Assembly: GCF_022808815.1 (NCBI RefSeq)
Contig: NZ_JAKZLC010000002.1
Location: forward strand, 62,001-126,000
DNA: 64,000 nucleotides
Source: Geothrix paludis
GTDB taxonomy: Bacteria > Acidobacteriota > Holophagae > Holophagales > Holophagaceae
Direction: 5' to 3'
Below the pieces are notes generated by a model. It did not search any database, was not told where the DNA came from, and saw nothing but the letters and a program-made list of their open reading frames with translations. Positions within the stretch are counted from its first letter, which is position 1. Each line of letters opens with the position of its first letter. The translations under genes were made by a program, and so were the position numbers. Positions 1 to 64,000 of the stretch are shown here, in pieces.

Positions 1-566
1 GCATAGGCGACGATGGGCATCTTGGCCCACTCGCCCTTGACTCCGAGGTCGCCCCAGGTGAGCGCCGGCGCCTTGCTGCCGCCGAGGCGGGTCCGGGAAT
101 AGATGGCGTCCAGCTGCTCCATGGTGATGGAGGTGATCGGATTGGCCTTGTTGACGAAGACGATGTTCGCGTCCAGGCAGACGGGGATGCGCATGGGCAT
201 GTAGCCGAACTTCGTCTGGAAGGCCTTGGTCTCTTCGGACGTGAACTCGCGGTCGGCGAGGATGAGCAGGGCGGTACCGTCCTGGAAGTCCTTGACCGCC
301 TCTTTCGTGAGCTTCGACCGGTAGATCAGGTTGGCTTCAGGATGGAACTTCCGGAAGCCGGCGGACCACTCGTCGCCGAGATCCATGAGCTCGTCCGCCC
401 CCGGCAGGTCGATGGGACCCTTCACCGCGGCCTGGGCCTGGTAGCGGGGAATCGAGGCGGGCACCTTGGCCCGGGTCTGGGCTGTCTGGGCCTGGAGCCC
501 AGTGAAACAGGACATCCCCAATGCCACGGCCATGCCCGCGGCGAGGTAGGTGTGGTTCCCTCTCAT
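1..566 (-). CDS. PstS-like phosphate-type substrate-binding protein (partial)
   Basis: The reading frame starts at ATG 566 behind an AGGGG ribosome site and runs off the left edge, so only about 188 N-terminal residues are visible. Residues 1-32 look like a signal peptide ending near LQAQ. The rest reads like a periplasmic binding protein of the PstS/PBP-like group, with an IDLPGADEL stretch, then PVCLDANIVFVNKANP and ITMEQLDAIYS, which resembles the 'PLT..QLR.IFSG' stretch of phosphate-binding proteins. It probably binds phosphate or a related oxyanion in the periplasm. The transporter genes would lie outside the window. It is divergent from the tetrahaem cytochrome gene across a 312-bp spacer. 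The family call is fair and the ligand is not certain. Confidence 0.7.
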   Translation of the reverse strand, partial: MRGNHTYLAAGMAVALGMSCFTGLQAQTAQTRAKVPASIPRYQAQAAVKGPIDLPGADELMDLGDEWSAGFRKFHPEANLIYRSKLTKEAVKDFQDGTALLILADREFTSEETKAFQTKFGYMPMRIPVCLDANIVFVNKANPITSITMEQLDAIYSRTRLGGSKAPALTWGDLGVKGEWAKMPIVAY

Positions 567-878
567 ATGGACCCCTTGTTGAATCAGGCGTTCCGACCGG
601 GATCCCCCCCTGCCGGTCCCCTGAGTGTTCCCCGGTTAACTGCCAATGACCTGGAAAGATGCCGCCATAAATGCCCTTTAGGTCGCCATCGTACACCCGA
701 ACCCCAATCCCCCCGGCCCCCGCATGGAAACGTGACCCGGATCACGCCGGAGGCAAAAACGCCCTCCAGGTCTGCATCTGCGGAACCGCCCTGGATTCTG
801 TCCCCTGGATCGGGATCCGGGCTCCGGTAGACTGCTCGTGAATCTGGCGGCCCCGCCCCGCCGGCCCGAGGGATCGCC
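567..878. other. Divergent regulatory spacer
   Basis: This 312-bp stretch separates the divergent binding-protein and cytochrome genes. It holds a CRP/FNR-like palindrome at 731-746. I see no convincing gene in it; the open frames that cross it are G/R/P-rich shadows. Confidence 0.5.
731..746. promoter_or_regulatory. CRP/FNR-family-like palindrome
   Basis: CGTGA-CCCGGA-TCACG has perfect 5-bp arms and the N6 spacing of CRP/FNR-family sites. It lies 133 bp upstream of the tetrahaem cytochrome start. Similar sites occur at 7228 and 22186. Binding is inferred only from the sequence. Confidence 0.4.
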
Positions 879-1235
879 ATGGCACTTGCCCGTTGTCTAG
901 CCAGCCTGCTCTGCGGCCTGCTCATGGCGGCGCCGATGTGGGCCCAGGATCCAGCCACCCACAAGCTGCCGGAGCACCATGCGAAGGCGGGTGTCCACTG
1001 CTTCGACTGCCACCACGAGGAGAAGCCCACCAAGAAGGCCGTGGCTTCCGATTCCTGCATGACCTGCCACGGCGACTACCCCGCCATGAAGGCCCTGACC
1101 AAGGACGTGAAACCCAACCCCCACGATTCCCACCTGGGTGAGATCCCCTGCACCGAATGCCACCGTCAGCATCAGGCTCCCAAGGTGAAGTGCCTGGAAT
1201 GCCACGAGGGCAAGTTCAAGTTCAATATCCGCTGA
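879..1235 (+). CDS. Periplasmic tetrahaem c-type cytochrome
   Basis: A 118-residue protein with a signal peptide (cut near AMWAQ, residues 18-23) and four CxxCH haem-attachment motifs at C41-H45, C60-H64, C91-H95 and C105-H109. Spacing and context (PHDSHLGEIPC, CHRQHQAP, CHEGKF) match the tetrahaem domain of small tetrahaem cytochromes and of flavocytochrome c fumarate reductases. Such proteins shuttle electrons between the inner membrane and periplasmic or outer-membrane partners in respiration on metals, fumarate or similar acceptors. No flavin domain follows, so it is a stand-alone carrier. Its 3' end overlaps the convergent glycosyltransferase by 14 bp. A CRP/FNR-like site lies upstream. 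Confidence 0.88.
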   Translation: MALARCLASLLCGLLMAAPMWAQDPATHKLPEHHAKAGVHCFDCHHEEKPTKKAVASDSCMTCHGDYPAMKALTKDVKPNPHDSHLGEIPCTECHRQHQAPKVKCLECHEGKFKFNIR

Positions 1236-2226
1236 GGGTCCCCGGCGATTCCAGGAGGGCGGCCCGAACCGCCTCGGGGGCCAGTTCCTCCAGACACTGG
1301 CGCCGCTGGCAGGCGCGTTCCCGGCACGGGGAGCAGCTGATGCCCGTGCGGAGCACGCGGCCGGCGCCCACGGGCAGGCCGGCCACCACGGGATCGCTGG
1401 AGCCGTAGAGGCCCAGGGCCGGCACGCCCAGGACGACCGCCAGGTGAAGGAGGCCCGTATCCGGTGCCACCACCCGATCCGCCTGCCGCAGGGCCGCCGC
1501 CAGCTGCCAGAAGCCCAGGCGCGGCAGGGCCGGAACCCCGGTTTCCGCCGGCAGCCAGCCGCGGAGGTCCTCCTCTTCGGGGCCCAGGGACCACCGCAGG
1601 TCCCACCGGTCCTTCAGCATCCCGGCGAGGGTGATCCAGTGGCGCAGGGGCCAGCGCTTGATGGCGCCGCGGCGGGAGGCGCCGGGCACCAGCACAGCGC
1701 GAGGTTTTGTCCGGACCGGCCAGACCTCGCCAGGATCCGGCAGATCCACCGCCTGGAGCACGGGCCTGAAGCGGCCCAGGCCTGGTATGCCCCGGCCCCG
1801 CCCGAAGGCCTCGGCCAACCCCAGGGCCTGGTCGTACCGAGTCTGGTGGCGGAAGGGGAGCGGATGGGTCTGGAGCGACCCGGCGAACTCCTTGGTGACG
1901 CCATCACCCCAGCGCTCGGGGATGGCCGCCAGCTTCGGGATGAGGGCCGCCTTGAGGATGCCGTGGAAATCGAGGCTGGCTTCGGCATCCCGCACCAGGC
2001 CCGCCACCCGCCGCAGCTCCGGCAGAGCCGACAAGGGATTCGAGAGGCGCTTCCGGCGCACGATCACCGGTTCCAGCCAGGGGAGCGGTTCCAGCAGGAA
2101 CGCGTGGCGGTCCTCCACCACGGCCCGGAAGCGCGCTTCCGGGAAGGCCTCTCGGAGGTTGGCCCAGGCCGGCATCACCCGGAGGATGTCACCGAGGGCG
2201 GAGAGGCGGAGCAGGACCAGATCCAT
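1222..2226 (-). CDS. Glycosyltransferase family 9 (heptosyltransferase-like)
   Basis: The 334-residue protein opens with LVLLRLSALGDILRVMP, the N-terminal nucleotide-sugar transferase signature of ADP-heptose:LPS heptosyltransferases (WaaC/WaaF, GT9). Near the C terminus it has APDTGLLHLAVVLGVP followed by LYGSSDP, the donor-binding region of the family. It is expected to add a heptose or related sugar to the inner core of lipopolysaccharide at the cytoplasmic face. The C-terminal part also has four cysteines (SCSPCRERACQRRQC), as in many GT9 proteins. It is divergent from the acyltransferase at 2265 with only 38 bp between the start codons, so they may share a regulatory region. Exact acceptor and sugar are unknown. 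Confidence 0.85.
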   Translation of the reverse strand: MDLVLLRLSALGDILRVMPAWANLREAFPEARFRAVVEDRHAFLLEPLPWLEPVIVRRKRLSNPLSALPELRRVAGLVRDAEASLDFHGILKAALIPKLAAIPERWGDGVTKEFAGSLQTHPLPFRHQTRYDQALGLAEAFGRGRGIPGLGRFRPVLQAVDLPDPGEVWPVRTKPRAVLVPGASRRGAIKRWPLRHWITLAGMLKDRWDLRWSLGPEEEDLRGWLPAETGVPALPRLGFWQLAAALRQADRVVAPDTGLLHLAVVLGVPALGLYGSSDPVVAGLPVGAGRVLRTGISCSPCRERACQRRQCLEELAPEAVRAALLESPGTLSGY

Positions 2227-2264
2227 GCCCCCATGCTACCTGCCGATGTCGCTAGGCTGGGGGC

Positions 2265-3086
2265 ATGAAGCCCTTCGCCCTGGACCAGTCCAAGAATCCC
2301 CCGGCCCTCAACGGGTTGGATCGCCTGCTCCGCCGCTTCGGCAGGAGCGCCTACATGGTGGCGGTCCTGCTGATGTACGCCCTCGTCTCCACGGCGCTGG
2401 GCCTGGCCCTGGCGCCAGCCCTGTGGGCTTGGGCCCAGGTCCATCCGGGGTTGCAGAGGCTCCCCGGCGTCCTGCCCTGGGTGGCCCAGGGGATCGCCCT
2501 GGCCGTCTGCTTCTTCATCTTCGGCCTGACCCTGCTGGTGGTGGTCCCCCTCTACAACTGGCTGCTGCCCACCCGGGTGAAGCCCTTCAAGGGCGGCTAC
2601 TACACCCTGCATGCCGTGCCCTGGTTCCTCCACAACGGGCTCTTCTACCTGGTGCGCTACACCTTCCTGCCCTTCGTGACCCTCACGCCCTTCGGGGTGT
2701 GGTTCCTCAAGGCCATGGGCATGAAGGTCGGGCGCCATGCCTTCATCAACACGGAATACATCAGCGACCCCCAGCTCATCACCATCGGCGACGACGCGGC
2801 GCTGGGCGGCAGTGTGCGCCTCTGCGCCCATTACGGCGGCGCCGGGAATCTGGTCATCGCCCCTGTGACCGTCGGGCACCGCGCCACCCTCGGCCTGGCC
2901 TGCTGCATCATGGGCGACGTGGTCATCGGCGACGACGCCACCATCCTGCCCGAGAGCGTGGTGTTGCCGGGGAGCCGGGTGGGGGCGGGAGAGACCTGGG
3001 GCGGTGTCCCCGCGCAAAGGATCGAGCGCGAGGACATGGCGAGGATCAAGGCCGAGATCCGGGGCCTGCCCGGAACCATCAGGTGA
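2265..3086 (+). CDS. Membrane-anchored hexapeptide-repeat acyltransferase-like protein
   Basis: A 273-residue protein with two or three hydrophobic segments (about residues 30-60, 72-97 and 120-140), then a left-handed beta-helix region from about residue 160 (VGRHAFINTEYI, ITIGDDAALG, VTVGHRATLG, VVIGDDATILPESVV). It ends with the coil GGVPAQRIEREDM that is usual in hexapeptide transferases. The pattern recalls the C-terminal part of the Pls-type peptide synthetase terminal domain and LpxA-like acyltransferases. The substrate is not known; surface polysaccharide or lipid modification would fit the neighbouring GT9 gene. The last 28 codons and the following ~40 bp are repeated 179 bp downstream. 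Confidence 0.7.
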   Translation: MKPFALDQSKNPPALNGLDRLLRRFGRSAYMVAVLLMYALVSTALGLALAPALWAWAQVHPGLQRLPGVLPWVAQGIALAVCFFIFGLTLLVVVPLYNWLLPTRVKPFKGGYYTLHAVPWFLHNGLFYLVRYTFLPFVTLTPFGVWFLKAMGMKVGRHAFINTEYISDPQLITIGDDAALGGSVRLCAHYGGAGNLVIAPVTVGHRATLGLACCIMGDVVIGDDATILPESVVLPGSRVGAGETWGGVPAQRIEREDMARIKAEIRGLPGTIR

Positions 3087-3301
3087 CACCGCCTACGGTT
3101 TCCGATGCTCACCGCTCGCCGGGTCCCGGCTTCGCAGGCTGCCCCGCAGCCCGCTGCGCCACCCGCCGGGGTTCGCGGGGCGGTGTCCCCGCGCGGAGGA
3201 TCGAGCGCGAGGACATGGCGAGGATCAAGGCCGAGATCCGGGGCCGGCCTGAAACCATCAGCTGACATCGCCTACGGTCTCCGATGCTCACCGCTCGCCG
3301 G
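2998..3301 (+). repeat. Direct duplication of the acyltransferase 3' end (period 179 bp)
   Basis: Positions 2998-3122 are repeated at 3177-3301 with a handful of substitutions. The second copy still encodes GGVPARRIEREDMARI and onward to its own stop, differing from the gene's real C terminus at only a few residues. Between the copies lies about 55 bp of GC-rich non-repeated DNA. The spacer 3087-3410 otherwise shows no gene. Confidence 0.9.
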
Positions 3302-3410
3302 ATGGCCGAAGCTTTGGGATAAGTCGAGATAAAAGGCAGGCTAGTCAAAGCTGGACCATGGAACCACAATGGACGTTTTCCCCCGGGGGACGCCCCCTCA
3401 ACTTTGGGTC

Positions 3411-4304
3411 ATGCTGATGCGTACATTCGCCCTACTTCCTGCCCTGCTCCTCCCCGCCGCCTTGATCGCCCAGGCGCCCGCCGCGTCCCTCGGGGACCGG
3501 CTGAAGGCTGAACGCCCGGCCGTGGACAAGCTGGTGGCGGACCTCCAGTACCCCGAGGCCATGAAGCGGGCCGAGAGCCTGCTTCCCGCCACCAAGCCCG
3601 TCTTTGACAAGAAGGACAACCAGACCTTGGTCCAGAGCGCCGTGACCTACATGGACCTCGGCCAGGCCTACCGGATGGCCGTGGAAACCGCGGACGCGGC
3701 CGGCTACTGGGAAAAGGCCCTGGAATACGCGAAGACCGCCAAGGCCCTGGCCGCCGAAAGCTACGATGCGATCAAGGAGCCCTTCGGCCAGACCGTCACC
3801 TACTACACCCAGGCCGGCGCCCGGGCCAAGCAGGTGCTCGAGGAGAACGACGCCCGCATCAAGGAGCTGAAGGGGAAGAGCGTTCTCGATCCCGGCGAGC
3901 GCCAGGAGCTGGACCTCGCCCTGGGGGTGGAGAAGGAACAGGCGGATGACGCCAAGTGGGTAAAGTTCTTCCAGACCTACCTCGACGTCACCAAGCGCGA
4001 GACCGAGGCCTATGATCCCCTGGTGAAGGTCATGGAGGAGAAGCTCAAGGGCGAGGCCAACCAGGTGGAGGAGTACAAGGCCGGCAAGGGCGACAAGCTC
4101 AAGTGGGTCGAGGCCGTGGTCTCCAGCCCGGCCTACCTCGAGGCCCAGGGCGACAAGGCCGGCAAGGCGCGCTTCCTGTACCGCCTGTCCGTCGTGGATC
4201 CTGAGAGCAAGAAGGTCCAACACCAGCTCGACGTCCTGTTCGGGAAGGCCCCGGCCACGCCGGTGAAGCCCGCCAAGCCCGCCAAGAAGGGAAAGAAGGG
4301 CTGA
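3411..4304 (+). CDS. Exported helical protein of unknown function
   Basis: I do not recognise a named family. From ATG 3411 the protein has 297 residues; ATG 3417 is equally possible. It starts with a clear signal peptide (RTFALLPALLLPAALIAQAP). The mature part is almost wholly alpha-helical and charged, with TPR-like helical pairs (YMDLGQAYRMAVETADAAGYWEKALEYAKTA is the best stretch). The C terminus is a lysine/alanine/proline tail (KPAKPAKKGKKG) that could bind acidic polymers. It lies 29 bp upstream of RNase R on the same strand and may be co-transcribed with it. A longer frame from 3369 adds residues without signal-peptide character and was not chosen. Confidence 0.7.
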   Translation: MLMRTFALLPALLLPAALIAQAPAASLGDRLKAERPAVDKLVADLQYPEAMKRAESLLPATKPVFDKKDNQTLVQSAVTYMDLGQAYRMAVETADAAGYWEKALEYAKTAKALAAESYDAIKEPFGQTVTYYTQAGARAKQVLEENDARIKELKGKSVLDPGERQELDLALGVEKEQADDAKWVKFFQTYLDVTKRETEAYDPLVKVMEEKLKGEANQVEEYKAGKGDKLKWVEAVVSSPAYLEAQGDKAGKARFLYRLSVVDPESKKVQHQLDVLFGKAPATPVKPAKPAKKGKKG

Positions 4305-4333
4305 ACCCCTCCTGGGCCTTGTACCCTGAGGAC

Positions 4334-6640
4334 ATGGCCCGCCGTTCCGCCTCCCGCATCCCCGTCCGTCCCCCGGCCCGCACGCCCGATCGGCGGGAAT
4401 CCCCGAAAGCCCCGCGGCCTGCCGCGGGGCTTCGTCCGTACGAAACCTTCGAGGCCACCTTCCTGGGCCACCCTGAAGGCGCCGGCGGATTCCTGCGCCT
4501 GGCCGGAATGCCCAAGGGCCCCGGCATGGACCTCCTCGTGGACTGGCGGGATGCCCACGGCGCCATCCACGGCGACAAGGTCCTGGCCGAAGTCAGCGGC
4601 GAGGGCTGGGACGGGCGCCTCAAGGCCCGGGTGCTGGAGGTTCGGGGCCGCGGCGAGATCCCCCTGCCCGGCACGCTTCAGAAGCAGCCCTGGGGCTGGC
4701 GTGTGGTGCCCCTGGAACCGCGGCTCTCCCAGATCATCTCCGTGCCGCCCACGGACCTGGCCGAGGATGGCGAGCTGGTGAGCGTGAAGCTGGATGCCGA
4801 TCCCGAGGCCAAGCAGCTGCACGGCACCGTGGTGGCCCGCCTCGGCAAGAAGACCGACCTGAAGATCGAGAACAGGCTGACCGCGGCCCTCTTCAACCTG
4901 CGCACGACCTTCCCGGACGGCGTGATGAAGGAGCTGGCGCCCTTCCCCACGACCATCCCCGCCGAATGGATCCAGGGCCGCGAGGATCTGCGCGAGACGC
5001 TCACCTGCACCGTGGACCCGCCCACGGCCAAGGACTTCGACGACGCCATCAGCCTGGAGGCGCTGCCCAAGTCCGAAGGCGGCGGCTGGCTGCTGGGCGT
5101 GCACATCGCGGACGTGAGCCACTATGTGACCGAGAACGGCCCCCTGGACGAGGAGGCCCGCCTGCGGGGCACCTCGGTGTATTTCCCGGACGAGGCCATC
5201 CCCATGATCCCGGATCGCCTCAGCGGGGATCTGTGCAGCCTGCGCGAAGGCGTGGACCGCCTGACCATGACGGCCTGGATGACGATCTCGCCCGAGTTGG
5301 AGGTGGTGGAGACGCGGCTCTCCGAGAGCGTCATCCGCAGCGCGAAGCGCCTCACCTACGACGAGGTGAAGGAGGCCAGCATCGACCTCTCGACGCGGAA
5401 ACGGGCCGAGCTGGGCGAGGACCTCTGCGCCCTGCTGGACGAATCGCTGGTGCTGTCGAGGCGCCTCACCGTGGCCCGCCTGGGCCGGGGCGCCATGAAC
5501 CTGGACACCGAGGAGGCCGAGTTCATCTTCGACGCGGAGGGCCGTCCCGTGGATGCCCGCCGCTATCCGCGCCACGACGCCCACCGCATGATCGAGGAGT
5601 TCATGCTGCTGGCCAACGAGACCGTGGCCCAGTTCTTCACGCGGAAGAAGGTCCCCACCATCTACCGCATCCACGACGAGCCCGACCCGCTGAAGCTGGA
5701 GATCTTCGCGGAGGTGGCACGCACCTTCGGACTGCTGAAGCCCAAGGAGACCCCCACGCCCGAGCACCTCAACGCCATGCTGGACAAGATCCGGGGCGGC
5801 CCCCTGGAGGTGATGATCAATACCCTGCTGCTGCGCAGCCTCAAGAGGGCCGAGTACAGCGCCGAGAACATCGGCCATTCCGGCCTGGCCCTCCAGGACT
5901 ACCTGCACTTCACCAGCCCCATCCGCCGCTACCCGGACCTCATCGTTCACCGCCTGCTGCGCAAGGTCCTGCGGGGTGAGCGCCTGCCCGAGGCTCTCCA
6001 TAGCCACCTGGCCGTGCTGGCCAAGGGCGCCAGCGACGCCGAGCAGAAGGCCACCGAGGCCGAGCGCGAGAACGACAAGTGGAAGGCCTGCCTTCTGATG
6101 AAGTCCCGCATTGGGCAGCGGTTCCGGGGCCGCATCCAGGGCTTCTCCGCCAAGGTGGCGTTCATCACGCTCGACGCGCCCTTCGTGGAGGTGGGCGTGC
6201 CTCTGGCGGCCCTGGGCGGCAGATTCTGGATCGACGAGCACCGCACCAAGGCCACCGGCCTCCGCGGATCCGTGGTGCTCACCATTGGCGATGCCGTGGA
6301 GGTCGAGGTCACCGCCGTGGACGAGGACCTGCGCCGCATCAGCGCCTGGATGACCGAAGCCAAGGCCCAGGATGCCCACGGCAAGGCCTTCACCTTCGTG
6401 CCGACGCTCGCAGCGCCTGCGACGCTGCGGGAAGGGGACTTCGAAAAGCCGAGGCGGGGGGGCGGAGCGCGGGCGAGGGAACCCAAAGTGCGCCACGAGG
6501 CGCCTCCAAAGGGTCGGCCGCCGAAGAAGGTCCGCGAGGCGGGTGGAAAGGCCCGCGAGACGGGCGGAAAACGCCGGGAAGCGAGCCCCAAGCCGCCGAA
6601 GGGCAGTGTGCGGGGCACCGGCAAGCGGAAGGGCCGGTGA
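4334..6640 (+). CDS. rnr: Ribonuclease R (RNB-family 3'-5' exoribonuclease)
   Basis: A 768-residue protein of the RNase II/R family that degrades structured RNA from the 3' end. The RNB catalytic domain starts near residue 215. Its metal-binding aspartates are in the TVDPPTAKDFDDAISLE region (about residues 230-246). Later come GVHIADVSHYV, YFPDEAIPMIP, LMLLANETVA-like and HFTSPIRRYPDLIVHR, all family hallmarks. An S1 domain follows (RFRGRIQGFSAKVAFI onward). The last ~100 residues are a basic R/K/G/P tail (GGGARAREPKVRHE, GKRREASPKPPKG), as RNase R proteins often have, likely for RNA or ribosome binding. The start at 4334 was preferred to a TTG 15 bp upstream. The stop overlaps the ruvC start. 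Confidence 0.95.
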   Translation: MARRSASRIPVRPPARTPDRRESPKAPRPAAGLRPYETFEATFLGHPEGAGGFLRLAGMPKGPGMDLLVDWRDAHGAIHGDKVLAEVSGEGWDGRLKARVLEVRGRGEIPLPGTLQKQPWGWRVVPLEPRLSQIISVPPTDLAEDGELVSVKLDADPEAKQLHGTVVARLGKKTDLKIENRLTAALFNLRTTFPDGVMKELAPFPTTIPAEWIQGREDLRETLTCTVDPPTAKDFDDAISLEALPKSEGGGWLLGVHIADVSHYVTENGPLDEEARLRGTSVYFPDEAIPMIPDRLSGDLCSLREGVDRLTMTAWMTISPELEVVETRLSESVIRSAKRLTYDEVKEASIDLSTRKRAELGEDLCALLDESLVLSRRLTVARLGRGAMNLDTEEAEFIFDAEGRPVDARRYPRHDAHRMIEEFMLLANETVAQFFTRKKVPTIYRIHDEPDPLKLEIFAEVARTFGLLKPKETPTPEHLNAMLDKIRGGPLEVMINTLLLRSLKRAEYSAENIGHSGLALQDYLHFTSPIRRYPDLIVHRLLRKVLRGERLPEALHSHLAVLAKGASDAEQKATEAERENDKWKACLLMKSRIGQRFRGRIQGFSAKVAFITLDAPFVEVGVPLAALGGRFWIDEHRTKATGLRGSVVLTIGDAVEVEVTAVDEDLRRISAWMTEAKAQDAHGKAFTFVPTLAAPATLREGDFEKPRRGGGARAREPKVRHEAPPKGRPPKKVREAGGKARETGGKRREASPKPPKGSVRGTGKRKGR

Positions 6641-7131
6641 TCGTCGCGCCATCACCCGTGCGCTGCCTGGGGGTGGATCCGGGCTCCCTGGCCTGCGGCT
6701 GGGCGGTGGTGGAGCGCTTCGGTTCGCGCCTGACCCTGGTGGAGGCGGGCGTCATCCGCAGCCCCCGGGGCGCCGATTTCGATCAGCGGGCCCTGCGCAT
6801 CCACGAGCGCCTGGCGGAGGCCATCGCCGCCCACGGGCCGGGCTTCATGGCCGTGGAGTCTCCCTTCGTGGAGAAGAACGCCGCCACCGCCCTGAAGCTG
6901 GGCCAGATCCGCGGCGGCATCCTGCTGACGGCGGCCCTCCACGGCCTGCCCGTGGGCGACTACAACCCCATGCAGGTGAAGAAGGCCGTCAGCGGCTACG
7001 GCTGGGCGGACAAGAGCCAGGTGGGGAAGATGGTCATGACCCTGCTGAACTTGCGGGAGCCGCTGGCCGCCGACGCGGCCGACGCCGCCGCCGTGGCCAT
7101 CGGCCATCTGCTGGCCACCCGACGGGTCTGA
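6637..7131 (+). CDS. ruvC: Crossover junction endodeoxyribonuclease RuvC
   Basis: A 164-residue Holliday-junction resolvase. It has the RNase H-fold motifs LGVDPGSLACGWAV (first catalytic Asp), MAVESPFVEKNAATALKLGQ (catalytic Glu), YNPMQVKKAVSGYG with ADKSQVGKMV, and DAADAAAVAIGH (C-terminal acidic residues). It cuts four-way junctions symmetrically during recombination repair, normally with RuvAB, which are not in this window. The start is a GTG at 6637 that overlaps the rnr stop in a GTGA, so the two are translationally coupled. Length fits the family (about 160-175 residues). Confidence 0.95.
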   Translation: MIVAPSPVRCLGVDPGSLACGWAVVERFGSRLTLVEAGVIRSPRGADFDQRALRIHERLAEAIAAHGPGFMAVESPFVEKNAATALKLGQIRGGILLTAALHGLPVGDYNPMQVKKAVSGYGWADKSQVGKMVMTLLNLREPLAADAADAAAVAIGHLLATRRV

Positions 7132-7153
7132 TCCACCCCGTTGACAACCTGTA

Positions 7154-7223
7154 TGTCATGTTTTTCAAGGGCTTCTGGGATTGTCATGGCGACCATGACA
7201 AAAATGTTCGTAACTCGTGACAT
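7154..7223. promoter_or_regulatory. Cluster of TGTCATG/CATGACA half-sites with a perfect palindrome
   Basis: Between ruvC and the small gene at 7298 lies a palindrome at 7181-7201 with 9-bp arms (TTGTCATGG-CGA-CCATGACAA). A further TGTCATG occurs at 7154-7160 and a GTGACAT at 7217-7223. The arrangement looks like a multi-site operator for an unknown dimeric repressor. A TTGACA is present at 7141-7146, but no good -10 box follows at the right spacing. Confidence 0.45.
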
Positions 7224-7227
7224 TTCT

Positions 7228-7243
7228 TGTGATGTCTATCACT
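7228..7243. promoter_or_regulatory. CRP-like site
   Basis: TGTGA-TGTCTA-TCACT matches the CRP consensus TGTGA-N6-TCACA in 9 of 10 arm positions. It is 55-70 bp upstream of the small gene at 7298. Confidence 0.5.
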
Positions 7244-7297
7244 AGCATTGGGAATCATCAAAGACGATGATGATGTCCAGCAAGCAGTGGAGTGGCC

Positions 7298-7498
7298 ATG
7301 CACATGGATGCCAGCGTTCGACAGCACAACCCCGCCTTCTGGACCACCGCCGAACGGCTGCACGAGGTCTTCAACCAGCTCGAGTCCAAGATGAGCGCCT
7401 CCCCGCGCGGCCTCGCCGTCCTCCGCCAGGTGCAGGCCCTCGAAGCCGAGCTCGAGGCCGAGGTCATGCACCGCAGCCATCGGACGTTCGCGGCCTGA
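7298..7498 (+). CDS. Small protein of unknown function (66 aa)
   Basis: I do not recognise the family. It is a short, probably helical protein (LHEVFNQLESKM, GLAVLRQVQALEAELEAEVM), rich in Ala, Glu and Leu, without signal peptide or membrane segment. The second half could form a short coiled coil. ATG 7298 was chosen because GGAG at 7289-7292 is spaced 5 bp from it; GTG 7292 and ATG 7304 are alternatives. Good evidence that it is a real gene is its own elaborate upstream region (palindromes and a CRP-like site) and a strong hairpin terminator just after its stop. It is probably a regulated small protein. Confidence 0.6.
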   Translation: MHMDASVRQHNPAFWTTAERLHEVFNQLESKMSASPRGLAVLRQVQALEAELEAEVMHRSHRTFAA

Positions 7499-7509
7499 GG
7501 CCGGATCCT

Positions 7510-7546
7510 ACGCAGAACGGCCCGGCGATGCCGGGCCGTTCTGCGT
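7510..7546. terminator. Bidirectional hairpin terminator
   Basis: Two perfect 17-bp arms (7510-7526 and 7530-7546) enclose a 3-nt GAT loop. It lies between the convergent small gene and the M56-transglycosylase gene. There is no clear T tract on either side. Confidence 0.75.
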
Positions 7547-7557
7547 ACGGGAGAGCC

Positions 7558-9309
7558 TCACGGCTTCTTCATCTGGAAGGTGAAGGTCTTCCAGGGGGCG
7601 TCCAGCAGCACGCGGGTTTCGCCCCGCCAGCCGATGCCGGGATCCTCGCCACGGATCACCAGGCTGGCCCCGGCCTTGGAGGCATCCAGCAGAATCCTGG
7701 GCCTGGCCTCCGTCCAGGGGTCCACGGCGTAGGTTCCGTCCTGGCGCTTCTCCCCGATCTGGACGGTTCCCAGCACCCCGGTGCCCTCGGCCGGCAGGAT
7801 CTCCAGCTTCAGGTTTCCCCGGCCGCTGGCGCGAAGCTGGAGTGAGATCCGGCCTCCTCCGCCGCGGCGGATGACGCCCTGGATCTCCCCTTCCGCCAGC
7901 GGGGTCTCCGGCTGCACGGCCTTGGCGGCCAGCACGTCCATCACCAGGCTCCGGTAACGGGTGGCCTCCTCGGTGATGCGTCCCTCGTCCAGGGCCTTCT
8001 CACCGCAGTTGTAGGCCGCCACCGCCTTCTGGACCTCCCCCTGGTAGCGGTCCAGCAGGAAGCGCAGGTACTTCGCCCCTGCCGCCATGACCTGGGCGGG
8101 ATCGTCCGGGTCCGTCGCGCCGTATTTCCGGGCGGTTTCGGGCATGACCTGGAGCAGGCCCGTGGCGCCCCTGGGGCTCCTGGCGGCCGCATTGAAGCCG
8201 CTCTCCACCCAGGCCATGCTGCGGAGCAGCTGGGGATCCAGGCCCTCCCGGGCCGCCAGGGCATCCAGTTGGGCGATCACCGGGACGGGAGCCCCGATGG
8301 GCGGGAACACCGGAGCCGCCGCCCGCAGGGCGAACGCCAGGCCGGGGATCAGCAAGAGAATCAGGGCACCTCCGAGGGGGCCCCGGACAGGCTTCGGAGA
8401 AAGCAGACGTTCGATGCGCGTGAGCAGGTGTCCTCCTCGGGCCGCGAGGGCCGGGAACAGCAGGTGGGGAAGGGGCCGCTGGATGTCGTCCAGCGCGTTG
8501 AGGGCCAAAGCCAGGCGCCGCGGATCGCCGAGCATCCCGGCCGCCAGGTCATCGGCGAGTTCCTCGCGTTCGGCCCGGATCCTGGCCGAAAGCCACCAGA
8601 TGGCGGGGTGGAAGAAGAGGAGGGTTTCCGCGATGCCCTGGAGGAGGTTGGCCAGGTAGTCCAGGCGGCGCACGTGGGCCAGTTCATGGGCCAGGAGGGC
8701 CTCCAGATAACCGGGCGGGAGGCCCGTGAGCAGGGTCGCCGGCAGGAGCACCACCGGTTTCCAGAGCCCGAGGGCTACAGGCGATTGGGGCGATTGGCCC
8801 TGCCCCACCAGGAGGAGCCGGACCTTGCGCAGGATCCCCAGGCGCCGGGCCAGGGCATCGAGCGTGCCCTGCCATTCCCCGGGGGCCGGGACGCCCCTCC
8901 GCTTCCAGCTCAGGCTGAGGGCATACCCGCCGCCCAGGCGCAGGGCCATGAGGCTCGCTCCCACCGCCCAGAGAACGACCAGGATGGGCAAACGTGGCTG
9001 GAGCGCGGCCTCCAGCCGCACCAGCAGGGGTCTGGAGGTCCTGTCCGCCAGGGGCAGGAAGGCGGCCAGGTCAGCCTGGGCGACCTCGGCCACCTGGACC
9101 GGACCGACTCCCAGCGGTTCCGCACGGTGGAAGTGCCATGCCGTGCCAGCAGGCAGCCCCAGGCAGAGGGCCAGAATCAGGCCATTCATGGCATGCCGAG
9201 CGCGGCCTCGAAGAAGGAGCCCGCCCAGGGCCGCCAGGGCTACCAGCAGGCCGTCCTGCCAGAGAGCGTGGACGAGGGCCCATCCCAGGATCTGCACGGC
9301 GGCGGCCAT
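7558..9309 (-). CDS. M56 (BlaR1-type) membrane metalloprotease fused to a lytic transglycosylase domain
   Basis: This 583-residue protein begins like BlaR1/MecR1: several membrane segments (about 5-35, 42-58, 105-125, 215-240, 313-332) and a zinc protease motif HELAH at 208-212, with a downstream acidic motif EREELADD near 247-254. After the last membrane segment, where BlaR1 would carry a penicillin-sensing domain, it has a lysozyme-like SLT domain instead. This includes WVESGFN with catalytic Glu369, SPRGATGLLQVMPETARKYG at 378-397, and AAYNCGE near 431. About 120 beta-rich residues follow. It could sense or cut peptidoglycan outside and cleave a repressor inside. Its ATG shares one base with the stop of the BlaI-type gene (TGATG), so the pair is coupled. 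Confidence 0.9.
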   Translation of the reverse strand: MAAAVQILGWALVHALWQDGLLVALAALGGLLLRGRARHAMNGLILALCLGLPAGTAWHFHRAEPLGVGPVQVAEVAQADLAAFLPLADRTSRPLLVRLEAALQPRLPILVVLWAVGASLMALRLGGGYALSLSWKRRGVPAPGEWQGTLDALARRLGILRKVRLLLVGQGQSPQSPVALGLWKPVVLLPATLLTGLPPGYLEALLAHELAHVRRLDYLANLLQGIAETLLFFHPAIWWLSARIRAEREELADDLAAGMLGDPRRLALALNALDDIQRPLPHLLFPALAARGGHLLTRIERLLSPKPVRGPLGGALILLLIPGLAFALRAAAPVFPPIGAPVPVIAQLDALAAREGLDPQLLRSMAWVESGFNAAARSPRGATGLLQVMPETARKYGATDPDDPAQVMAAGAKYLRFLLDRYQGEVQKAVAAYNCGEKALDEGRITEEATRYRSLVMDVLAAKAVQPETPLAEGEIQGVIRRGGGGRISLQLRASGRGNLKLEILPAEGTGVLGTVQIGEKRQDGTYAVDPWTEARPRILLDASKAGASLVIRGEDPGIGWRGETRVLLDAPWKTFTFQMKKP

Positions 9310-9680
9310 CAGTCCTCCTTCCCCAGCAGCTCGCGGATACGGGCCTTTTCTTCGGGACTGACGGGGCCTGAGCGGAGGGCCGCGAGCACCAGGGCAGCGG
9401 CGGATCCTCCGAAGAGGCGCTGGCTCAGATCGGCCACCAGCCCCCCCTCCATGGCCGCCCGGCTGTGGGCCGGGGCGTAGACATGGCTGCGCTGCCGCTC
9501 GTCCCGGGTCACCAGGCCCTTGTCCAGCATCACCTGGAGCATCCGCAGGACGCCGGTGTAGGCGTACTCCTCCGTGAGGTTCAGGCGGGCATGCACCTCC
9601 TTCACGGTGGACGGTCCCAGGTCCCAGAGAACCCGCAGGAACTTGAGCTCCACGTCGGTCGGTTTGATCGGTCGCTTCAT
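9309..9680 (-). CDS. BlaI/MecI-family transcriptional repressor
   Basis: A 123-residue winged-helix repressor. The N-terminal part (TDVELKFLRVLWDLGPSTVKEVHARL, residues 8-33) is the typical BlaI/MecI/CopY DNA-binding region, followed by YTGVLRMLQVMLDKGLVTRDERQRSHVYAP (recognition helix and wing). The C-terminal helices mediate dimerisation and hold the site cut by the partner protease in BlaR/BlaI systems. It likely represses itself and the M56-transglycosylase gene through the palindrome at 9688-9719, which begins 8 bp upstream of its start. The start at 9680 was chosen because upstream residues of the longer frame have no family similarity and would overlie that operator. Confidence 0.92.
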   Translation of the reverse strand: MKRPIKPTDVELKFLRVLWDLGPSTVKEVHARLNLTEEYAYTGVLRMLQVMLDKGLVTRDERQRSHVYAPAHSRAAMEGGLVADLSQRLFGGSAAALVLAALRSGPVSPEEKARIRELLGKED

Positions 9681-9687
9681 GGGAATC

Positions 9688-9719
9688 CTACACAAGATGA
9701 TGTAGACCATTTTGTGTAG
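9688..9719. promoter_or_regulatory. Putative BlaI-type operator
   Basis: CTACACAAGATG and CATTTTGTGTAG are 12-bp inverted arms with one mismatch, separated by 8 bp (ATGTAGAC). TACA/TGTA half-sites are the hallmark of BlaI/MecI operators. The site sits directly upstream of the repressor start, as expected for autoregulation. Confidence 0.7.
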
Positions 9720-9846
9720 ATCGGGCCGATTGTCAAGGGCTCCCTTGAAAAGGGAACGCCGACAAGCGAGGGAAAGCACAAGCCCGGCTCTGCAGGGCTT
9801 GTGCGCGGGGGCCCGGGGGTATGCGCGCAGCGCGGAACCCCCGGAC

Positions 9847-9873
9847 AACAAAAGGGCACCCCGAAGGGTGCCC
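9847..9873 (-). terminator. Rho-independent terminator of the malic enzyme gene
   Basis: Read on the minus strand this is GGGCACCC-TTCG-GGGTGCCC followed by TTTTGTTG. It has an 8-bp perfect stem, a stable UUCG-type tetraloop and a U-rich tail, about 140 bp after the malic enzyme stop. Confidence 0.8.
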
Positions 9874-10014
9874 AATTGTCTCGGCCACTAGGATCACGGG
9901 CCGGAAGGGGCTGGCGTGAACGGTCGCCCCGTGGGAGGAAAGAGAAACTCTTCCCGACTCACAGGCTAGGCCGGCCTCCACCCCTCTCAAGAGGAAAAAC
10001 TGTCCTGGCAGCCA

Positions 10015-11745
10015 TCAGTCGATCAGGCCCGGCGCCCCGGCCCGGTAGGTGGTGTAGTGCGGCTCCCACTGGGCCTTGGTGACGATGGATTCCAGCTGGT
10101 CGTCATCGAGCAGGCGGCCGAGGCCGGCATTCCTGGCCTCGATGCCCACGGCCTTGGCCACGGCGGCGGAGACCTGGCGGATGTCCTTCATTTCCGGCAG
10201 CAGCAGGCCGGTGGCTTCCTGCGCCGGCGTCACGAAGGTGCTGATGGCCTTGCTGGCCGCCAGGAACATGCTGTCCGTGATCCGGGTGGCCTTGCAGACC
10301 AGGGCGCCGAGGCCCACGCCCGGGAAGATGTACATGTTGTTGCACTGGGAGGCCTGGAGCGTGCGGCCCTTCCAGTCCACCGGCGCGAAGGGGCTGCCCG
10401 TGGCCACCAGGCCCTTGCCGTCCGTAGCCTTCCAGACCGCCTCGGGCGAGCATTCGCACTTGTGGGTGGGATTCGAGAGCGCCAGCACGATGGGCCGCTC
10501 GGAATGCCTGGCGGTCTCCGCCAGGATGGCCTCGTCGAAGAGGTTCGGCTGGGCGGTGACGCCGATGAGCACCGTGGGATGCGCGTTGCGCACCACATCC
10601 TGGAGGCCGATGCGGGAGGGATCGTCCAGCTTCCACCCTTCCACTGAGGAGCGGCACTGGGCCAGCGGCATCTGGGGGCCCTCCAGCAGGGGGTCGCCTT
10701 CAATGAGCAGGCCCTGCATGTCCACGGCGAAGATGCGCTTGCGGGCCTCCTCGTCGGAGAGGCCTTCCGCCTTCAGCGCGGCGCGGATGTTCATGGCGAT
10801 GCCGGTGCCGGCCTGGCCCATGCCCACGATGACGTAGCGCTCGTCCTGGAAGCGGCTCTTCTTGATCCGCATGGCGGTCATCAGCGCTGCCAGGGCCGTG
10901 GACCCCGTGCCTTGGATGTCGTCGTTGAAGGAGAGGATGCGCTCGCGGTAGCGATCGAGGTTCTTGAAGGCCGTGTGCTTGGCGAAGTCCTCCCACTGGA
11001 GCAGGGCGCCGGGGAAGTTGCGCTTCACGCCGAGAACAAACTTCTCGACGAGTTCTTCGTACTCCGCGCCACGGAGCCGGGGCTTGCGGATGCCCAGGTA
11101 GAGCGGATCCTCAAGCAGTCGGGGGTTGTTGGTGCCCACGTCCAGCGTGACAGGCAGGCACACCCCCGGGTGGACACCGCCGGCGGCCACATAGAGGCTC
11201 ACCTTGCCCACGGGGATGCCCATGCCGTCGGAGCCGAGGTCGCCCAGGCCCAGGATGCGCTCGCCGTCCGTCACCACGATGAGGTTCACCTGGGGCTGGG
11301 AGAGCCCGTGGAAGATCTGGTCGATGTTCCCGATGTTCTCCGGCGTGATGTAGATGCCCCGGTAGCGCCGCTGGATGTGGCTCAGCTGGAGGCAAGCCTG
11401 GCCCACGGTGGGCGTGTAGACGATGGGCACCATCTCGTCCAGGTGGTCCACCAGGAGGCGGTAGAAGAGGACCTCGTTCCGGTCCAGGAGGCCCGACAGG
11501 TAGATGTACTTCTCCAGGTCGTCGGACTTGCGCTGGAACGCCTCGTAGGTCCGGTCCAGCTGGGATTCCAGGGTGGAGATGCCGGGCCGCAGCATGCCGT
11601 CCAGGCCCAACCCCAGGCGCTCCTCCTTGGTGAACGCCGAGGCCTTGTTCAGATGCGGATTGTTCAGCAGCTGCCGGCCCCGGACGTAGACCTCGTAGTA
11701 TTCCTCGCCCGTCAGCGGGTCGATCTTCAGCGTGAAGGTCTTCAT
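10015..11745 (-). CDS. NAD-type malic enzyme (malate dehydrogenase, decarboxylating)
   Basis: A 576-residue long-form malic enzyme, close in length to E. coli MaeA (565). It converts malate to pyruvate and CO2 with reduction of NAD(P). Visible family motifs are IVYTPTVGQACLQ (catalytic Tyr region), VVTDGERILGLGDLG, GMGIPVGKVSLYVAAGG (catalytic Lys), QWEDFAKHTAF and LSFNDDIQGTGS (divalent-metal acidic residues), the nucleotide-binding IVGMGQAGTGIA, and LALSNPTHKCECSPE. The start was set at 11745 (MKTFTLKIDP) behind an AGGGG ribosome site; a longer frame to 11811 adds 22 unlike residues. It appears to be a single-gene unit ending in the UUCG terminator. Confidence 0.95.
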   Translation of the reverse strand: MKTFTLKIDPLTGEEYYEVYVRGRQLLNNPHLNKASAFTKEERLGLGLDGMLRPGISTLESQLDRTYEAFQRKSDDLEKYIYLSGLLDRNEVLFYRLLVDHLDEMVPIVYTPTVGQACLQLSHIQRRYRGIYITPENIGNIDQIFHGLSQPQVNLIVVTDGERILGLGDLGSDGMGIPVGKVSLYVAAGGVHPGVCLPVTLDVGTNNPRLLEDPLYLGIRKPRLRGAEYEELVEKFVLGVKRNFPGALLQWEDFAKHTAFKNLDRYRERILSFNDDIQGTGSTALAALMTAMRIKKSRFQDERYVIVGMGQAGTGIAMNIRAALKAEGLSDEEARKRIFAVDMQGLLIEGDPLLEGPQMPLAQCRSSVEGWKLDDPSRIGLQDVVRNAHPTVLIGVTAQPNLFDEAILAETARHSERPIVLALSNPTHKCECSPEAVWKATDGKGLVATGSPFAPVDWKGRTLQASQCNNMYIFPGVGLGALVCKATRITDSMFLAASKAISTFVTPAQEATGLLLPEMKDIRQVSAAVAKAVGIEARNAGLGRLLDDDQLESIVTKAQWEPHYTTYRAGAPGLID

Positions 11746-11861
11746 GGCAGCCCCTGTTTCACATGATCGCGCGAATGCACCGGCATCCTGGATGCTCACG
11801 CAAATGACCACCCCAGTGTAGCCAATCTACCCCAGGGCAACGGGTCACATCCGGAAGGCGG

Positions 11862-13856
11862 TCAGTGGAGAAGCGAAGCCAATTCCACCGGCGATGTCAC
11901 GGGCCGGGCGCAGGTGCGGCCCCGGCAGACGAAGGCGAAGGGGCCTTCGCTGGAGGTGGCGCGTTCCTCGTGCAGGGGGAGGAGCTGATCCTCCGACACA
12001 GACAGGACCCGCCCGGGCAGGTGGCGGCGGTGGACCTCCGCCAGCATGGCCTGCACCGCGGAGCTGCGCGGATTGCCGGAGATGGCCACCTCCACCGGCT
12101 CGCGCAGGGCCAGGTCGAACACGCCGAGCATCCCCAGGAAGGCTCGGGGCGCCCGTCGCATCCAGGGGGCGAAGCAGCGGAGCGCGCCCTCGGCGGCCAG
12201 CCGGAAGTCCTCCCGCTGGAGGTGGCGGGACAACCGCAGCAGGGCCCGCGCCGCCAGCGTGTTGCCGCCGGGGATGGCGTTGTCGAACCCCGGCTTCAGA
12301 CGGAAGAGGAGGTCCGCCTGATCCGCTTCGGTGCTGAAGAAGCCGCCGTCGACCTGATCCAGGAACCTCGCCATCAGCCCCTCGGCCAGCGATTCCGCCC
12401 AGCGCAGCCAGGCCGGATCGAAGCCGGCTTCGTAGAGGTCCACCAGCCCTTCCACCACGGCGGCGCTGTCCTCCAGGAAGCCCGGCGTGTGGGCCTGCCC
12501 TTGCCGCCAGACGCGCAGCAGATGTCCGTCCCGCCAGAGCTCCCGGCGCAGGAAGCTGGCGCAGTCCCTGGCGGCTTCGAGGTAGCGGGCCTCGCCCAGC
12601 ACCTGGAAGCCCCGGGCCAGGGCAGAAAGCGCCAGCCCGTTCCATGACGCCAGCACCTTGTCGTCCTTGCCCGGGCGCACGCGGCGGTCCCGCCAATGCC
12701 GCAGGCGCTCCCGCAGCAGTTGATCTTCTTTCTCGGGAAGCGAAGCTTCCCGAGCACATGAAAAGCGGTGAACCACGCTCTTCCCGTGCTCGAAAGTCCC
12801 CCCATCGGTGATGCCGAAGACGGCGCAGAAGCGTGCGCCATCCGCCTCGCCCAGGGCTTCGCGGACCTCAGCGGGCGTGAAGACGTAGAACTTCCCCTCC
12901 TCGCCCTCGCTGTCCGCATCCTCGCTGGAGTGGAAGCCGCCGGCGGGATCCCGCAGGTCCCGCAGCAGGTAGTCCAGCGTCTCCCGCGCCACCTGTGCGT
13001 ATCGTGGCTCTCCCGTGGCCTGAAAGGCCGCCAGGTAGGCGCAGGCGAGCTGGGCATTGTCGTAGAGCATCTTCTCGAAGTGGGGCACCAGCCACTGGCC
13101 GTCCACGCTGTAGCGGGCGAAGCCGCCGCCCAGGTGGTCGTACATGCCGCCCTCCCACATGGCATCCAGGGTGCGCAGGGCCATGGCCCGGTCCTCCGCC
13201 GTGCCCCGGGCCAGGATCAGTTCCACGGCCATGGACTGGGGGAACTTGGGCGCCGGGCCGAAGCCGCCCCAGCGGGGATCGAAGGCGGCCCGCAGCTGGG
13301 CCAGGGCCTCGTCGAGCGCTGCCTCACCCGGAAGCTCCGCACCCGCATCCACCGCCGCCTGCCGCCGCAGCTCCGCCGCAAGATTCGCCGCCTGCCCCAC
13401 CACGCCCGCCCGGTCCTCCCGCCACACCTCGGCGATGCGCCGCAGCAGGGGGACGAATCCCGGCATGCCACCCCGAGGTTCTGGCGGGAAGTAGGTGCCC
13501 CCGTAGAAGGGCTCCAGATCCGGCGTGAGCCACACGCTCATGGGCCAGCCGCCCCGGCCGGTCATCGCCTGCACGGCGTCCATGTAGAGGTCATCCAGAT
13601 CCGGCCGTTCCTCCCGGTCCACCTTGATGCTCACGAAGTGGGCGTTGAGCACCTCGGCCACGGCCGGGTTCTCGAAGCTCTCCCGCTCCATGACGTGGCA
13701 CCAGTGGCAGGCGCTGTAGCCGATGCTGAGGAAGATGGGCTTCTGCTCGGCCCGTGCCTTGGCCAGCGCCTCCCCGCCCCACGGGAACCAGTCCACGGGG
13801 TTGTGGGCGTGCTGGAGCAGGTAGGGACTGAGGCTTCCAGCGAGATGATTGGACAT
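11862..13856 (-). CDS. DUF255 thioredoxin-like/six-hairpin protein (YyaL/SSP411 family)
   Basis: A 664-residue protein of the YyaL/spermatogenesis-associated protein 20 family. The N-terminal thioredoxin-fold domain shows [33 protein letters not shown] (CxxC pair in CHWCH) and [26 protein letters not shown]. The C-terminal two-thirds are an alpha/alpha six-hairpin toroid related to glycan-acting enzymes ([35 protein letters not shown]). The biological role of the family is not settled. A 23-bp perfect palindrome lies inside the gene at 12732-12754, encoding part of [10 protein letters not shown]. It is divergent from ffh. Confidence 0.9.
12732..12754. repeat. Palindrome inside the DUF255 coding sequence
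   Basis: CTCGGGAAGC-GAA-GCTTCCCGAG has perfect 10-bp arms and lies in-frame within the gene. Its shape resembles the intercistronic hairpin at 28614-28638, though the sequence differs. Confidence 0.7.
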
Positions 13857-13903
13857 ATCCGGCTCCCCGGACCGGATTATGCCCCAGGATTCCTTTCATG
13901 ACA

Positions 13904-13931
13904 GGGACATGACGGTGGCCACCGGTAGAAT
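13904..13931 (+). promoter_or_regulatory. Possible sigma-70 promoter for ffh
   Basis: GGGACA (13904-13909) and TAGAAT (13926-13931) are spaced 16 bp, 28 bp before the ffh start. The -10 matches the consensus in 5 of 6 positions and the -35 in 4 of 6. Confidence 0.35.
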
Positions 13932-13958
13932 GGAACTTTCGTGCCGCTCCGGAGTCCC

Positions 13959-15317
13959 ATGTTCGACAGCCTCACCCAGAAACTCAGCCAGGCCATGAAG
14001 GCCCTCCGGGGCCAGTCGAAGCTGACGGAAGCCAACCTCGAAGCCGTGCTGCGCGAAGTCCGCATGGCGCTGCTGGAAGCCGACGTCCACGTGAGCGTGG
14101 CCCGCACCTTCCTCCAGCGGGTGAAAGAGAAGGCCCTCGGCGCCGAGGTCATGCAGGGCCTCAACCCCGCCCAGGCCTTCATCGACATCGTCCACCGCGA
14201 GCTGGTGGAGATCATGGGTGGCCAGGCCCCCGAGCACCCCATCGCCTTCGCCTCGAAGCCGCCGACGGTGGTGATGATGGTGGGCCTGCAGGGCGCCGGC
14301 AAGACCACCACCTGCGGCAAGCTGGCGGTGTTCCTGAAGAAGCTGGGGCGCTCGCCCCTGCTGGTGCCTGCGGACGTCTACCGCCCCGCCGCCATCGAGC
14401 AGCTGCACGTGGTGGCCAAGGACGCCGGCGTGCCCTCCTTCCGCACGGAGGAGAAGGACCCCGTGGCCATCTGCGCCGCGGCCCTGGCCGAAGCGAAGCT
14501 CAAGGGCTGGGACACGGTCATCCTCGACACCGCGGGCCGCCTGCATCTCGATGAAACGCTGATGGAGGAGCTGGTCCGCATCAAGGGCTCGGTCTCCCCG
14601 GACGAGATCCTCTTCGTGGCCGACGCCATGACGGGCCAGGACGCCGTCCGCAGCGCCACGGCCTTCCACGAGAAGCTGGGCATCACGGGCGTGGTGCTCA
14701 CCAAGACGGATGGCGACACCCGCGGCGGCGCGGCCTTCAGCATCAAGCAGGCCACGGGCCAGCCCCTCAAGTTCGTGGGCGAGGGCGAGAAGCTGGAGGA
14801 CTTCCAGCGCTTCCACCCGGACCGCATGGCTCAGCGCATCCTGGGCATGGGCGACGTCCTCAGCCTCATCGAGCATGCCAAGGACAAGATCGACGAGAAG
14901 GAAGCCGAGGTCATGGCCAAGCGCCTGGCCAAGAACCAGTTCACCCTGGAGGACATGCGCAAGCAGTTCCAGCAGGTGCAGAAGCTGGGCTCCATGAACA
15001 AGATCCTGGGCATGCTGCCGGGCCTGGGGCAGATGAAGGACCAGCTGGCCCAGGTAGCCACGGACAAGCGCATCAAGCATCTCGAGGCCATCATCAACTC
15101 CATGACCCCCGCCGAGCGCGCCAACCACAACCTGCTGGACGGCAAGCGCAAGCGCCGCATCGCCGCCGGCTGCGGCCGTCCCGTGAGCGAGATCAACCAG
15201 CTCATCAAGCAGTATGTGGAAACCAAGAAGATGATGGGCCAGATGAACGATCCCAAGTTCATGGCCCGCATGCAGCGCATGGCCAAGATGGGTGGCGGCC
15301 CCAACCTGCCTTTCTAG
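13959..15317 (+). CDS. ffh: Signal recognition particle protein Ffh (SRP54)
   Basis: A 452-residue SRP GTPase that binds signal sequences and 4.5S RNA and delivers ribosomes to FtsY at the membrane. The N domain is residues 1-95. The G domain has GLQGAGKTTTCGKLA near residue 109 (P-loop), DVYRPAAIEQL, DTAGRLHLDE near 190 and LTKTDGDTRGGAA near 246. The methionine-rich M domain follows from about 300 (KILGMLPGLGQMKDQL and MTPAERANHNLLDGKRKRRIAAG, the RNA-binding part). It ends ...KMGGGPNLPF. ATG 13959 has GGAG upstream; a GTG 18 bp earlier is less likely. A 13-bp tandem duplication spans its stop codon. Confidence 0.97.
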   Translation: MFDSLTQKLSQAMKALRGQSKLTEANLEAVLREVRMALLEADVHVSVARTFLQRVKEKALGAEVMQGLNPAQAFIDIVHRELVEIMGGQAPEHPIAFASKPPTVVMMVGLQGAGKTTTCGKLAVFLKKLGRSPLLVPADVYRPAAIEQLHVVAKDAGVPSFRTEEKDPVAICAAALAEAKLKGWDTVILDTAGRLHLDETLMEELVRIKGSVSPDEILFVADAMTGQDAVRSATAFHEKLGITGVVLTKTDGDTRGGAAFSIKQATGQPLKFVGEGEKLEDFQRFHPDRMAQRILGMGDVLSLIEHAKDKIDEKEAEVMAKRLAKNQFTLEDMRKQFQQVQKLGSMNKILGMLPGLGQMKDQLAQVATDKRIKHLEAIINSMTPAERANHNLLDGKRKRRIAAGCGRPVSEINQLIKQYVETKKMMGQMNDPKFMARMQRMAKMGGGPNLPF

Positions 15318-15330
15318 CCTGCCTTTCTAG
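15305..15330 (+). repeat. 13-bp tandem duplication at the ffh stop
   Basis: CCTGCCTTTCTAG occurs twice in a row, at 15305-15317 and 15318-15330. The first copy contains the ffh stop codon. It is probably a replication slippage event. Confidence 0.9.
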
Positions 15331-15342
15331 CGAGGACCCTAG

Positions 15343-16827
15343 GTGCTTCCCCGTCCCCTGACATCCGCCAGAACCTGGATGGTCTTCGGGGTGGTCCTGG
15401 CCGTCGGCCTGACCGGGGCATGGCTGTGGCGGTCCAGCGCCCACTCCGCCGGAGCGCGGCGGGTGCTCATCATCAGCGCCGAACCTTCGCAGCAGACCGA
15501 GGTGAACCTGGGTCTCGAAACCTTGATCTCGGACCACTTCGAAGTGCTGGCGGGGATCACGGTCACGCACGCCGCGGCCGTCCCCGCCCCGGCGGACCTG
15601 CGGAAACTCCCACACGATCTCGCCCTGTTCCGCTTCCACGGACGCCGGGACGGCCAGCGGCTGGCACTGACCACCCAGTGGACCACCCCTGCGGAGCTGC
15701 TGGCGGGCCGCCCCTGGCGCCGGGACGCCCAGCCCCCCATGGATCCGGCCCAGGCCATGGAGACCTGGGTGGCACGGTGGCCCCTGGATCGACGCCACCG
15801 CTTCCGGGCCGACCTCTATCCCCGGGATCCCGGGCGGTTCTGGCAGCTCCTGCGGGCCATGGCCATCCGGGACGACCGGGAAGCCACGAGCCAGCTGCCG
15901 GCCACCCAGGCCCTGGCCGAGGCCGAGCCCATGTGCGCCACGGCCTGGACCACGCTGGGGGATCACCTCTACCGCAGCCTGTGGGTGGATCCCGCCGAGG
16001 CCGGCATCGGCCTCAATTCCCGCACCCACAGGGCGTTCCAGCGGGCCGTGGAGCTGGTGCCGGGCCACCCCCGGGCCACCTTCCTCTGGTCCCTGATGCT
16101 CACGGACACGGGAAACCAGGACATGGCCCTGCGCGTCCTCGACGAGGCCATGCGTCTGCGCCCGGAGGTTCCCGACATCTTCCTCGGCCTCACCTACGCC
16201 GGCCGAACCTCAGGCCTGCTGGCCGGGGCCCGGTCGGCCATGCTCCGGCGGCAGGAGCTCCTCGCCCCCCTGTCCCCCGCCTCCTCCTGGACCGTCGAGA
16301 CCACCAACCTCTACATCGGGGACTGGTCCGCCTTCGAGCAGGACGTGCAGCAGGCGAGGACCCTGCGCGAGGATTCAGGCGTCCTGTTCTACCTGGGTTA
16401 CCTCGCCCTGCTGAAGGGTGACCGCAAGACGGCCCTCGGGCGTATGAAGGACGCCGAAACGGCGGGGGGCTTCAGCCCCTTCCAGGACCTCGCCCGGGTC
16501 TACCGCGCCCTGCTGGAGGGACGCACCTCGGACGGCCTGGCCGAGCTCCGGCGGATCGATGATGTACGCGGCAAGCTCCGCATTCCCGACGGGGAGTTGA
16601 CCTTCAAGCAGGCGGAGGCCTATTCGCTCCTCGGCGATTCGGATCGGGCCGTGGATTGCGCCACGCGGGCCTTTGTCCAGGGGTTCAGCTGCGCCCGCTG
16701 GTACGAGTCGTCACCCTTCCTCGAGAAGATGCGGACCCACCCCCGCTGGCCGACTCTCCGGCGGAACGTCCGGGAGCGCCAGGCCGTCATGGAAGGCAGC
16801 TTCCCGCCCTCGAGCTTCGAGCCCTGA
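15343..16827 (+). CDS. Membrane-anchored TPR protein (kinase-less relative of kinase-TPR sensors)
   Basis: From GTG 15343 the protein has 494 residues. GAGG lies 7-10 bp upstream of this start. It has a short basic N terminus, one membrane segment (VFGVVLAVGLTGAWLW, about 13-28), a ~100-residue alpha/beta domain (RRVLIISAEPSQQTEVNLGLETLI) and then TPR-type helical repeats (HRAFQRAVELVPGHPRATFLW, MALRVLDEAMRLRPEVP). The C terminus has SSPFLEKMRTHPRWPTLRRNV. This order (membrane segment, 'LPFEN..'-like domain, TPR, final 'F..L..HP.W..L') is that of the extracytoplasmic part of acidobacterial Ser/Thr kinase-TPR proteins, but no kinase domain is present. It may be a scaffold or sensor. It follows ffh closely. 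Confidence 0.75.
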   Translation: MLPRPLTSARTWMVFGVVLAVGLTGAWLWRSSAHSAGARRVLIISAEPSQQTEVNLGLETLISDHFEVLAGITVTHAAAVPAPADLRKLPHDLALFRFHGRRDGQRLALTTQWTTPAELLAGRPWRRDAQPPMDPAQAMETWVARWPLDRRHRFRADLYPRDPGRFWQLLRAMAIRDDREATSQLPATQALAEAEPMCATAWTTLGDHLYRSLWVDPAEAGIGLNSRTHRAFQRAVELVPGHPRATFLWSLMLTDTGNQDMALRVLDEAMRLRPEVPDIFLGLTYAGRTSGLLAGARSAMLRRQELLAPLSPASSWTVETTNLYIGDWSAFEQDVQQARTLREDSGVLFYLGYLALLKGDRKTALGRMKDAETAGGFSPFQDLARVYRALLEGRTSDGLAELRRIDDVRGKLRIPDGELTFKQAEAYSLLGDSDRAVDCATRAFVQGFSCARWYESSPFLEKMRTHPRWPTLRRNVRERQAVMEGSFPPSSFEP

Positions 16828-16835
16828 ATTAGCGC

Positions 16836-16864
16836 TTGGGAACGGGTGAATTCCGCGATACACT
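16836..16864 (+). promoter_or_regulatory. Candidate promoter of rpsP-khpA-rimM
   Basis: TTGGGA (16836-16841) and TACACT (16859-16864) are spaced exactly 17 bp and lie just ahead of the AGGGAG ribosome site of rpsP. Each matches the sigma-70 consensus in 4 of 6 positions. Confidence 0.5.
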
Positions 16865-16884
16865 CTCCTGCTCAGGGAGTGCCC

Positions 16885-17127
16885 ATGCTTTCGATCCGAC
16901 TTGCTCGCAATGGTGCCAAGAAGCGCCCGTTCTACCACATCGTCGTCTCCGAGAATGACCGCATCCCCACCGGCCGCGCCGTGGAGGTGCTGGGCTTCGT
17001 GAACCCCATCGCCGGCGCCGGCGAAGAGGTCCGCATCGACGCCGAGAAGGCCAAGTCCTGGCTCCAGAAGGGTGCCCAGCCCTCCAAGACCGTCCTCGAT
17101 CTGTTCAAGAAGAACCAGATCCTGTAG
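16885..17127 (+). CDS. rpsP: 30S ribosomal protein S16
   Basis: An 80-residue small-subunit ribosomal protein. The opening MLSIRLARNGAKKRPFYHIVV is diagnostic, followed by RIPTGRAVEVLGFVNP and WLQKGAQPSKTVLDL. It assembles early into the 5' domain of 16S rRNA. The start at 16885 has AGGGAG five bases upstream. It begins the rpsP-khpA-rimM group, with a hairpin between rpsP and khpA that could lower downstream expression. Confidence 0.97.
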   Translation: MLSIRLARNGAKKRPFYHIVVSENDRIPTGRAVEVLGFVNPIAGAGEEVRIDAEKAKSWLQKGAQPSKTVLDLFKKNQIL

Positions 17128-17143
17128 CCGGTTTCCGTTCGCC

Positions 17144-17175
17144 GAAAGCCGGGCCAGGGTCCGGCTTTCTTTGTT
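17144..17175 (+). terminator. Terminator/attenuator between rpsP and khpA
   Basis: GAAAGCCGG (17144-17152) and CCGGCTTTC (17161-17169) form a perfect 9-bp stem with an 8-nt loop, followed by TTTGTT. It lies before the khpA start, so it probably acts as a partial terminator that gives more S16 than downstream products. Confidence 0.75.
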
Positions 17176-17187
17176 CGTGGAGCGCCC

Positions 17188-17442
17188 ATGAATCCCGAAG
17201 CCTTCCTACGCGATGTGCTGACCCCCCTGCTGGACCATCCGGAGGCCCTCCGGGTCGAGGTCAGCGGCGAGGGACGGAAGCGCGATGTGCTGGTCTTCGC
17301 GGACCCCAGGGACCGCGGGCGCATCATCGGCAAGCACGGGCGCATGATCTCGGCGCTTCGCACCCTCTGCAAGGTCGCCGGAGAGAAGGCGGACCTGATG
17401 GTGAACCTCGAGCTGGACGACGAGGACGAACGGGAGGCCTAG
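17188..17442 (+). CDS. khpA: KH-domain RNA-binding protein KhpA
   Basis: An 84-residue single-KH protein. The GxxG loop is in GRIIGKHGRMISALRTL (residues 47-63), the RNA-binding signature of the KhpA/YlqC family. In Gram-positive bacteria KhpA pairs with KhpB and binds many RNAs. Its place between rpsP and rimM is the usual conserved one. The C terminus is very acidic (LELDDEDEREA). Its stop is directly followed by the rimM ATG with no gap. Confidence 0.93.
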   Translation: MNPEAFLRDVLTPLLDHPEALRVEVSGEGRKRDVLVFADPRDRGRIIGKHGRMISALRTLCKVAGEKADLMVNLELDDEDEREA

Positions 17443-17988
17443 ATGCTTCTTGCGGGCCATCTCGCCAAGGTCCAAGGCCTCAAGGGCGAGTTCCTCTTCC
17501 ATGCCGTCATGGATGACCCCGAGCGGCTGGACGGCATGGCCGGACTGCTGCTGGCGCCGCCCCAGATGGACCTCGAGCATGGCGAGGCGGCCGCCCCGGC
17601 CCGGCCCGTGAAGCTGCGAGGCTTCCGGTGGCACCAGGACCGCCCCTGCCTCGCCTTCGCCGAGGTGCCCGACCGCACGGCGGCCGAGGCGCTGAAGGGC
17701 TGGGCCCTGTGGATGCCCGAATCGGCGGCGGTCCTGGACGAGGGAGAGAGCTTCCGCCACCAGTGGATCGGCTGCGAGGTCTTCATCGGGGACCGCAAGG
17801 TGGGCGAGGTGCTGCGCCTGGATCCCGGGCCCGCGGGCTACGACATGGTGGTGATGCGGGACCTGCGCCCCGGCCGCACGGGCCAGCGCGACATCCCCTA
17901 CATCAAGGCCTGGTGGACCCTGGACCTGCCGAACCGCCGCCTGGACCTGGATCCACCGGAAGGCCTGCTGGACGTGAACCAGGTCTGA
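17443..17988 (+). CDS. rimM: Ribosome maturation factor RimM
   Basis: A 181-residue 16S rRNA-processing factor that helps assemble the 30S head and binds S19. It starts MLLAGHLAKVQGLKGEFLFH (the G-x-ihGlkGe motif) and ends with a PRC-barrel domain (WIGCEVFIGDRKVGEVLRLD, then DIPYIKAWWTLDLPNRRLDLDPPEGLLD). The ATG abuts the khpA stop. In most bacteria trmD and rplS come next. Here they do not; an inverted-repeat intergenic element follows. Confidence 0.95.
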   Translation: MLLAGHLAKVQGLKGEFLFHAVMDDPERLDGMAGLLLAPPQMDLEHGEAAAPARPVKLRGFRWHQDRPCLAFAEVPDRTAAEALKGWALWMPESAAVLDEGESFRHQWIGCEVFIGDRKVGEVLRLDPGPAGYDMVVMRDLRPGRTGQRDIPYIKAWWTLDLPNRRLDLDPPEGLLDVNQV

Positions 17989-18368
17989 GGCCCCGGCACA
18001 CGAGGGAAAAGATTCCCTGGCTATCGGCGAGCATCAGCCCAAAAAAGATCTCCACGAAGCGCACGAAAACGCCCTGCGGGCGTCAGAAGGGCACGAATGA
18101 GGCCCGACTCATCGCGGACATCCCATCGCGGGCGGCGGCCATGGCGGCCCTTGGGAGCCGGCCTGGGCCGCCGCCCGCAAAGCCGGACGCGCCGGGCGCG
18201 GCCGGGGGCCGGAGGCCCGGATGTCCTGGCCAGGGCGCTGGGCCTGCCTTCGTGACCTTTGCATTCTTCTTCGTGTGCTTCGTGGAGATCTTTGAAGCTG
18301 CCCCCGATACCTTGGTTCCCTGAATTCCCCCGTTGGACAGGCTCCGGCTGGGAACGGACAATCGGAGA
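17989..18368. other. Intergenic region with inverted-repeat element
   Basis: This 380-bp spacer between rimM and a DUF4442 gene holds no supported gene. It is mostly taken up by the inverted-repeat element at 18044-18293. Confidence 0.7.
18044..18293. repeat. Inverted-repeat intergenic element A (CACGAAG units)
   Basis: 24-bp terminal arms (18044-18067 and 18270-18293) are inverted copies with one mismatch. The arms are built from CACGAAG/CACGAA units, and further units occur inward on both sides (GGCACGAATG on the left; the right reads GGTCACGAAG in reverse). A small perfect hairpin CGCCCTGCGGGCG sits in the left arm. The core, about 18100-18240, is very GC-rich. No coding sequence is evident. 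Confidence 0.85.
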
Positions 18369-18854
18369 ATGTTCCCCGCCTTCGACCGCTTCAAACAGAC
18401 CTTCGGCATGCGCCTGTTCGGTTGGCTGAAGATCCCCCTCCTGGCCTCCGTGCGCCCCAGCGTCATTGAGCTGACGGAAGCCCGCTGTGTGGTGCGGATC
18501 CCGCTCCGGCGCTGGACGAAGAACCACCTGGGTTCCATGTATTTCGGAGCGCTGGCCATCGGCGCCGACTGTGCCGGAGGCCTGCTGGCCATGGACCAGA
18601 TCAAGCGGTCGGGCCAGGCGGTGTCTCTCGTCTTCAAGGCCTTCCAGGCCACCTTCCTCAAGCGCCCTGAATCCGACGTCTACTTCATCTGCGAGGAGGG
18701 CGCGGCCATTCGCGATCAGGTGCGCCGCACCCTGGCCTCCGAGGAGCGCCTCACGGAGCCCATGCACATCCAGGCCGCGGTGAAGCTGCCGGACGGCACC
18801 TTCGAGCCCGTGGCAGAGTTCACGCTGGAGCTGAGCCTCAAGCGGAAGAGCTAG
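18369..18854 (+). CDS. DUF4442 hot-dog-fold protein
   Basis: A 161-residue protein of the DUF4442 family, a thioesterase-like (hot-dog) fold. Telling stretches are RCVVRIPLRRWTKNHLGSMYFGALAIGADCAGGLLAM and FKAFQATFLKRPESDVYF. No enzymatic activity is proven for the family; acyl-CoA or acyl-ACP handling is the usual guess. A second member with the same layout is at 26088-26549. The ATG at 18369 has a GGAG just upstream. Its 3' end overlaps the convergent MarC gene by 4 bp. Confidence 0.75.
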   Translation: MFPAFDRFKQTFGMRLFGWLKIPLLASVRPSVIELTEARCVVRIPLRRWTKNHLGSMYFGALAIGADCAGGLLAMDQIKRSGQAVSLVFKAFQATFLKRPESDVYFICEEGAAIRDQVRRTLASEERLTEPMHIQAAVKLPDGTFEPVAEFTLELSLKRKS

Positions 18855-19459
18855 ACCGTCCGGAGCTGGATGACGAACTTCTGGATGCCCGCCAGCAGCA
18901 TCTCGATGGCCATGGCCGTCAGCACCAGGCCCATGAGCCGCTCGAAGGCCAGGGTGACCTTCTCGCCCAGGAAGGCAGCGATCTTCTCCGCGAACCCGAG
19001 CACCACGGCGGAAATGGCCATGGCCACGGACAGGGCGCCCAGCCATTCCCAGAGCCGGTGGGGCTCTCGGCTCACCAGCAGCAGCACCGTGGCGATGGCC
19101 GAGGGGCCGGCGATGAAGGGGATGGCCAGGGGCACGAGGAAGGGTTCTCCATGGACAGGGAGATCCGCCGGAGCCTCCGCATGGGGGAACACCATCTTCA
19201 GAGCGATGAGGAAGAGGATCACGCCGCCCGCGATGCCCAGCGACGTGTCCGTCAGGTGCATGAGGCGCAGCACCTTCTGACCGAAGAGCGCGAAGAAGAG
19301 CAGGATGGCGAAAGCGAACAGCACCTCGCGGATGATGATCCGCTGGCGCCGGGCCGGATCCACCTGGCGCAACAGTCCGATGAAGACTGGGATGTTGCCC
19401 AGGGGATCGGTCACCAGCACCAGCAGGACGATGGCCGAGACGAACGAGGAGGAGTCCAT
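18851..19459 (-). CDS. MarC-family integral membrane protein
   Basis: A 202-residue protein of the MarC/UPF0056 family with six predicted membrane segments. Signatures are LLVLVTDPLGNIPVFIGLL (residues 12-30), SLGIAGGVILFLIALKMV and VPLAIPFIAGPSAIATVLLL. The family's transport role is not established; the old link to antibiotic resistance in E. coli MarC has not held up. It is probably co-transcribed with the Mpo1-like gene 12 bp upstream. Confidence 0.9.
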   Translation of the reverse strand: MDSSSFVSAIVLLVLVTDPLGNIPVFIGLLRQVDPARRQRIIIREVLFAFAILLFFALFGQKVLRLMHLTDTSLGIAGGVILFLIALKMVFPHAEAPADLPVHGEPFLVPLAIPFIAGPSAIATVLLLVSREPHRLWEWLGALSVAMAISAVVLGFAEKIAAFLGEKVTLAFERLMGLVLTAMAIEMLLAGIQKFVIQLRTV

Positions 19460-19471
19460 GGCGCCTCGCGA

Positions 19472-19786
19472 TCAGAGGGGCGGGATGGACCGCCCGCTCA
19501 CCTTGGCCGCCCACCAGCGGAGGCCAACGAACAGGAACCGCCAGTCCTTGAGGAACTCCGGGGGCTTGCCTTCCACCGCGTGCCCCAGGAACTGGAAGAT
19601 CCACCCGATCACGAAGACGTCCAGGCCCAGCTTCCACAGGCCCGGCACGAAGGGAGCGCCCAGCAACACGAGGATCGAGAGCGTGACGAGGGGGATCCCG
19701 ACCGTGTGGCAGGCCTGGTTGACCGGGTGCTGATGGCTCCGGGCATAGGCCTGGATCCATTCGCCCATGGGTCTGGATCCCAGCAT
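19472..19786 (-). CDS. Mpo1-like (DUF962) membrane protein
   Basis: A 104-residue protein of the DUF962/Mpo1 family, with SHQHPVNQACHTVGIPLV (conserved His residues), a central hydrophobic segment and FQFLGHAVEGKPPEFLKDWRFLFVGLRWW. Yeast Mpo1 is an iron-dependent dioxygenase for 2-hydroxy fatty acids; a similar role here is only inferred. ATG 19786 has AGGAGG 5 bp upstream and was preferred to ATG 19768. Confidence 0.85.
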   Translation of the reverse strand: MLGSRPMGEWIQAYARSHQHPVNQACHTVGIPLVTLSILVLLGAPFVPGLWKLGLDVFVIGWIFQFLGHAVEGKPPEFLKDWRFLFVGLRWWAAKVSGRSIPPL

Positions 19787-19814
19787 GGAGGCCTCCTGGC
19801 GCCGGAGCGCCCAG

Positions 19815-21587
19815 CTATTTCAGCTCGAGCTCAAAGGGCAGCCTGGCGTAGACACCCTGTGGATCGTTCAGCGAGGCCAGGAGATCCAGCTGGTGGCGGA
19901 ACGAGTCCACCAGACCATCCACCGGGCCAGGCTTGGCGAGCTTCCGGGGCTTGCCGCCCAGGTTCTTCAGGATTTCCCGGAGGGTGTCCGGCTCCCGCTC
20001 GGGCCCCACGACCTGGTAGTCGTCGCCCGCCTTGATCCGGCCGGCGGCGTACTTCACTGCCGCATCCAGGCCGCCGACCTCGTCCACCAGGCCCAGCTTC
20101 ACGGCCTCCTGGCCGGACCACACGCGGCCCTGGGCGATCTCGTGGACCGCCTCCTTCTTCATCTTGCGGCTGTCGGCCACCTTGGCCACGAACTGCTCGT
20201 AGATGCGGTCCACCAGGCCCTGGATGCGGGCCAGCTCCAGATCGTTCTTGGGCCGGGCCAGGGTCATGGGGTTGGCCAGCTTGGCGGTCTGCACGCTATC
20301 CCAGGTGATGCCATGGTCGTTGGCCAGCTTCTTCACGTTGGGCAGCAGGCCGAAGACGCCGATGGAGCCCGTGATGGTGCTGGGCTCGGCGAAGATGCGG
20401 TCGCCGTAGGTGCTGATCCAGTAGCCGCCGGAGGCCGCCAGGTGGCCCATGGAGACCACGAGCGGCTTCACCTTCTTGGTGAGGATGACCTCGCGCTGGA
20501 TGAGCTCGGAGGCCGCCGCGCTGCCACCGGGGCTGTTCACGCGGAGCACCACCGCCTTGATGCGGTCGTCCAGGCGCAGCTTGCGGAGTTCGCGGCTGAG
20601 GCGCTCACCGCCCACCTGGTTGGCCTTGCCTTCGCCATCCACGATCTCGCCTTCGGCCACGACCACGGCGATGCGGGTCCTGCCGGTCTTCGCTTCCCCT
20701 GGGATGCCCGCATAGGTGGCCAGGGCGATCTGGGGGAAGTCCTTGTCCTTGGGCTGCTTTCCGGCCAGCTTCTTCAGCTCGTCCAGCACCTCGTCGTAGG
20801 GGGCGACGCGGTCCACCAGGCCCATCTTCTTGGCTTCATCGGCCTCCACGAGCCCCTTCTCGTCAGCGATGGCCTGGAGGTCGTCGGCGGTCTTCTTGCG
20901 ATCCTTGGCCACCGTGGTCTTCCACTCGCTCCAGATGTCCTCCAGCAGCTTCTGCACCTGCTCGCGGTTGGGTTCGCTCATGCGGTCGGTGATGAAGGGC
21001 TCCACCGCGCTCTTGTACTTGCCCACGCGGGTGACCTGCACCTCCACGCCGTACTTCTTGAAGGCCTCGCCGAAGAACATCGGCTCGCTGGCCAGGCCGT
21101 TCACTTCCATCTCGCCGAAGGGATTGATGAACACCGTGCTGGCACCCGCGGCCAGGTAGTAGTCCCGCTTGCTCCAGCCCTGGTTGTAGGCCAGCACGGG
21201 CTTCTTCGCCTTGAAGCGCTGGATCGCCTCCCGCAGCTCCCGCAGCTGGGCGGGACCGGCCCCCTGCAGGTTGCCCGTGAGGAACAGCGCTGTGATGCGG
21301 CTGTCGGAGGCGGCCCGGTCCAGGGCCTCGATGGCCGCGGGCAGGGACTGGGCATGCCCACCCCCGCCGCCCAGGGCCTCGCTGAGCGCCTCGCTGGGCT
21401 CGGGCTCGCGATCCGCGTCGGACAGGCTGGTGTCCAGGTCGAACACCAGCACGGCCTTGCTGGGCACCACGGGCTTCCCGGAGGAACCGAGGGCCGCCAG
21501 GACACCGAGGAACATGACGAAGGCCAGCGCGCCGGCCACCATCAGGGCCAGCAGGGCGGCGAAGAAAGTCTTGAAGAAATCCTTCAT
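19815..21587 (-). CDS. sppA: Signal peptide peptidase SppA (67-kDa type)
   Basis: A 590-residue membrane-anchored serine protease that degrades cleaved signal peptides. It has one N-terminal membrane segment (about 6-33) and the duplicated SppA architecture. The C-terminal half carries VLRVNSPGGSAAASELIQREV and VVSMGHLAASGGYWISTYGDRIFAEPSTITGSIGVFG with the nucleophilic Ser. The N-terminal half has the matching FLTGNLQGAGPAQLRELREAI and YLAAGASTVFINPFGEMEVNG, where the Lys partner lies in E. coli SppA. Length is near E. coli SppA (618). ATG 21587 follows a GGAG. Confidence 0.95.
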   Translation of the reverse strand: MKDFFKTFFAALLALMVAGALAFVMFLGVLAALGSSGKPVVPSKAVLVFDLDTSLSDADREPEPSEALSEALGGGGGHAQSLPAAIEALDRAASDSRITALFLTGNLQGAGPAQLRELREAIQRFKAKKPVLAYNQGWSKRDYYLAAGASTVFINPFGEMEVNGLASEPMFFGEAFKKYGVEVQVTRVGKYKSAVEPFITDRMSEPNREQVQKLLEDIWSEWKTTVAKDRKKTADDLQAIADEKGLVEADEAKKMGLVDRVAPYDEVLDELKKLAGKQPKDKDFPQIALATYAGIPGEAKTGRTRIAVVVAEGEIVDGEGKANQVGGERLSRELRKLRLDDRIKAVVLRVNSPGGSAAASELIQREVILTKKVKPLVVSMGHLAASGGYWISTYGDRIFAEPSTITGSIGVFGLLPNVKKLANDHGITWDSVQTAKLANPMTLARPKNDLELARIQGLVDRIYEQFVAKVADSRKMKKEAVHEIAQGRVWSGQEAVKLGLVDEVGGLDAAVKYAAGRIKAGDDYQVVGPEREPDTLREILKNLGGKPRKLAKPGPVDGLVDSFRHQLDLLASLNDPQGVYARLPFELELK

Positions 21588-21624
21588 GGCGGCTCCGGAG
21601 AGGACAGTTCAGGATCGCACGAAC

Positions 21625-22170
21625 TCACTCGGGGTGAAGTCGGGCCGCCAGGGCCAGGAACCCCGCCAGCGTCTTCGAGACGGAGGCGGCCGTGCGGGGA
21701 TCGGTCGGGGCACCGTGCTCGTCGAGCTGCTGGTCCGCATGCGGAACCGTGATCGCCCCCGGGAAGGCCAGCGCGCCCATGTTCGCCAGGGTCGCCCGCC
21801 ATGCCACCAGGCCGCGGGCCCCGCCGAAGGCGCCCGGACTCGCGGCGCACAGCAGCACCGGCAAGCCCTGCCAGGGACTGGGGGCCATGGTGCTGAGCCA
21901 GTCCACGGCATTCTTCAGGTGGCCCGGGATGCCCGAGTTGTACTCCGGCGACACGATCACCAGGCCCTGGGCCTTCCCGAGCCTCCCGTGCAGCTCCTGG
22001 AGATCCGCCGTCGGCGGCTCCCCTTCTTCGTAGAGGGGGAAGCGGAGGGCAGGGCCGGCGAAGCTGGACACCTCGTGGCCGTGGGTTTCCAGATCGGCCG
22101 CCAGGTGCCTCAGAAACCGGGTGTTCAGGGATGCGGGACGCAGGCTTCCACCCACCAGGACCAGTCGCAT
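21625..22170 (-). CDS. NAD(P)H-dependent FMN reductase
   Basis: A 181-residue flavodoxin-fold protein. It shows LVLVGGSLRPASLNTRFLRHL near the N terminus (phosphate-binding loop for FMN) and VIVSPEYNSGIPGHLKNAVDWLS in the middle, the hallmark of NADPH-dependent FMN reductases. It would reduce FMN or quinone-like acceptors in the cytoplasm. ATG 22170 has a strong GGAGG. It is divergent from the bacilliredoxin gene across 72 bp that carry an FNR-like site. Confidence 0.92.
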   Translation of the reverse strand: MRLVLVGGSLRPASLNTRFLRHLAADLETHGHEVSSFAGPALRFPLYEEGEPPTADLQELHGRLGKAQGLVIVSPEYNSGIPGHLKNAVDWLSTMAPSPWQGLPVLLCAASPGAFGGARGLVAWRATLANMGALAFPGAITVPHADQQLDEHGAPTDPRTAASVSKTLAGFLALAARLHPE

Positions 22171-22185
22171 GGGACCTCCGGAAAT

Positions 22186-22199
22186 GTGATCTGGATCAA
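22186..22199. promoter_or_regulatory. FNR-like box
   Basis: GTGAT-CTGG-ATCAA matches the FNR consensus TTGAT-N4-ATCAA in 9 of 10 arm positions. It lies between the divergent FMN reductase and bacilliredoxin genes, where an oxygen- or redox-linked regulator would make sense. Confidence 0.5.
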
Positions 22200-22242
22200 T
22201 CTTGACTTGATAGGTAAACTTTTAGAACCCCTGGAGGCTGTG

Positions 22243-22671
22243 GTGTCGAACTACCCGGAATACATGGTCGCTCCGATGCGCGAGGAACTGGTGCAGGTGG
22301 GCTTCCGCCAGCTTCTTACGCCGGCGCAGGTGGACGAGGCGCTGAAGCAGCCCGGCACGACCCTTCTGCTGGTGAACAGCGTCTGCGGCTGCGCGGCGGC
22401 CGGGGCCCGGCCGGGCGTGACCGAGGCCCTCCGCACCCAGGGCCTGCGCTTCGATCACCTGGTCACGGTCTTCGCCGGCATGGAGAAGGAAGCCACGGCC
22501 CAAGCCCGCGAGTACTTCGAGGGCGCCATGCCCACCAGCCCCCAGGCCGCCATCTTCAAGGACGGGCAGCTGGTCCACCTCATGCAGCGCCAGGATTTCC
22601 TGGGCCACGAGCCCGGGGATATCGCGGCCTCGCTGGTCGCGGCCTACCGCCGCACCGTGGCCGCCAGCTGA
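22243..22671 (+). CDS. Bacilliredoxin, BrxA/BrxB family
   Basis: A 142-residue protein matching Bacillus BrxA (about 144 residues). NSVCGCAAAGARP carries the CGC redox pair at C48/C50, and TVFAGMEKEATAQAREYF and MPTSPQAAIFKDGQLVHLMQR follow the family pattern. Bacilliredoxins remove low-molecular-weight thiols (bacillithiol in Firmicutes) from protein cysteines after oxidative stress. Whether bacillithiol is made here cannot be judged from the window. GTG 22243 was chosen because GGAGG ends 5 bp upstream and the N terminus then matches BrxA; GTG 22240 is an alternative. Confidence 0.9.
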   Translation: MSNYPEYMVAPMREELVQVGFRQLLTPAQVDEALKQPGTTLLLVNSVCGCAAAGARPGVTEALRTQGLRFDHLVTVFAGMEKEATAQAREYFEGAMPTSPQAAIFKDGQLVHLMQRQDFLGHEPGDIAASLVAAYRRTVAAS

Positions 22672-22723
22672 TCCCTCACGGGCGCATGAAGCACATGAAG
22701 TAGGCTGGGTGGCGGAGAACCCG

Positions 22724-23842
22724 ATGCCCAAGCCCCTGTCCCACATCAGGATCGTGGATCTGTCCTGCATACTCGCAGGCCCCTTCTCGACCCAGCTGCT
22801 GGCGGACTTCGGGGCCGAGGTCCAGAAGCTGGAGCCCCCGGATGGGGATCCTTCGCGGGGCTGGGGACCGCCCTTCGAGCACGGCGAATCCGGCGAGAGC
22901 GCCTACTTTCGCTGCGCCAACCGCGGCAAGCGCAGCCGGACCATCGACCTCCACACGGAGGAAGGCAAGGCCGGCCTCTTCGAGCTGCTGAAGGACGCGG
23001 ACGTGCTGGTGGAGAACTTCCGCGCCGATTCCGCCGATCGCCTGGGGCTAGGCTGGAAGCGGCTTCATGCCAGGTTCCCCAAGCTCATCCTGGCCTCCGT
23101 CCGCGGGTTCGCCTCGGATGTCACGGCCTCCCGGCGCGCCGGCTACGACTTCATCATCCAGGCCGAGAGCGGGTGGATGGCCATCACCGGCGAGCCCGAG
23201 GGCCGCCCCATGAAGATGGGCGTGGCCCTGGTGGACGTGCTGGCGGGCCTCTACTGCGCCAACGGCATCCAGGCGGCCCTCCTCCACCGCGAGCGGACCG
23301 GCGAGGCCCTCCACATCGAGGTGCCGCTCATGGAGGCCGCCCTGGCGGGCCTGGTGAACGTCGGGGCGGGCGCCCTCATGACCGGCAAGACCCCGCAGCG
23401 CTGGGGCAACGCCCACCCCCAGATCGTGCCCTACCAGACCTTCCGCTGTTCCGATGGCGACGTGGCCATCGCCGTGGGCAGCGACCGCCAGTTCGAGGTG
23501 CTGGCCATGTGGCTGGGCCTGGACCTGGAGGCGCGGCCCGAGTGGCGGCAGAACCGGGGCCGCGTGAGGGACCGGGAGGCGCTGGTGGCCCTCATCGAGG
23601 CCCGCACGCTGGTCAGCACCGTGGACCGGGTGCTGGCCTTCTGCGAACCCAACGCCATCCCGGCCAGCCGTGTCCGGACCGTGGACGAGGTGCTGTTCCG
23701 CCAGGGCGGCGAGCTGCACAACCTGCTCCAGCCCCTGTTCGAAGCCGAGACCAACGCCATGGTCCCAACCCTGGCATCGCCCGTGCTGCTCAACGGCGAA
23801 CGGGCCTGCGCCCCCCTGCCCCCGCCCCGCTGGAAGCCATGA
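22724..23842 (+). CDS. CaiB/BaiF-type CoA-transferase (family III)
   Basis: A 372-residue family III acyl-CoA transferase. It starts LSHIRIVDLSCILAGPFSTQLLADFGAEVQKLEPP, then DVLVENFRADSADRLGLGW, GYDFIIQAESGWMAITGEPEG and GVALVDVLAGLYCANGIQAAL with the expected catalytic Asp (in VDVLAGL). It moves CoA between carboxylic acids; the acids are not known. An in-frame GTG 15 bp upstream is less likely than ATG 22724. The stop overlaps the next gene's ATG by 4 bp. Confidence 0.93.
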   Translation: MPKPLSHIRIVDLSCILAGPFSTQLLADFGAEVQKLEPPDGDPSRGWGPPFEHGESGESAYFRCANRGKRSRTIDLHTEEGKAGLFELLKDADVLVENFRADSADRLGLGWKRLHARFPKLILASVRGFASDVTASRRAGYDFIIQAESGWMAITGEPEGRPMKMGVALVDVLAGLYCANGIQAALLHRERTGEALHIEVPLMEAALAGLVNVGAGALMTGKTPQRWGNAHPQIVPYQTFRCSDGDVAIAVGSDRQFEVLAMWLGLDLEARPEWRQNRGRVRDREALVALIEARTLVSTVDRVLAFCEPNAIPASRVRTVDEVLFRQGGELHNLLQPLFEAETNAMVPTLASPVLLNGERACAPLPPPRWKP

Positions 23843-24246
23843 GCGCCGACCGCCGCCGCGTCCCCCGTCTGGTGCCCCTGGGCGCCCGCCAGCCCGACCA
23901 GAAGGCCCTGGCACGCCTGCGCGCCGCCTGGGTCTTCGTGGTGGGCCCCGTCCTGGCGGAACGCACCCGTCCGCTGCGCGTGGAGCGGAACGTGCTCGTG
24001 ATGGGCTGCTGGGAACTGACCCGGATCGGCCCCCTGCGCGACGCCGCCACCGCCGTGTGGCCCCAGATCCGCGACCGCATCCAGCGGGCCCTGAACCTCA
24101 GCCTGACCGGCCTCCAGATCACCCCCTGCGACCCACCCGTGGAAACCCCCGCCCCGCCGGAGGATCCCGATCCCCTCCGCCGTGCCCTGCGTCTCCTCGA
24201 AGCCCGCCGCCGGGAGCGCATCCGCCTCGGCCTGGAGTCCGAGTAG
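23839..24246 (+). CDS. DUF721/DciA-like protein
   Basis: A 135-residue protein with the DUF721 core AWVFVVGPVLAERTRPLRVERNVLVMGC, which resembles the 'W..vvG..la.ht.p....g.L.V.v..s.w' pattern of DciA-like proteins. DciA loads the replicative helicase in most bacteria that lack DnaC/DnaI. The C-terminal third is Pro- and Arg-rich. It is coupled to the CoA-transferase gene through an ATGA overlap, though no functional link is obvious. It immediately precedes tRNA-Pro. Confidence 0.7.
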   Translation: MSADRRRVPRLVPLGARQPDQKALARLRAAWVFVVGPVLAERTRPLRVERNVLVMGCWELTRIGPLRDAATAVWPQIRDRIQRALNLSLTGLQITPCDPPVETPAPPEDPDPLRRALRLLEARRRERIRLGLESE

Positions 24247-24293
24247 TCCCGGGCTGGACGACCCCGCCCGTTTCCAGTAGAGTCAAACCTTCG

Positions 24294-24411
<118 letters not shown>

Positions 24412-24733
24412 AAAAGACAATGATTCGAACCTCCGAGTGGGACCGCCCGAGGCGTGCCTTGATGGCACGCCGAAGCGGGACCGGCGGCTGGCATAGCCAG
24501 ACGCGGTTCGAATCCGCGCATTGGTGGGTCGGCGCCAAATACGGAGAGCGGCCCACCTCCGACGGGACAGCTCCCAACCGATGGTCCCCCAGCGAATATC
24601 GCTCCCAACCTCCGAATCGGTGGTCAGACCACGCAGGTGCCGTCGCGATCCACCTCCGAGCTTCGTGATCAACGGCGCCCCTGCCGGCACGATACAATGG
24701 CGGGTTCCGCCCGCCGGGCGGGGAGTCCACCCG

Positions 24734-25060
24734 ATGAGCGACGCCTGCACCATCATGACCACCTGCGGCAGCGAGGAGACAGCTCTGACCATCGCCGCGG
24801 CCCTGGTGGATCAGGCCTATGCCGCCTGCGTGAACATCGTCCCCAGCATCAAGAGCTACTACTACTTCAAGGGCGAAACCCACCTCGACGAAGAGGTGAT
24901 GCTCATCATCAAGACCACCAGGGAATTCTTCCCCCAGGTGTCGGAAGTGATTTCGGACCTCCACACCTACGAAGTCCCGGAGATCCTGATGTTTCCCGTG
25001 GAAGCCGGGTCCGAGGGCTTCCTCGACTGGATCCATCAGAGCGTGAACCGGCTCGCCTGA
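24734..25060 (+). CDS. cutA: Divalent-cation tolerance protein CutA
   Basis: A 108-residue trimeric CutA1-family protein, normal in length. Typical parts are [42 protein letters not shown] (residues 6-47), [21 protein letters not shown] and [24 protein letters not shown]. CutA proteins bind copper and other divalent ions in vitro; the true role is unclear. GGGAG lies 8 bp upstream of ATG 24734. glpX follows 31 bp later on the same strand. Confidence 0.95.
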
Positions 25061-25091
25061 GCCCATCCGACCCGCCCATCCGGAGCCCCCC

Positions 25092-26072
25092 ATGGAACAG
25101 ACCCTGTCCCTCGAATTCCTGCGCGTGGTCGAACAGGCCGCCATCGCCTGCGCCTCCTCCGTCGGCCACGGTCGGCGGAAGTACAGCGACCAGCTCGCGG
25201 TGGAGGCCATGCGCCACGCCATGGAGACCGTCCGCATGGACGGCACCATCGTCATCGGCGAGGGCGAGCGGGACGAGGCGCCCATGCTCTTCATCGGCGA
25301 GAAGGTGGGCATGGGGGCGGACATGGACGGGGACCACCCGGCGGTGGACATCGCCGTGGATCCCCTGGAAGGCACGAACCTCTGCGCCACCGGCGCCCCC
25401 AACGCCATCGCCGTGCTGGCGGCCACGGAAAAGGGCGGCCTGCTGCACGCGCCGGACCTCTACATGGAGAAGCTGGTCGTGGGCCCCGCCGCCAAGGGCA
25501 AGGTGAGCCTCAACGCCCCCGTGCAGGAGAACCTGGAGATCATCGCGAAGTCCCTGGACCGCAAGGTCGAGGAGATCACCGTCACCGTGCTCGACCGGGA
25601 GCGCCACGCCCAGCTCATCGCCGACATCCGCAAGGCCGGCGCCCGCATCCAGCTCATCGGCGACGGTGATCTCAGCGCCGCCATCAGCGCCGCCGTCAGC
25701 GGCACTGGCATCCATGCGGTCATGGGCACCGGCGGGGCCCCCGAAGGCGTGCTCTCCGCCGCCGCCCTCAAGTGCCTCAACGGCGAGATCCAGGGCCGCC
25801 TCAAGGTGGACACCAACACCGCCAGCCGCGAGAAGGCCGAGGCCATGGGCGTGGACTTCAACCGCATCTACTTCACGGACGACCTCTGCCCCGGCAAGCA
25901 GATCGTGTTCGCGGCCTGCGGCGTCACCCACGGGAACCTCCTGAAGGGCGTGCTCCATTTCGGCCACGGCGTCCGCACCCAGAGCCTGGTGCTCACCTAC
26001 CAGGACCGGAAGGTGCACTTCATCGACACCGTGCACATGAAGGAAGGCGAGAAGGTCACGGTCCGCTTCTAG
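25092..26072 (+). CDS. glpX: Class II fructose-1,6-bisphosphatase GlpX
   Basis: A 326-residue enzyme that hydrolyses fructose 1,6-bisphosphate to fructose 6-phosphate in gluconeogenesis, with Mn2+ or Mg2+. It has [44 protein letters not shown] (acidic metal-binding residues), [14 protein letters not shown] and [26 protein letters not shown], all GlpX signatures. It is shorter than the dual FBPase/SBPase forms. Its presence fits growth on peptides and organic acids, where sugars must be made. Confidence 0.96.
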
Positions 26073-26087
26073 CCTTCCCGGAATCTC

Positions 26088-26549
26088 TTGCGCGAATCCC
26101 TCCGCACCCGCCTCTTCCGCTGGGTATTCAACCTCTGGCCCTGCTACCGGGGCACGGGGGCCCGAGTGACCTTCATCGCCTCGGACTGGTCCGAGGTCCG
26201 CGTGCGCCTGCCCCTCTCATGGAGGACCCAGAACTACGTGGGCACCACCTTCGGCGGCAGCCTCTACGCCGGAGCGGATCCCATCTACATGCTCATGCTG
26301 ATCCACCGGCTCGGACCGGAGTACGTGGTGTGGGACAAGGCCGCCTCCATCCGCTTCCGCAAGCCGGGCCGCAGCCTCCTGTCCGCCACCTTCCGGATCG
26401 ACGAGGCCGAGCTGGCTGAGATTCGCCACCTCCTTCAGGACCAGCCCAAGGTGGACCGCACCTATCCCGTGGAATGGCGGGACGCCGACGGCGCCATCCA
26501 TGCCGAACTGCAGAAAGTGGTGCATATATCACTTCGGGATTCTTCCTGA
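26088..26549 (+). CDS. DUF4442 hot-dog-fold protein (second copy)
   Basis: A 153-residue DUF4442 protein starting from a TTG at 26088, the only plausible start. It has VRVRLPLSWRTQNYVGTTFGGSLYAGADPIYMLML and VVWDKAASIRFRKPGRSLL, the same layout as the copy at 18369. The hot-dog fold suggests acyl-thioester binding; activity is unknown. It follows glpX by 15 bp and may be in the same transcript. The TTG start suggests low translation. Confidence 0.75.
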   Translation: MRESLRTRLFRWVFNLWPCYRGTGARVTFIASDWSEVRVRLPLSWRTQNYVGTTFGGSLYAGADPIYMLMLIHRLGPEYVVWDKAASIRFRKPGRSLLSATFRIDEAELAEIRHLLQDQPKVDRTYPVEWRDADGAIHAELQKVVHISLRDSS

Positions 26550-26581
26550 TAGGCTTTTACCCTCAACTTACGAGGTTATTC

Positions 26582-28606
26582 ATGGCTTCCTCCTTGCGCG
26601 CCTCCCTCGGCCTCTGCCTGGGCCTTGCGGCCTTCTCCCTGGTGGCCCAACCCAAGCCCGGCGTCGATCCCGCCAACCTGGACACCACCGTGAAGCCCTG
26701 CGACGACTTCTACCGGTTCGCCAACGGCGGCTGGCTCAAGTCCCACAGTCTGCCGGCGGACAAGTCCCGCTACGGCGCCATGGAGGAGCTGAGCGAGCGC
26801 AACCGCGCCATCCTCCAGAAGATCCTGAACGAGACCAGCGCGAAGACCACCTGGGCCAAGGGCAGCGTTCAGCAGAAGGTGGGCGACTTCTACGCGTCCG
26901 GCATGAACGAGGGCGCCATCGAGAAGCGTGGCCTGGCGCCCATGAAGCCGATCTTCGCCACCATCGACGGCCTCAAGGACACGAAGCAGCTCCCCGCCCT
27001 GCTGGCGAAGCTGCACAGCCAGGGCTTGCCCGGCGGCTTCGGATTCTTCGTGCGCCAGGACGCCAAGGCCTCCACCCAGTACCTGGGCTACCTGGGCCAG
27101 GGCGGCACGGGCCTGCCGGACCGCGACTACTACCTGAAGGATGACGCCCGCAGCCGGGACATCCGCGCCAAGTACGAGGCGCATATCGCGAAGATGCTGG
27201 AGTTGGCGGGCGACGCGCCGGACCTCGCCCGGGTCCGCGCCAAGGTGGTGCTGGATCTGGAGACCCGCCTGGCCCAGGCCCAGTGGACCCGCGTGGAGCT
27301 GCGGAATCCCCAGAAGACCTACAACAAGCGCACCCTCGACCAGGTGACGACCGAAGCCCCCGGCTTCGACTGGAAGGCCTACTTCGCCGCCCGCGGGGTC
27401 AAGCTCGCCGATCTGAACCTCAGCCAGCCCTCCTTCTTCCAGGCCTTCGGCAAGCTGGCCTCTGAGGTGCCGGCCCCCCAGTGGCGCACCTACCTGCGCT
27501 GGCATGCCCTCAGCGCCACTGCCAACCTGCTGCCCAAGGCTTTCGGTGAAGAGGCCTTCGCCTTCCATGGCAAGGTCCTGAACGGCACACCCGAGCGGGA
27601 GCCCCGCGCCAAGCGCATCGAGGCCATGACGGACGGCACCCTGGGCGAGGCCCTGGGCCAGCTCTACGTGAAGGTGGCCTTCCCGCCCGAATCCAAGAAG
27701 AAGGTCCTGGAGCTGGTGGAGAACCTCCGCGTCGCCCTGCGCGAGCGCATCACGAACCTGGACTGGATGAGCCCCGAAACCAAGCAGCAGGCCCTCACGA
27801 AGCTCAATGCCTTCGGCGTGAAGATCGGCTATCCCGACAAGTGGAAGACCTACGCCTTCGACGTGAAGCGGGACGACTTCTTCGGCAACGTGCGCCGCGC
27901 CGCCGCCTTCCGCGTCCACGAGAACCTGACCAAGCTCGGCAAGCCCATCGACCGCACGGAGTGGGGCATGACCCCGCCCACCGTGAACGCCTACTACAGC
28001 CCCACCATGAACGAGATCGTGTTCCCCGCGGGCATCCTCCAGCCGCCCTTCTTCGACGCCAAGGCTGACGACGCGGTGAACTACGGCGCCCTGGGCTACG
28101 TCATCGGCCACGAAATGACCCACGGCTTCGACGACAGCGGGAGCCAGTTCGACGCGGAAGGCAACCTCAAGAACTGGTGGACCGAGGCGGACAAGAAGGC
28201 CTATCAGTCCCGCACAGACCTGGTGGTGAAGCAGTACGACGCCTACGAGCCCATCAAGGGCGAGCACGTCAACGGCAAGCTCACCCTGGGCGAGAACATC
28301 GCCGACATCGGCGGCCTGAAGATCGCCTTTGCGGCCTACCAGAACAGCCTCAAGGGCAAGCCCGCCCCGGCGCCCATCGACGGCTTCACGGGCCCCCAGC
28401 GCTTCTTCCTCGGCGCCGCGGCCGTGTGGCGCAACCACATCCGCGAGGCGGCTCTCTCCGTGCGCCTCAAGACCGATCCCCACAGCCCCGGCCGCGAGCG
28501 CGTGATCGGCCCCCTGTCCAACCTGCCGGAGTTCTACGACGCCTTCGGCTGCGCCGATGGCCAGCCCATGAAGCGGGACGTCAAGGTGCGGCCGGCCATC
28601 TGGTGA
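26582..28606 (+). CDS. M13-family zinc metallopeptidase (neprilysin/PepO type), copy 1
   Basis: A 674-residue exported peptidase. Residues 1-22 form a signal peptide ending SLVAQ. The M13 N-terminal pattern VDPANLDTTVKPCDDFYRFANGGWL follows. The zinc site is HEMTH at 510-514, preceded by NAYYSPTMNEIVFPAGILQPPFFD and followed by the third ligand in LTLGENIADIGGLKIAF. It ends ...VRPAIW, the usual ending of the family (CxxW replaced by AIW). It cuts peptides smaller than about 5 kDa, probably in the periplasm. It is followed 50 bp later by a second, clearly homologous copy. Confidence 0.95.
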   Translation: MASSLRASLGLCLGLAAFSLVAQPKPGVDPANLDTTVKPCDDFYRFANGGWLKSHSLPADKSRYGAMEELSERNRAILQKILNETSAKTTWAKGSVQQKVGDFYASGMNEGAIEKRGLAPMKPIFATIDGLKDTKQLPALLAKLHSQGLPGGFGFFVRQDAKASTQYLGYLGQGGTGLPDRDYYLKDDARSRDIRAKYEAHIAKMLELAGDAPDLARVRAKVVLDLETRLAQAQWTRVELRNPQKTYNKRTLDQVTTEAPGFDWKAYFAARGVKLADLNLSQPSFFQAFGKLASEVPAPQWRTYLRWHALSATANLLPKAFGEEAFAFHGKVLNGTPEREPRAKRIEAMTDGTLGEALGQLYVKVAFPPESKKKVLELVENLRVALRERITNLDWMSPETKQQALTKLNAFGVKIGYPDKWKTYAFDVKRDDFFGNVRRAAAFRVHENLTKLGKPIDRTEWGMTPPTVNAYYSPTMNEIVFPAGILQPPFFDAKADDAVNYGALGYVIGHEMTHGFDDSGSQFDAEGNLKNWWTEADKKAYQSRTDLVVKQYDAYEPIKGEHVNGKLTLGENIADIGGLKIAFAAYQNSLKGKPAPAPIDGFTGPQRFFLGAAAVWRNHIREAALSVRLKTDPHSPGRERVIGPLSNLPEFYDAFGCADGQPMKRDVKVRPAIW

Positions 28607-28613
28607 TCCATGC

Positions 28614-28638
28614 TCCGGAATGCGGAGCATTCCGGAGA
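28614..28638. terminator. Intercistronic hairpin between the two M13 genes
   Basis: CTCCGGAATG-CGGAG-CATTCCGGAG has perfect 10-bp arms. It lies 8 bp after the first M13 stop and before the ribosome site of the second copy. An A-rich run (GAAAAAAGGG) follows rather than a T tract, so it may protect or process the mRNA rather than stop it. Confidence 0.6.
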
Positions 28639-28656
28639 TCGAAAAAAGGGAATGGC

Positions 28657-30663
28657 ATGAAGAACCGCTCCGTACTGCTCGTACTGGCGCTGATGGCGCC
28701 GCTTTCGGCCCAGCTGCCCTACAAGGGCTTCAACCCGGCGAACCTCGACCCCACCGTGAAGCCCTGCCAGGACTTCTTCCAGTACGCCGTGGGCGGCTGG
28801 GCCAAGCGCACGGTCATCCCTGCCGAGTACGAGCGCTACGGGGTGGACCAGGAGATCGACACCCGGACCCACCAGATCCTGCGGGAGATCATGGAATCCG
28901 CGGCGGCCGCCAAGGCCGCCCCGGGTTCCGAGACCCGGAAGGTCGGGGACTTCTACGCCAGCGGCATGGACGAGGCCGGCATCGAGGCCGCGGGGCTCAA
29001 GCCCCTCGCCCCGCTGTTCGCGCGCATCGACGGCGTGAAGGACGCGGCCTCCCTGGTGGCCGTGCTGGCTGACCTGCACCGGCTGGGCGCCTTCGCGGGC
29101 TTCTATTTCGGAGTTGAGCAGGATGACAAGGAGAGCAGCCGCTATTCCATGGTGCTCGCCCAGGGCGGCCTCGGCCTCCCGGACCGGGACTACTACCTGA
29201 AGGATGATCCCAAGTCGAAGGAGCTCCTCGCGGCCTATCGCGCCCATGTCGCGAAGATGATGACCATGGCCGGCTTCCAGGCCGGGGACGCCGACCGCAT
29301 CCTCGACCTGGAGACACGCCTCGCCAAGGCCAGCATGACCCGGGTGGAGCAGCGGGATCCCAACGCCGTCTACCACGCCATGACGCCCGCCCAGCTCAAG
29401 GCCGCCGCGCCCGGTTTCCCCACGGAGCTCTACCTGAAGGCCCTGGCGGCCCCCGCCCCGGACCGCTTCGTGGTGCGCCAGCCCGCCTTCATGGCCGAGC
29501 TGGGCCGCATGATCCAGGAGGTCCCCGCCGACCAGTGGCGCACCTACCTGCGCTGGACGCTTCTCAACGATGCCGCCCCGGGCCTGCCCAAAGCCTTCGA
29601 GCAGGCATCCTTCGCCTTCTACGGCACGAAGCTCCAGGGCACCACCGCCCAGCATCCCCGCTGGAAGCGCGTGATGTTCGCCGCCGACCGCGGCCTGGGC
29701 GAGGCCCTGGGCAAGCTGTACGTGCAGCGCGCCTTCCCCGCCAGCAGCAAGGCCAAGGTGCTGGAGATGGTGGAGAACCTCCGCACGGCGCTGAAGGCCC
29801 GCATCGACGGCCTCGCCTGGATGAGCGGCCCGACCAAGGCCAAGGCCCGCCAGAAGCTGGCTGCCATGCGGGTGAAGATCGGCTATCCGGATGTCTGGCG
29901 CGACTACGCCCAGCTCGAGGTCAAGCGGCAGCCGTACGTGCTCAACCTCCTGGAGGCCCGCCGCTTCGAGTTCCAGCGGCGCCTGGCGAAGCTCGGCGGT
30001 CCCATCGACCGCAACGAGTGGAGCATGACCCCGCAGACCAACAACGCCTACTACAGCCCCACCATGAACGAGATCGTCTTCCCCGCGGGCATCCTCCAGC
30101 CGCCCTACTTCGACGCGACGGCCGATGACGCGGTCAATTACGGGAACATCGGCGCCACCATCGGGCACGAGATGACTCACGGCTTCGACGACGAGGGCCG
30201 CCAGTTCGACGCCGACGGCAACCTCAAGAGCTGGTGGACCCCTGAGGACGAGAAGGCCTACAACGAACGCGCCGAGCTGGTGGTGAAGCAGTTCGACGCC
30301 TTCGAGCCCCTGCCCGGCCTCCACCTGAACGGAAAGCTCACCCTGGGCGAGAACATCGCCGACCTGGGCGGTCTCAAGATCGCGTGGGACGCCTGGAAGC
30401 TGAGCCAGAAGGGCAAGGCCCCCGTCGGAAAGATCGAGGGTTTCACGCCCGGACAGCGGTTCTTCCTGGGCTACGCCGAGACCTGGCGCACCCTCACCCG
30501 CGAGGAGGCCACCCGCCTCCGCGCCATCACCGACCCCCACAGTCCGGCGAAGTTCCGCGTGAACGGCCCCCTCTCCAACCTGCCGGAGTTCTACGAGGCC
30601 TTCGGCTGCCAGGACGGCGACCCCATGAAACGGCCCGAGAAGGACCGCCCGGCCATCTGGTAG
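28657..30663 (+). CDS. M13-family zinc metallopeptidase, copy 2
   Basis: A 668-residue paralogue of the preceding gene with its own signal peptide (RSVLLVLALMAPLSAQ) and the same N-terminal pattern FNPANLDPTVKPCQDFFQYAVGGWA. The zinc motif HEMTH is at 504-508, LTLGENIADLGGLKIAW supplies the third ligand, and NAYYSPTMNEIVFPAGILQ is conserved. It ends DRPAIW. The copies are alike throughout but diverged enough to differ in substrate preference. AAGGG lies 6 bp before ATG 28657. Confidence 0.95.
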   Translation: MKNRSVLLVLALMAPLSAQLPYKGFNPANLDPTVKPCQDFFQYAVGGWAKRTVIPAEYERYGVDQEIDTRTHQILREIMESAAAAKAAPGSETRKVGDFYASGMDEAGIEAAGLKPLAPLFARIDGVKDAASLVAVLADLHRLGAFAGFYFGVEQDDKESSRYSMVLAQGGLGLPDRDYYLKDDPKSKELLAAYRAHVAKMMTMAGFQAGDADRILDLETRLAKASMTRVEQRDPNAVYHAMTPAQLKAAAPGFPTELYLKALAAPAPDRFVVRQPAFMAELGRMIQEVPADQWRTYLRWTLLNDAAPGLPKAFEQASFAFYGTKLQGTTAQHPRWKRVMFAADRGLGEALGKLYVQRAFPASSKAKVLEMVENLRTALKARIDGLAWMSGPTKAKARQKLAAMRVKIGYPDVWRDYAQLEVKRQPYVLNLLEARRFEFQRRLAKLGGPIDRNEWSMTPQTNNAYYSPTMNEIVFPAGILQPPYFDATADDAVNYGNIGATIGHEMTHGFDDEGRQFDADGNLKSWWTPEDEKAYNERAELVVKQFDAFEPLPGLHLNGKLTLGENIADLGGLKIAWDAWKLSQKGKAPVGKIEGFTPGQRFFLGYAETWRTLTREEATRLRAITDPHSPAKFRVNGPLSNLPEFYEAFGCQDGDPMKRPEKDRPAIW

Positions 30664-30698
30664 CATCGCCCTTTCGTCCCGACTTCCAAAGGATCTCC

Positions 30699-32348
30699 AT
30701 GCGCATCCGCCCCCTCGTCCTCCTCGCCACCCTCCTGACCGCCGGCGCAGCCCTGGACGCCTGCACCAACCTGCTCGTGACCAAGGGCGCGACCAAGGAT
30801 GGGTCGACGATGATCACCTATGCCGCCGACAGCCACACGCTCTACGGCGAGCTCTACTTCAAGCCCGGCGGGAAGCACAGCCCCGGCGAGGTGCGCGTGA
30901 TCCGGGAGTGGGACAGCGGCTTCACCTTCGACACGGGCAAGGTGCTGGGCAGCATCCCCGAGGCCCCCGTGACCTACACCCGCGTCGGCAACATGAACGA
31001 GCACCAGGTCACCATCGCGGAGACCACTTTCGGCGGGCGCAAGGAGCTGCAGGTTCCCAGCGGCATCATCGACTACGGCAGCCTCATCTACATCGGGCTG
31101 GAGCGCGCGAAGACCGCCCGCGAGGCCATCCAGGTGATGACCACCCTCGCCGAGCAGTACGGCTACGCCTCCGAGGGCGAGAGCTTCTCCATCGCGGATC
31201 CCAACGAAGTCTGGATCCTCGAGATGATCGGCAAGGGCAAGGGCCAGACGGGCGCCCTGTGGGTGGCCTACCACCTGCCGGACGGCACCATCAGCGCCCA
31301 CGCCAATCAGTCCCGCATCCGCCAGTTCCCCCTGAACGATCCCAGCACCGCCATCTACAGCAAGGACCTCATCCCCTTCGCCCGCGAGAAGGGCTACTTC
31401 AAGGGGGCGGACAAGGACTTCAGCTTCGCCGACACCTACGCGCCCCTCACCTTCGGGGCCCTGCGCGCCTGCGAGGCCCGCGTGTGGAGCCTGTTCCGCC
31501 GCGCCGCGCCCAGCCAGAACCTCTCCATCGACTACGTGAAGGCGGTGAAGGGCGCCAAGCCCATGCCGCTCTTCATCAAGCCCGATCAGAAGCTGGGCGT
31601 GCATGACGTCATGCAGCTCATGCGCGACCACTTCGAGGGCACCGAGTTCGACATGACCAAGGACGTGGGTGCCGGCCCCTACAAGCTGCCCTACCGCTGG
31701 CGGCCCATGACCTGGAAGGTGGACGGCCAGGAGTACCTCCACGAGCGCGCCATCAGCACCCAGCAGACCGGCTTCTCCTTCGTGAGCCAGGCCCGCGGTT
31801 GGATGCCCGGTCCCGTGGGCGGCGTGCTGTGGTTCGGCGTGGACGACACCTACACCACGGTCTACCAGCCCATCTCCTGCGCCATCACGGCCCCGCCCAA
31901 GGCCTTCGCCATCGGCACGGGCAACTTCGATTCCTTCAGCTGGGACAGCGCGTTCTGGACCTTCAACTTCGTCAGCAACTACACCTACACCCGCTGGAGC
32001 GACATGATCGTGGATGTCCAGAAGGTGCAGCAGGAGCTCGAAGGCCGCTACCTGGCCGACCAGGCCGAGGTGGACCGCAAGGCTCTGGAACTCTACAAGC
32101 AGGATCCCGCCCAGGCCCAGGCCTACCTCACCCAGCGCGCCGCCATTCAGTCCGAGGAGCTCATGGGCCGGTGGAAGAAGCTGGGCGAATCCCTCATCTG
32201 GAAGTACCTGGATGGCAACGTCCGCAACGGGAAGGGCGAGGTCACCCATCCCAAGGCTCCCGAGGACTGGCTGCGCTGCATCGTCAAGGACCACGGCGAC
32301 GTCATCAAGATGCAGAAGGTGGAGGGGCTCGCTCCAGACGAGGAGTGA
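30699..32348 (+). CDS. C69-family dipeptidase (PepD type, N-terminal nucleophile)
   Basis: A 549-residue exported peptidase. The signal peptide runs to about residue 21. Cys22 in DACTNLLVTKGATKDGSTMI then becomes the new N terminus and catalytic nucleophile, as in Ntn-type C69 dipeptidases. Later family motifs include TRVGNMNEHQVTIAETTFGG, IDYGSLIYIGLERAKTAREAI, EGESFSIADPNEVWILEMIGKG and HANQSRIRQF. It would split dipeptides produced by the M13 enzymes. It starts 35 bp after the second M13 gene and is followed by two hairpins. Confidence 0.93.
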   Translation: MRIRPLVLLATLLTAGAALDACTNLLVTKGATKDGSTMITYAADSHTLYGELYFKPGGKHSPGEVRVIREWDSGFTFDTGKVLGSIPEAPVTYTRVGNMNEHQVTIAETTFGGRKELQVPSGIIDYGSLIYIGLERAKTAREAIQVMTTLAEQYGYASEGESFSIADPNEVWILEMIGKGKGQTGALWVAYHLPDGTISAHANQSRIRQFPLNDPSTAIYSKDLIPFAREKGYFKGADKDFSFADTYAPLTFGALRACEARVWSLFRRAAPSQNLSIDYVKAVKGAKPMPLFIKPDQKLGVHDVMQLMRDHFEGTEFDMTKDVGAGPYKLPYRWRPMTWKVDGQEYLHERAISTQQTGFSFVSQARGWMPGPVGGVLWFGVDDTYTTVYQPISCAITAPPKAFAIGTGNFDSFSWDSAFWTFNFVSNYTYTRWSDMIVDVQKVQQELEGRYLADQAEVDRKALELYKQDPAQAQAYLTQRAAIQSEELMGRWKKLGESLIWKYLDGNVRNGKGEVTHPKAPEDWLRCIVKDHGDVIKMQKVEGLAPDEE

Positions 32349-32356
32349 ACCCCGGG

Positions 32357-32404
32357 CTGAAAACCTGCGGTTTTCAGATGGAAGGCCCCGCTCGCGGGGC
32401 CTTC
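32357..32404 (+). terminator. Tandem hairpins after the C69 gene
   Basis: A first perfect 9-bp stem (CTGAAAACC-TGC-GGTTTTCAG, 32357-32377) is followed by a GC-rich one (GAAGGCCCCG-CTCG-CGGGGCCTTC, 32381-32404). They close the peptidase group before the aminopeptidase gene. There is only a weak T tract. Confidence 0.65.
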
Positions 32405-32465
32405 CTAGTTGTGATGTCTGCCGTTCAGGGCCCTGTGGGATGATGGCGGGTTCCCCGAGGTTTTC

Positions 32466-34244
32466 ATGCACCGCCCTGATCCGCATTCCTACTACGATGC
32501 AGCCCAACCGAAGGCCCGGCGGCTTCGCCTGAAGCTGGGGGTGGACTTCGCCGCCAAGCGCATCGCTGGAGAGGTGGCCCTGGAGTTCGGCGACCCAGTG
32601 TCGGGCCCGCTGGACCTGGACACCAAGGGGCTGGAGATCCTCGCCGTGGATGCGCCGGGCAAGGGGTCCCTCCCCTGGGAACTGGGCGAGGCCGATCCCA
32701 TCCTGGGCAGCCGCCTGCGGGTGACCGCGCCCGACGGCACCCGGGAAGTGACGGTCCGCTACCGGACGGCCCCGGACGCCATGGCCCTCCAGTGGCTGGA
32801 CCCGGAGCAGACCGAGGGCAAAGTGGCCCCCTACCTCTTCAGCCAGTGCCAGCAGATCCACGCCCGCACCATGGTGCCCTGCCAGGACACGCCCATCGCC
32901 CGGGTGTCCTACCAGGCCGAGGTCACCGTGCCCGAGGGCCTCACCGCGGTGATGTCCGCGGGCCCGGACGGTGATGAGGCCACCGGCGATGGCCGCCACA
33001 TCTTCCGCTTCACCATGCCCCAGCCCATCCCCAGCTACCTGCTGGCCCTGGCCGTGGGGCGCCTGGAATCCCGCGACCTGAGCCCCCGCAGCCGCGTGTG
33101 GGCGGAGCCGGAGACGGTGGCCGCCGCCGCCTGGGAGTTCGCCGGGGTGGAGGAGATGATCGTCAAGGCCGAGGGCCTCTTCGGAGCCTACCCCTGGGAC
33201 CGATACGACATGCTCGTGCTGCCGCCCTCCTTCCCCTACGGCGGCATGGAGAATCCGCGCATGACCTTCCTCACGCCCACCCTGCTGGCGGGGGACCGCA
33301 GCCTGGTGGACGTGGTGGCCCACGAGCTGGCCCACAGCTGGACCGGCAACCTCGTCACCAACGCCAGCATGGAGCACTTCTGGCTGAACGAGGGCTTCAC
33401 CGTGTGGGCCGAGCGCAAGATCCTGCGCACCCTCCACGGCGACGACGCCGCGGCCCTGGGCTGGGCCACCGGCCAGAAGGCCCTGGAAGACAGCCTGGAG
33501 CGTTTCAAGAAGGAGCCCCACCTCACGGTGCTGCGCATGCACCTCGAGGGCATCGATCCCGACGACGCCTTCTCCAGCATCCCCTACGAGAAGGGCGCAA
33601 GGCTGGTGGCGGCCCTGGAGCGGCAGGTGGGAGAGGCCACCTTCGGCCGCTTCCTCCGCGACTACATGGATGCCTTCCGCTTCACCTCCATCACCACGGA
33701 GCAGTTCTGCGCCTTCGTGGACGAGCAGCTGCCCGGCGCCCTGGCGGCCGTGAACGCCAAGGCCTACCTGGACGAGCCCGGGATGCCGGCCACGGCGCCC
33801 CAGTTCCGCAGCACCCAGCTGGACGGCCTCACGGCCCTGGCGGATGGCTGGGTCGCGGGCCAGCGGCCCGCCGAGGCCCAGATCGCGGCCTGGACGCCTT
33901 CGGAACTGCTGGTCTACCTCCAGAAGCTGCCCCGCCAGCTCACCCAAACCGACTGCGCCTGGCTGGACACGCACCTCAAGCTGATGGACCGCGGCAACCA
34001 CGAGATCCTCGTGGAGTGGCTGACCCTGACCGCCGCCGCCGACTACGAGGCGGCCTTCCCGCGCATCCGCGAGGTGCTGGTCCGCGTGGGGCGCATGAAG
34101 TACCTTCGGCCGCTCTACGGCGCCCTGGGGCAGCATGCCCGCACCCGCGCCCTGGCCCGCGAGATCTTCGCCGCCGCCAGCCCCGGCTACCACGGCCTGT
34201 CGCGCCGCGTGGTGGCGTCCGTCCTCGAAGCCTATCCCGCCTAA
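32466..34244 (+). CDS. M1-family aminopeptidase (leukotriene A4 hydrolase-like)
   Basis: A 592-residue zinc aminopeptidase without signal peptide, so probably cytoplasmic. It has SQCQQIHARTMVPCQDTP, the substrate motif GGMENPRMTF and the zinc site HELAHSWTGN at 286-290, with the third ligand Glu309 in WLNEGFTVWAERKI. The C-terminal helical domain is of the leukotriene A4 hydrolase/aminopeptidase B type. It removes N-terminal residues from short peptides. It lies 18 bp before the peptide transporter gene, which supports a role in using imported peptides. Confidence 0.95.
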   Translation: MHRPDPHSYYDAAQPKARRLRLKLGVDFAAKRIAGEVALEFGDPVSGPLDLDTKGLEILAVDAPGKGSLPWELGEADPILGSRLRVTAPDGTREVTVRYRTAPDAMALQWLDPEQTEGKVAPYLFSQCQQIHARTMVPCQDTPIARVSYQAEVTVPEGLTAVMSAGPDGDEATGDGRHIFRFTMPQPIPSYLLALAVGRLESRDLSPRSRVWAEPETVAAAAWEFAGVEEMIVKAEGLFGAYPWDRYDMLVLPPSFPYGGMENPRMTFLTPTLLAGDRSLVDVVAHELAHSWTGNLVTNASMEHFWLNEGFTVWAERKILRTLHGDDAAALGWATGQKALEDSLERFKKEPHLTVLRMHLEGIDPDDAFSSIPYEKGARLVAALERQVGEATFGRFLRDYMDAFRFTSITTEQFCAFVDEQLPGALAAVNAKAYLDEPGMPATAPQFRSTQLDGLTALADGWVAGQRPAEAQIAAWTPSELLVYLQKLPRQLTQTDCAWLDTHLKLMDRGNHEILVEWLTLTAAADYEAAFPRIREVLVRVGRMKYLRPLYGALGQHARTRALAREIFAAASPGYHGLSRRVVASVLEAYPA

Positions 34245-34262
34245 TCGGCCCAGGAGTCCCCG

Positions 34263-36308
34263 ATGTCCCACGGATCCGAACCCCAGGAGATCAAGGGCCT
34301 GCCTGCCAATGCGCGGCGGGCACTGAGTCCCGGCGAGGCCTACGTGCCGCTGGTGCCCCAGGATGGCGTGCCCGAGACCACGCCCCGCGCCATCACCATG
34401 GGCCTCATCTTCTGCGCCATCTTCAGCATGGCCGCCGCCTACCTGGCCCTGAAGCTGGGCCAGGGCATCGAGGCGGCCATCCCCATCGCCATTCTGGCCG
34501 TGGGCCTCTCTCGCTTCTTCCCCCGTAAGAACACGATCCTCGAGAACGTCATCGTCCAGAGCATCGGTGCCAACAGCAGCCACGTGGTGAGTGGCGCCGC
34601 CTTCACCATCCCGGCCCTCTACATCCTGGCCCAGACGCCCGGCAGCGGTGTGCCCACGCCCACGCTGTGGCAGGTGGTGCTGGTGAGCTTCCTGGGCGGC
34701 TGCATCGGCATCTTGTTCCTGGTGCCCCTGCGCCACCACTTCATGGTGGAGAACCACGGCATCTTCCCCTGGCCCGAGGCCACCGCCACCGCCGAGATCC
34801 TCGTGACGGGCGAGAAGGCCGGCAACCAGGCCAAGGAGCTGGCCATTGCCGCCGGCATCGGCGCTTTGTATGACGGCATCACCTCGATCTTCCGCGGCAT
34901 GGGCGAATACATCCGCCTCGAGCACGTCTGGGTGGGCAAGGCGCTCCGTGAGAAGTTCATGAGCTTCAACTTCCTGAACAGCGCGGCCACGCTCGGCATC
35001 GGCTACATCATCGGCCTGCGCTACTCCGCCGTCATCGCCGCAGGCTCCTTCTTCAGCATGTTCGTGCTGGTGCCCCTCTTCCACGCCATCGGCCAGCACG
35101 TGCCGCTGGTCGTGGCGCCGGGCTCGAAGCTCATCGCCGACATGACGCCGGAGCAGGTCTTCTTCGCCTACGTGCGCATCATCGGCGTGGGCGCCATCGC
35201 GGGCGCGGGCGTCATGGGCGTGTTGGCCTCCATGCCCAACATGATCCGCAGCATCATCAGCAACATGAAGGCCCTCATGGACCGCGACGCGGCGGCCGAG
35301 TCCCCCAAGGCCGCCATCCGCACGGAGCGCAGCCTGGCGGGCTCCATGATCGCCGTGGGCCTCGTCACCAGCATGGTGGGCACGATGGCCTTCCTCAGCT
35401 TCGGTCTCGGCATCAAGCAGGCCCTGGTGCCCGCCCTCATCGCCACCCTCGTGGTGATGGTCATCTCCTTCTTCTTCGCGCCCGTGGCGGCCCGCGCCAT
35501 CGCCACCATCGGCACCAACCCCATCAGCGGCATGACCATGCTGACCCTGGTCATCACCGGCGTGCTGATGCTGAGGCTGAACTTCACCGGCGGCTACGGC
35601 ATGTTCCTCACCATGATGGTGGGCGGCATCGTGTGCACGGCCCTGGCGGCCTCCGGCGCCTTCAGCACGGACCTCAAGATCGGCCACTGGATCGGGGCCA
35701 CGCCCGCGCGCCAGATCGGCTGGAAGTTCGTGGGCACCTTCGTGGCGGCCCTCTTTACGGGCATCGCCATGTGGCTCATGGCCAAGCAGGTGAACCTGGA
35801 TGGCACCATGGCCCTGGGCACCTCCATCCCCGCGCCCCAGGCCAGCGCCATGAAGGCCATCCTCGAGGGCATCTTCGGCAGCACGGCCATGCCCCTGCGC
35901 TGGTACTGCTTCGGCCTGGGCATCATGCTCTCCCTCGTGCTGCGCATGGTGGAGCTTCCCGCCCTGGGCTTCGCGCTGGGCATGTACCTGCCCATCGAGC
36001 TGAACACGCCCCTCTTCCTGGGCGGCATCCTGGCCCACCTGGTGAACCGGCCCAAGCCCGGCACCAGCGAGGCCGACGCCAAGGCCCGCGAGAACCGCGG
36101 CGTCCTCATCGCCAGCGGCCTCATGGCCGGCGGCGCCATCATGGGCGTGGTAGCCAGCTTCGTGAAGCTCAAGTGGACCGAGGGCTTCCCCCTCCTCACG
36201 ACCCACCAGGCCGAAGGCGCCCTGGGCGAGTGGCTCGGCCTCGCGGCCCTCGTGGCCCTGTGCCTCTACGTCGTCGTCTACAGCCGGCGAGCGAAGGGCG
36301 AGGCGTAG
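34263..36308 (+). CDS. OPT-family oligopeptide transporter
   Basis: A 681-residue inner-membrane protein with about 14-16 hydrophobic segments. It has the OPT signature TMGLIFCAIFSMAAAYLALKLGQGIEAAIPIAI near the N terminus, VIVQSIGANSSHVVSGAAFTIPALYIL, and FPWPEATATAEILVTGEKAG, all typical of the bacterial oligopeptide/metal-chelate OPT branch. It likely imports small peptides by proton symport. It is the last gene of the peptidase run. GGAG precedes ATG 34263. An inverted-repeat element follows the stop. Confidence 0.94.
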   Translation: MSHGSEPQEIKGLPANARRALSPGEAYVPLVPQDGVPETTPRAITMGLIFCAIFSMAAAYLALKLGQGIEAAIPIAILAVGLSRFFPRKNTILENVIVQSIGANSSHVVSGAAFTIPALYILAQTPGSGVPTPTLWQVVLVSFLGGCIGILFLVPLRHHFMVENHGIFPWPEATATAEILVTGEKAGNQAKELAIAAGIGALYDGITSIFRGMGEYIRLEHVWVGKALREKFMSFNFLNSAATLGIGYIIGLRYSAVIAAGSFFSMFVLVPLFHAIGQHVPLVVAPGSKLIADMTPEQVFFAYVRIIGVGAIAGAGVMGVLASMPNMIRSIISNMKALMDRDAAAESPKAAIRTERSLAGSMIAVGLVTSMVGTMAFLSFGLGIKQALVPALIATLVVMVISFFFAPVAARAIATIGTNPISGMTMLTLVITGVLMLRLNFTGGYGMFLTMMVGGIVCTALAASGAFSTDLKIGHWIGATPARQIGWKFVGTFVAALFTGIAMWLMAKQVNLDGTMALGTSIPAPQASAMKAILEGIFGSTAMPLRWYCFGLGIMLSLVLRMVELPALGFALGMYLPIELNTPLFLGGILAHLVNRPKPGTSEADAKARENRGVLIASGLMAGGAIMGVVASFVKLKWTEGFPLLTTHQAEGALGEWLGLAALVALCLYVVVYSRRAKGEA

Positions 36309-36335
36309 CCGATCGCCAGTAAAAAGGAATCTGAT

Positions 36336-36426
36336 AAGCGGAGGAAAGCAGAGAAGCGGAGGAAAGCGGAGGGAATGACGAATCCAGCATCTCCGCTTTC
36401 CTTCGCCCCTCCGCTCTCCTCCGCTT
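36336..36426. repeat. Inverted-repeat intergenic element B (GCGGAGGAAA units)
   Basis: The left arm (36336-36373) is made of repeated AAGCGGAGGAAAGC/AGAG units, and the right arm (36391-36426) is their imperfect inverted copy, ending CCGCTTTTTAAA. AAAAA upstream and TTTTT downstream would let it terminate transcription in both directions. It lies between the OPT gene and the suhB remnant. Confidence 0.85.
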
Positions 36427-36456
36427 TTTAAATTCCGTTCGTTCGTTCTGGTCTTT

Positions 36457-36860
36457 TCAAGCCTTCACGCAGTCGAGCAGCACCGCCTGTACGCCCCGGG
36501 TGCCCACCGCCAGATCCCCGCTCTCGAACCATCTCTGCCCGCCCTGCCAGTCTGTGATGACCCCTGCCGGCCTCCCGCACCAGCAGGGCGGCGCTGCCGG
36601 CGCGGCGGATGCCCTTGGCCCTGGGGAACACGCGGCCGAGGGCGGCATTGAAGACCGGCCAGCGCTCGCCCAGCTGGAACGCAAACCCCGTGGCCAGGAA
36701 GGCCCCGTCCAGGCCTTCCTGCTGCGACACGCGCATGGGCTTGCCGTTCCAGGTGGCGACCATGCCCTGCATGGCCAGGAAGGTGTCGGCGCGCAGGAAT
36801 CCAGCACGCAGCCCACTACGAGGCCCTCCGCGTCCCATAGGGCCACGGAGACGCACCAGT
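36457..36860 (-). pseudogene. Broken suhB (inositol monophosphatase) fragment
   Basis: This is a remnant of the intact gene at 42583-43371. In successive frames it matches VALWDAEGxVVGCVLD, then WNGKPMRVSQQxGLDGAFLATGFAFQLGERWP...GIRRAGSAAL, then VITDWQGGQRWFESGDLAVG. The first ~97 residues are missing, about 29 codons are deleted after GSAAL (the part with DLAHVACGIFDGY in the intact copy), and at least two frameshifts are present. It has the same orientation as the intact copy, and the two bracket the receptor and kinase genes. Confidence 0.9.
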
Positions 36861-37093
36861 AGGAATCCTGAGGACGTGAGCCGGGCTCGGCTGAAGCTTC
36901 ATCTCAACCAGAGGGTGGAACTGATGGAAGAGCTGAAGTCGCATGGGTGAACCGTAGGATTGATGGCCAGGGTGGAAGCATTCACGACGAGGGCATCTTT
37001 TCCCTTGAAAAAGACGACCCATCGCCAGATTATCTATCTGCTTAATCCACCCCACTCATCTGATTTGGCTCGCGAAGCACCAAGGGATGCAGC
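36861..37093. other. Spacer upstream of the receptor-kinase pair
   Basis: This spacer holds the candidate promoter at 37005-37033. The plus-strand stretch 36876-36950 reads VSRARLKLHLNQRVELMEELKSHG and a stop, which looks like the tail of some gene, but no start or family can be recognised. Confidence 0.4.
37005..37033 (+). promoter_or_regulatory. Candidate promoter of the receptor-kinase pair
   Basis: TTGAAA (37005-37010; 5 of 6) and GATTAT (37028-37033; 4 of 6) are spaced 17 bp in a locally AT-rich stretch, 61 bp before the receptor start. Confidence 0.45.
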
Positions 37094-40000
37094 ATGTTGC
37101 CCCCCCGGTTCGTCAGCTACCTTATTTTCCTCCTGCTGGTCGCCGGACCTGCACTGCGGGGGCAGACCTCCACCACTGGGGCAGTCACCGGTTTGGTGTG
37201 TGACACCGGAGGTACACCCCTGACGGGCGCCAGGATTCGCGCGACCTCACCGCAAATCCAGCGAACGACCGCCTCGGACCGGGAGGGCGGGTTCCATCTC
37301 GCCCTGCTCAATCCCGGCGACTGGATCCTGGAGTTCACGCTGGCGGGCTACACCACCCTCTCCCTGCCCCTTACCGTCACCACCAACAATGTCCACCCTG
37401 TAAAAGTCAAGATGGCACCGTTGGGACAGGCGCGGGTCGAGGTTGTGGCCGAGGCCCTGCAGGTGGACTTGAGCACGAACACCCAGGGCTCCAGCTTGAC
37501 CGCCCCCGACCTTGAGCGGTTGCCCACTGGCCGGGGCTTGAGCGACCTGCTCCTGCTCGGGCCCGGGGTGGAGGATTCGGGCTTCACGAGCACCGGCACC
37601 ACCAACTGGAATGGCAACCCTTCGGTGAGCGGCGCGTCTTCCCTGGAAAACCTCTACCTGCTCGACGGCCTGGTGACCAACGACTTCCGCACCGGCTTTC
37701 AGGGTGCTGCATTGCCCAAGGAATGGGTCAAGCAGGTGGAGGTTCAGACCGGCGGCTTCGCCCCGGAATATTCGGCGCTCGGCGGTGTCGTGGTGGCCGT
37801 CACCAAGCAGGGCACCAACACGTTCGCCGGCTCCCTGACTTACACCTCGACCCTGCCGAAGCTGCAGGCGCGCGCGAAGTACAACCCGGCCGCAGGCCAG
37901 CTGAAACCCAACGACCCGCAGCGGACTTGGGACACCACCTTCACCGTCGGCGGGCCCCTGCAGGAGAATCGGCTGTTTTACTTCCTCGGCGGGAACTTCA
38001 ACCGGGTGGAGCCCGATCCGGCCTCAGTGACCCCCAACAACCAGGGCCTCCGGTCCGATCCAGCGAAGGATGACACTCGCAATCTGTACGGCAAGCTGAA
38101 CTGGTTCCCACATCCGGAACACCAGCTGACCTTCGCGCTTCAGGACCGAAACCGTGATCAGAGCCAAGACAACCGTTATCCCTCACCCAACGGCACGGCT
38201 CAACTCGGTGCCGCAGTCCACGACCGCACCCGGAACCTGAGCCTCAACTGGGACTGGATCATCAGTCCGTCCATGATGCTGGCCGTCAAGGCCGGACGCT
38301 CCCAATTCAAATCGGACCGAACCCCGACGGACGGCTCAGAGGTCCGCGTGAACGACCAGATGTACTTCAGCCCGCTGGGGCCCTGGGGATCAAATTCCCT
38401 ACCGGCGTCAACCCTTCCCGGCGACGTCTTCCCGTACGGCGGACCAGGGACGTATACCCCGGAGAGCGTCATCACCACGCGCCAGCTGCGCGCCGATTTC
38501 AGCTGGCTCACCGGCAACCACATTCTGAAGTTCGGAATCAGCCGGATCCTGCCGGAGTGGACTCTCCAGGGTCGAACCACCGGCGGCTATGCCATCACCA
38601 TCTACCAATTCAACTCAGGGCCCAACCGCTACCAGTTCCGCGGCCTGAGGCGCTCCTTCTTCTCGCAGGATTCACATGCATCCGGCGACTACTCGGCCCT
38701 GTACGCCCAGGACACCTGGGAGGTCCGGCCAGGTTTGCGGCTGATGTACGGCCTCCGCTACGAGGGCCAGGAGCAGCGGGACAACCAGGGCGCGACCTTC
38801 CTCAAGTTCACCAGGGCCAAGGATGTCACCCAGCCGCGCCTCGGCTTCACCTGGGACCTCATGGGCGATGGCCGCCGCAAGCTGAGTGGGAGCTACGGCC
38901 GATTCTACGAGCAGATCCCCCTCAACCCGGTGATGACCAGGGGCGGAGGGTACTTCAGCCGCTGGGAGAACTACAGCCCCGCCAGCGCCAGCTACGACCT
39001 CTCCACCCGCGCTTGGTCCATCACCGGGGTTCCCGACGGCATCCCCGGACTCGACCCGCACTCAACCTACGATAACTCCGCATTCTGGGGGACAAGGTCG
39101 CCCATCGCCGAAGGCATCCAGCTCCCGCGGCGCGATGAGTACACCCTCGGCTACGACCACCTCTTCGCCAGCGGCTGGCTCGCCGGTATCCACGGCCGCT
39201 GGCGCAAGCTGACCAACGTCATCGAGGACTCGGTGCCAACCGACAGGGACGGCCATCCCATCGACGGTGAAGGTTTCTCGATCCTCTGGAATCCCAAGGC
39301 CGGAGCCACCGTGCGCTGGCGGAACAGTGCCCTGCACAGTGACCCTGGCGCGCTCAACGTGTGGGTGAACGACGTCTTCCCCACGGCCTACAACCTCTAC
39401 CGGGCCATCGACCTCACCCTGGCCAAGCACGGCCCCGACTACAGCCTCGAGCTCAGTTACACCCTCAGCCGCTTCGAAGGCTCCTACGAGGGCTTGGCCG
39501 TGCAGTTCCAGGCCAACGCCAACTTGTCCTTCACCTACGACTACTGGCCCTATGTGGGAGTGGGCCTCCTGCCCCTCGATCACACCCACAGCCTGAAGCT
39601 GCTCGCCACCAAGAGCCTTCCGCTCTTTGGCCACACCCTCACGGTCGGCACCTTTTCCCGGCTGGTGAGCGGCATCCCCAGCACCGACTGGGATGGCACC
39701 AACGACTTCGGCGACTACGGACCGGCGCACCCCATCGACGGCAGGTACGGCAACCACGGCCGCATGCCCACCCAGGTGGTATGCGACCTCAGCCTGCGCT
39801 ACGAGATGCGCTTCGGCCGGGTCAAGGTCACGCCTTCCCTGGACGTGTTCAACCTGTTCAATCGGCAGACGGTCACCGGCGTGGACGAGAACAAGGCCTG
39901 GGGGAAGTACCCCTACCCGGAAGGCAACCCCACCTGGCGCCAGCCCTGGGCCTGGCTCCCTGGCCGCAATCTGCGCTGGGCCCTGTCCCTGAGCTTCTGA
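37094..40000 (+). CDS. TonB-dependent receptor with carboxypeptidase-like domain
   Basis: A 968-residue outer-membrane protein. It has a signal peptide (residues 1-23), a carboxypeptidase regulatory-like beta domain (GAVTGLVCDTGGTPLTGARIRA to KVKMAPL, about 27-108), a plug-like region (LERLPTGRGLSDLLLLGPGV, LYLLDGLVTNDFRTG, IEVQTGGFAPEYSALGGVV-like) and a long beta-barrel ending LRWALSLSF with terminal Phe. This is the acidobacterial Oar-like type. The ligand is unknown. It would need TonB-ExbBD for energy; an ExbD-TonB pair is at 56.1 kb. The kinase gene starts 9 bp after its stop, so the two are an operon. Its base composition appears a little less GC-rich than the flanking genes. Confidence 0.9.
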   Translation: MLPPRFVSYLIFLLLVAGPALRGQTSTTGAVTGLVCDTGGTPLTGARIRATSPQIQRTTASDREGGFHLALLNPGDWILEFTLAGYTTLSLPLTVTTNNVHPVKVKMAPLGQARVEVVAEALQVDLSTNTQGSSLTAPDLERLPTGRGLSDLLLLGPGVEDSGFTSTGTTNWNGNPSVSGASSLENLYLLDGLVTNDFRTGFQGAALPKEWVKQVEVQTGGFAPEYSALGGVVVAVTKQGTNTFAGSLTYTSTLPKLQARAKYNPAAGQLKPNDPQRTWDTTFTVGGPLQENRLFYFLGGNFNRVEPDPASVTPNNQGLRSDPAKDDTRNLYGKLNWFPHPEHQLTFALQDRNRDQSQDNRYPSPNGTAQLGAAVHDRTRNLSLNWDWIISPSMMLAVKAGRSQFKSDRTPTDGSEVRVNDQMYFSPLGPWGSNSLPASTLPGDVFPYGGPGTYTPESVITTRQLRADFSWLTGNHILKFGISRILPEWTLQGRTTGGYAITIYQFNSGPNRYQFRGLRRSFFSQDSHASGDYSALYAQDTWEVRPGLRLMYGLRYEGQEQRDNQGATFLKFTRAKDVTQPRLGFTWDLMGDGRRKLSGSYGRFYEQIPLNPVMTRGGGYFSRWENYSPASASYDLSTRAWSITGVPDGIPGLDPHSTYDNSAFWGTRSPIAEGIQLPRRDEYTLGYDHLFASGWLAGIHGRWRKLTNVIEDSVPTDRDGHPIDGEGFSILWNPKAGATVRWRNSALHSDPGALNVWVNDVFPTAYNLYRAIDLTLAKHGPDYSLELSYTLSRFEGSYEGLAVQFQANANLSFTYDYWPYVGVGLLPLDHTHSLKLLATKSLPLFGHTLTVGTFSRLVSGIPSTDWDGTNDFGDYGPAHPIDGRYGNHGRMPTQVVCDLSLRYEMRFGRVKVTPSLDVFNLFNRQTVTGVDENKAWGKYPYPEGNPTWRQPWAWLPGRNLRWALSLSF

Positions 40001-40009
40001 GAGGGGAAG

Positions 40010-42586
40010 ATGTCTGCTCAAAACCTTTCCACAGGCACGTTCCTCGGCCCGTATCGCGTGCTCGAGTTGCTGGGCAAGGGCGGGATGGGCGAGGTGTACC
40101 GCGCCCATGATCCGAAGCTTGGGCGGGAGGTGGCGATCAAGGTCCTCCCGGCGGCCTTCGCCGAGAGCGCCGAGCGGCTTCGACGCTTCGAGCATGAGGC
40201 CCGCGCGGCGAGCGCGCTGAACCACCCGAACATCCTCACGATCTATGAACTCGGCACCCACGAGGGCTCCCCCTTCCTGGTCATGGAACTGCTCGAGGGG
40301 CTCACCCTGCGGGAGTTGATGAAACAGGGTCCGTTGACGGCGGGACGCATTGCAGAGCTGGGAGCGCAGATCGCTGAAGGGCTTGCGGCAGCGCACGAGC
40401 GGGGGATCATCCACCGCGACATCAAGCCCGAAAACCTCTTCCTCACCCGGCGCGGGGTGGTGAAGATCCTGGACTTCGGCTTGGCCAAGTCCGGTGGCGT
40501 GGAGAATAAGTCCACCTCGGTGACGACACTCGGAACCGGCACCGGGATGGTGGTGGGGACGGCGTCCTACATGAGCCCCGAGCAGGCGACCGGGAAGCCC
40601 GTGGGGTTCGCAACCGACCAGTTCAGCCTCGGCGTGGTGCTCTATGAGATGGTGGCCGGGATGCGTCCCTTCACCGGCGATTCGATTACGGAGACCCTGG
40701 CGGCGATCGTACGGGACAAACCTGCGCCGCTGGAAAGCCTGGCACCGGGTATCCCGGCGGGTCTCACCACGATCGTCCAGCGCTGCCTGGCGAAGGATCC
40801 CACCGAACGCTACAGGAACGACGGTGAACTTGCGGAGGCACTGGCGGCAGTGGCGACCAAGGAGGGCGCGCCGATACTCCGTTTCCCGTCCAGACCCCAG
40901 GCTGGTCTGCGACTTCCCCGCAGGGGACTGCTGGCCGCCGCCGGAGTGGCGCTGGCCGCAGCTCTCGGCTTCCTCCTGTGGTGGCGCCCCTGGGTGCCTT
41001 CCGCGCCAAGGTGGGACGATCACCTCGCGCTTGTCCTGCCCCTGGAGAACCGGACCGGGGACCCCGCCCTGGACGATCTGGGCCAGCAGGCCGCGGACCT
41101 GGTACGTCAGGACCTGGAGAAGGTGAAGAACCTGAAGTTGGCCGGGAGCCCCGGGGGGCGCGATACGCACCGTCTGGCGGTGGCCACCCGGGCGCGGCTT
41201 GTAACTACCGGAAGCTACGCACGGCGCGGCCGCGACCTGGTGTTCCAGGCCCGGCTCGAGGATCCGTGGACAGGCACGACCATCTACTCCTTGGGGCCAT
41301 GGCAGGCCCCGGCAGAGGACCCCACCGCCGCGCTGAAGGAGCTCCGGCAGTACCTGGCCGGAGCGGTCGCCATCTCCCTCTGCGACAACGGTGGAGCCAG
41401 GTTCGGCACGTGGCGGGCACCCCGCCTGGACACCTGGCTGCAGTCGAAGAAGTACTACGAGCAGTTCAATGCCGATCCCGAAGGGACGATTGCGGGCCTG
41501 CGTAGGCTCCTGGAAAGTGATCCGGACGGGTTCGACGCCATCGACACGTTGCTCGCCTACATCGCTGTGCCCGGGCGAGCCGAGGAGGCGAGGGCCGTAC
41601 TGGATGCGGTCGAACCCCGCAGCTCCGGCTACACGTTCGCAGAACAGTGCTTCCTGCGCTACTACCGGGCGAGAACCGAGAACCGGCCTGCGGAAGGCGT
41701 CAAAGCCCTGCTGGACGCTCGCGCGGCCTGCGGCGATTTCGAATCGCTCCACTACCATCTCGGGAACCTTTACCTCCGCCTGCACCACGATGGCGGCGCG
41801 CTCCGGGAATTCCAGCCGATCATGGATTCGTCAATGTTCTGGGAGGGTTGGTTCGCAGGATGGATCGCCCTCCCCATGGGGAGGATCCTGCACCAGCGGG
41901 GAGAGTTCGAGGAGGAGCTCCGGCTGGCTCGCAAGGGCATAGCGGTGGTTCCGGACAACATCCTCTTCCGCGTACGGGAAATTTCGGCGCTCGCAGCCAT
42001 GGGCCGGACGGCGGAGGTGGAGCAGGCGGTCCAGGCCGGCGGCCTCGTCAAGCCGAGCCGCGGGCTGGCTGGCCCCCCCCGTGCCCTTGAGGCCGTCGCC
42101 GCCTCGGAGTTCCATGCCCATGGCCGGGAGGAGGAGGGCCGGCGCTGGGCATCGCGGTTCCTGGATCGCCATCCGCCTTCGGAGGACCCACAGCTGTGGT
42201 TCCACACCACCCACATGCTCCGCATGCTCGGGCGGCGGAAGGAGGCGCTGGCCCTGGCGGACGCCCGGCTGGCAAGGGATCCCGGCAATCCGGATCCACT
42301 CTCCGATCGAGGGATCCTCCTGGCGGAACTGGGCGAGGCCGCCGAGGCCCGGGCGGTGGAAGCGCAGCTGGCCACGCTTCCACCGCGGCCCGGAGCGATG
42401 CCCGGCCATCCGTTCGAACGTGCCTGTGTCCTGGCTGCACTCGGGGAGAAGGAGCGGATGGTCGAACTCCTTCGCCAGACCATTCTGAATGGCCAGAACC
42501 TCACCTACGTCCTGACGCACGACGCGGCCTTTCGCAAGTTCCGCGGGTACCCGCCTTTCGAGGACCTGATCAAGCCGGTTGACTAG
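40010..42586 (+). CDS. Ser/Thr protein kinase with extracytoplasmic TPR domain
   Basis: An 858-residue Hanks-type kinase. The kinase domain spans about 14-285, with GKGGMGEVYRA, VAIK (Lys44), HRDIKPEN (H135-D137), DFG (Asp155) and the activation-loop end ASYMSPEQ, so it looks active. One membrane segment at about 307-328 (AAAGVALAAALGFLLWW) is followed by a ~130-residue alpha/beta domain (LVLPLENRTGDPALDDLGQQAADL) and then TPR-like helices to the end. It probably senses an external or periplasmic signal. Its position just behind a TonB-dependent receptor suggests they work together. Its 3' end overlaps the convergent suhB by 4 bp. Confidence 0.92.
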   Translation: MSAQNLSTGTFLGPYRVLELLGKGGMGEVYRAHDPKLGREVAIKVLPAAFAESAERLRRFEHEARAASALNHPNILTIYELGTHEGSPFLVMELLEGLTLRELMKQGPLTAGRIAELGAQIAEGLAAAHERGIIHRDIKPENLFLTRRGVVKILDFGLAKSGGVENKSTSVTTLGTGTGMVVGTASYMSPEQATGKPVGFATDQFSLGVVLYEMVAGMRPFTGDSITETLAAIVRDKPAPLESLAPGIPAGLTTIVQRCLAKDPTERYRNDGELAEALAAVATKEGAPILRFPSRPQAGLRLPRRGLLAAAGVALAAALGFLLWWRPWVPSAPRWDDHLALVLPLENRTGDPALDDLGQQAADLVRQDLEKVKNLKLAGSPGGRDTHRLAVATRARLVTTGSYARRGRDLVFQARLEDPWTGTTIYSLGPWQAPAEDPTAALKELRQYLAGAVAISLCDNGGARFGTWRAPRLDTWLQSKKYYEQFNADPEGTIAGLRRLLESDPDGFDAIDTLLAYIAVPGRAEEARAVLDAVEPRSSGYTFAEQCFLRYYRARTENRPAEGVKALLDARAACGDFESLHYHLGNLYLRLHHDGGALREFQPIMDSSMFWEGWFAGWIALPMGRILHQRGEFEEELRLARKGIAVVPDNILFRVREISALAAMGRTAEVEQAVQAGGLVKPSRGLAGPPRALEAVAASEFHAHGREEEGRRWASRFLDRHPPSEDPQLWFHTTHMLRMLGRRKEALALADARLARDPGNPDPLSDRGILLAELGEAAEARAVEAQLATLPPRPGAMPGHPFERACVLAALGEKERMVELLRQTILNGQNLTYVLTHDAAFRKFRGYPPFEDLIKPVD

Positions 42587-43371
42587 GACAGGTGCAAACA
42601 GGCCTGCAGTTCCCGCTGCACCCCGGGATTCCCCACCACCAGATTCCCCGTCTCGAACCAGCCCTGGCCGCCCTCCCAATCGGTGATCACACCGCCGGCC
42701 TCCTGCACCAGCAGGGCGCCGGCGGCGAGGTCCCAGGGCTTGAGGCCCAGCTCGAAGTAGCCGTCGAAGATGCCGCAGGCCACGTGGGCCAGGTCGAGGG
42801 CGGCGCTGCCGGCGCGACGGATGCCCTTGGCCCGGGGGAACACGCGGCCCAGGGCGGCATTGAAGGCTGGCCAGCGCTCGCCCAGCTGAAACGCGAAGCC
42901 CGTGGCGAGGAAGGCGCCATCCAGTCCCGCCTGCTGCGAGACGCGCATGGGCTTACCGTTCCAGGTGGCACCCATGCCGCGCACGGCCAGGAAGCAGTCG
43001 TCCCGCAGGGGATCCAGCACGCAGCCCACCACGGGACCTTCCGCGTCCCACAGGGCCACGGACACACACCAGTGGGGGAAGCCCTGGACGAAGTTGAGCG
43101 TGCCGTCGAGGGGGTCGACAATCCAGCGGATGTCAGCGCTGCCATGGCTTCCGCCCTCCTCGCCGAGGAAGCCGTACTGAGGGAAGTGGAAGTCCAGCTC
43201 GGCGCGGATGGCGGCCTCGGCGGCTCGGTCGGCCTCACTCACCACGTCGTTCTTGGTCTTCTCGGTGATGGTGGCCGGATCGAGCTTCCGGAAATAGCCC
43301 AGCAGCACCTTCCCTCCGGCCTGGGCCGCAGCCATACAGGCCTCCCGTTGCGCGTCGTACATGATCACCAT
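42583..43371 (-). CDS. suhB: Inositol-1-monophosphatase family protein (SuhB-like)
   Basis: A 262-residue Mg-dependent phosphatase. It has GFLGEEGGS (metal-binding Glu pair), WIVDPLDGTLNF (the DPLDGT motif) and WDLAAGALLVQEAGGVITD at the C-terminal site. It hydrolyses inositol 1-phosphate or related sugar phosphates; in E. coli SuhB also joins rRNA antitermination complexes. ATG 43371 and ATG 43362 are both possible. A decayed second copy at 36457-36860 lies 5.7 kb away in the same orientation. Confidence 0.92.
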   Translation of the reverse strand: MVIMYDAQREACMAAAQAGGKVLLGYFRKLDPATITEKTKNDVVSEADRAAEAAIRAELDFHFPQYGFLGEEGGSHGSADIRWIVDPLDGTLNFVQGFPHWCVSVALWDAEGPVVGCVLDPLRDDCFLAVRGMGATWNGKPMRVSQQAGLDGAFLATGFAFQLGERWPAFNAALGRVFPRAKGIRRAGSAALDLAHVACGIFDGYFELGLKPWDLAAGALLVQEAGGVITDWEGGQGWFETGNLVVGNPGVQRELQACLHLS

Positions 43372-43419
43372 CCCGGCCTGATTATCTTATGGATTCCGAT
43401 GACCATCCAAAGCCTTGCT

Positions 43420-43535
43420 GGTCACGGAACCTACGGAAGAAAGCCAGAAGGCACGGAAGAAGAGCGTGAGCGCCCGCACGCCGGGAACCACTAACCCTTC
43501 CGTGTCCTCACTGTCCTTCCGTGCCTTCCGTGACC
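43420..43535. repeat. Inverted-repeat intergenic element C (CACGGAAG units)
   Basis: Left arm 43420-43460 and right arm 43498-43535 both begin or end with GGTCACGGAA and are built of CACGGAAG units in inverted orientation. The arms match imperfectly. It fills most of the gap between suhB and the SDR gene. No gene is seen. Confidence 0.85.
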
Positions 43536-43541
43536 TGCGCT

Positions 43542-45041
43542 TTAGTTCATTGGAGGCTGGTAGAAATCACTCACCGCTTCGGCGCGCTTCTTCAGCGCCC
43601 GGATCATGCCGGGGAACACGAAGAGGTGGAAGGGCAGCACCGAGTACCAGTAGATCAGGCCTAGCACGCCGTGGGGCTCGAAGAAGGCGGTCTGCTCCAG
43701 GCGCGAACCCTCGCCTTCGGGCCGCACGGTGAACTGGAGCCAGGCGTGGCCGTCCAGCTTCATCTCGGACCGCAGGCGCAGGAGGCGGTCCTCCTCGACG
43801 GCCTCGACGCGCCAGAAGTCCACGGGATCGCCCACGCGGAGCTGCCGCGGGTGCCGCCGCCCCCGGCGCATGCCCATGCCGCGGAACAGCCGGTCCAGGA
43901 AACCGCGGATCTGCCACAGCCAGTTGCCGGCGGGCCAGCCGTTCTCGCCGCCCAGCGCGCAGAAGGTCTCGAACACCACGTGGGGCCGCGCCTTGACATG
44001 CCGGTGGTGACGCTCGAGGAACATGCCCTCATGGGAGCCCAGGACCTCCTCCTCCTGCTCGCTGGAGAGGCTGGTGGCCCAGGTGGTCTCCACCGCGTCC
44101 TCGTCCAGGCGCTGCAGGGCCAGGGCCAAGGCCTCCTTGTAGGCCATGGGGCGCACTTTGAACACCTCAAGGGCGCGGGGGTCGCGCACCACCACCTCGG
44201 TGGTCATGCCTTCGATGAGCGGCTTGGCCAGGACCAGCGGGATGGGCGTGACCAGGTCCACCCACAGGGCCGACAGGATCGGCAGCGGCACGCGCATGGG
44301 CAGGATGTAGCGGCGCAGGCCCCGGGCCTCGGCGTAGCCCAGCATCATCCGCCGGTAGTCGAGGACATCGCGGCCACCGATCTCGAAGATGCCAGACACA
44401 TCGGGATGCTCCAGGGCCTCGGTGAGGTAGCCCAGCACGTTGCGCACGCCGATGGGCTGGCAACGGGTGTTGACCCAGCGCGGCGTGATCATGATGGGCA
44501 GCCGCTCCGTCAGGTGGCGGATCATCTCGAAGCTGGCGCTGCCGCTGCCCACGATGACGGCGGCCCGGAACTCCAGCACCGGCACGCCCGTGGAACCGAG
44601 GGCCGCCCCCACCTCCTGCCGGCTGGCGAGGTGATCGCTCCGGTGGCCCTTGGGATCCCCCAGCCCGCCCAGGTAGATGATCCGCTGCACGCCCGCCTTG
44701 GCGCAGGCCGCCGCGAAGACCAGGGCATGGCCCAGGTCCCGGTCGCGGAAGTCCGGCCGGTCCTCGCTCATGGCATGGACCAGGTAGTAGGCCTGGGACA
44801 CACCCTCCAGAGCCACCGCCAGAGAGGCCGGATCGCTCACGTCCCCCTTCACCGTCTGCACCCCCGGCCAGAGTCGGCCCGCCAGCCGGTCGGGGTTGCG
44901 GGCCAGGCAGCGCACGTGGTGGCCGGCGGCGAGGAGGCGGGGCACCAGGCGTCCGCCGATGTAGCCCGTGGCGCCGGTGACGAGGATCAGCGGCCGGCCG
45001 GGGTCCATCAGGCTCGCGCCCGTGGGCTGCGGCGAGGTCAT
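43542..45041 (-). CDS. SDR-family NAD(P)-binding protein with DUF2867 domain
   Basis: A 499-residue two-domain protein. Residues 15-300 are an atypical short-chain dehydrogenase/NmrA-like Rossmann domain (LILVTGATGYIGGRLVPRLLAAGHHVRCLARNP; then VKGDVSDPASL and YLGGLGDPKGHRSDHLASR). Residues from about 345 form a DUF2867 domain of the START/SRPBCC-like type (GNWLWQIRGFLDRLFRGMGMRRGRRHPRQL, DFWRVEAVEEDRLLRLRSEMKLDGHAWLQF). A hydrophobic stretch near the C terminus (VLGLIYWYSVLPFHLFVFPGMI) may touch the membrane. The substrate is unknown. Its start overlaps the upstream ATPase gene stop by 4 bp. Confidence 0.9.
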   Translation of the reverse strand: MTSPQPTGASLMDPGRPLILVTGATGYIGGRLVPRLLAAGHHVRCLARNPDRLAGRLWPGVQTVKGDVSDPASLAVALEGVSQAYYLVHAMSEDRPDFRDRDLGHALVFAAACAKAGVQRIIYLGGLGDPKGHRSDHLASRQEVGAALGSTGVPVLEFRAAVIVGSGSASFEMIRHLTERLPIMITPRWVNTRCQPIGVRNVLGYLTEALEHPDVSGIFEIGGRDVLDYRRMMLGYAEARGLRRYILPMRVPLPILSALWVDLVTPIPLVLAKPLIEGMTTEVVVRDPRALEVFKVRPMAYKEALALALQRLDEDAVETTWATSLSSEQEEEVLGSHEGMFLERHHRHVKARPHVVFETFCALGGENGWPAGNWLWQIRGFLDRLFRGMGMRRGRRHPRQLRVGDPVDFWRVEAVEEDRLLRLRSEMKLDGHAWLQFTVRPEGEGSRLEQTAFFEPHGVLGLIYWYSVLPFHLFVFPGMIRALKKRAEAVSDFYQPPMN

Positions 45042-45706
45042 GCGGGCACCAGGTCCGCGAAGATGAAGCCATCCCGTTCGACCACTTCACCGTTCTGGAC
45101 CGCCACCGGATGGCTGAACATCGGGCCGTCCCAAGCGAAGGTGTGGAACTCGCCCCGCTCGCCGCAGGGATCCACCCCGACCGGCAGGTCCGCCAGCAGC
45201 CCGGCGTCGAAGGCCCGGCCTGCGAAGGCCGCGTCCAGCGCCCGGGGATCCACGCAGGTCAGGGTGGCCTTCAGGCCCGCAGCCACCATGGCGCGGGAAA
45301 GCCCCGCCGTATCCGGATCCCAGATGGGGAACAGGGGCGCCAGGCCCGTGCCTGCCAGCTTCTGGATGCGGTAGTCCCGCACATCCTCCAGGAACAGGTC
45401 CCCGAAGGCCATGGCCCTGATGCCTTCGGCCACCGCGCTGGCGCAGGCCTCGGCCATCCGGGCCTCGTAGGCCTCGTTGGGACAGGGCCAGGGCAGCGGC
45501 ACCTTCCAGAGGGGCAAGCCGACGGCCTCGGCCTGGGCCTCCAGCAGGGATTCCCGCACCGCGTGCATGGCCACCCGCCCGAAGGCCTCGTTGGTGGTGG
45601 TGAGGAGGCCCACCACCTCCACCTCCCCGACCTGCCGGAGGGCGTGCAGGGCCCAGGCGGCGTCCTTGCCGCTGGACCAGCTCAGGAGGACCTTCGTCCG
45701 TGTCAT
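45038..45706 (-). CDS. Dph6-like ATP pyrophosphatase-family protein
   Basis: A 222-residue N-type ATP-pyrophosphatase. The PP-loop is VLLSWSSGKDAAWALH (residues 6-21), followed by LTTTNEAFGRVAMHAVRESLLEAQAEAVGLPL and GDLFLEDVRDYRIQKLAGTGLAPLFPIW, as in the MJ0570/diphthine-ammonia ligase group. Bacteria do not make diphthamide, so this relative presumably amidates or adenylates another substrate; which one is unknown. Start 45706 (MTRTK) has GGAG upstream. The stop overlaps the SDR gene start (ATGA), so the two are coupled. Confidence 0.85.
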   Translation of the reverse strand: MTRTKVLLSWSSGKDAAWALHALRQVGEVEVVGLLTTTNEAFGRVAMHAVRESLLEAQAEAVGLPLWKVPLPWPCPNEAYEARMAEACASAVAEGIRAMAFGDLFLEDVRDYRIQKLAGTGLAPLFPIWDPDTAGLSRAMVAAGLKATLTCVDPRALDAAFAGRAFDAGLLADLPVGVDPCGERGEFHTFAWDGPMFSHPVAVQNGEVVERDGFIFADLVPA

Positions 45707-45752
45707 GGGATCTCCGGGTCCAAGTATGGGTCCTCGCAAATCCTGACGAATT

Positions 45753-45761
45753 TGGTAAACT
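45753..45761 (+). promoter_or_regulatory. Extended -10-like box upstream of the Nfu gene
   Basis: TGG-TAAACT resembles an extended -10 element (TGn-TATAAT). The ten bases GGTAAACTTT are shared exactly with 22213-22222 upstream of the bacilliredoxin gene, and a TGAC lies ahead in both. No clear -35 is present. Confidence 0.35.
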
Positions 45762-45777
45762 TTCCTGGGAGCCTTCC

Positions 45778-46320
45778 ATGCCCAAGGTCATCAACATCGA
45801 ACCCACGCCCAATCCCGATGCCCTGAAGTTCCTGGTGCACCCGGCCATTCTCAAGGCCGGTTCCCGGTCCTTCAAGGATTTCGGGGCTGCGGTGGGTGAT
45901 CCGCTGGGCTCGGCGCTCTTCGCCCTGGGCAAGGTGACCTCCGTGTTCTACATGGACCGCTTCGTCACCGTGAACAAGGATCCCTCGGCCGAGTGGACCG
46001 ATCTCATCGACCCCATCTGCGAATCCATCGAGGACCTGAAGCTGCCCGAGAACGACACCGGCGATGTGGCGCTGACGCCGGGCGGCGACGCGGACGCGAC
46101 GCTGGAGCGCATCAACCAGCTGCTGGACTCCCGCATCCGGCCCGGCCTGGCGGGCGACGGCGGCGGCCTGGAGGTGATCTCCTTCGACGGCCAGACCCTC
46201 CAGATCAGCTACCACGGCGCCTGCGGCTCTTGCCCCTCCTCCACCAGCGGCACCCTGCGCTACATCGAGGGGCTGTTGCAGGAGGAGATCAGCCCCAGCC
46301 TTCGCGTCGTGAGCTGGTAG
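45778..46320 (+). CDS. Nfu-type iron-sulfur scaffold/carrier protein
   Basis: A 180-residue protein with the Nfu N-terminal domain (INIEPTPNPDALKFLVHPAIL, then SALFALGKVTSVFYMDRFVTVNKD) and the C-terminal NifU/Nfu domain (INQLLDSRIRPGLAGDGGGLEVISFDG, GACGSCPSSTSGTLRYIEGLL). The CxxC in GACGSCPSS binds a bridging [4Fe-4S] cluster. It delivers clusters to apoproteins, and the lipoyl and dehydrogenase enzymes downstream would be plausible users. Start 45778 follows GGAGCC. Upstream is TGGTAAACT (45753-45761), an extended -10-like box. Confidence 0.93.
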   Translation: MPKVINIEPTPNPDALKFLVHPAILKAGSRSFKDFGAAVGDPLGSALFALGKVTSVFYMDRFVTVNKDPSAEWTDLIDPICESIEDLKLPENDTGDVALTPGGDADATLERINQLLDSRIRPGLAGDGGGLEVISFDGQTLQISYHGACGSCPSSTSGTLRYIEGLLQEEISPSLRVVSW

Positions 46321-46391
46321 ATTCTTTCCAATCTGACCCCTTGCACTGCGGTAAAAGCCCGGCACTCTAAGGGTACCGACTGGAGACATGC

Positions 46392-47393
46392 GTGAGCCCT
46401 GGGAAGGCGGTCAAGCGTCGCAGTGCCAAGGGGAACCATCTTGCCGCGCTGGCGGACCTGCTCAACGCCAGCCGGGAGGACCCGGCCCGGCTCTTCGAGC
46501 ATGGCCTCGCCCTGCTGGTGGACCGCCTCAACGTGGACCGCGCCCTGCTCACCCGGATCACGGGGCTGGGCTACGAGGTGTTCTGGTGGGCGGTGGCGGA
46601 CGGCGCCGGCATGAACGGCATCTTCGAGGCCCCCGAGAAGGGCTACTGTCCGTGGGTGATGGCCCACCCGGACCGCCCGCTCACCATCCGGGACGCCTCG
46701 CTGGAACCGCGCTGGCGCAAGAGCCCTGGCTACCTGGAACTCGGCATCCGCGCCTACTCCGGCGTGGCCCTGAAGGAAGGCGACAACGTGGTGGGCACCC
46801 TGTGCGTCCAGTGCCACGCCCCCAGGACCTTCGACCGCGGCGAGACCGAGCTGATCCGCGCCATGGGGCACCTCATGGCGCGCACTCTCGAATCCGAGAG
46901 CATGAAGCAGGAGCTCCGGGGAGCCCTGGACGCGCTGGAGCTCAGCGGCGCCATCGTGGAGGACAGCGCCCTCCAGAGCGCCCGCTCCGGCCTGCCCAAC
47001 CGCCGCTACCTCGACATCTGGCTGCGCGCCTCGCTGTTCATGGCCCGCCGCCGCAAGGAGCCCATCGCCCTCGCCCTCTGGTCCCAGCCCCTGGTGACGG
47101 GCACCCGCGGCCGCCTGGCCGCCGCCGCCGCCCATCTGCGGGGCGAGGATCTGCTCATCGAGCTGTCGGCGGACCAGTACCTGCTGATCATGCCCCACAC
47201 CAGCGAGGAGGGCGCGGAGGTCCTGCTCACGCGGCTTCGCGGAATCGTGGGCGAGCATCCCACCGGGGCGACGCTGTGGTTCCCCGGGGATGACGACATG
47301 ACCTTGAAGTCGGCTTTGACGCGCGTCGGCAAAGCCTTCACTGAAGCCAATCGCGAAGGTACGAGCCTGATCTGGAGCCATCGCCGGGGATGA
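46392..47393 (+). CDS. GAF-domain protein with degenerate GGDEF-like domain
   Basis: A 333-residue soluble protein starting from GTG 46392 with GGAG upstream. The N-terminal half is a GAF domain (LFEHGLALLVDRLNVDRALLTRI, APEKGYCPWVMAHPDRPLTI, YSGVALKEGDNVVGTLCVQC). The second half starts SGLPNRRYLDIWLRASLFMARRR, like the N-terminal part of a GGDEF domain. The catalytic GG[DE]EF position, however, reads SADQYLLIMP, so diguanylate cyclase activity is unlikely. It may be a ligand-binding regulator. It lies between the Nfu and dehydrogenase E1 genes on the same strand. Confidence 0.8.
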   Translation: MSPGKAVKRRSAKGNHLAALADLLNASREDPARLFEHGLALLVDRLNVDRALLTRITGLGYEVFWWAVADGAGMNGIFEAPEKGYCPWVMAHPDRPLTIRDASLEPRWRKSPGYLELGIRAYSGVALKEGDNVVGTLCVQCHAPRTFDRGETELIRAMGHLMARTLESESMKQELRGALDALELSGAIVEDSALQSARSGLPNRRYLDIWLRASLFMARRRKEPIALALWSQPLVTGTRGRLAAAAAHLRGEDLLIELSADQYLLIMPHTSEEGAEVLLTRLRGIVGEHPTGATLWFPGDDDMTLKSALTRVGKAFTEANREGTSLIWSHRRG

Positions 47394-47483
47394 ACGGCGA
47401 CACGCGCGCTGGCCCGTCAGGCAGGTCCATGGGAAGATGAAAAGCTCTGGCACAGCCGGTGGAACCCGGCCCCGTGGAGGTGG

Positions 47484-49547
47484 ATGTTGGAAACTCCGAC
47501 CTTGGTGAAAGCGGCCCTCAACGCGCTGGAGGGCCAGGGCGCCCCCGGCCGCGAGGACCTCGCCCGATGGTACGAACTGATGCACCTCGGACGCATCCTG
47601 GATGACAAGGCGCCGAACTACCTGAAGCAGGCCATCGGCTGGTCGTACCACGCTCCGTGCGCGGGCCACGACGGCATCCAATTGGCCGCCGGACTGGCCT
47701 TCCGCGCGGGCCAGGATTTCCTGTTCCCCTACTACCGCGACATGATGACCTGCCTCGCCGCGGGCCTCACGCCCGAGGAGATCATCCTCAACGGCATCTC
47801 CAAGGCTACCGACCCCGCCAGCGGCGGCCGCCACATGAGCAACCACTTCGCGAAGCCGTCCATCGGCATCCAGAACGTGTCCAGCCTCACGGGCAACCAC
47901 ACCCAGCACGCCGTGGGCCTCGCCCGCGCGGTGAAGTACTATGGCCGCGACAGCGTGGTGTTCTGCAGCCAGGGCGAATCCTCGCTGTCCGAAGGCTACT
48001 GCTCCGAGAGCATCAACGGCGCCGACCGCGAGCAGCTGCCCGTGGTCTTCGTGGTCCAGGACAACGGCTACGGCATCTCCGTGCCCAAGCACGACCAGAG
48101 CGCCAACGACTACATCTGCGACAACTTCAGCGGCTACTCCAACCTGAAGATCATCAAGTGCGACGGGCTGGACCTCCTGGATTCCATGCGCGCCATGGCG
48201 GAGGCCATCGCCCACATCCGCACCGGCCAGGGCCCGGCCATGGTCTACGCCATGTGCGTGCGCATCGGCAGCCACTCGAACTCGGACCGCCACGAGCTCT
48301 ACCGCGACGACGCGGAGCGGGCCGAGGCGAAGGCCAAGGATCCCCTGCCCCGCTTCCGCGCCTACTGTCTGGCGAACGGCCTCGCGGAGGAGGAGCTGAA
48401 GGCCATCGAGACGGAGAACCAGGCCCGCTACCTGGCGGCCCACGACAAGGCCATGGCCGCGCCGAACCCCGATCCCGCCACCATCTACGACTTCGTCATC
48501 CCCGAGGGCTGGATCTCCGCGCAGTATCCGGACGGCACGCACCACGCCGAGGGCAGCCCCGTCAGCGTGATCACCGCCCTCAACCAGACCCTGAAGGAGG
48601 AGTTCCGCCACAACCCCGACACCTTCATCTGGGGCCAGGACATGGCCAACAAGGAGAAGGGCGGCATCTTCAACGTGTCGAAGGGGATGCAGCAGGAGTT
48701 CGGCGAGAAGCGGGTCTTCAACGCCCCCATCGCCGAGGACTTCATCGTCGGCACCGCCAACGGCTTCTCCCGCCTGGACGACAAGATCCGCGTGGTGGTG
48801 GAGGGCGCCGAGTTCGCCGACTACATCTGGCCCGCCGCCGAGCAGATCGTGGAGTGCAGCCACGACTACTGGCGCAGCAATGGCCAGTTCTCCCCCAACG
48901 TCACCATCCGCCTGGCCTCCGGCGGCTACATCGGCGGCGGCCTCTACCACTCGCAGAACGTCGAAGGCTGGCTCACCACCCTGCCCGGCATCCGCGTGGT
49001 GGTGCCCGCCTTCGCCGACGACGCCGCGGGCCTGCTGCGCACGGCCCTGCGCAGCCGCGGCACCACCCTCTACCTCGAGCCGAAGTTCCTCTACAACGCG
49101 AAGATGGCCCAGGCCGTGGTGCCGCCGGACTTCGCCGTGCCCTTCGGCAAGGCCCGCGTCCGCCGCGAAGGCACGGACCTCACCATCCTCGCCTACGGCA
49201 CGCCGGTCCACTTCGCCCTGGAAGCCGCGGCCAAGCTGGAGAAGGAAGGCAAGTCCGCCGAGGTGATCGACCTCCGCAGCCTCAGCCCCCTGGACACGCC
49301 TGCCATCCTCAAGTCCGTGAAGAAGACCCACCGCGTGCTCATCGCCCACGAGGACAAGGTCTTCGGCGGTTTCGGCGGTGAGCTGGCGGCCATCTGCGCC
49401 TCCGAGTGCTTCGTCTGGCTCGACGCGCCCGTGGAGCGCGTGGGCTCCGAGTTCACGCCCGTGGGCTTCAACCGAATCCTCGAGCGCGCCATCCTCCCCA
49501 ACGCCGACAAGGTGCTGGCCGCCGCGCGCAAGGTGCTGGCGTTCTAA
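47484..49547 (+). CDS. 2-oxoacid dehydrogenase E1, fused alpha and beta subunits
   Basis: A 687-residue thiamine-diphosphate enzyme that joins the E1 alpha and beta chains of a branched-chain/pyruvate-type dehydrogenase complex. The alpha part shows YRDMMTCLAAGLTPEEIIL, GSHSNSD and the ThDP motif region SQGESSLSEGYCSESINGADREQLPVVFVVQDNGYGIS. The beta part (from about residue 350) has VSVITALNQTLKEEF, WGQDMANKEKGGIF, FNAPIAEDFIVGTANGFS and LRSLSPLDTPAILKSVKKTHRVLIAHED. It decarboxylates a 2-oxo acid and loads lipoyl-E2. E2 and E3 genes are not adjacent. Substrate type (branched-chain versus pyruvate) cannot be fixed by eye. Confidence 0.92.
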   Translation: MLETPTLVKAALNALEGQGAPGREDLARWYELMHLGRILDDKAPNYLKQAIGWSYHAPCAGHDGIQLAAGLAFRAGQDFLFPYYRDMMTCLAAGLTPEEIILNGISKATDPASGGRHMSNHFAKPSIGIQNVSSLTGNHTQHAVGLARAVKYYGRDSVVFCSQGESSLSEGYCSESINGADREQLPVVFVVQDNGYGISVPKHDQSANDYICDNFSGYSNLKIIKCDGLDLLDSMRAMAEAIAHIRTGQGPAMVYAMCVRIGSHSNSDRHELYRDDAERAEAKAKDPLPRFRAYCLANGLAEEELKAIETENQARYLAAHDKAMAAPNPDPATIYDFVIPEGWISAQYPDGTHHAEGSPVSVITALNQTLKEEFRHNPDTFIWGQDMANKEKGGIFNVSKGMQQEFGEKRVFNAPIAEDFIVGTANGFSRLDDKIRVVVEGAEFADYIWPAAEQIVECSHDYWRSNGQFSPNVTIRLASGGYIGGGLYHSQNVEGWLTTLPGIRVVVPAFADDAAGLLRTALRSRGTTLYLEPKFLYNAKMAQAVVPPDFAVPFGKARVRREGTDLTILAYGTPVHFALEAAAKLEKEGKSAEVIDLRSLSPLDTPAILKSVKKTHRVLIAHEDKVFGGFGGELAAICASECFVWLDAPVERVGSEFTPVGFNRILERAILPNADKVLAAARKVLAF

Positions 49548-49555
49548 GAAGAAGC

Positions 49556-49655
49556 AACCGCGAAACACGCGAAGCCCTGCGGGCACGCGAAAAGCATCCA
49601 AGGCATGGGCCTTTGCCCTTTCTTTATTTCGCGCCCATTCGCGCCTTTCGCGGTT
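49556..49655. repeat. Inverted-repeat intergenic element D (CGCGAA units)
   Basis: The left arm begins AACCGCGAAACACGCGAAG and the right arm ends CGCGCCTTTCGCGGTT, imperfect inverted copies made of CGCGAA units. The left arm contains GCCCTGCGGGC (49574-49584), the same hairpin found in the left arm of element A at 18.07 kb. No gene is present. Confidence 0.85.
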
Positions 49656-49682
49656 CCAGTCTCTTCCCCTGAGGAGTCACCC

Positions 49683-50537
49683 ATGCAGTTCGGTCCCTGG
49701 GATGTCCAGATCGTCAGCGGCGGCACCTTCCGGCTGGATGGCGGCGCCATGTTCGGCACCGTGCCGAAGGTCGTCTGGAACAAGCTCTACCCCGCCGACG
49801 AAGAGAACCAGATCCTCATGGCCACCAACTGCCTGCTGATCCGCGGCGAGGTGGACGGAAGAAAGCACGTCATCCTCGTGGACAACGGCAACGGGGACAA
49901 GGAGAGCGACGACTTCATGGCCCGCTTCAAGTTCGAGGGCCGGGGCGTGCTGGACGCGAACCTGGCGAAGCACGGCGTGAAGCCCGAGGACATCACCCTC
50001 TGCATCCTCACCCACCTGCACTTCGACCATGCGGGCGGCAGCACGCGCTTCGACGGCGACGGGAAGGTGGTGCCCAGCTTCCCCAACGCCCGCTATGTGG
50101 TGCAGGCGAAGGATCTCGCCGACGCGAAGCACCCCCACCTGCGCGTGAAGGCCAGCTACCTCCCGCAGAACTGGGAGCCCCTGGAGGCCGCGGGCCTCCT
50201 CGATACCGTCAACGGCATCGCGGAGATCCTGCCCGGCATCTCCGTGCGCCCCGCCCCGGGCCACATCGAGGGCCTGCAGAACGTCATCGTCGAAGGCGGC
50301 GGGAAGCGCCTGGTCTACCTGGCGGACCTCATTCCCACGGCCCGCCACATCCAGCCCGCCTGGTGCATGGGCTACGACCTGGACGTGGTGACCTGCGTGA
50401 ACGAGCGCCAGAAACTGCTGGACGAGGTGACGGGCACGGGCACCGTCTGCGTCTTCGAGCACGACCCCGAGTTCCCCGCCGGCACCGTCAGCCGGGACGC
50501 CAAGGGGAAGTACGTGGTGGCTCCGGTCCAGGTGTAG
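49683..50537 (+). CDS. MBL-fold metallo-hydrolase
   Basis: A 284-residue metallo-beta-lactamase-fold enzyme. The zinc motif is THLHFDHAGG near residue 117, with further ligands in RPAPGHIEGLQNVIV and LADLIPTA. The N terminus (VQIVSGGTFRLDGGAMFGTVPKVVW) resembles lactonase/methyl-parathion-hydrolase-like MBL proteins. It is probably a hydrolase of lactones, esters or similar; the substrate is not known. The start at 49683 was chosen from the family's N terminus and the GAGGAGT upstream. It follows the E1 gene with inverted-repeat element D in between. Confidence 0.9.
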   Translation: MQFGPWDVQIVSGGTFRLDGGAMFGTVPKVVWNKLYPADEENQILMATNCLLIRGEVDGRKHVILVDNGNGDKESDDFMARFKFEGRGVLDANLAKHGVKPEDITLCILTHLHFDHAGGSTRFDGDGKVVPSFPNARYVVQAKDLADAKHPHLRVKASYLPQNWEPLEAAGLLDTVNGIAEILPGISVRPAPGHIEGLQNVIVEGGGKRLVYLADLIPTARHIQPAWCMGYDLDVVTCVNERQKLLDEVTGTGTVCVFEHDPEFPAGTVSRDAKGKYVVAPVQV

Positions 50538-50679
50538 GCCGGTAAGGGCACAAACCGGCTGTTCCAACAAATAGATTCGATTTATTCCAGGATGAGACTA
50601 GGCTGGATCGCCGTACCCGATCAGCCTGGGTCCACCCTGGGCCCTTGGCATCCTCCCAACTTTCTTCTCTGGAGGCTCC

Positions 50680-50973
50680 ATGGCCACCAAGCAGATGAAC
50701 GTCAAATCCGACGGGTTCAATCCGAACACGCTGTCGGTGAACAAGAACCAGGACTCCGTGCACTTCGTGCAGAGCGGCCAGGGGGCGCCCACTTCGGTGA
50801 CCCTCAGCAGCTCGGCGCTCTTCGGCCAGACCACCTGCACGGTGGACCCCAACACGACCGGGACGAACATCTACCCGGTGCTGGCGACGGTCACCGACGG
50901 GGACTACATCGTGTCCCTACCGCCTTCACCCAAGTTGACCAAGGACAGCGGCACCATCAACGTCACCGGCTGA
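50680..50973 (+). CDS. Small beta-rich protein of unknown function (97 aa)
   Basis: No family is recognised. The protein is rich in Thr, Ser, Asn, Val and Gly and looks all-beta (DSVHFVQSGQGAPTSVTLSSSALFG, GTNIYPVLATVTDGDYIVSLPP). One cysteine is present. It has no signal peptide or membrane segment. The pattern recalls small secreted or cupredoxin-like sandwiches without copper ligands, but this is only an impression. A good TCTGGAGGCTCC ribosome site precedes ATG 50680. Its last 11 bp overlap the 3' end of the convergent giant kinase gene. Confidence 0.65.
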   Translation: MATKQMNVKSDGFNPNTLSVNKNQDSVHFVQSGQGAPTSVTLSSSALFGQTTCTVDPNTTGTNIYPVLATVTDGDYIVSLPPSPKLTKDSGTINVTG

Positions 50974-53900
50974 GGCGCACCACGCCGGCCGTCGCCGGTT
51001 CCCCGCGCTCCAGCCGCCGGGCCCGGTCCTCCCAGGGGGCGAGAACCCGCGCGAGATGGGGGTTCTCGCCCGTGGACGCGGCCAGGTCCTTCAGGGCCTC
51101 CCGCGCTCCTTCCCGGCGCCCCTCCCGCGGGGATCGCTCCGCTTCAAGAAGGCGCAGTGTGGCCCGGAGGGCCAAGGCCTCGGCCCAGCGGGGACGGGCC
51201 CGGAGAAGGGACTCCGCCTTGGCCTGCCCCTGGGCCAGGGCCGGGCCTGCGTCCCGTCCCCAGGCCTGCTCCCATTCGGCCTGGGCGCGCCAGAGCTGCC
51301 CCAGCGCCAGCAAGGATTCCTGCGAGGCGGGATCCACGGCCAGCGCGTGATCGAAGGCATCCCGTGCGGCCACGAAATCCGCCTCCGCCGCCCGGGCCCA
51401 GGTGGCCTTCCACTGGGCGTAGGCGGCCCGGAGTTGCCCCAGGTTGTGCCACGTGTCGCGGTTCTTGGGATCCATGGCCAGGGACTGGGCCAGGATGGCC
51501 TCTCCCGCCTGCACCTGGGCGCGGGGATCCGCCCCCGTGCGCACCGCCCAGGCCACCCGCAGGGCGCAGCAGTGGCCGGCATTGTCGAGGAGCCCCTGGC
51601 TCCCCGGAGCGGCGCGACGCCCCTGCTGCACCACCGTCTCGGCCTCCGCCAGGGTCCGCGGGGAAGCCGACCACCGGCTCTCCGTGATGAGCTGGTCGGA
51701 GAGGTTCAGGTAGCCGTAGGACTGGGCCGGGGCCGCCTGGATCGCCCGCCGGTAGCAGGCCCTCGCCCGATCGCTCCAGGAAGCCGGATCCTCCCCCCGC
51801 TCCCAGGCCTCCCGGGCCAGCTCGGACCAGGCCATGCCCTCCCCATTGTGGAGGTTGGGAATCGCCGCGTTGATGGCCAGGCCCTGGCGGTTCAGCTCGG
51901 CGGCGCGCTGCAGCAGCGACCGGGCATCCTCCCCCCGCGCCCGGGCTCGGAGGGCCTGGGCATAGGCCACCTTCCCCAGCAGGAAGTAGGGGACGAAGTG
52001 TTTGGGATTCAGGGCGCGGGCCCGATCCAGGGCCTCGATGGCGCCCTGGAGGTCCGCCTCGGGCCGGGCGGCGGCGGGAAGCCCGGCCCGCTGTTCCAGG
52101 CAGGCGCCGAGGTTGATCCAGGCCGGCAGGAGGTGCGGCTCCATCCGGGTGGCCGCCCGGAACCCCTCGATGGCCGCGCCGAGGTGCGCGGAGGGATCCC
52201 GGCCTTGGCTGTCCTCGAACTGGGCGAGGGCCCGGCGCACCAGGCCGATGTGGTTCCACACCGAGTAGTCGCGCTTTTCCTCCGAGAGCCCGTCAAAGGC
52301 GGCGAGGGCCCAGGAGAGGGGCTCCGTCGGGTCGAGGCTGCGCTGGAGACGGGCATTCCCCAGCAGGTAGTAGGCCTTGCCCAGGGCCACCCGCGCGTCC
52401 GCCCGGGCGGGGCCTGCGGTCACGGCCTTCCAGCAGGCCGCCACCGCTTCCTGGGCGAGGTCCACGGCATCCTCGCCGCGAGTCGCCCGCACATCCGCCA
52501 GGTTGCCTTGCAGCGCGGCCTGGAGGATCAGGGAAGGCACATGGTCCGGCTGGAGCCGCAGCGCGGTATCCAGGGCCGCCATGCCACGGTCGAAGGGCCC
52601 CTGGACATCCCCCTGCCCGTACTTCTCCATGAAGAAGGCGTTGTTCTCCAGATCGGCGGTTGCGGCGTACACGGCGGGCACGCTGCGCCCGGTGGCGGCG
52701 GCGGCTTGCAGAGCCTGACGCCCCTCCTCGAAGTCCCGATGCGCGCCCTCCCGGTCGCCCTGGTTCCACTTCTGCCAGGCCTGGGCCTGCAGGAGGGAAC
52801 CCCGCAACAAGGGTGCTTCGTAGAACCAGGGCTGCTCGGTGCCCAGAGCTTTCAGCCGAACCAGGGCCTCGCCCAGCCGCCCTTCGTAGAAGGCCAGCAG
52901 CGCCTCCAGGTAGGCGGGCGAGGGCACGTCCGCGCCCTTGGCCTGGCGGAGGAAGGCGAGGGCCGGATCCCGCAGGGTGCGCTCCACTTCCCGCAGGCGG
53001 GCCTCCCGCTGATCCGCGGAGGCGATGCGCTCCGCTTCCAGGAGCCGGTCCCGGTACTGCTGGCCGAGGGCGAGGCTCAGGGCGTAGGCCACGCGGGGCT
53101 GCCGGTAGCCCGCGTCCCATGCCATCTGCAGGTGCTCCCGGGCCTTCTCCACGTCGTCCAGCGTCCAGTGGCCCAGGCCCAGGGCGTAGTGGCCCGGCCC
53201 GTTGGCGATGGCGCCAGCCTGGGCCATGTCGGCCTGGAGCCGGGTCATCTGGTCCCGCACGGCCTGAAGATCTGGCCGGATGTCGTGGGGCGGCGACAGC
53301 GCGGAGTAGCGGGCCGTGGCGTCGATGCGGGCAGTGGCCTCGGTAAACTGCTGGGCGAGGCGCTCCCGGCGGCTGGCGTCGCGTCGCGTCTTCACCGCGA
53401 CGCCCAGGGCCACCAGCACGGCCAGCGCGGCCACGGCGCCCACGGCCGCCAGCTGCCGGTGCTTGCGGAGCTTGCGCTGGACGCGGTACCAGAGCCCCGT
53501 GGGCCGTGCCAGCACCGGGTCCCCGGCGAGGAAGCGGTCGAGATCCTCGGCGAGGGCGCGGGCGGACTCGTAGCGGCGGCCGCGCTCCTTCTCCAGGCAC
53601 TTGAGGGTGATGGCCTCCAGGTCGCGGGGAACGTCCAGGCCCTGCCCGCGCATGGACGGAACCTCATGGGCGGCGATGGCGCCCAGGATCTCCAGCGCGT
53701 TGGCTCCGGTGACCGGCGGGCGCCCAGTCACGGCGTGGTAGAGCGTGGCGCCCAGGCTGTAGATGTCCGTGCGGCGGTCCAGCCGCGAGACCTCTCCGCG
53801 GGCCTGCTCCGGGGACATGTAGGAGGGCGTGCCCAGCACCGAGCCCGTCTCGGTGACATCCTGGTCCCAGTCCCGGGCCAGCCCGAAGTCCATGACAAAG

Positions 53901-54499
53901 GTGCGCAGGGCGCCGTCCTCCGTGCGCTCCACCATGATGTTGGAGGGCTTGAGGTCCCGATGGATGATCCCCACCCGGTGGGCCTCCTGGACGCCCAGGG
54001 CCGCGTCCCGCACCACCATGGCCCGCTGCTCCAGCGACAGCTCGGCGGCCGCCAGGTCGAAGGGCCGCCCACCGAGACACTGCATGGCGATGAAGACCCG
54101 GCCCTCCACCTCGCCCACTTCGAAGACCTTGCACACGTGCTCGTGATCCACCCGCGCCTGGGCCCGGGCCTCCAGCATGAAGCGCGCGAGGTGGCGGTCG
54201 TCGTCCAGGCGCACGAACTTGATGGCCACCATGCGGCCCAGGCGGCGATCGCGGCAGCGGAACACCTTGCCCATGCCACCCTGCCCCAGGAAGCCCAGGC
54301 ACTCGTAGCGGTCCCAGCCCGGCACCGGGAAGGCCGGCGGGCCAGATCCGGCCGCGCGAACGGGCGCGTCCAGGGTCAGGCCGCTCCCGGGCGCTGACCC
54401 AGGCCCGGGCCCAGGCTCGGACTTGGGCTCGCGGCCATCCAGGGTCTCGGCCCGGGACAACAAGGGATCCAGGTGACGCGCCTTCGGGTCTTCATCCAT
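50963..54499 (-). CDS. Large Ser/Thr protein kinase with TPR repeats (1178 aa)
   Basis: A Hanks-type kinase with a long tail. An N-terminal Pro/Gly/Ser-rich linker (1-60) precedes the kinase domain (about 64-335): GQGGMGKVF, VAIK (Lys94), HRDLKPSN (H180-D182), DFG (Asp204), SYMSPEQ. All catalytic residues are present. One membrane segment lies at about 349-368 (AAVGAVAALAVLVALGVAV). The remaining 800 residues are TPR-type helical repeats (for example ALDTALRLQPDHVPSLILQAAL and AIEALDRARALNPKHFVPYFLLGKVAYAQAL). It likely receives signals outside the cytoplasm and phosphorylates cytoplasmic targets. Start 54499 has GGGAG upstream. A receiver-domain gene lies 168 bp upstream on the same strand. 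Confidence 0.92.
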   Translation of the reverse strand: MDEDPKARHLDPLLSRAETLDGREPKSEPGPGPGSAPGSGLTLDAPVRAAGSGPPAFPVPGWDRYECLGFLGQGGMGKVFRCRDRRLGRMVAIKFVRLDDDRHLARFMLEARAQARVDHEHVCKVFEVGEVEGRVFIAMQCLGGRPFDLAAAELSLEQRAMVVRDAALGVQEAHRVGIIHRDLKPSNIMVERTEDGALRTFVMDFGLARDWDQDVTETGSVLGTPSYMSPEQARGEVSRLDRRTDIYSLGATLYHAVTGRPPVTGANALEILGAIAAHEVPSMRGQGLDVPRDLEAITLKCLEKERGRRYESARALAEDLDRFLAGDPVLARPTGLWYRVQRKLRKHRQLAAVGAVAALAVLVALGVAVKTRRDASRRERLAQQFTEATARIDATARYSALSPPHDIRPDLQAVRDQMTRLQADMAQAGAIANGPGHYALGLGHWTLDDVEKAREHLQMAWDAGYRQPRVAYALSLALGQQYRDRLLEAERIASADQREARLREVERTLRDPALAFLRQAKGADVPSPAYLEALLAFYEGRLGEALVRLKALGTEQPWFYEAPLLRGSLLQAQAWQKWNQGDREGAHRDFEEGRQALQAAAATGRSVPAVYAATADLENNAFFMEKYGQGDVQGPFDRGMAALDTALRLQPDHVPSLILQAALQGNLADVRATRGEDAVDLAQEAVAACWKAVTAGPARADARVALGKAYYLLGNARLQRSLDPTEPLSWALAAFDGLSEEKRDYSVWNHIGLVRRALAQFEDSQGRDPSAHLGAAIEGFRAATRMEPHLLPAWINLGACLEQRAGLPAAARPEADLQGAIEALDRARALNPKHFVPYFLLGKVAYAQALRARARGEDARSLLQRAAELNRQGLAINAAIPNLHNGEGMAWSELAREAWERGEDPASWSDRARACYRRAIQAAPAQSYGYLNLSDQLITESRWSASPRTLAEAETVVQQGRRAAPGSQGLLDNAGHCCALRVAWAVRTGADPRAQVQAGEAILAQSLAMDPKNRDTWHNLGQLRAAYAQWKATWARAAEADFVAARDAFDHALAVDPASQESLLALGQLWRAQAEWEQAWGRDAGPALAQGQAKAESLLRARPRWAEALALRATLRLLEAERSPREGRREGAREALKDLAASTGENPHLARVLAPWEDRARRLERGEPATAGVVRLSR

Positions 54500-54666
54500 C
54501 TGCGCAGCTCCCAGGGCGAGAAGTTGGCGGCGGAGACCGATATTCAGAATCGAATCATGGCACGTTAGACCCACTCGGAATCAAGGATCAATTTGTCAAT
54601 TTAAGACCATATGACAGACACCCGTGCCTATGGAGGCGGCCCTCCTCCTCCCGCCCCTCCCTGCCA

Positions 54667-55080
54667 TCAGACGAGGTGACTCTTGAGGTCGGCCAGGCTG
54701 AAGGGCTTCGGCATCAGGCTCACCCCGGGGTAGCGCCCCACCAGCTCCAGGACGGCGAGGTTGACGCGGCCGGTCGAGATCACCACGGGAAGGTCCGGGC
54801 GGAGGGCGCGGAGGCGTGGCAGCGTGCCGGCGCCGCCCAGGCCCGGCATGTCCATGTCCAGGATCGTCACCGCGGGCTGGAGTCCCCCCTCCAGGAGGTC
54901 CAGCGCCGCTTCCCCCGTGGCGGCGATGACGGGCTTGAAGCCCAGGAAATCCAGGATGGCGCCTACGGAATCCTGGATCGAGGCGTCGTCGTCCACAAGG
55001 AGGACCACGGCGCGCGCGGCTACGCACGCGGCAGGCAAAGCCGTCTCCGGGTCAGGCTCGGGTTTCCCGACTGCAGGCAT
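54667..55080 (-). CDS. Single-domain response regulator (CheY-like receiver)
   Basis: A 137-residue protein consisting of a receiver domain after a ~24-residue lead. It has VVLLVDDDASIQDSVGAIL (acidic pocket), TILDMDMPGLGGAGTLPRL (phosphoacceptor Asp in LDMDMPG), VVISTGR (Ser/Thr switch) and LMPKPFSLADL (conserved Lys). There is no output domain. No histidine kinase gene is adjacent; the neighbouring Ser/Thr kinase gene lies downstream of it on the same strand. It may act as a phospho-relay or modulator. Confidence 0.92.
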   Translation of the reverse strand: MPAVGKPEPDPETALPAACVAARAVVLLVDDDASIQDSVGAILDFLGFKPVIAATGEAALDLLEGGLQPAVTILDMDMPGLGGAGTLPRLRALRPDLPVVISTGRVNLAVLELVGRYPGVSLMPKPFSLADLKSHLV

Positions 55081-55261
55081 GGGGGTCTCATCGATCTGTT
55101 GTCCAGTCTATCGTTAGGGCCCGAATGGCTCGATTCCAGGGTCACCATGGTCGTTAGTCTTGTGATGATCGGCATTTACGTTGACGACCCCAACAGCCGT
55201 TCTAGAAACCATGGGCCTCGCCAACCGTATGGTGGGGACGGTGGAGAGGGGGGATCTCGTC

Positions 55262-56038
55262 ATGGACGAGCGGATGCGACTGTTGCGGGGCCTCGAGCCG
55301 AAGCACGCGGGCCAAGCCTCGTACACCGCCATCCTCGAGGCCGCGGCGGGCCTGTTCCGCCAGTTCCCCGCCGACGCCATCACCCTGCGGGACATCCTCG
55401 CCCTATCCGGCGTGGGCAACCAGACCCTGTACAACTACTTCCCCGCGGGACGGGACGATGTGGCCATCGCCCTCTTCGACCGGCTCCGGCGTGCGGACGA
55501 ACTGGCGTTCCGTGGCCACGTCCAGACCTTGGCCTGGGATTCCCTGGCAGATGCCGAGGGCATCACCATGGCGCTCAGCGCCGCCCTGGCGCGGGCCACG
55601 GTGGGAAACCTGAAGGAAAATCTCCAGCTCCATGCGACGGTGAACGCCTACCTGAAAGCCCATCGCCTGGGCTCCCTGGCCACTCATGCCGAGGGTCTGG
55701 AGGAGGCCCTCCGGCAGGAGATCCTCCTGCGCTACGGAAGCCGCTTCTCCGAGCAGGCCCTGGGGCCGGTCGTGCACCTGAGCCTGCACGTGGTGCGTGG
55801 CGTCGCCGACATGGCCCTGGCCCATCCCGCGTGCCCCCTCGGGGATCTCGAATCCATGGCGCGGAAACTCCTCCGGCCCATTCTGCAGTCCGGACTGCGG
55901 CGCGAGGTTCCAGTGAGCGGAAGCCACCCCCTCGCCGCCGACGCGCCCGACCCCGTGGCCATCACGGGCGCCCCGGTGGGGCCATCCAGGCGGGAGGCCA
56001 TCCTGGCGCGGATCTTCAAGCGCCAGCGGCCCCGATAG
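55262..56038 (+). CDS. TetR/AcrR-family transcriptional regulator
   Basis: A 258-residue repressor-like protein. The DNA-binding domain is YTAILEAAAGLFRQFPADAITLRDILALSGVGNQTLYNYFP followed by DDVAIALFDRL, the classic TetR helix-turn-helix with an N-Y-F after the recognition helix. The ligand-binding part is helical and unlike any specific group I know. ATG 55262 was chosen because it follows AGGGGGG and begins the domain cleanly; upstream in-frame starts at 55211 and 55226 are possible. The ExbD-TonB pair follows 103 bp later and could be a target. Confidence 0.85.
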   Translation: MDERMRLLRGLEPKHAGQASYTAILEAAAGLFRQFPADAITLRDILALSGVGNQTLYNYFPAGRDDVAIALFDRLRRADELAFRGHVQTLAWDSLADAEGITMALSAALARATVGNLKENLQLHATVNAYLKAHRLGSLATHAEGLEEALRQEILLRYGSRFSEQALGPVVHLSLHVVRGVADMALAHPACPLGDLESMARKLLRPILQSGLRREVPVSGSHPLAADAPDPVAITGAPVGPSRREAILARIFKRQRPR

Positions 56039-56141
56039 CCCGCGCCCAATCCGGAGCCGTGAGCCACGAGCCACGGGATCCAGCCGCGCCGACAGCAGAC
56101 CTGGCAGGCGGTAGACTGGTACCCAGACGTGCGAGGTCCCC

Positions 56142-56585
56142 GTGTCATTCACCCCAGGCAGCAGGCGCGGCGCCATGGCCGACATCAACATGACCCCCCT
56201 CATCGACGTGATGCTGGTTCTGCTGATCATCTTCATGATCGCGGCCCCCATGATGATGACGGGCGTGGACGTGAAGCTGCCGGAGAGCCGCACGGGCCGG
56301 AACCTGGAGAGTGAGGCCCTGACGGTCTCCATCACCTTCGACGGCCGCCTCCAGTTCGACCAGGCCTTCCTGGCCCTGCCCGTGCTGGCCAACCAGCTCA
56401 AGGCCCGGGCCCAGTCCGGCGGCAAGCGGCCCGTGCTGGTGCGGGCCGACCACAACGTGCCCTACGGCCGCGTCATCCAGGTGGTGGACGCCATCCGCGA
56501 GGCGGGCTTCACGCAGGTGGGCTTCGTCACCGCCGCCGCCCCCATCGCCGCGCCCACCGCCGCTTCAGCCACCGGAACCAAATGA
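56142..56585 (+). CDS. ExbD/TolR-family biopolymer transport protein
   Basis: A 147-residue inner-membrane protein with one transmembrane helix (DINMTPLIDVMLVLLIIFMIAAPM, about 14-37). This carries the essential Asp of the proton channel in the PLIDV motif, followed by a periplasmic domain (PVLVRADHNVPYGRVIQVVDAIREAGFTQVGFVT). With ExbB/TolQ it harnesses the proton gradient to drive TonB or TolA. No ExbB/TolQ gene is next to it. It starts at GTG 56142 and is coupled to the TonB gene by an ATGA overlap. Confidence 0.93.
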   Translation: MSFTPGSRRGAMADINMTPLIDVMLVLLIIFMIAAPMMMTGVDVKLPESRTGRNLESEALTVSITFDGRLQFDQAFLALPVLANQLKARAQSGGKRPVLVRADHNVPYGRVIQVVDAIREAGFTQVGFVTAAAPIAAPTAASATGTK

Positions 56586-57397
56586 GCCAGGACCTCCAGG
56601 CCTACCTCCGCAGCCGCGCCCACCTGGGCGAGCTCCGCTGGGGGCCCGGGCTGGCCCTGAGCCTGGCCCTGCACCTGACCATCGGCGTGGCCTTCTTCTG
56701 GCCCCGGGGCGGCGGCGGCGAGAAGGCCGAGGAGGTCAAGGTCACCTGGGTGAACCTGCCCGCGGCCATGGGCGGCCAGTCCGGCGGCTCCGACGCCATG
56801 GAGGTGGGCAAGACCGGCGAGCGCCTGCGGCGCGTGGAGGAGGTGGCGCCGGTGCGGAACACCGCCCCATCGGCCACGGCCCCGGATCCCTTCGCCACGA
56901 AAACCACCAAATCCGCCGCCAAGGGCGACAGCAAGGACGCCGCCAGCACCGGCACGGGCACCACCGCCGCCAAGGGCAAGACCGCCTCACCCAATCCCGT
57001 GGCCGGCGCCGTGGGCTCGGGCAACGGCGCGGCCTTCGGCGCCGGCTCGGGCATCCCGGGCCTGAACCCCACCTCCGGCGTCCAGGGCGGCGTGGGCCTG
57101 GTGGGCGGGGTGGACGGCAACTTCCCCTTCGTGTGGTACCTGCAGCAGGTCCAGGCACGCATCACGTCGAACTGGAACCGCGTCTCCAGTACCCAGGGCC
57201 GCGTGCAGATCTACTTCCGCATCGCCCGGGACGGCAGCCTCGACCGGGTGCGGGTGGAGATCCCCAGCGGCAACGCCGCCATGGACGAGAGCGCCCGCAT
57301 GGCCGTCCTCCGCGCCGCGCCCCTCCAGCGGCTGCCGGACGGCTATGACGGCTCGTACCTGGGTGTGAGGTTCTGGTTTACGTACCTGGGGAACTGA
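56582..57397 (+). CDS. TonB/TolA-like energy transducer
   Basis: A 271-residue protein with one N-terminal membrane helix (GLALSLALHLTIGVAFFW, about 24-41), a long flexible Ala/Gly/Ser/Thr/Lys-rich periplasmic linker (about 90-180) and a TonB C-terminal domain (YLQQVQARITSNWNRVSSTQGRVQIYFRIARDGSLDRVRVEIPSGNAAMDESARMAVLRAAPLQRLP). It would carry energy to TonB-dependent outer-membrane receptors such as the one at 37 kb, or act as TolA in envelope upkeep. Linker composition (low Pro) is unusual for a TonB, so TolA-like is a real alternative. Confidence 0.9.
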   Translation: MSQDLQAYLRSRAHLGELRWGPGLALSLALHLTIGVAFFWPRGGGGEKAEEVKVTWVNLPAAMGGQSGGSDAMEVGKTGERLRRVEEVAPVRNTAPSATAPDPFATKTTKSAAKGDSKDAASTGTGTTAAKGKTASPNPVAGAVGSGNGAAFGAGSGIPGLNPTSGVQGGVGLVGGVDGNFPFVWYLQQVQARITSNWNRVSSTQGRVQIYFRIARDGSLDRVRVEIPSGNAAMDESARMAVLRAAPLQRLPDGYDGSYLGVRFWFTYLGN

Positions 57398-57527
57398 GCA
57401 GGAACCCCGAGCAGCCACCGGCCCGGCCTGAAGCGGGTCGGTCGGACGCCCTCTCTCCGCCCCTCCAGGGGGCCATTCCAGGCCTACCTTTGGGGTGTGC
57501 GCATCAGCGCCCCAGAAAGGGGGATTT

Positions 57528-58088
57528 ATGCCAGCGCTCATCAACCTCGCATCCGCCTCTCTCGCCTGGAAGAAGACCGGCGCAGCCGGTCCCACCTTCA
57601 GCCTGGAGACCAGGGAAGGAACCGCCGCCACCCTCGCCTTCCTTCCCGAGGATCCCACCCTGGCCAGGGTGGAAACCACCGGCGGGGCCTGGACCCTCAA
57701 GCACAGCCGCTTCCCGGCAAGTTCCGTCACCCTCCGCCAGGCGGGCTCCAAGACGGACCTGGCCATGTTCCATCCCCACCTGGTGGGGAACGGGAAGCTG
57801 GTCTTCCAGGGTGACGAGACCTTCGACTGGGTCCGCATCGGAGGCATCCACCCCGGCGCGGCCTTCCTGGACGCGGACGGCCTGCCGCTGGTCCAGCTCA
57901 CCCTGAACCCGGACGGCACCAGCCGGTCGGCCCCGGAGGACACCCCCCTCGCCCTGGTGGACATCTCCCAGCCCCACCGGCGCCTGGCCGATCCCGCCTT
58001 GCTGTCCGCCATCGGGTGGTACCTGCTCCTGCTCGAGACCCTGCTGGAGGACCCGGGCGTGGCCGCGGAAACCAGCCTGCGGATGTAG
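57528..58088 (+). CDS. Protein of unknown function (186 aa)
   Basis: No family is recognised. The protein looks mostly beta in its first 130 residues (GPTFSLETREGTAATLAFLPEDPTLARVETTGGAWTLKHSRFP), with a short helical end (LLSAIGWYLLLLETLLEDPG). It has no signal peptide. Its layout resembles proteins that bind phospholipids or respond to scramblase-like signals, but this is a guess. ATG 57528 follows a strong AAAGGGGGA ribosome site. Confidence 0.65.
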   Translation: MPALINLASASLAWKKTGAAGPTFSLETREGTAATLAFLPEDPTLARVETTGGAWTLKHSRFPASSVTLRQAGSKTDLAMFHPHLVGNGKLVFQGDETFDWVRIGGIHPGAAFLDADGLPLVQLTLNPDGTSRSAPEDTPLALVDISQPHRRLADPALLSAIGWYLLLLETLLEDPGVAAETSLRM

Positions 58089-58156
58089 GGATCCGAACTG
58101 GTGATGTCCGACAAAACGCCAGGGCGCCGGGAGGTCGGGTGCACTAAACTCCCCTG

Positions 58157-59362
58157 ATGCGCTCAGCCCTCTGGATGACGGTGGCCCTCGGGTTTCTTCA
58201 GGCCCAGCCGCCCTGCACCGTGACCGCCGAGCCGCGCGAAATCCGCCCGGGCGAATCCGTGCTGCTGACCTGGACCTGCCCCCGGTCGACCCAGGTGCGC
58301 CTGGAACCTGGCGGCATGATCCTGCCGGGACGGTCCCAGGTGACGGTGCGGCCTTCCTACACGACGAGGTACAGCCTCTTCGACGCGGGGCCCGGCGCCG
58401 AGTCCGGCGGCGCAGAACTCGGCCACGCAGAGGTGCGCGTGACGCCCGGGATGCCCCTGGGCGAGGCCGCCCGCATCTGCGCCTTCGACGCCAGCACCAA
58501 GGCTGTGCTGCCGGGCGAGCCCGTGGTGCTGAAGTGGGAATGCGCGGGCAGCGCCAAGGTGCGCCTGGAGCCCGGCGGGCTCGAGCTGGACGGCAAGAGC
58601 GAAGTCACCGTCACGCCCCTGGAGAGCACCCGCTACACCATCACCGCCAACAACGCCGCCGGCGGCCAGAGCCGCACGCTGGAGGTGGCGGTGCTGGGGC
58701 GCCGGGCCGTGGCGGCGGCCAAGACGCCCATCGCCAGCGTGTGCAGCTTCGAGGCCAGCCGCACCGTGGTGAAGCCCGGCGAGCAGGTGGACCTCAAGTG
58801 GATCTGCCAGGGCGACGCCAAGGTGCGCCTCGAGCCCGGCGGCCTGGAGCTGGACGGCCAGTCCAGCATCGCCGTGGTCCCCGACAAGACCACGGTCTAC
58901 ACCCTCAGCGTCAGCAACCTCATGGGCGGGTCCTCCCGCAGCCTCGAGGTGCAGGTGGAAGCGCCGCGCCGCGTGCTCACAGAGAAGGACCTGGCCGATC
59001 CGGAAGAGGCCGTGAAGCCGCTGGAGCGCATGGACCTGCAGGAAGCCCTGCACCGGGGCGCCGCCCAGCGGGCCGTTGCGGCGCAGGGCGCCTGGACCCT
59101 GCGCCTCGTGGTCTCCGGCCGCGCCGAGGGCCTGAAGGTGGTGGCCAGGGCCGCGGGCCCCAAGGCGCCGGACGTGCTGGTGCTGCCCTACGTGCGGCCG
59201 GACGGCTTCCGCTGGTGGCAGGCCTGCTACGGGACCTACCCCACCCGCGCCGCCGCCCTGAAGGCCTGGCGGAGCGCCCCCGAGGGCCTGCGGAAGGCCT
59301 TCCGTGACGCCCTGCCCCTCCGGCTCCAGCACCTGCCCGGGGATCCGCCGAAGGCGCTGTAG
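58157..59362 (+). CDS. Exported protein with three Ig-like repeats and a SPOR-like domain
   Basis: A 401-residue protein with a signal peptide (cut near LQAQ, residues 1-16) and three consecutive ~90-residue beta-sandwich repeats. Each has a Pro-Gly-E-x-V-x-L-x-W core (IRPGESVLLTWTC, VLPGEPVVLKWEC, VKPGEQVDLKWIC) followed by a Q/KVRLEPGG element. The C-terminal part (WTLRLVVSGRAEGLKVVARAA ... FRWWQACYGTYPTRAAALKAWRSAP) has the form of a SPOR domain, which binds denuded peptidoglycan. It is probably periplasmic or outer-membrane linked and tied to the cell wall. No named family covers the whole. Confidence 0.75.
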   Translation: MRSALWMTVALGFLQAQPPCTVTAEPREIRPGESVLLTWTCPRSTQVRLEPGGMILPGRSQVTVRPSYTTRYSLFDAGPGAESGGAELGHAEVRVTPGMPLGEAARICAFDASTKAVLPGEPVVLKWECAGSAKVRLEPGGLELDGKSEVTVTPLESTRYTITANNAAGGQSRTLEVAVLGRRAVAAAKTPIASVCSFEASRTVVKPGEQVDLKWICQGDAKVRLEPGGLELDGQSSIAVVPDKTTVYTLSVSNLMGGSSRSLEVQVEAPRRVLTEKDLADPEEAVKPLERMDLQEALHRGAAQRAVAAQGAWTLRLVVSGRAEGLKVVARAAGPKAPDVLVLPYVRPDGFRWWQACYGTYPTRAAALKAWRSAPEGLRKAFRDALPLRLQHLPGDPPKAL

Positions 59363-59380
59363 ATCCGCGGGGGGTCGGCC

Positions 59381-59896
59381 CTAGTTCCGGGTGACCTCCA
59401 GCGTGTAGGGCTCGCCGACCATGTTGGCGTCGAGGGTGTCCACGATGAAGTAGATGGTGCGCGTCTCCTTCGTGGGGTTCTCATAGGTGGCCTGGGGCTC
59501 GCCGGTGGGGATCCGGTTCTGGAGCAGCCCCGGCTCGTCGCGCCCCCAGGCGTTCACGGCCAGCACCCGGAACCAGGCCTTTCGGCCCTCCACGACCTGG
59601 GCCTTCACCTTGCCGCCCGCCGGCACCTCGATGGCGAAGGCCCGCCGCCCGCTCATATCGGGGACCTTGTCCGTCACCCGGACGCTGCCCGCAGGCAACT
59701 GGAGGGCCGGGATGGACGGCCCTTTCCGGGCCCCGTGCCGGGTCTCGCCCAGGATGCTGGCCTCGCCGCCGGGATCCGGGCGATGGGGGGTCATGGGACC
59801 CCGAGGGGCCTTGGGAAGGTCCTTGGCCTCCACCACCGGCAGGGGCGCCGGGGCCTGGAGGACCACCATGGGAAGCATCAGCAGACTGGGAAGCAT
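59381..59896 (-). CDS. Exported protein of unknown function
   Basis: A 171-residue protein starting at ATG 59896, with GGAGG upstream. It has a short hydrophobic leader (LPSLLMLPMVVLQAPAPL), a Pro-rich linker, then a small beta-rich domain (GRRAFAIEVPAGGKVKAQVVEGRKAWFRVLAVNAWG, ETRTIYFIVDTLDANMVGEPYTLEVTRN) that resembles a bacterial pre-peptidase C-terminal or jelly-roll fold. The function is unknown. It ends 18 bp from the end of the convergent Ig-like/SPOR gene. Confidence 0.65.
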   Translation of the reverse strand: MLPSLLMLPMVVLQAPAPLPVVEAKDLPKAPRGPMTPHRPDPGGEASILGETRHGARKGPSIPALQLPAGSVRVTDKVPDMSGRRAFAIEVPAGGKVKAQVVEGRKAWFRVLAVNAWGRDEPGLLQNRIPTGEPQATYENPTKETRTIYFIVDTLDANMVGEPYTLEVTRN

Positions 59897-60047
59897 GGGC
59901 ACCTCCGCGCACATCCATCCCTAAGATGCTCCAAGCCCGGGATGGGTTTAGGGACATCACAAGCGCCCAGGACATCGCCTCTGGAAAGGCCTTCCCCTGC
60001 CTCCCTCCCGGCGGGGAATCCACCCCTGCCGTCCGGCAATCTACCTG

Positions 60048-60076
60048 TTGCGACAAACAAGACGGAGGACTATCGT
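60048..60076 (+). promoter_or_regulatory. Possible promoter of the cupin gene
   Basis: TTGCGA (60048-60053) and TATCGT (60071-60076) are spaced 17 bp; each matches the sigma-70 consensus in 4 of 6 positions. They lie 38 bp before the cupin gene. Confidence 0.35.
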
Positions 60077-60113
60077 CTGACAGCCCATGCGGGCTTTCTA
60101 CCAGGAGGAAGCA

Positions 60114-60557
60114 ATGAAGATCTCACCTTCCGGGCTGGTCGTGCTTTCCGCGGCCTTGGTTGCCGGCACCCTTTCCTTCGCCCACGGCGGCGAGAAGCAC
60201 AGCGGGGAGGTCACCCTGGCCGCCGACAAGCTCCCGTGGGAGGACCTGGCGGCCAAGGGCGTCGGCGTGATGGTGGCCGATGTGGAGGGCCTCCATGCCA
60301 AGGGGGCCTGGCATGGCTTCGTCAAGTTCCCCGTGGCCAGCAAGAGCCCCGTCCACGCCCACTCCAGCGCCCTGAGGCTCGTGGTGGTGTCGGGCACCTT
60401 CCGCTACGGGAGCGACCCCGACCACGAGCAGCCCTACGGTCCAGGCTCCTACGTCTTCATCCCGGCGAACCATCCCCACTCGAACAGCCAGCCGGACGGG
60501 GCCGTGGTCTACGTCGAGCAGCCCGGCAAGTACGACAATAAGCCGGCGGGCCACTAG
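60114..60557 (+). CDS. Exported cupin-domain protein
   Basis: A 147-residue protein with a signal peptide (VVLSAALVAGTLSFAHGG) and a single cupin barrel. The metal-binding motif looks present as SPVHAHSSALRLVVVSGTFRYG and PGSYVFIPANHPHSN, with three His likely to bind a metal. It resembles DUF4437-type cupins. No catalytic activity is known. AGGAGG stands 5 bp ahead of ATG 60114. It is convergent with the reductase gene that follows. Confidence 0.8.
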   Translation: MKISPSGLVVLSAALVAGTLSFAHGGEKHSGEVTLAADKLPWEDLAAKGVGVMVADVEGLHAKGAWHGFVKFPVASKSPVHAHSSALRLVVVSGTFRYGSDPDHEQPYGPGSYVFIPANHPHSNSQPDGAVVYVEQPGKYDNKPAGH

Positions 60558-60591
60558 TCCAGGCTCGTCCAGACGGGATCGCGCCACCCGG

Positions 60592-61116
60592 TCAGCGGAG
60601 CACCTGGTACTCGCTCTGGACCAAGCCGCTGGGGAAGGACCGGGTGGCGACGTGCCGCAGCTGGATGTCGTGAGGCAGGGTGCCGAAGAGCGGGATGCCC
60701 TCGCCGATCAACACGGGAACCCGCGTGAGGATGAGGCGGTCCACCAGCCCCGCCCGCAGGAACCGCTGGATGGTGATGCCGCCGTCCACGTAGAGATTCG
60801 TGACCCCACGCTCCGCCAGCCGGGCCACGATCTCCGCTGGCGGGCCCGCCATCTGCTCGACCACCCGTCCGATGGCGCTCGGCAGCTTTAGTGGCTGGCC
60901 GCTCAGCACCACCACCCGTTTGGCGCCGTAGGGCCAGGGGTCGAAGGTCATCACCTTCCGGAAGGTGTTGCGCCCCATGACCACCGCATCCACGCCCGTC
61001 AGGAATGCCTGGAAGCCGTGGTCTTCTCCGCCCCCCTCCGGCAGCCAGTCCAGGTCGTGGTTCGGGCGGGCGATGAACCCGTCCACGCTCGCCCCCACAA
61101 AAACGGATACCGTCAT
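60592..61116 (-). CDS. RibD C-terminal/dihydrofolate reductase-like protein
   Basis: A 174-residue protein of the RibD C-domain/DHFR-like group (YwjB/YyaP type). It has VSVFVGASVDGFIARPNHDLDWLPE near the N terminus, VDAVVMGRNTFRKVMTFDPWPY, VVVLSGQPLKL, VTNLYVDGGITIQRFL and LILTRVPVLIGEGIPLFG. These are NADPH-binding reductases of unknown substrate. ATG 61116 follows GGAGGG; the longer frame to 61242 lacks family similarity. It lies 91 bp after the TlpA-type gene on the same strand. Confidence 0.92.
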   Translation of the reverse strand: MTVSVFVGASVDGFIARPNHDLDWLPEGGGEDHGFQAFLTGVDAVVMGRNTFRKVMTFDPWPYGAKRVVVLSGQPLKLPSAIGRVVEQMAGPPAEIVARLAERGVTNLYVDGGITIQRFLRAGLVDRLILTRVPVLIGEGIPLFGTLPHDIQLRHVATRSFPSGLVQSEYQVLR

Positions 61117-61207
61117 CAGGCCCTCCACCTCTTTGGGTGGCGCCGGGTGGGTAAAAGTGACCGGATTTGCCTGGGGCCAGGCGCCTCCCAGCGCCCGGAT
61201 CGGGACC

Positions 61208-61813
61208 TCAGCGCCCGGTCGAGGGGCTTGCCGGCGCGCCAAGCACCTGGCCGAGGGAGAAGGCCAGATCCCGGCTGATCTGCTCGCTCCCGCCCGTGCT
61301 GGCCACGGCGAGGTTTCCCTGGCGGTCGAGGATCAGGTGCGTCGGGAACGCCACGCTGGAGCCCGACATGGCCAGCTGCTTGAGCGCCGCGAACGGGATG
61401 CAGGCCACCGGGAACTGGAAGGGCCGGGTTTTCAGGAAGGCCCGGACCTTCGACTCGTCATCGTAGGCCAGGGCCAGCATGACCAGGTCCGGATGGGATC
61501 CGAGCTTGGCATGGAGAGCATTTAGGTCGGGGATCTCCTTCACGCAGGGCGGGCACCCCGTGAACCAGACGTTGAGGTAGACCACCTTCCCCCGCAGGGC
61601 CGCCAGGGACCACGCCTTCCCCTCCAGATCCGAGAACTGGACGTCGGCCACCGGCTGGCCGATCCGGGCCTTGAACGCCTCGGCAGGGCGCAGCCCCTGC
61701 GGAGCCTGGACGGTGGGGGCGGAGGCCCCCTCGGGCTTGGAGGCGGGCGGGGCCTGGCCCAGGAGCGCCAACGTCGAAAGCGCCGCGGCCAGCAGAAGTC
61801 GCGCGGAAGTCAT
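61208..61813 (-). CDS. TlpA/redoxin-family thiol:disulfide protein
   Basis: A 201-residue exported thioredoxin-like protein. Residues 1-21 form a signal peptide. The redox motif is in YLNVWFTGCPPCVKEIPDL (CPPC), with the cis-Pro region SSVAFPTHLILDRQGNLAV. TlpA-like proteins keep cysteines reduced in the periplasm, for example for cytochrome c maturation. That would fit an organism with multi-haem cytochromes. The start at 61813 was chosen at the beginning of the signal peptide. A second TlpA-like gene lies at 63428. Confidence 0.9.
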   Translation of the reverse strand: MTSARLLLAAALSTLALLGQAPPASKPEGASAPTVQAPQGLRPAEAFKARIGQPVADVQFSDLEGKAWSLAALRGKVVYLNVWFTGCPPCVKEIPDLNALHAKLGSHPDLVMLALAYDDESKVRAFLKTRPFQFPVACIPFAALKQLAMSGSSVAFPTHLILDRQGNLAVASTGGSEQISRDLAFSLGQVLGAPASPSTGR

Positions 61814-61874
61814 GGAGAGGCCTTTCGGGATTGGGTCGGGTACCAGGGAGTGGCAGATGCGGCCGAGCGGCCGG

Positions 61875-62363
61875 TCAACCGGGCGGGAAGAGGCCCCAAC
61901 GGTCGAGGAGGATGTACAACGGGAAAACCACGAGACAGAAGGCGATGAGTGAGACGAGAACGACCCCGGTGACGTTCCAGCCGGAGCGGCGCTGGTACTG
62001 CTCCGAAGCCTCGAGCTGCGCTTTGGAGAGCTGCTTGGCGCTGGCGACGCCGCCGGCGGCAATGGAATAGAGCAGCGGAATCAGCTGCCGCGGAAAGCGT
62101 TCAGGCAGGAAAGGCAGCAAGGCCACCAGCGCCACGTTGAAGGCGATCCCGAGCCAGAGCGTCAGGCGTTGGCCCTGGGTGTCCTGCAGCGCCTTGAAGT
62201 TCTGGTGGAGGGTGAACACCGCTGCGAACGGGCCCCCGAGGAAGGAGGCCAGACGCACCTGGAACGGGGTGTAGATCGGCTGCCGTTTTCCAGGGACAGC
62301 TTCAACCCCGGGATCTGCGAGCAAGGCCTCTGGCGGGGCGTACGGATTTGACAGGTCATCCAT
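61875..62363 (-). CDS. Small integral membrane protein of unknown function
   Basis: A 162-residue protein with a soluble N terminus (DLSNPYAPPEALL) and three or four hydrophobic segments (about 42-60, 75-98 and 130-155). The 'NPYAPP' start is a feature of many small uncharacterised bacterial membrane proteins. No function can be given. ATG 62363 follows AGGA. It lies between two exported-protein genes on the same strand. Confidence 0.7.
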   Translation of the reverse strand: MDDLSNPYAPPEALLADPGVEAVPGKRQPIYTPFQVRLASFLGGPFAAVFTLHQNFKALQDTQGQRLTLWLGIAFNVALVALLPFLPERFPRQLIPLLYSIAAGGVASAKQLSKAQLEASEQYQRRSGWNVTGVVLVSLIAFCLVVFPLYILLDRWGLFPPG

Positions 62364-62416
62364 GGAAGATCCTTTGTGGGCGCGGTGCAATTCGAGTGGA
62401 TGGTCAGGCCTGTGTG

Positions 62417-63277
62417 CTAAGGCTTGAAGCTGACTTCATAGATCCGCCAACTGCCTGCAAATAGAGCAAAGACGATCTCATTAAGAACAGCGCTCTTCGG
62501 GAATTTGATGACATGGAAGACACCGCTCTCGGAGAGCCTGATCTGGGGGTCTTCCTGGGCGTCTTTTCTTGACAGTGCCTCATTGAGACCCAGCGGGCCA
62601 TAGATGGCCTCCTTGATCTTGGGGTTGGAGCGAATTTCATTTTCGGAGGGGCCATTATAAGAAATAATGTTGTCGCCCCTATAAAATTCGAAATCTGGCG
62701 TAAGCATGGCTTCCAGAGCCGCCGGATCCTGCTTTGCCATGATCTTCTTCAAGCCTTCAGCGGTGGGTAGAGGCGGAACCTCATTCGAGAAGCCATCGAA
62801 TCCCAGAATTCTGATGCTGACAACCAAGCCATCATGATTGAGCTCTAAGCTGTAATTTCGATCGGCGTAGTCGAGGCGCGTGTATTCGGTGCCGTCATCC
62901 ATGTACTTCGATTTCGATCTGGGTGGCCCGAGCGACTTGAACACCTCGCTTTCGGTCGAGCCGAGCGTGAGACCGGCGAGGCCTCCGTCCCCCGGCGTTG
63001 GCTTCCCGAAGAGTTGGATCGCGGTGATGCGATCCTTCTGGGGCGCCGCGAACTCGAAAATCAGCAGGTGATCGTGTTTTTCGGAGGTCCAGAAGGCCTT
63101 GATCAGCCAGCCATCCGAGGTGGTCCGCTCCTCATAGGGTTTCCCGAGGGTGGCTTCGACCACCCTGGCAATCTGGCCCAACTGGAATCCGCCTAGCTTT
63201 AATTGACTCGGCAATCCCTGGCAAATACCAAACGTGGAGGCGCAGGCCAACAGGATTCGGAGGGGCTGTTTGAGCAT
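62417..63277 (-). CDS. Exported protein of unknown function
   Basis: A 286-residue protein with a signal peptide (LRILLACASTFGICQG). The middle contains GLTLGSTESEVFKSLGPPRSKSKYMDDGTEY, which resembles the SmpA/OmlA-like 'G.s..eV...LG.P' pattern of outer-membrane lipoprotein domains. The C-terminal part (MAKQDPAALEAMLTPDFEFYRGDNIIS) looks like an NTF2-like fold. The gene is visibly less GC-rich than most of the window. Function unknown. Confidence 0.65.
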   Translation of the reverse strand: MLKQPLRILLACASTFGICQGLPSQLKLGGFQLGQIARVVEATLGKPYEERTTSDGWLIKAFWTSEKHDHLLIFEFAAPQKDRITAIQLFGKPTPGDGGLAGLTLGSTESEVFKSLGPPRSKSKYMDDGTEYTRLDYADRNYSLELNHDGLVVSIRILGFDGFSNEVPPLPTAEGLKKIMAKQDPAALEAMLTPDFEFYRGDNIISYNGPSENEIRSNPKIKEAIYGPLGLNEALSRKDAQEDPQIRLSESGVFHVIKFPKSAVLNEIVFALFAGSWRIYEVSFKP

Positions 63278-63427
63278 GTTCCTATCTCAAGATGGCCTGA
63301 CGAAAGAAAGAATCGGCCCCGTCTGAGCCGAGGCTAGGAACGGAGACGAGGGAACGGAAGGTTGAGAGAGGGCGGAAGGCAATGCAGGCGGGGTCCGAGT
63401 TGGGCGAGAGGGTCAGACCGATGAATG

Positions 63428-63955
63428 CTATGGCTTTTCTTTTAGAATTTGATTGAGTTCGTAAACAATCAATCCCTCGCCATAGCCAGACCACCTCGTT
63501 GCAAGCTTGCCTGTGCGATCAATGATCAAGGTTGTGGGGTAGGAATTGATATCTCCGCCGAGATTGGTGCCGATACCATTTTTGCCGATCTGTGGCCGGT
63601 AGTAGGTGAACCCAGGAAGGGCGCTCTTATTCTTGTTCAGGAACTGAACAACACCTTGAGGCCAGTATTGATCATCGAGGTTGCAAGGAATGACGACAAG
63701 GTCCCCTTTTCCAGCGCCTTGCTTTTGAAGAGCATGGATCTCAGGGAGTGAGCGCCTGCAGGGACCACACCATACAGTCCAGAAATCTACGATGACAATT
63801 TTTCCTTTGAAGTCTTCGATTAAGCATTTCTTCCCATTCTGATCAACAAATCCAAGTTTGCTCAGGTCAATGCGTTTCTCGAATGGGAAATGCTCTGTAT
63901 CACCGGCCATGGCGGTCGACAGACAAAGGGCGATTGCAAGCAGGGCTCGGACCAT
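63428..63955 (-). CDS. TlpA-family thioredoxin
   Basis: A 175-residue exported thioredoxin-fold protein with a signal peptide (RALLAIALCLSTAMAG) and the redox motif VDFWTVWCGPCRRSLPEI (CGPC), typical of TlpA/ResA-type proteins. ATG 63955 is preferred over ATG 63967, since the upstream codons ATGGAG supply a GGAG six bases before it. It is compositionally like the neighbouring 62.4-63.3 kb gene (AT-richer). The remaining bases to the right edge show no further gene. Confidence 0.9.
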   Translation of the reverse strand: MVRALLAIALCLSTAMAGDTEHFPFEKRIDLSKLGFVDQNGKKCLIEDFKGKIVIVDFWTVWCGPCRRSLPEIHALQKQGAGKGDLVVIPCNLDDQYWPQGVVQFLNKNKSALPGFTYYRPQIGKNGIGTNLGGDINSYPTTLIIDRTGKLATRWSGYGEGLIVYELNQILKEKP

Positions 63956-64000
63956 ACGCAACTCCATGAAGGTTTGTGGGAGGCCTAACGAATGAAGCTA

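Follow-up and report, generated by a model that had tools for sequence, protein, structure and literature searches.

A lytic transglycosylase joined to a BlaR1-type M56 membrane protease and encoded beside a BlaI-type repressor in Geothrix paludis

Family-1 lytic transglycosylases (LTs) are recognized by a catalytic Glu and by the ES, GLLQ (GLxQ), and AYN motifs. In the BlaR1/MecR1 receptors, an M56 membrane protease carries a penicillin-binding (class-D-like) sensor and is paired with a repressor, BlaI or MecI, and with a palindromic operator on the promoter. The protease residues of BlaR1 are H201-E-x-x-H205, E242, D246, and R294 in the accessible portion of PMC9834060, and the sensors of BlaR1/MecR1 are described as having slow turnover in the accessible portion of PMC7593790. 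Some M23 peptidoglycan hydrolases also carry an M56 domain. In the sections of PMC9662197 that are available, M23 proteins with another catalytic domain account for less than 1% of the hits, and a part for M56 in cutting the wall is given as unproven. Those M23–M56 proteins resemble the protein presented here in joining a wall hydrolase to M56 in one chain, but their hydrolase cuts peptide, and the same sections of PMC9662197 do not discuss a repressor or an operator. A description of an M56–SLT or BlaR–LT fusion was not found in the open-licence PMC literature searched, nor in the accessible portions of PMC9662197, PMC9834060, PMC7593790, PMC13204101, PMC3660660, PMC2405808, PMC7928374, and PMC3650047. 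The M56 proteases, the GH23 LTs, and the BlaI repressors are known families; the M56–LT fusion with its own operator is undescribed, as far as the literature searches show.

The DNA analyzed here (the window) is a stretch of 64,000 nucleotides from Geothrix paludis. The features of the locus are listed below in window coordinates.

7509-7547, minus strand: strong hairpin directly after the fusion stop, a perfect 18-bp hairpin without a T tract
7558-9309, minus strand: M56–SLT fusion gene, 583 aa (ORF list, Pfam M56 and SLT, orthologues)
7561-7905, minus strand: C-terminal beta-sandwich domain, residues ~469-583 (model pLDDT 92; without a Pfam family)
7906-8307, minus strand: LT (GH23/SLT) domain, residues 335-468 by structure (Pfam span 352-441)
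8203-8205, minus strand: codon of the catalytic Glu, E369, within ESGF (motif position and alignment)
8320-8370, minus strand: predicted TM helix 4, the protease-to-LT connector, residues 314-330 (low model confidence)
8551-8991, minus strand: M56 protease domain, residues 107-253 (Pfam span)
8674-8688, minus strand: HELAH zinc motif, residues 208-212
9127-9309, minus strand: predicted TM helices 1 and 2, residues 1-61 (model helices 3-30 and 35-61; hydropathy)
9309-9680, minus strand: blaI-type repressor gene, 123 aa, whose stop shares one base with the fusion start
9688-9719, no strand assigned: predicted palindromic operator CTACACAA-N16-TTGTGTAG, 32 bp, with a further CTACA half-site within
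9709-9736, minus strand: sigma-70-like promoter TTGACA-16-CAAAAT, with the -10 box inside the operator (conserved in Geothrix)

The fusion consists of a BlaR1-type M56 membrane protease, followed by a family-1 (GH23) LT and then by a beta-sandwich. The joining of an M56 protease to an LT had been claimed in an earlier, sequence-only reading, and it was borne out by a Pfam search in which both PF05569 (M56; 70.2 bits against a cut-off of 31) and PF01464 (SLT; 79.9 bits against a cut-off of 21.3) were matched. The coordinates, HELAH at 208-212, E369, and GLLQ, as first described, were correct on re-examination; the third extracytoplasmic part, the beta-sandwich at residues ~469-583, is absent from that description. 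GLLQ is located at residue 384 and AYN at residue 432. The LT domain shares its fold and the ES, GLLQ, and AYN motifs with the family-1 enzymes (GH23: Slt, MltF, MltE, MltC), but is anchored to a signalling protease, behind its TM4.

The protein and its surroundings are like BlaR1/MecR1 and BlaI/MecI in the protease residues, the fold, the partner repressor, and the palindromic operator on the promoter. They differ in that an LT and a beta-sandwich stand where the receptors have the penicillin-binding sensor, in that the two-gene operon is without a beta-lactamase or PBP gene, and in that the operator is seen only before that operon. No penicillin-binding (transpeptidase) Pfam family was matched in the fusion at E ≤ 1, and the NCBIfam BlaR1 profile gave 39.6 bits against a cut-off of 400. 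Because the penicillin sensor is absent, the system is classed with the BlaR1–BlaI kind, yet not as a BlaR1. An input that does not need a beta-lactam, as had been suggested, is plausible for the same reason.

The AlphaFold model of the fusion was built from 23 aligned sequences and has a mean pLDDT of 77.4 and a pTM of 0.50. Helices 3-30, 35-61, 95-138, and 314-330 of the model occupy the places of TM helices. Residues 8-293 are best matched by S. aureus BlaR1 (8ext) with a Z of 18.8, an rmsd of 3.2, and 14% identity over 237 aligned residues. The predicted alpha-helical LT fold was found at residues 335-468, which match the LT structure 5mpq (Z 16.7, rmsd 2.1, 132 aligned) and MltF 4oxv (Z 16.7); this is in keeping with the lysozyme-like domain described from the letters. 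The last 115 residues, folded alone with 13 sequences, gave a confident nine-strand sandwich (pLDDT 92.1). Its structural matches are generic beta-sandwiches, the best being to Brr2 (Z 9.4) and GbpA (Z 8.5); no Pfam family was matched at E ≤ 1 and no PDB sequence at E ≤ 10. Model confidence is low at TM4 and the linker (block means 46-48), so the path of signal relay is unseen in the model. By homology with BlaR1, the catalytic face of the protease is expected to be cytoplasmic and the LT and beta-sandwich extracytoplasmic.

The repressor was identified by its match to PF03965 (BlaI; 85.9 bits against a cut-off of 22.6). Its one-base stop/start overlap with the fusion agrees with the upstream, translationally coupled BlaI-type repressor described earlier. 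The palindrome at 9688-9719 does cover the -10 hexamer of the promoter, as had been proposed, and BlaI is predicted to bind there, at its own promoter. TTGACA-16-CAAAAT is the sole sigma-70-like site in 7150-10050 (mean of shuffles, 0.1). Within Geothrix the upstream DNA has diverged, and the only shared elements are TTGAC and the (C)TACACAA / GTCTA / TTGTGTA boxes, which also keep their spacing. The hairpin at 7509-7547 possibly marks the end of the two-gene operon; the fold of 7500-7560 has a free energy of -42.6 kcal/mol (z -6.2), and the hairpin was not scored as a terminator in the scan.

The gene pair is retained elsewhere. Of 38 distinct ORF strings of the fusion, some of which are truncated copies of the same genes, 37 have blaI upstream; the contig of the remaining one begins 6 bases upstream. 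The two genes overlap by 1 or 4 bases in 30 of the 38 strings: the gap is -4 in 19, -1 in 11, and 2 to 14 bases in 4, while gaps of 251, 360, and 830 bases occur once each. The 830-base gap, in one Geothrix MAG, is filled by a secreted-looking ORF of 214 aa with a Cys-rich C-terminus (L046:3288-3932), for which no Pfam family was matched at E ≤ 1.

The conservation of the active sites was determined in 36 distinct fusions, which remained from 70 ORFs of Acidobacteriota and Myxococcota after removal of repeated copies and include many close Geothrix relatives. The equivalents of the BlaR1 protease residues (H208, E209, H212, E249, D253, and R298) are invariant in 36 of 36, and the M56 zinc site HExxH...ExxxD and the conserved Arg of the next helix are present in all of them. 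The LT residues E369, S370, S378, G381, G384, Q387, and A432-Y433-N434 are likewise identical in the 36. Among 18 Geothrix fusions, the mean pairwise identity is highest for the SLT domain (79.9%), followed by M56 with TM3 (74.8%), TM4 with the linker (60.2%), the C-terminal domain (55.6%), and TM1-2 with their loop (51.1%). The Nei–Gojobori dN/dS of the SLT domain is 0.06-0.22 in seven pairs, and dN/dS is low in both domains. The invariant LT residues, the high conservation of the SLT domain, and the low dN/dS argue for a working enzyme, and the LT domain is predicted to be catalytically active.

In the comparison of L007 with window positions 7561-7923, the C-terminal domain has a dS of 0.94 and a dN of 0.34, and the other parts have a dS of 0.21-0.29. 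From the raised dS, this domain looks to have been replaced by recombination.

Of 61 Holophagaceae genomes, no fewer than 27 have the fusion: 17 of the 31 Geothrix genomes and 10 from five further genera. Among the 30 loci of this survey, both domains share one frame in 27 (L005-L030 and L032); one of these 27, the Geothrix locus L022, has a broken frame. L022 and L047 come from one Geothrix MAG, in which the reading frame of the fusion is in three pieces through decay or assembly error. The absence of a detected fusion from 14 of the 31 Geothrix genomes, some of them drafts, indicates that the genus can do without it. In a phylum survey of 396 genomes, the fusion was present in at least 3 of 357 Acidobacteriota genomes outside Holophagaceae, from two other families, and it was present in at least 3 of 235 Myxococcota genomes. 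For 398 Pseudomonadota genomes, none of the 11 matches listed reaches the SLT domain and no SLT occurs in the M56 frames at the 10 loci fetched, in a survey that could miss a fusion split into two matches. The candidates scored per genome were 3 for Acidobacteriota, 5 for Myxococcota (E ≤ 1e-60), and 3 for Pseudomonadota (E ≤ 1e-70), and the counts are lower bounds. A search of named records gave both domains at 14 of 68 loci (L035-L047 and L090), with Geothrix as the nearest named records; the 17 genomes behind the named loci yielded one fusion, in a Polyangia genome already found. The sequence-only reading had allowed for a common, characterized architecture. The fusion is frequent in Holophagaceae and rare in the other surveys, and no description of it was found. 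A frameshift or sequencing error, which the same reading had also considered, was excluded because Geothrix genomes that were assembled separately encode full-length orthologues (58-89% identity).

In the SLT tree, the fusions of Holophagaceae form one clade and the remaining six another (2 changes). A single fusion clade is not rejected by this tree (p-AU 0.165), in which long branches are involved, and the M56 tree, from a quick search, is poorly resolved. The fusion likely arose twice, though this is not proven. A recent copy from the organism's own standalone LT (L137) was rejected as the source of the domain: the standalone LTs of Holophagaceae group, with moderate support (88/85), beside the fusions of that family and not in the manner of a recent copy.

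The extracytoplasmic tail varies. The fusions L032, L138, L139, and L140 stop soon after the SLT domain and are without the beta domain. An M56 protein of a Holophagaceae genome (G018; L132:1474-3186) groups among the fusions in the M56 tree and is without SLT. It has one clear match (E 7e-5) and one weak match (E 0.06) to the beta domain, so an M56 protein can have the beta domain without an LT; this protein suggests a swapping of extracytoplasmic domains. In the three Myxococcota fusions (L090, L150, and L151), a lipobox-like PAC cysteine occurs directly after the TM4 region, and the LT of these proteins might be lipidated or released at that residue.

The reach of the repressor was evaluated from the distribution of the operator. 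With up to 2 mismatches, one site each was detected in 20 of 47 Geothrix genomes, and a reversed control gave one match each in 3. All 19 newly fetched sites, together with the site in the window, lie ahead of blaI and of a complete or partial fusion frame; the partial frames are those of L199 (residues 1-77 before the locus end) and L193 (broken frame). Among the 31 Geothrix genomes in both surveys, all 17 that have the fusion also have the operator, which was found in none of the 14 that lack the fusion. In the G. paludis genome, the full operator with 0 mismatches and variable spacing gave no site beyond its own, and 3 mismatches gave one weak extra site against 2 control matches. A single box with 1 mismatch gave one weak extra match, near the start of contig C7, against 18 in the control. 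A wide regulon was rejected, as these searches, which would miss targets with single half-sites or different spacing, gave no extra sites above the control level. The occurrence of the operator once per genome, before the blaI–fusion operon, makes blaI and the fusion the likely regulon, and the repressor probably controls only this gene pair. The LT is then an output as well as a possible input. Of the peptidoglycan-state sensor first proposed, the M56/LT architecture, the intact active site, blaI, and the operator are retained, but no separate wall-response gene is visible.

Three more blaI–M56 pairs (L001, L002, and L003) are present in the same genome, with distinct upstream palindromes and with tails without SLT, one of which is TonB_C. 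The pairs are apparently insulated from each other. L003 is like the fusion locus in its pairing of M56 with blaI, but has the TonB_C tail rather than an LT, and its upstream palindrome differs.

A closed, autoregulated two-gene module, in which the state of the wall sets the amount of membrane-tethered LT, is given an even chance as the function of this locus. BlaI would repress its own promoter through the overlapping palindrome. A change in the engagement of the tail with peptidoglycan, caused for example by free substrate or blocked strands, would be relayed by TM4 to the M56 protease, which, by analogy with BlaR1, would inactivate BlaI. Derepression would then supply more BlaI and fusion only, as no operator was found other than the one ahead of the blaI–fusion operon. 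The LT would be both the probe and the product of the loop. A pure sensor is no better a fit than a self-limiting or self-amplifying loop of LT supply. Against the closed loop, retained catalysis makes a steady binding signal odd, and the beta-sandwich rather than the LT could be the sensor.

A more specific form of the closed module is put forward tentatively. An active LT would report through M56 and BlaI that it has met cuttable peptidoglycan and would switch its own genes only, and the fusion would be a one-protein homeostat of LT dose with, probably, two or more origins, in Holophagaceae and in a second clade of other Acidobacteriota and Myxococcota.

It is unlikely that the LT is only cargo, with the beta-sandwich or another input in control of the protease, or with the LT freed by cleavage near TM4, and its dose set by an unrelated signal. 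L132, which keeps the M56 and beta-domain matches without SLT, is consistent with such an arrangement, but L032, L138, L139, and L140 are fusions without the beta domain. The LT could also be purely a sensor that binds glycan strands and signals without need for turnover, like the slow-deacylating sensor of BlaR1. It holds the position of that sensor after TM4, and the slow turnover of the BlaR1/MecR1 sensors (accessible portion of PMC7593790) is a precedent. A mere binder would, however, be expected to lose some of the checked active-site residues, which are invariant in 36 of 36 fusions within the best conserved domain, and a pure sensor would be expected to drive other genes, whereas no separate output gene was seen in the operator searches; this explanation is regarded as quite improbable. 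A two-signal circuit, in which anhydro-muropeptides cut by the LT are recycled and coactivate BlaI in parallel with the protease, has a precedent in Bacillus licheniformis, where a peptidoglycan dipeptide is a coactivator acting on BlaI/MecI (accessible portion of PMC3305447), and is considered very doubtful here. The joining of two genes by a frameshift or assembly error is next to impossible, given the orthologues in many separate assemblies, the low dN/dS of both domains, the invariant active sites, and the presence of both domains in one frame also in other Acidobacteriota and Myxococcota.

How bacteria match potentially lethal wall hydrolases to wall synthesis is an open question. An LT joined to a protease of the repressor-inactivating type, with one operator found per genome, offers a testable answer in a two-gene system. 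The fusion also suggests that, beyond antibiotic resistance, the BlaR1 chassis can carry different extracytoplasmic parts, among them an enzyme that looks active. In this soil bacterium, the position of the fusion beside its own repressor suggests that a cell-wall enzyme controls how much of itself is made.
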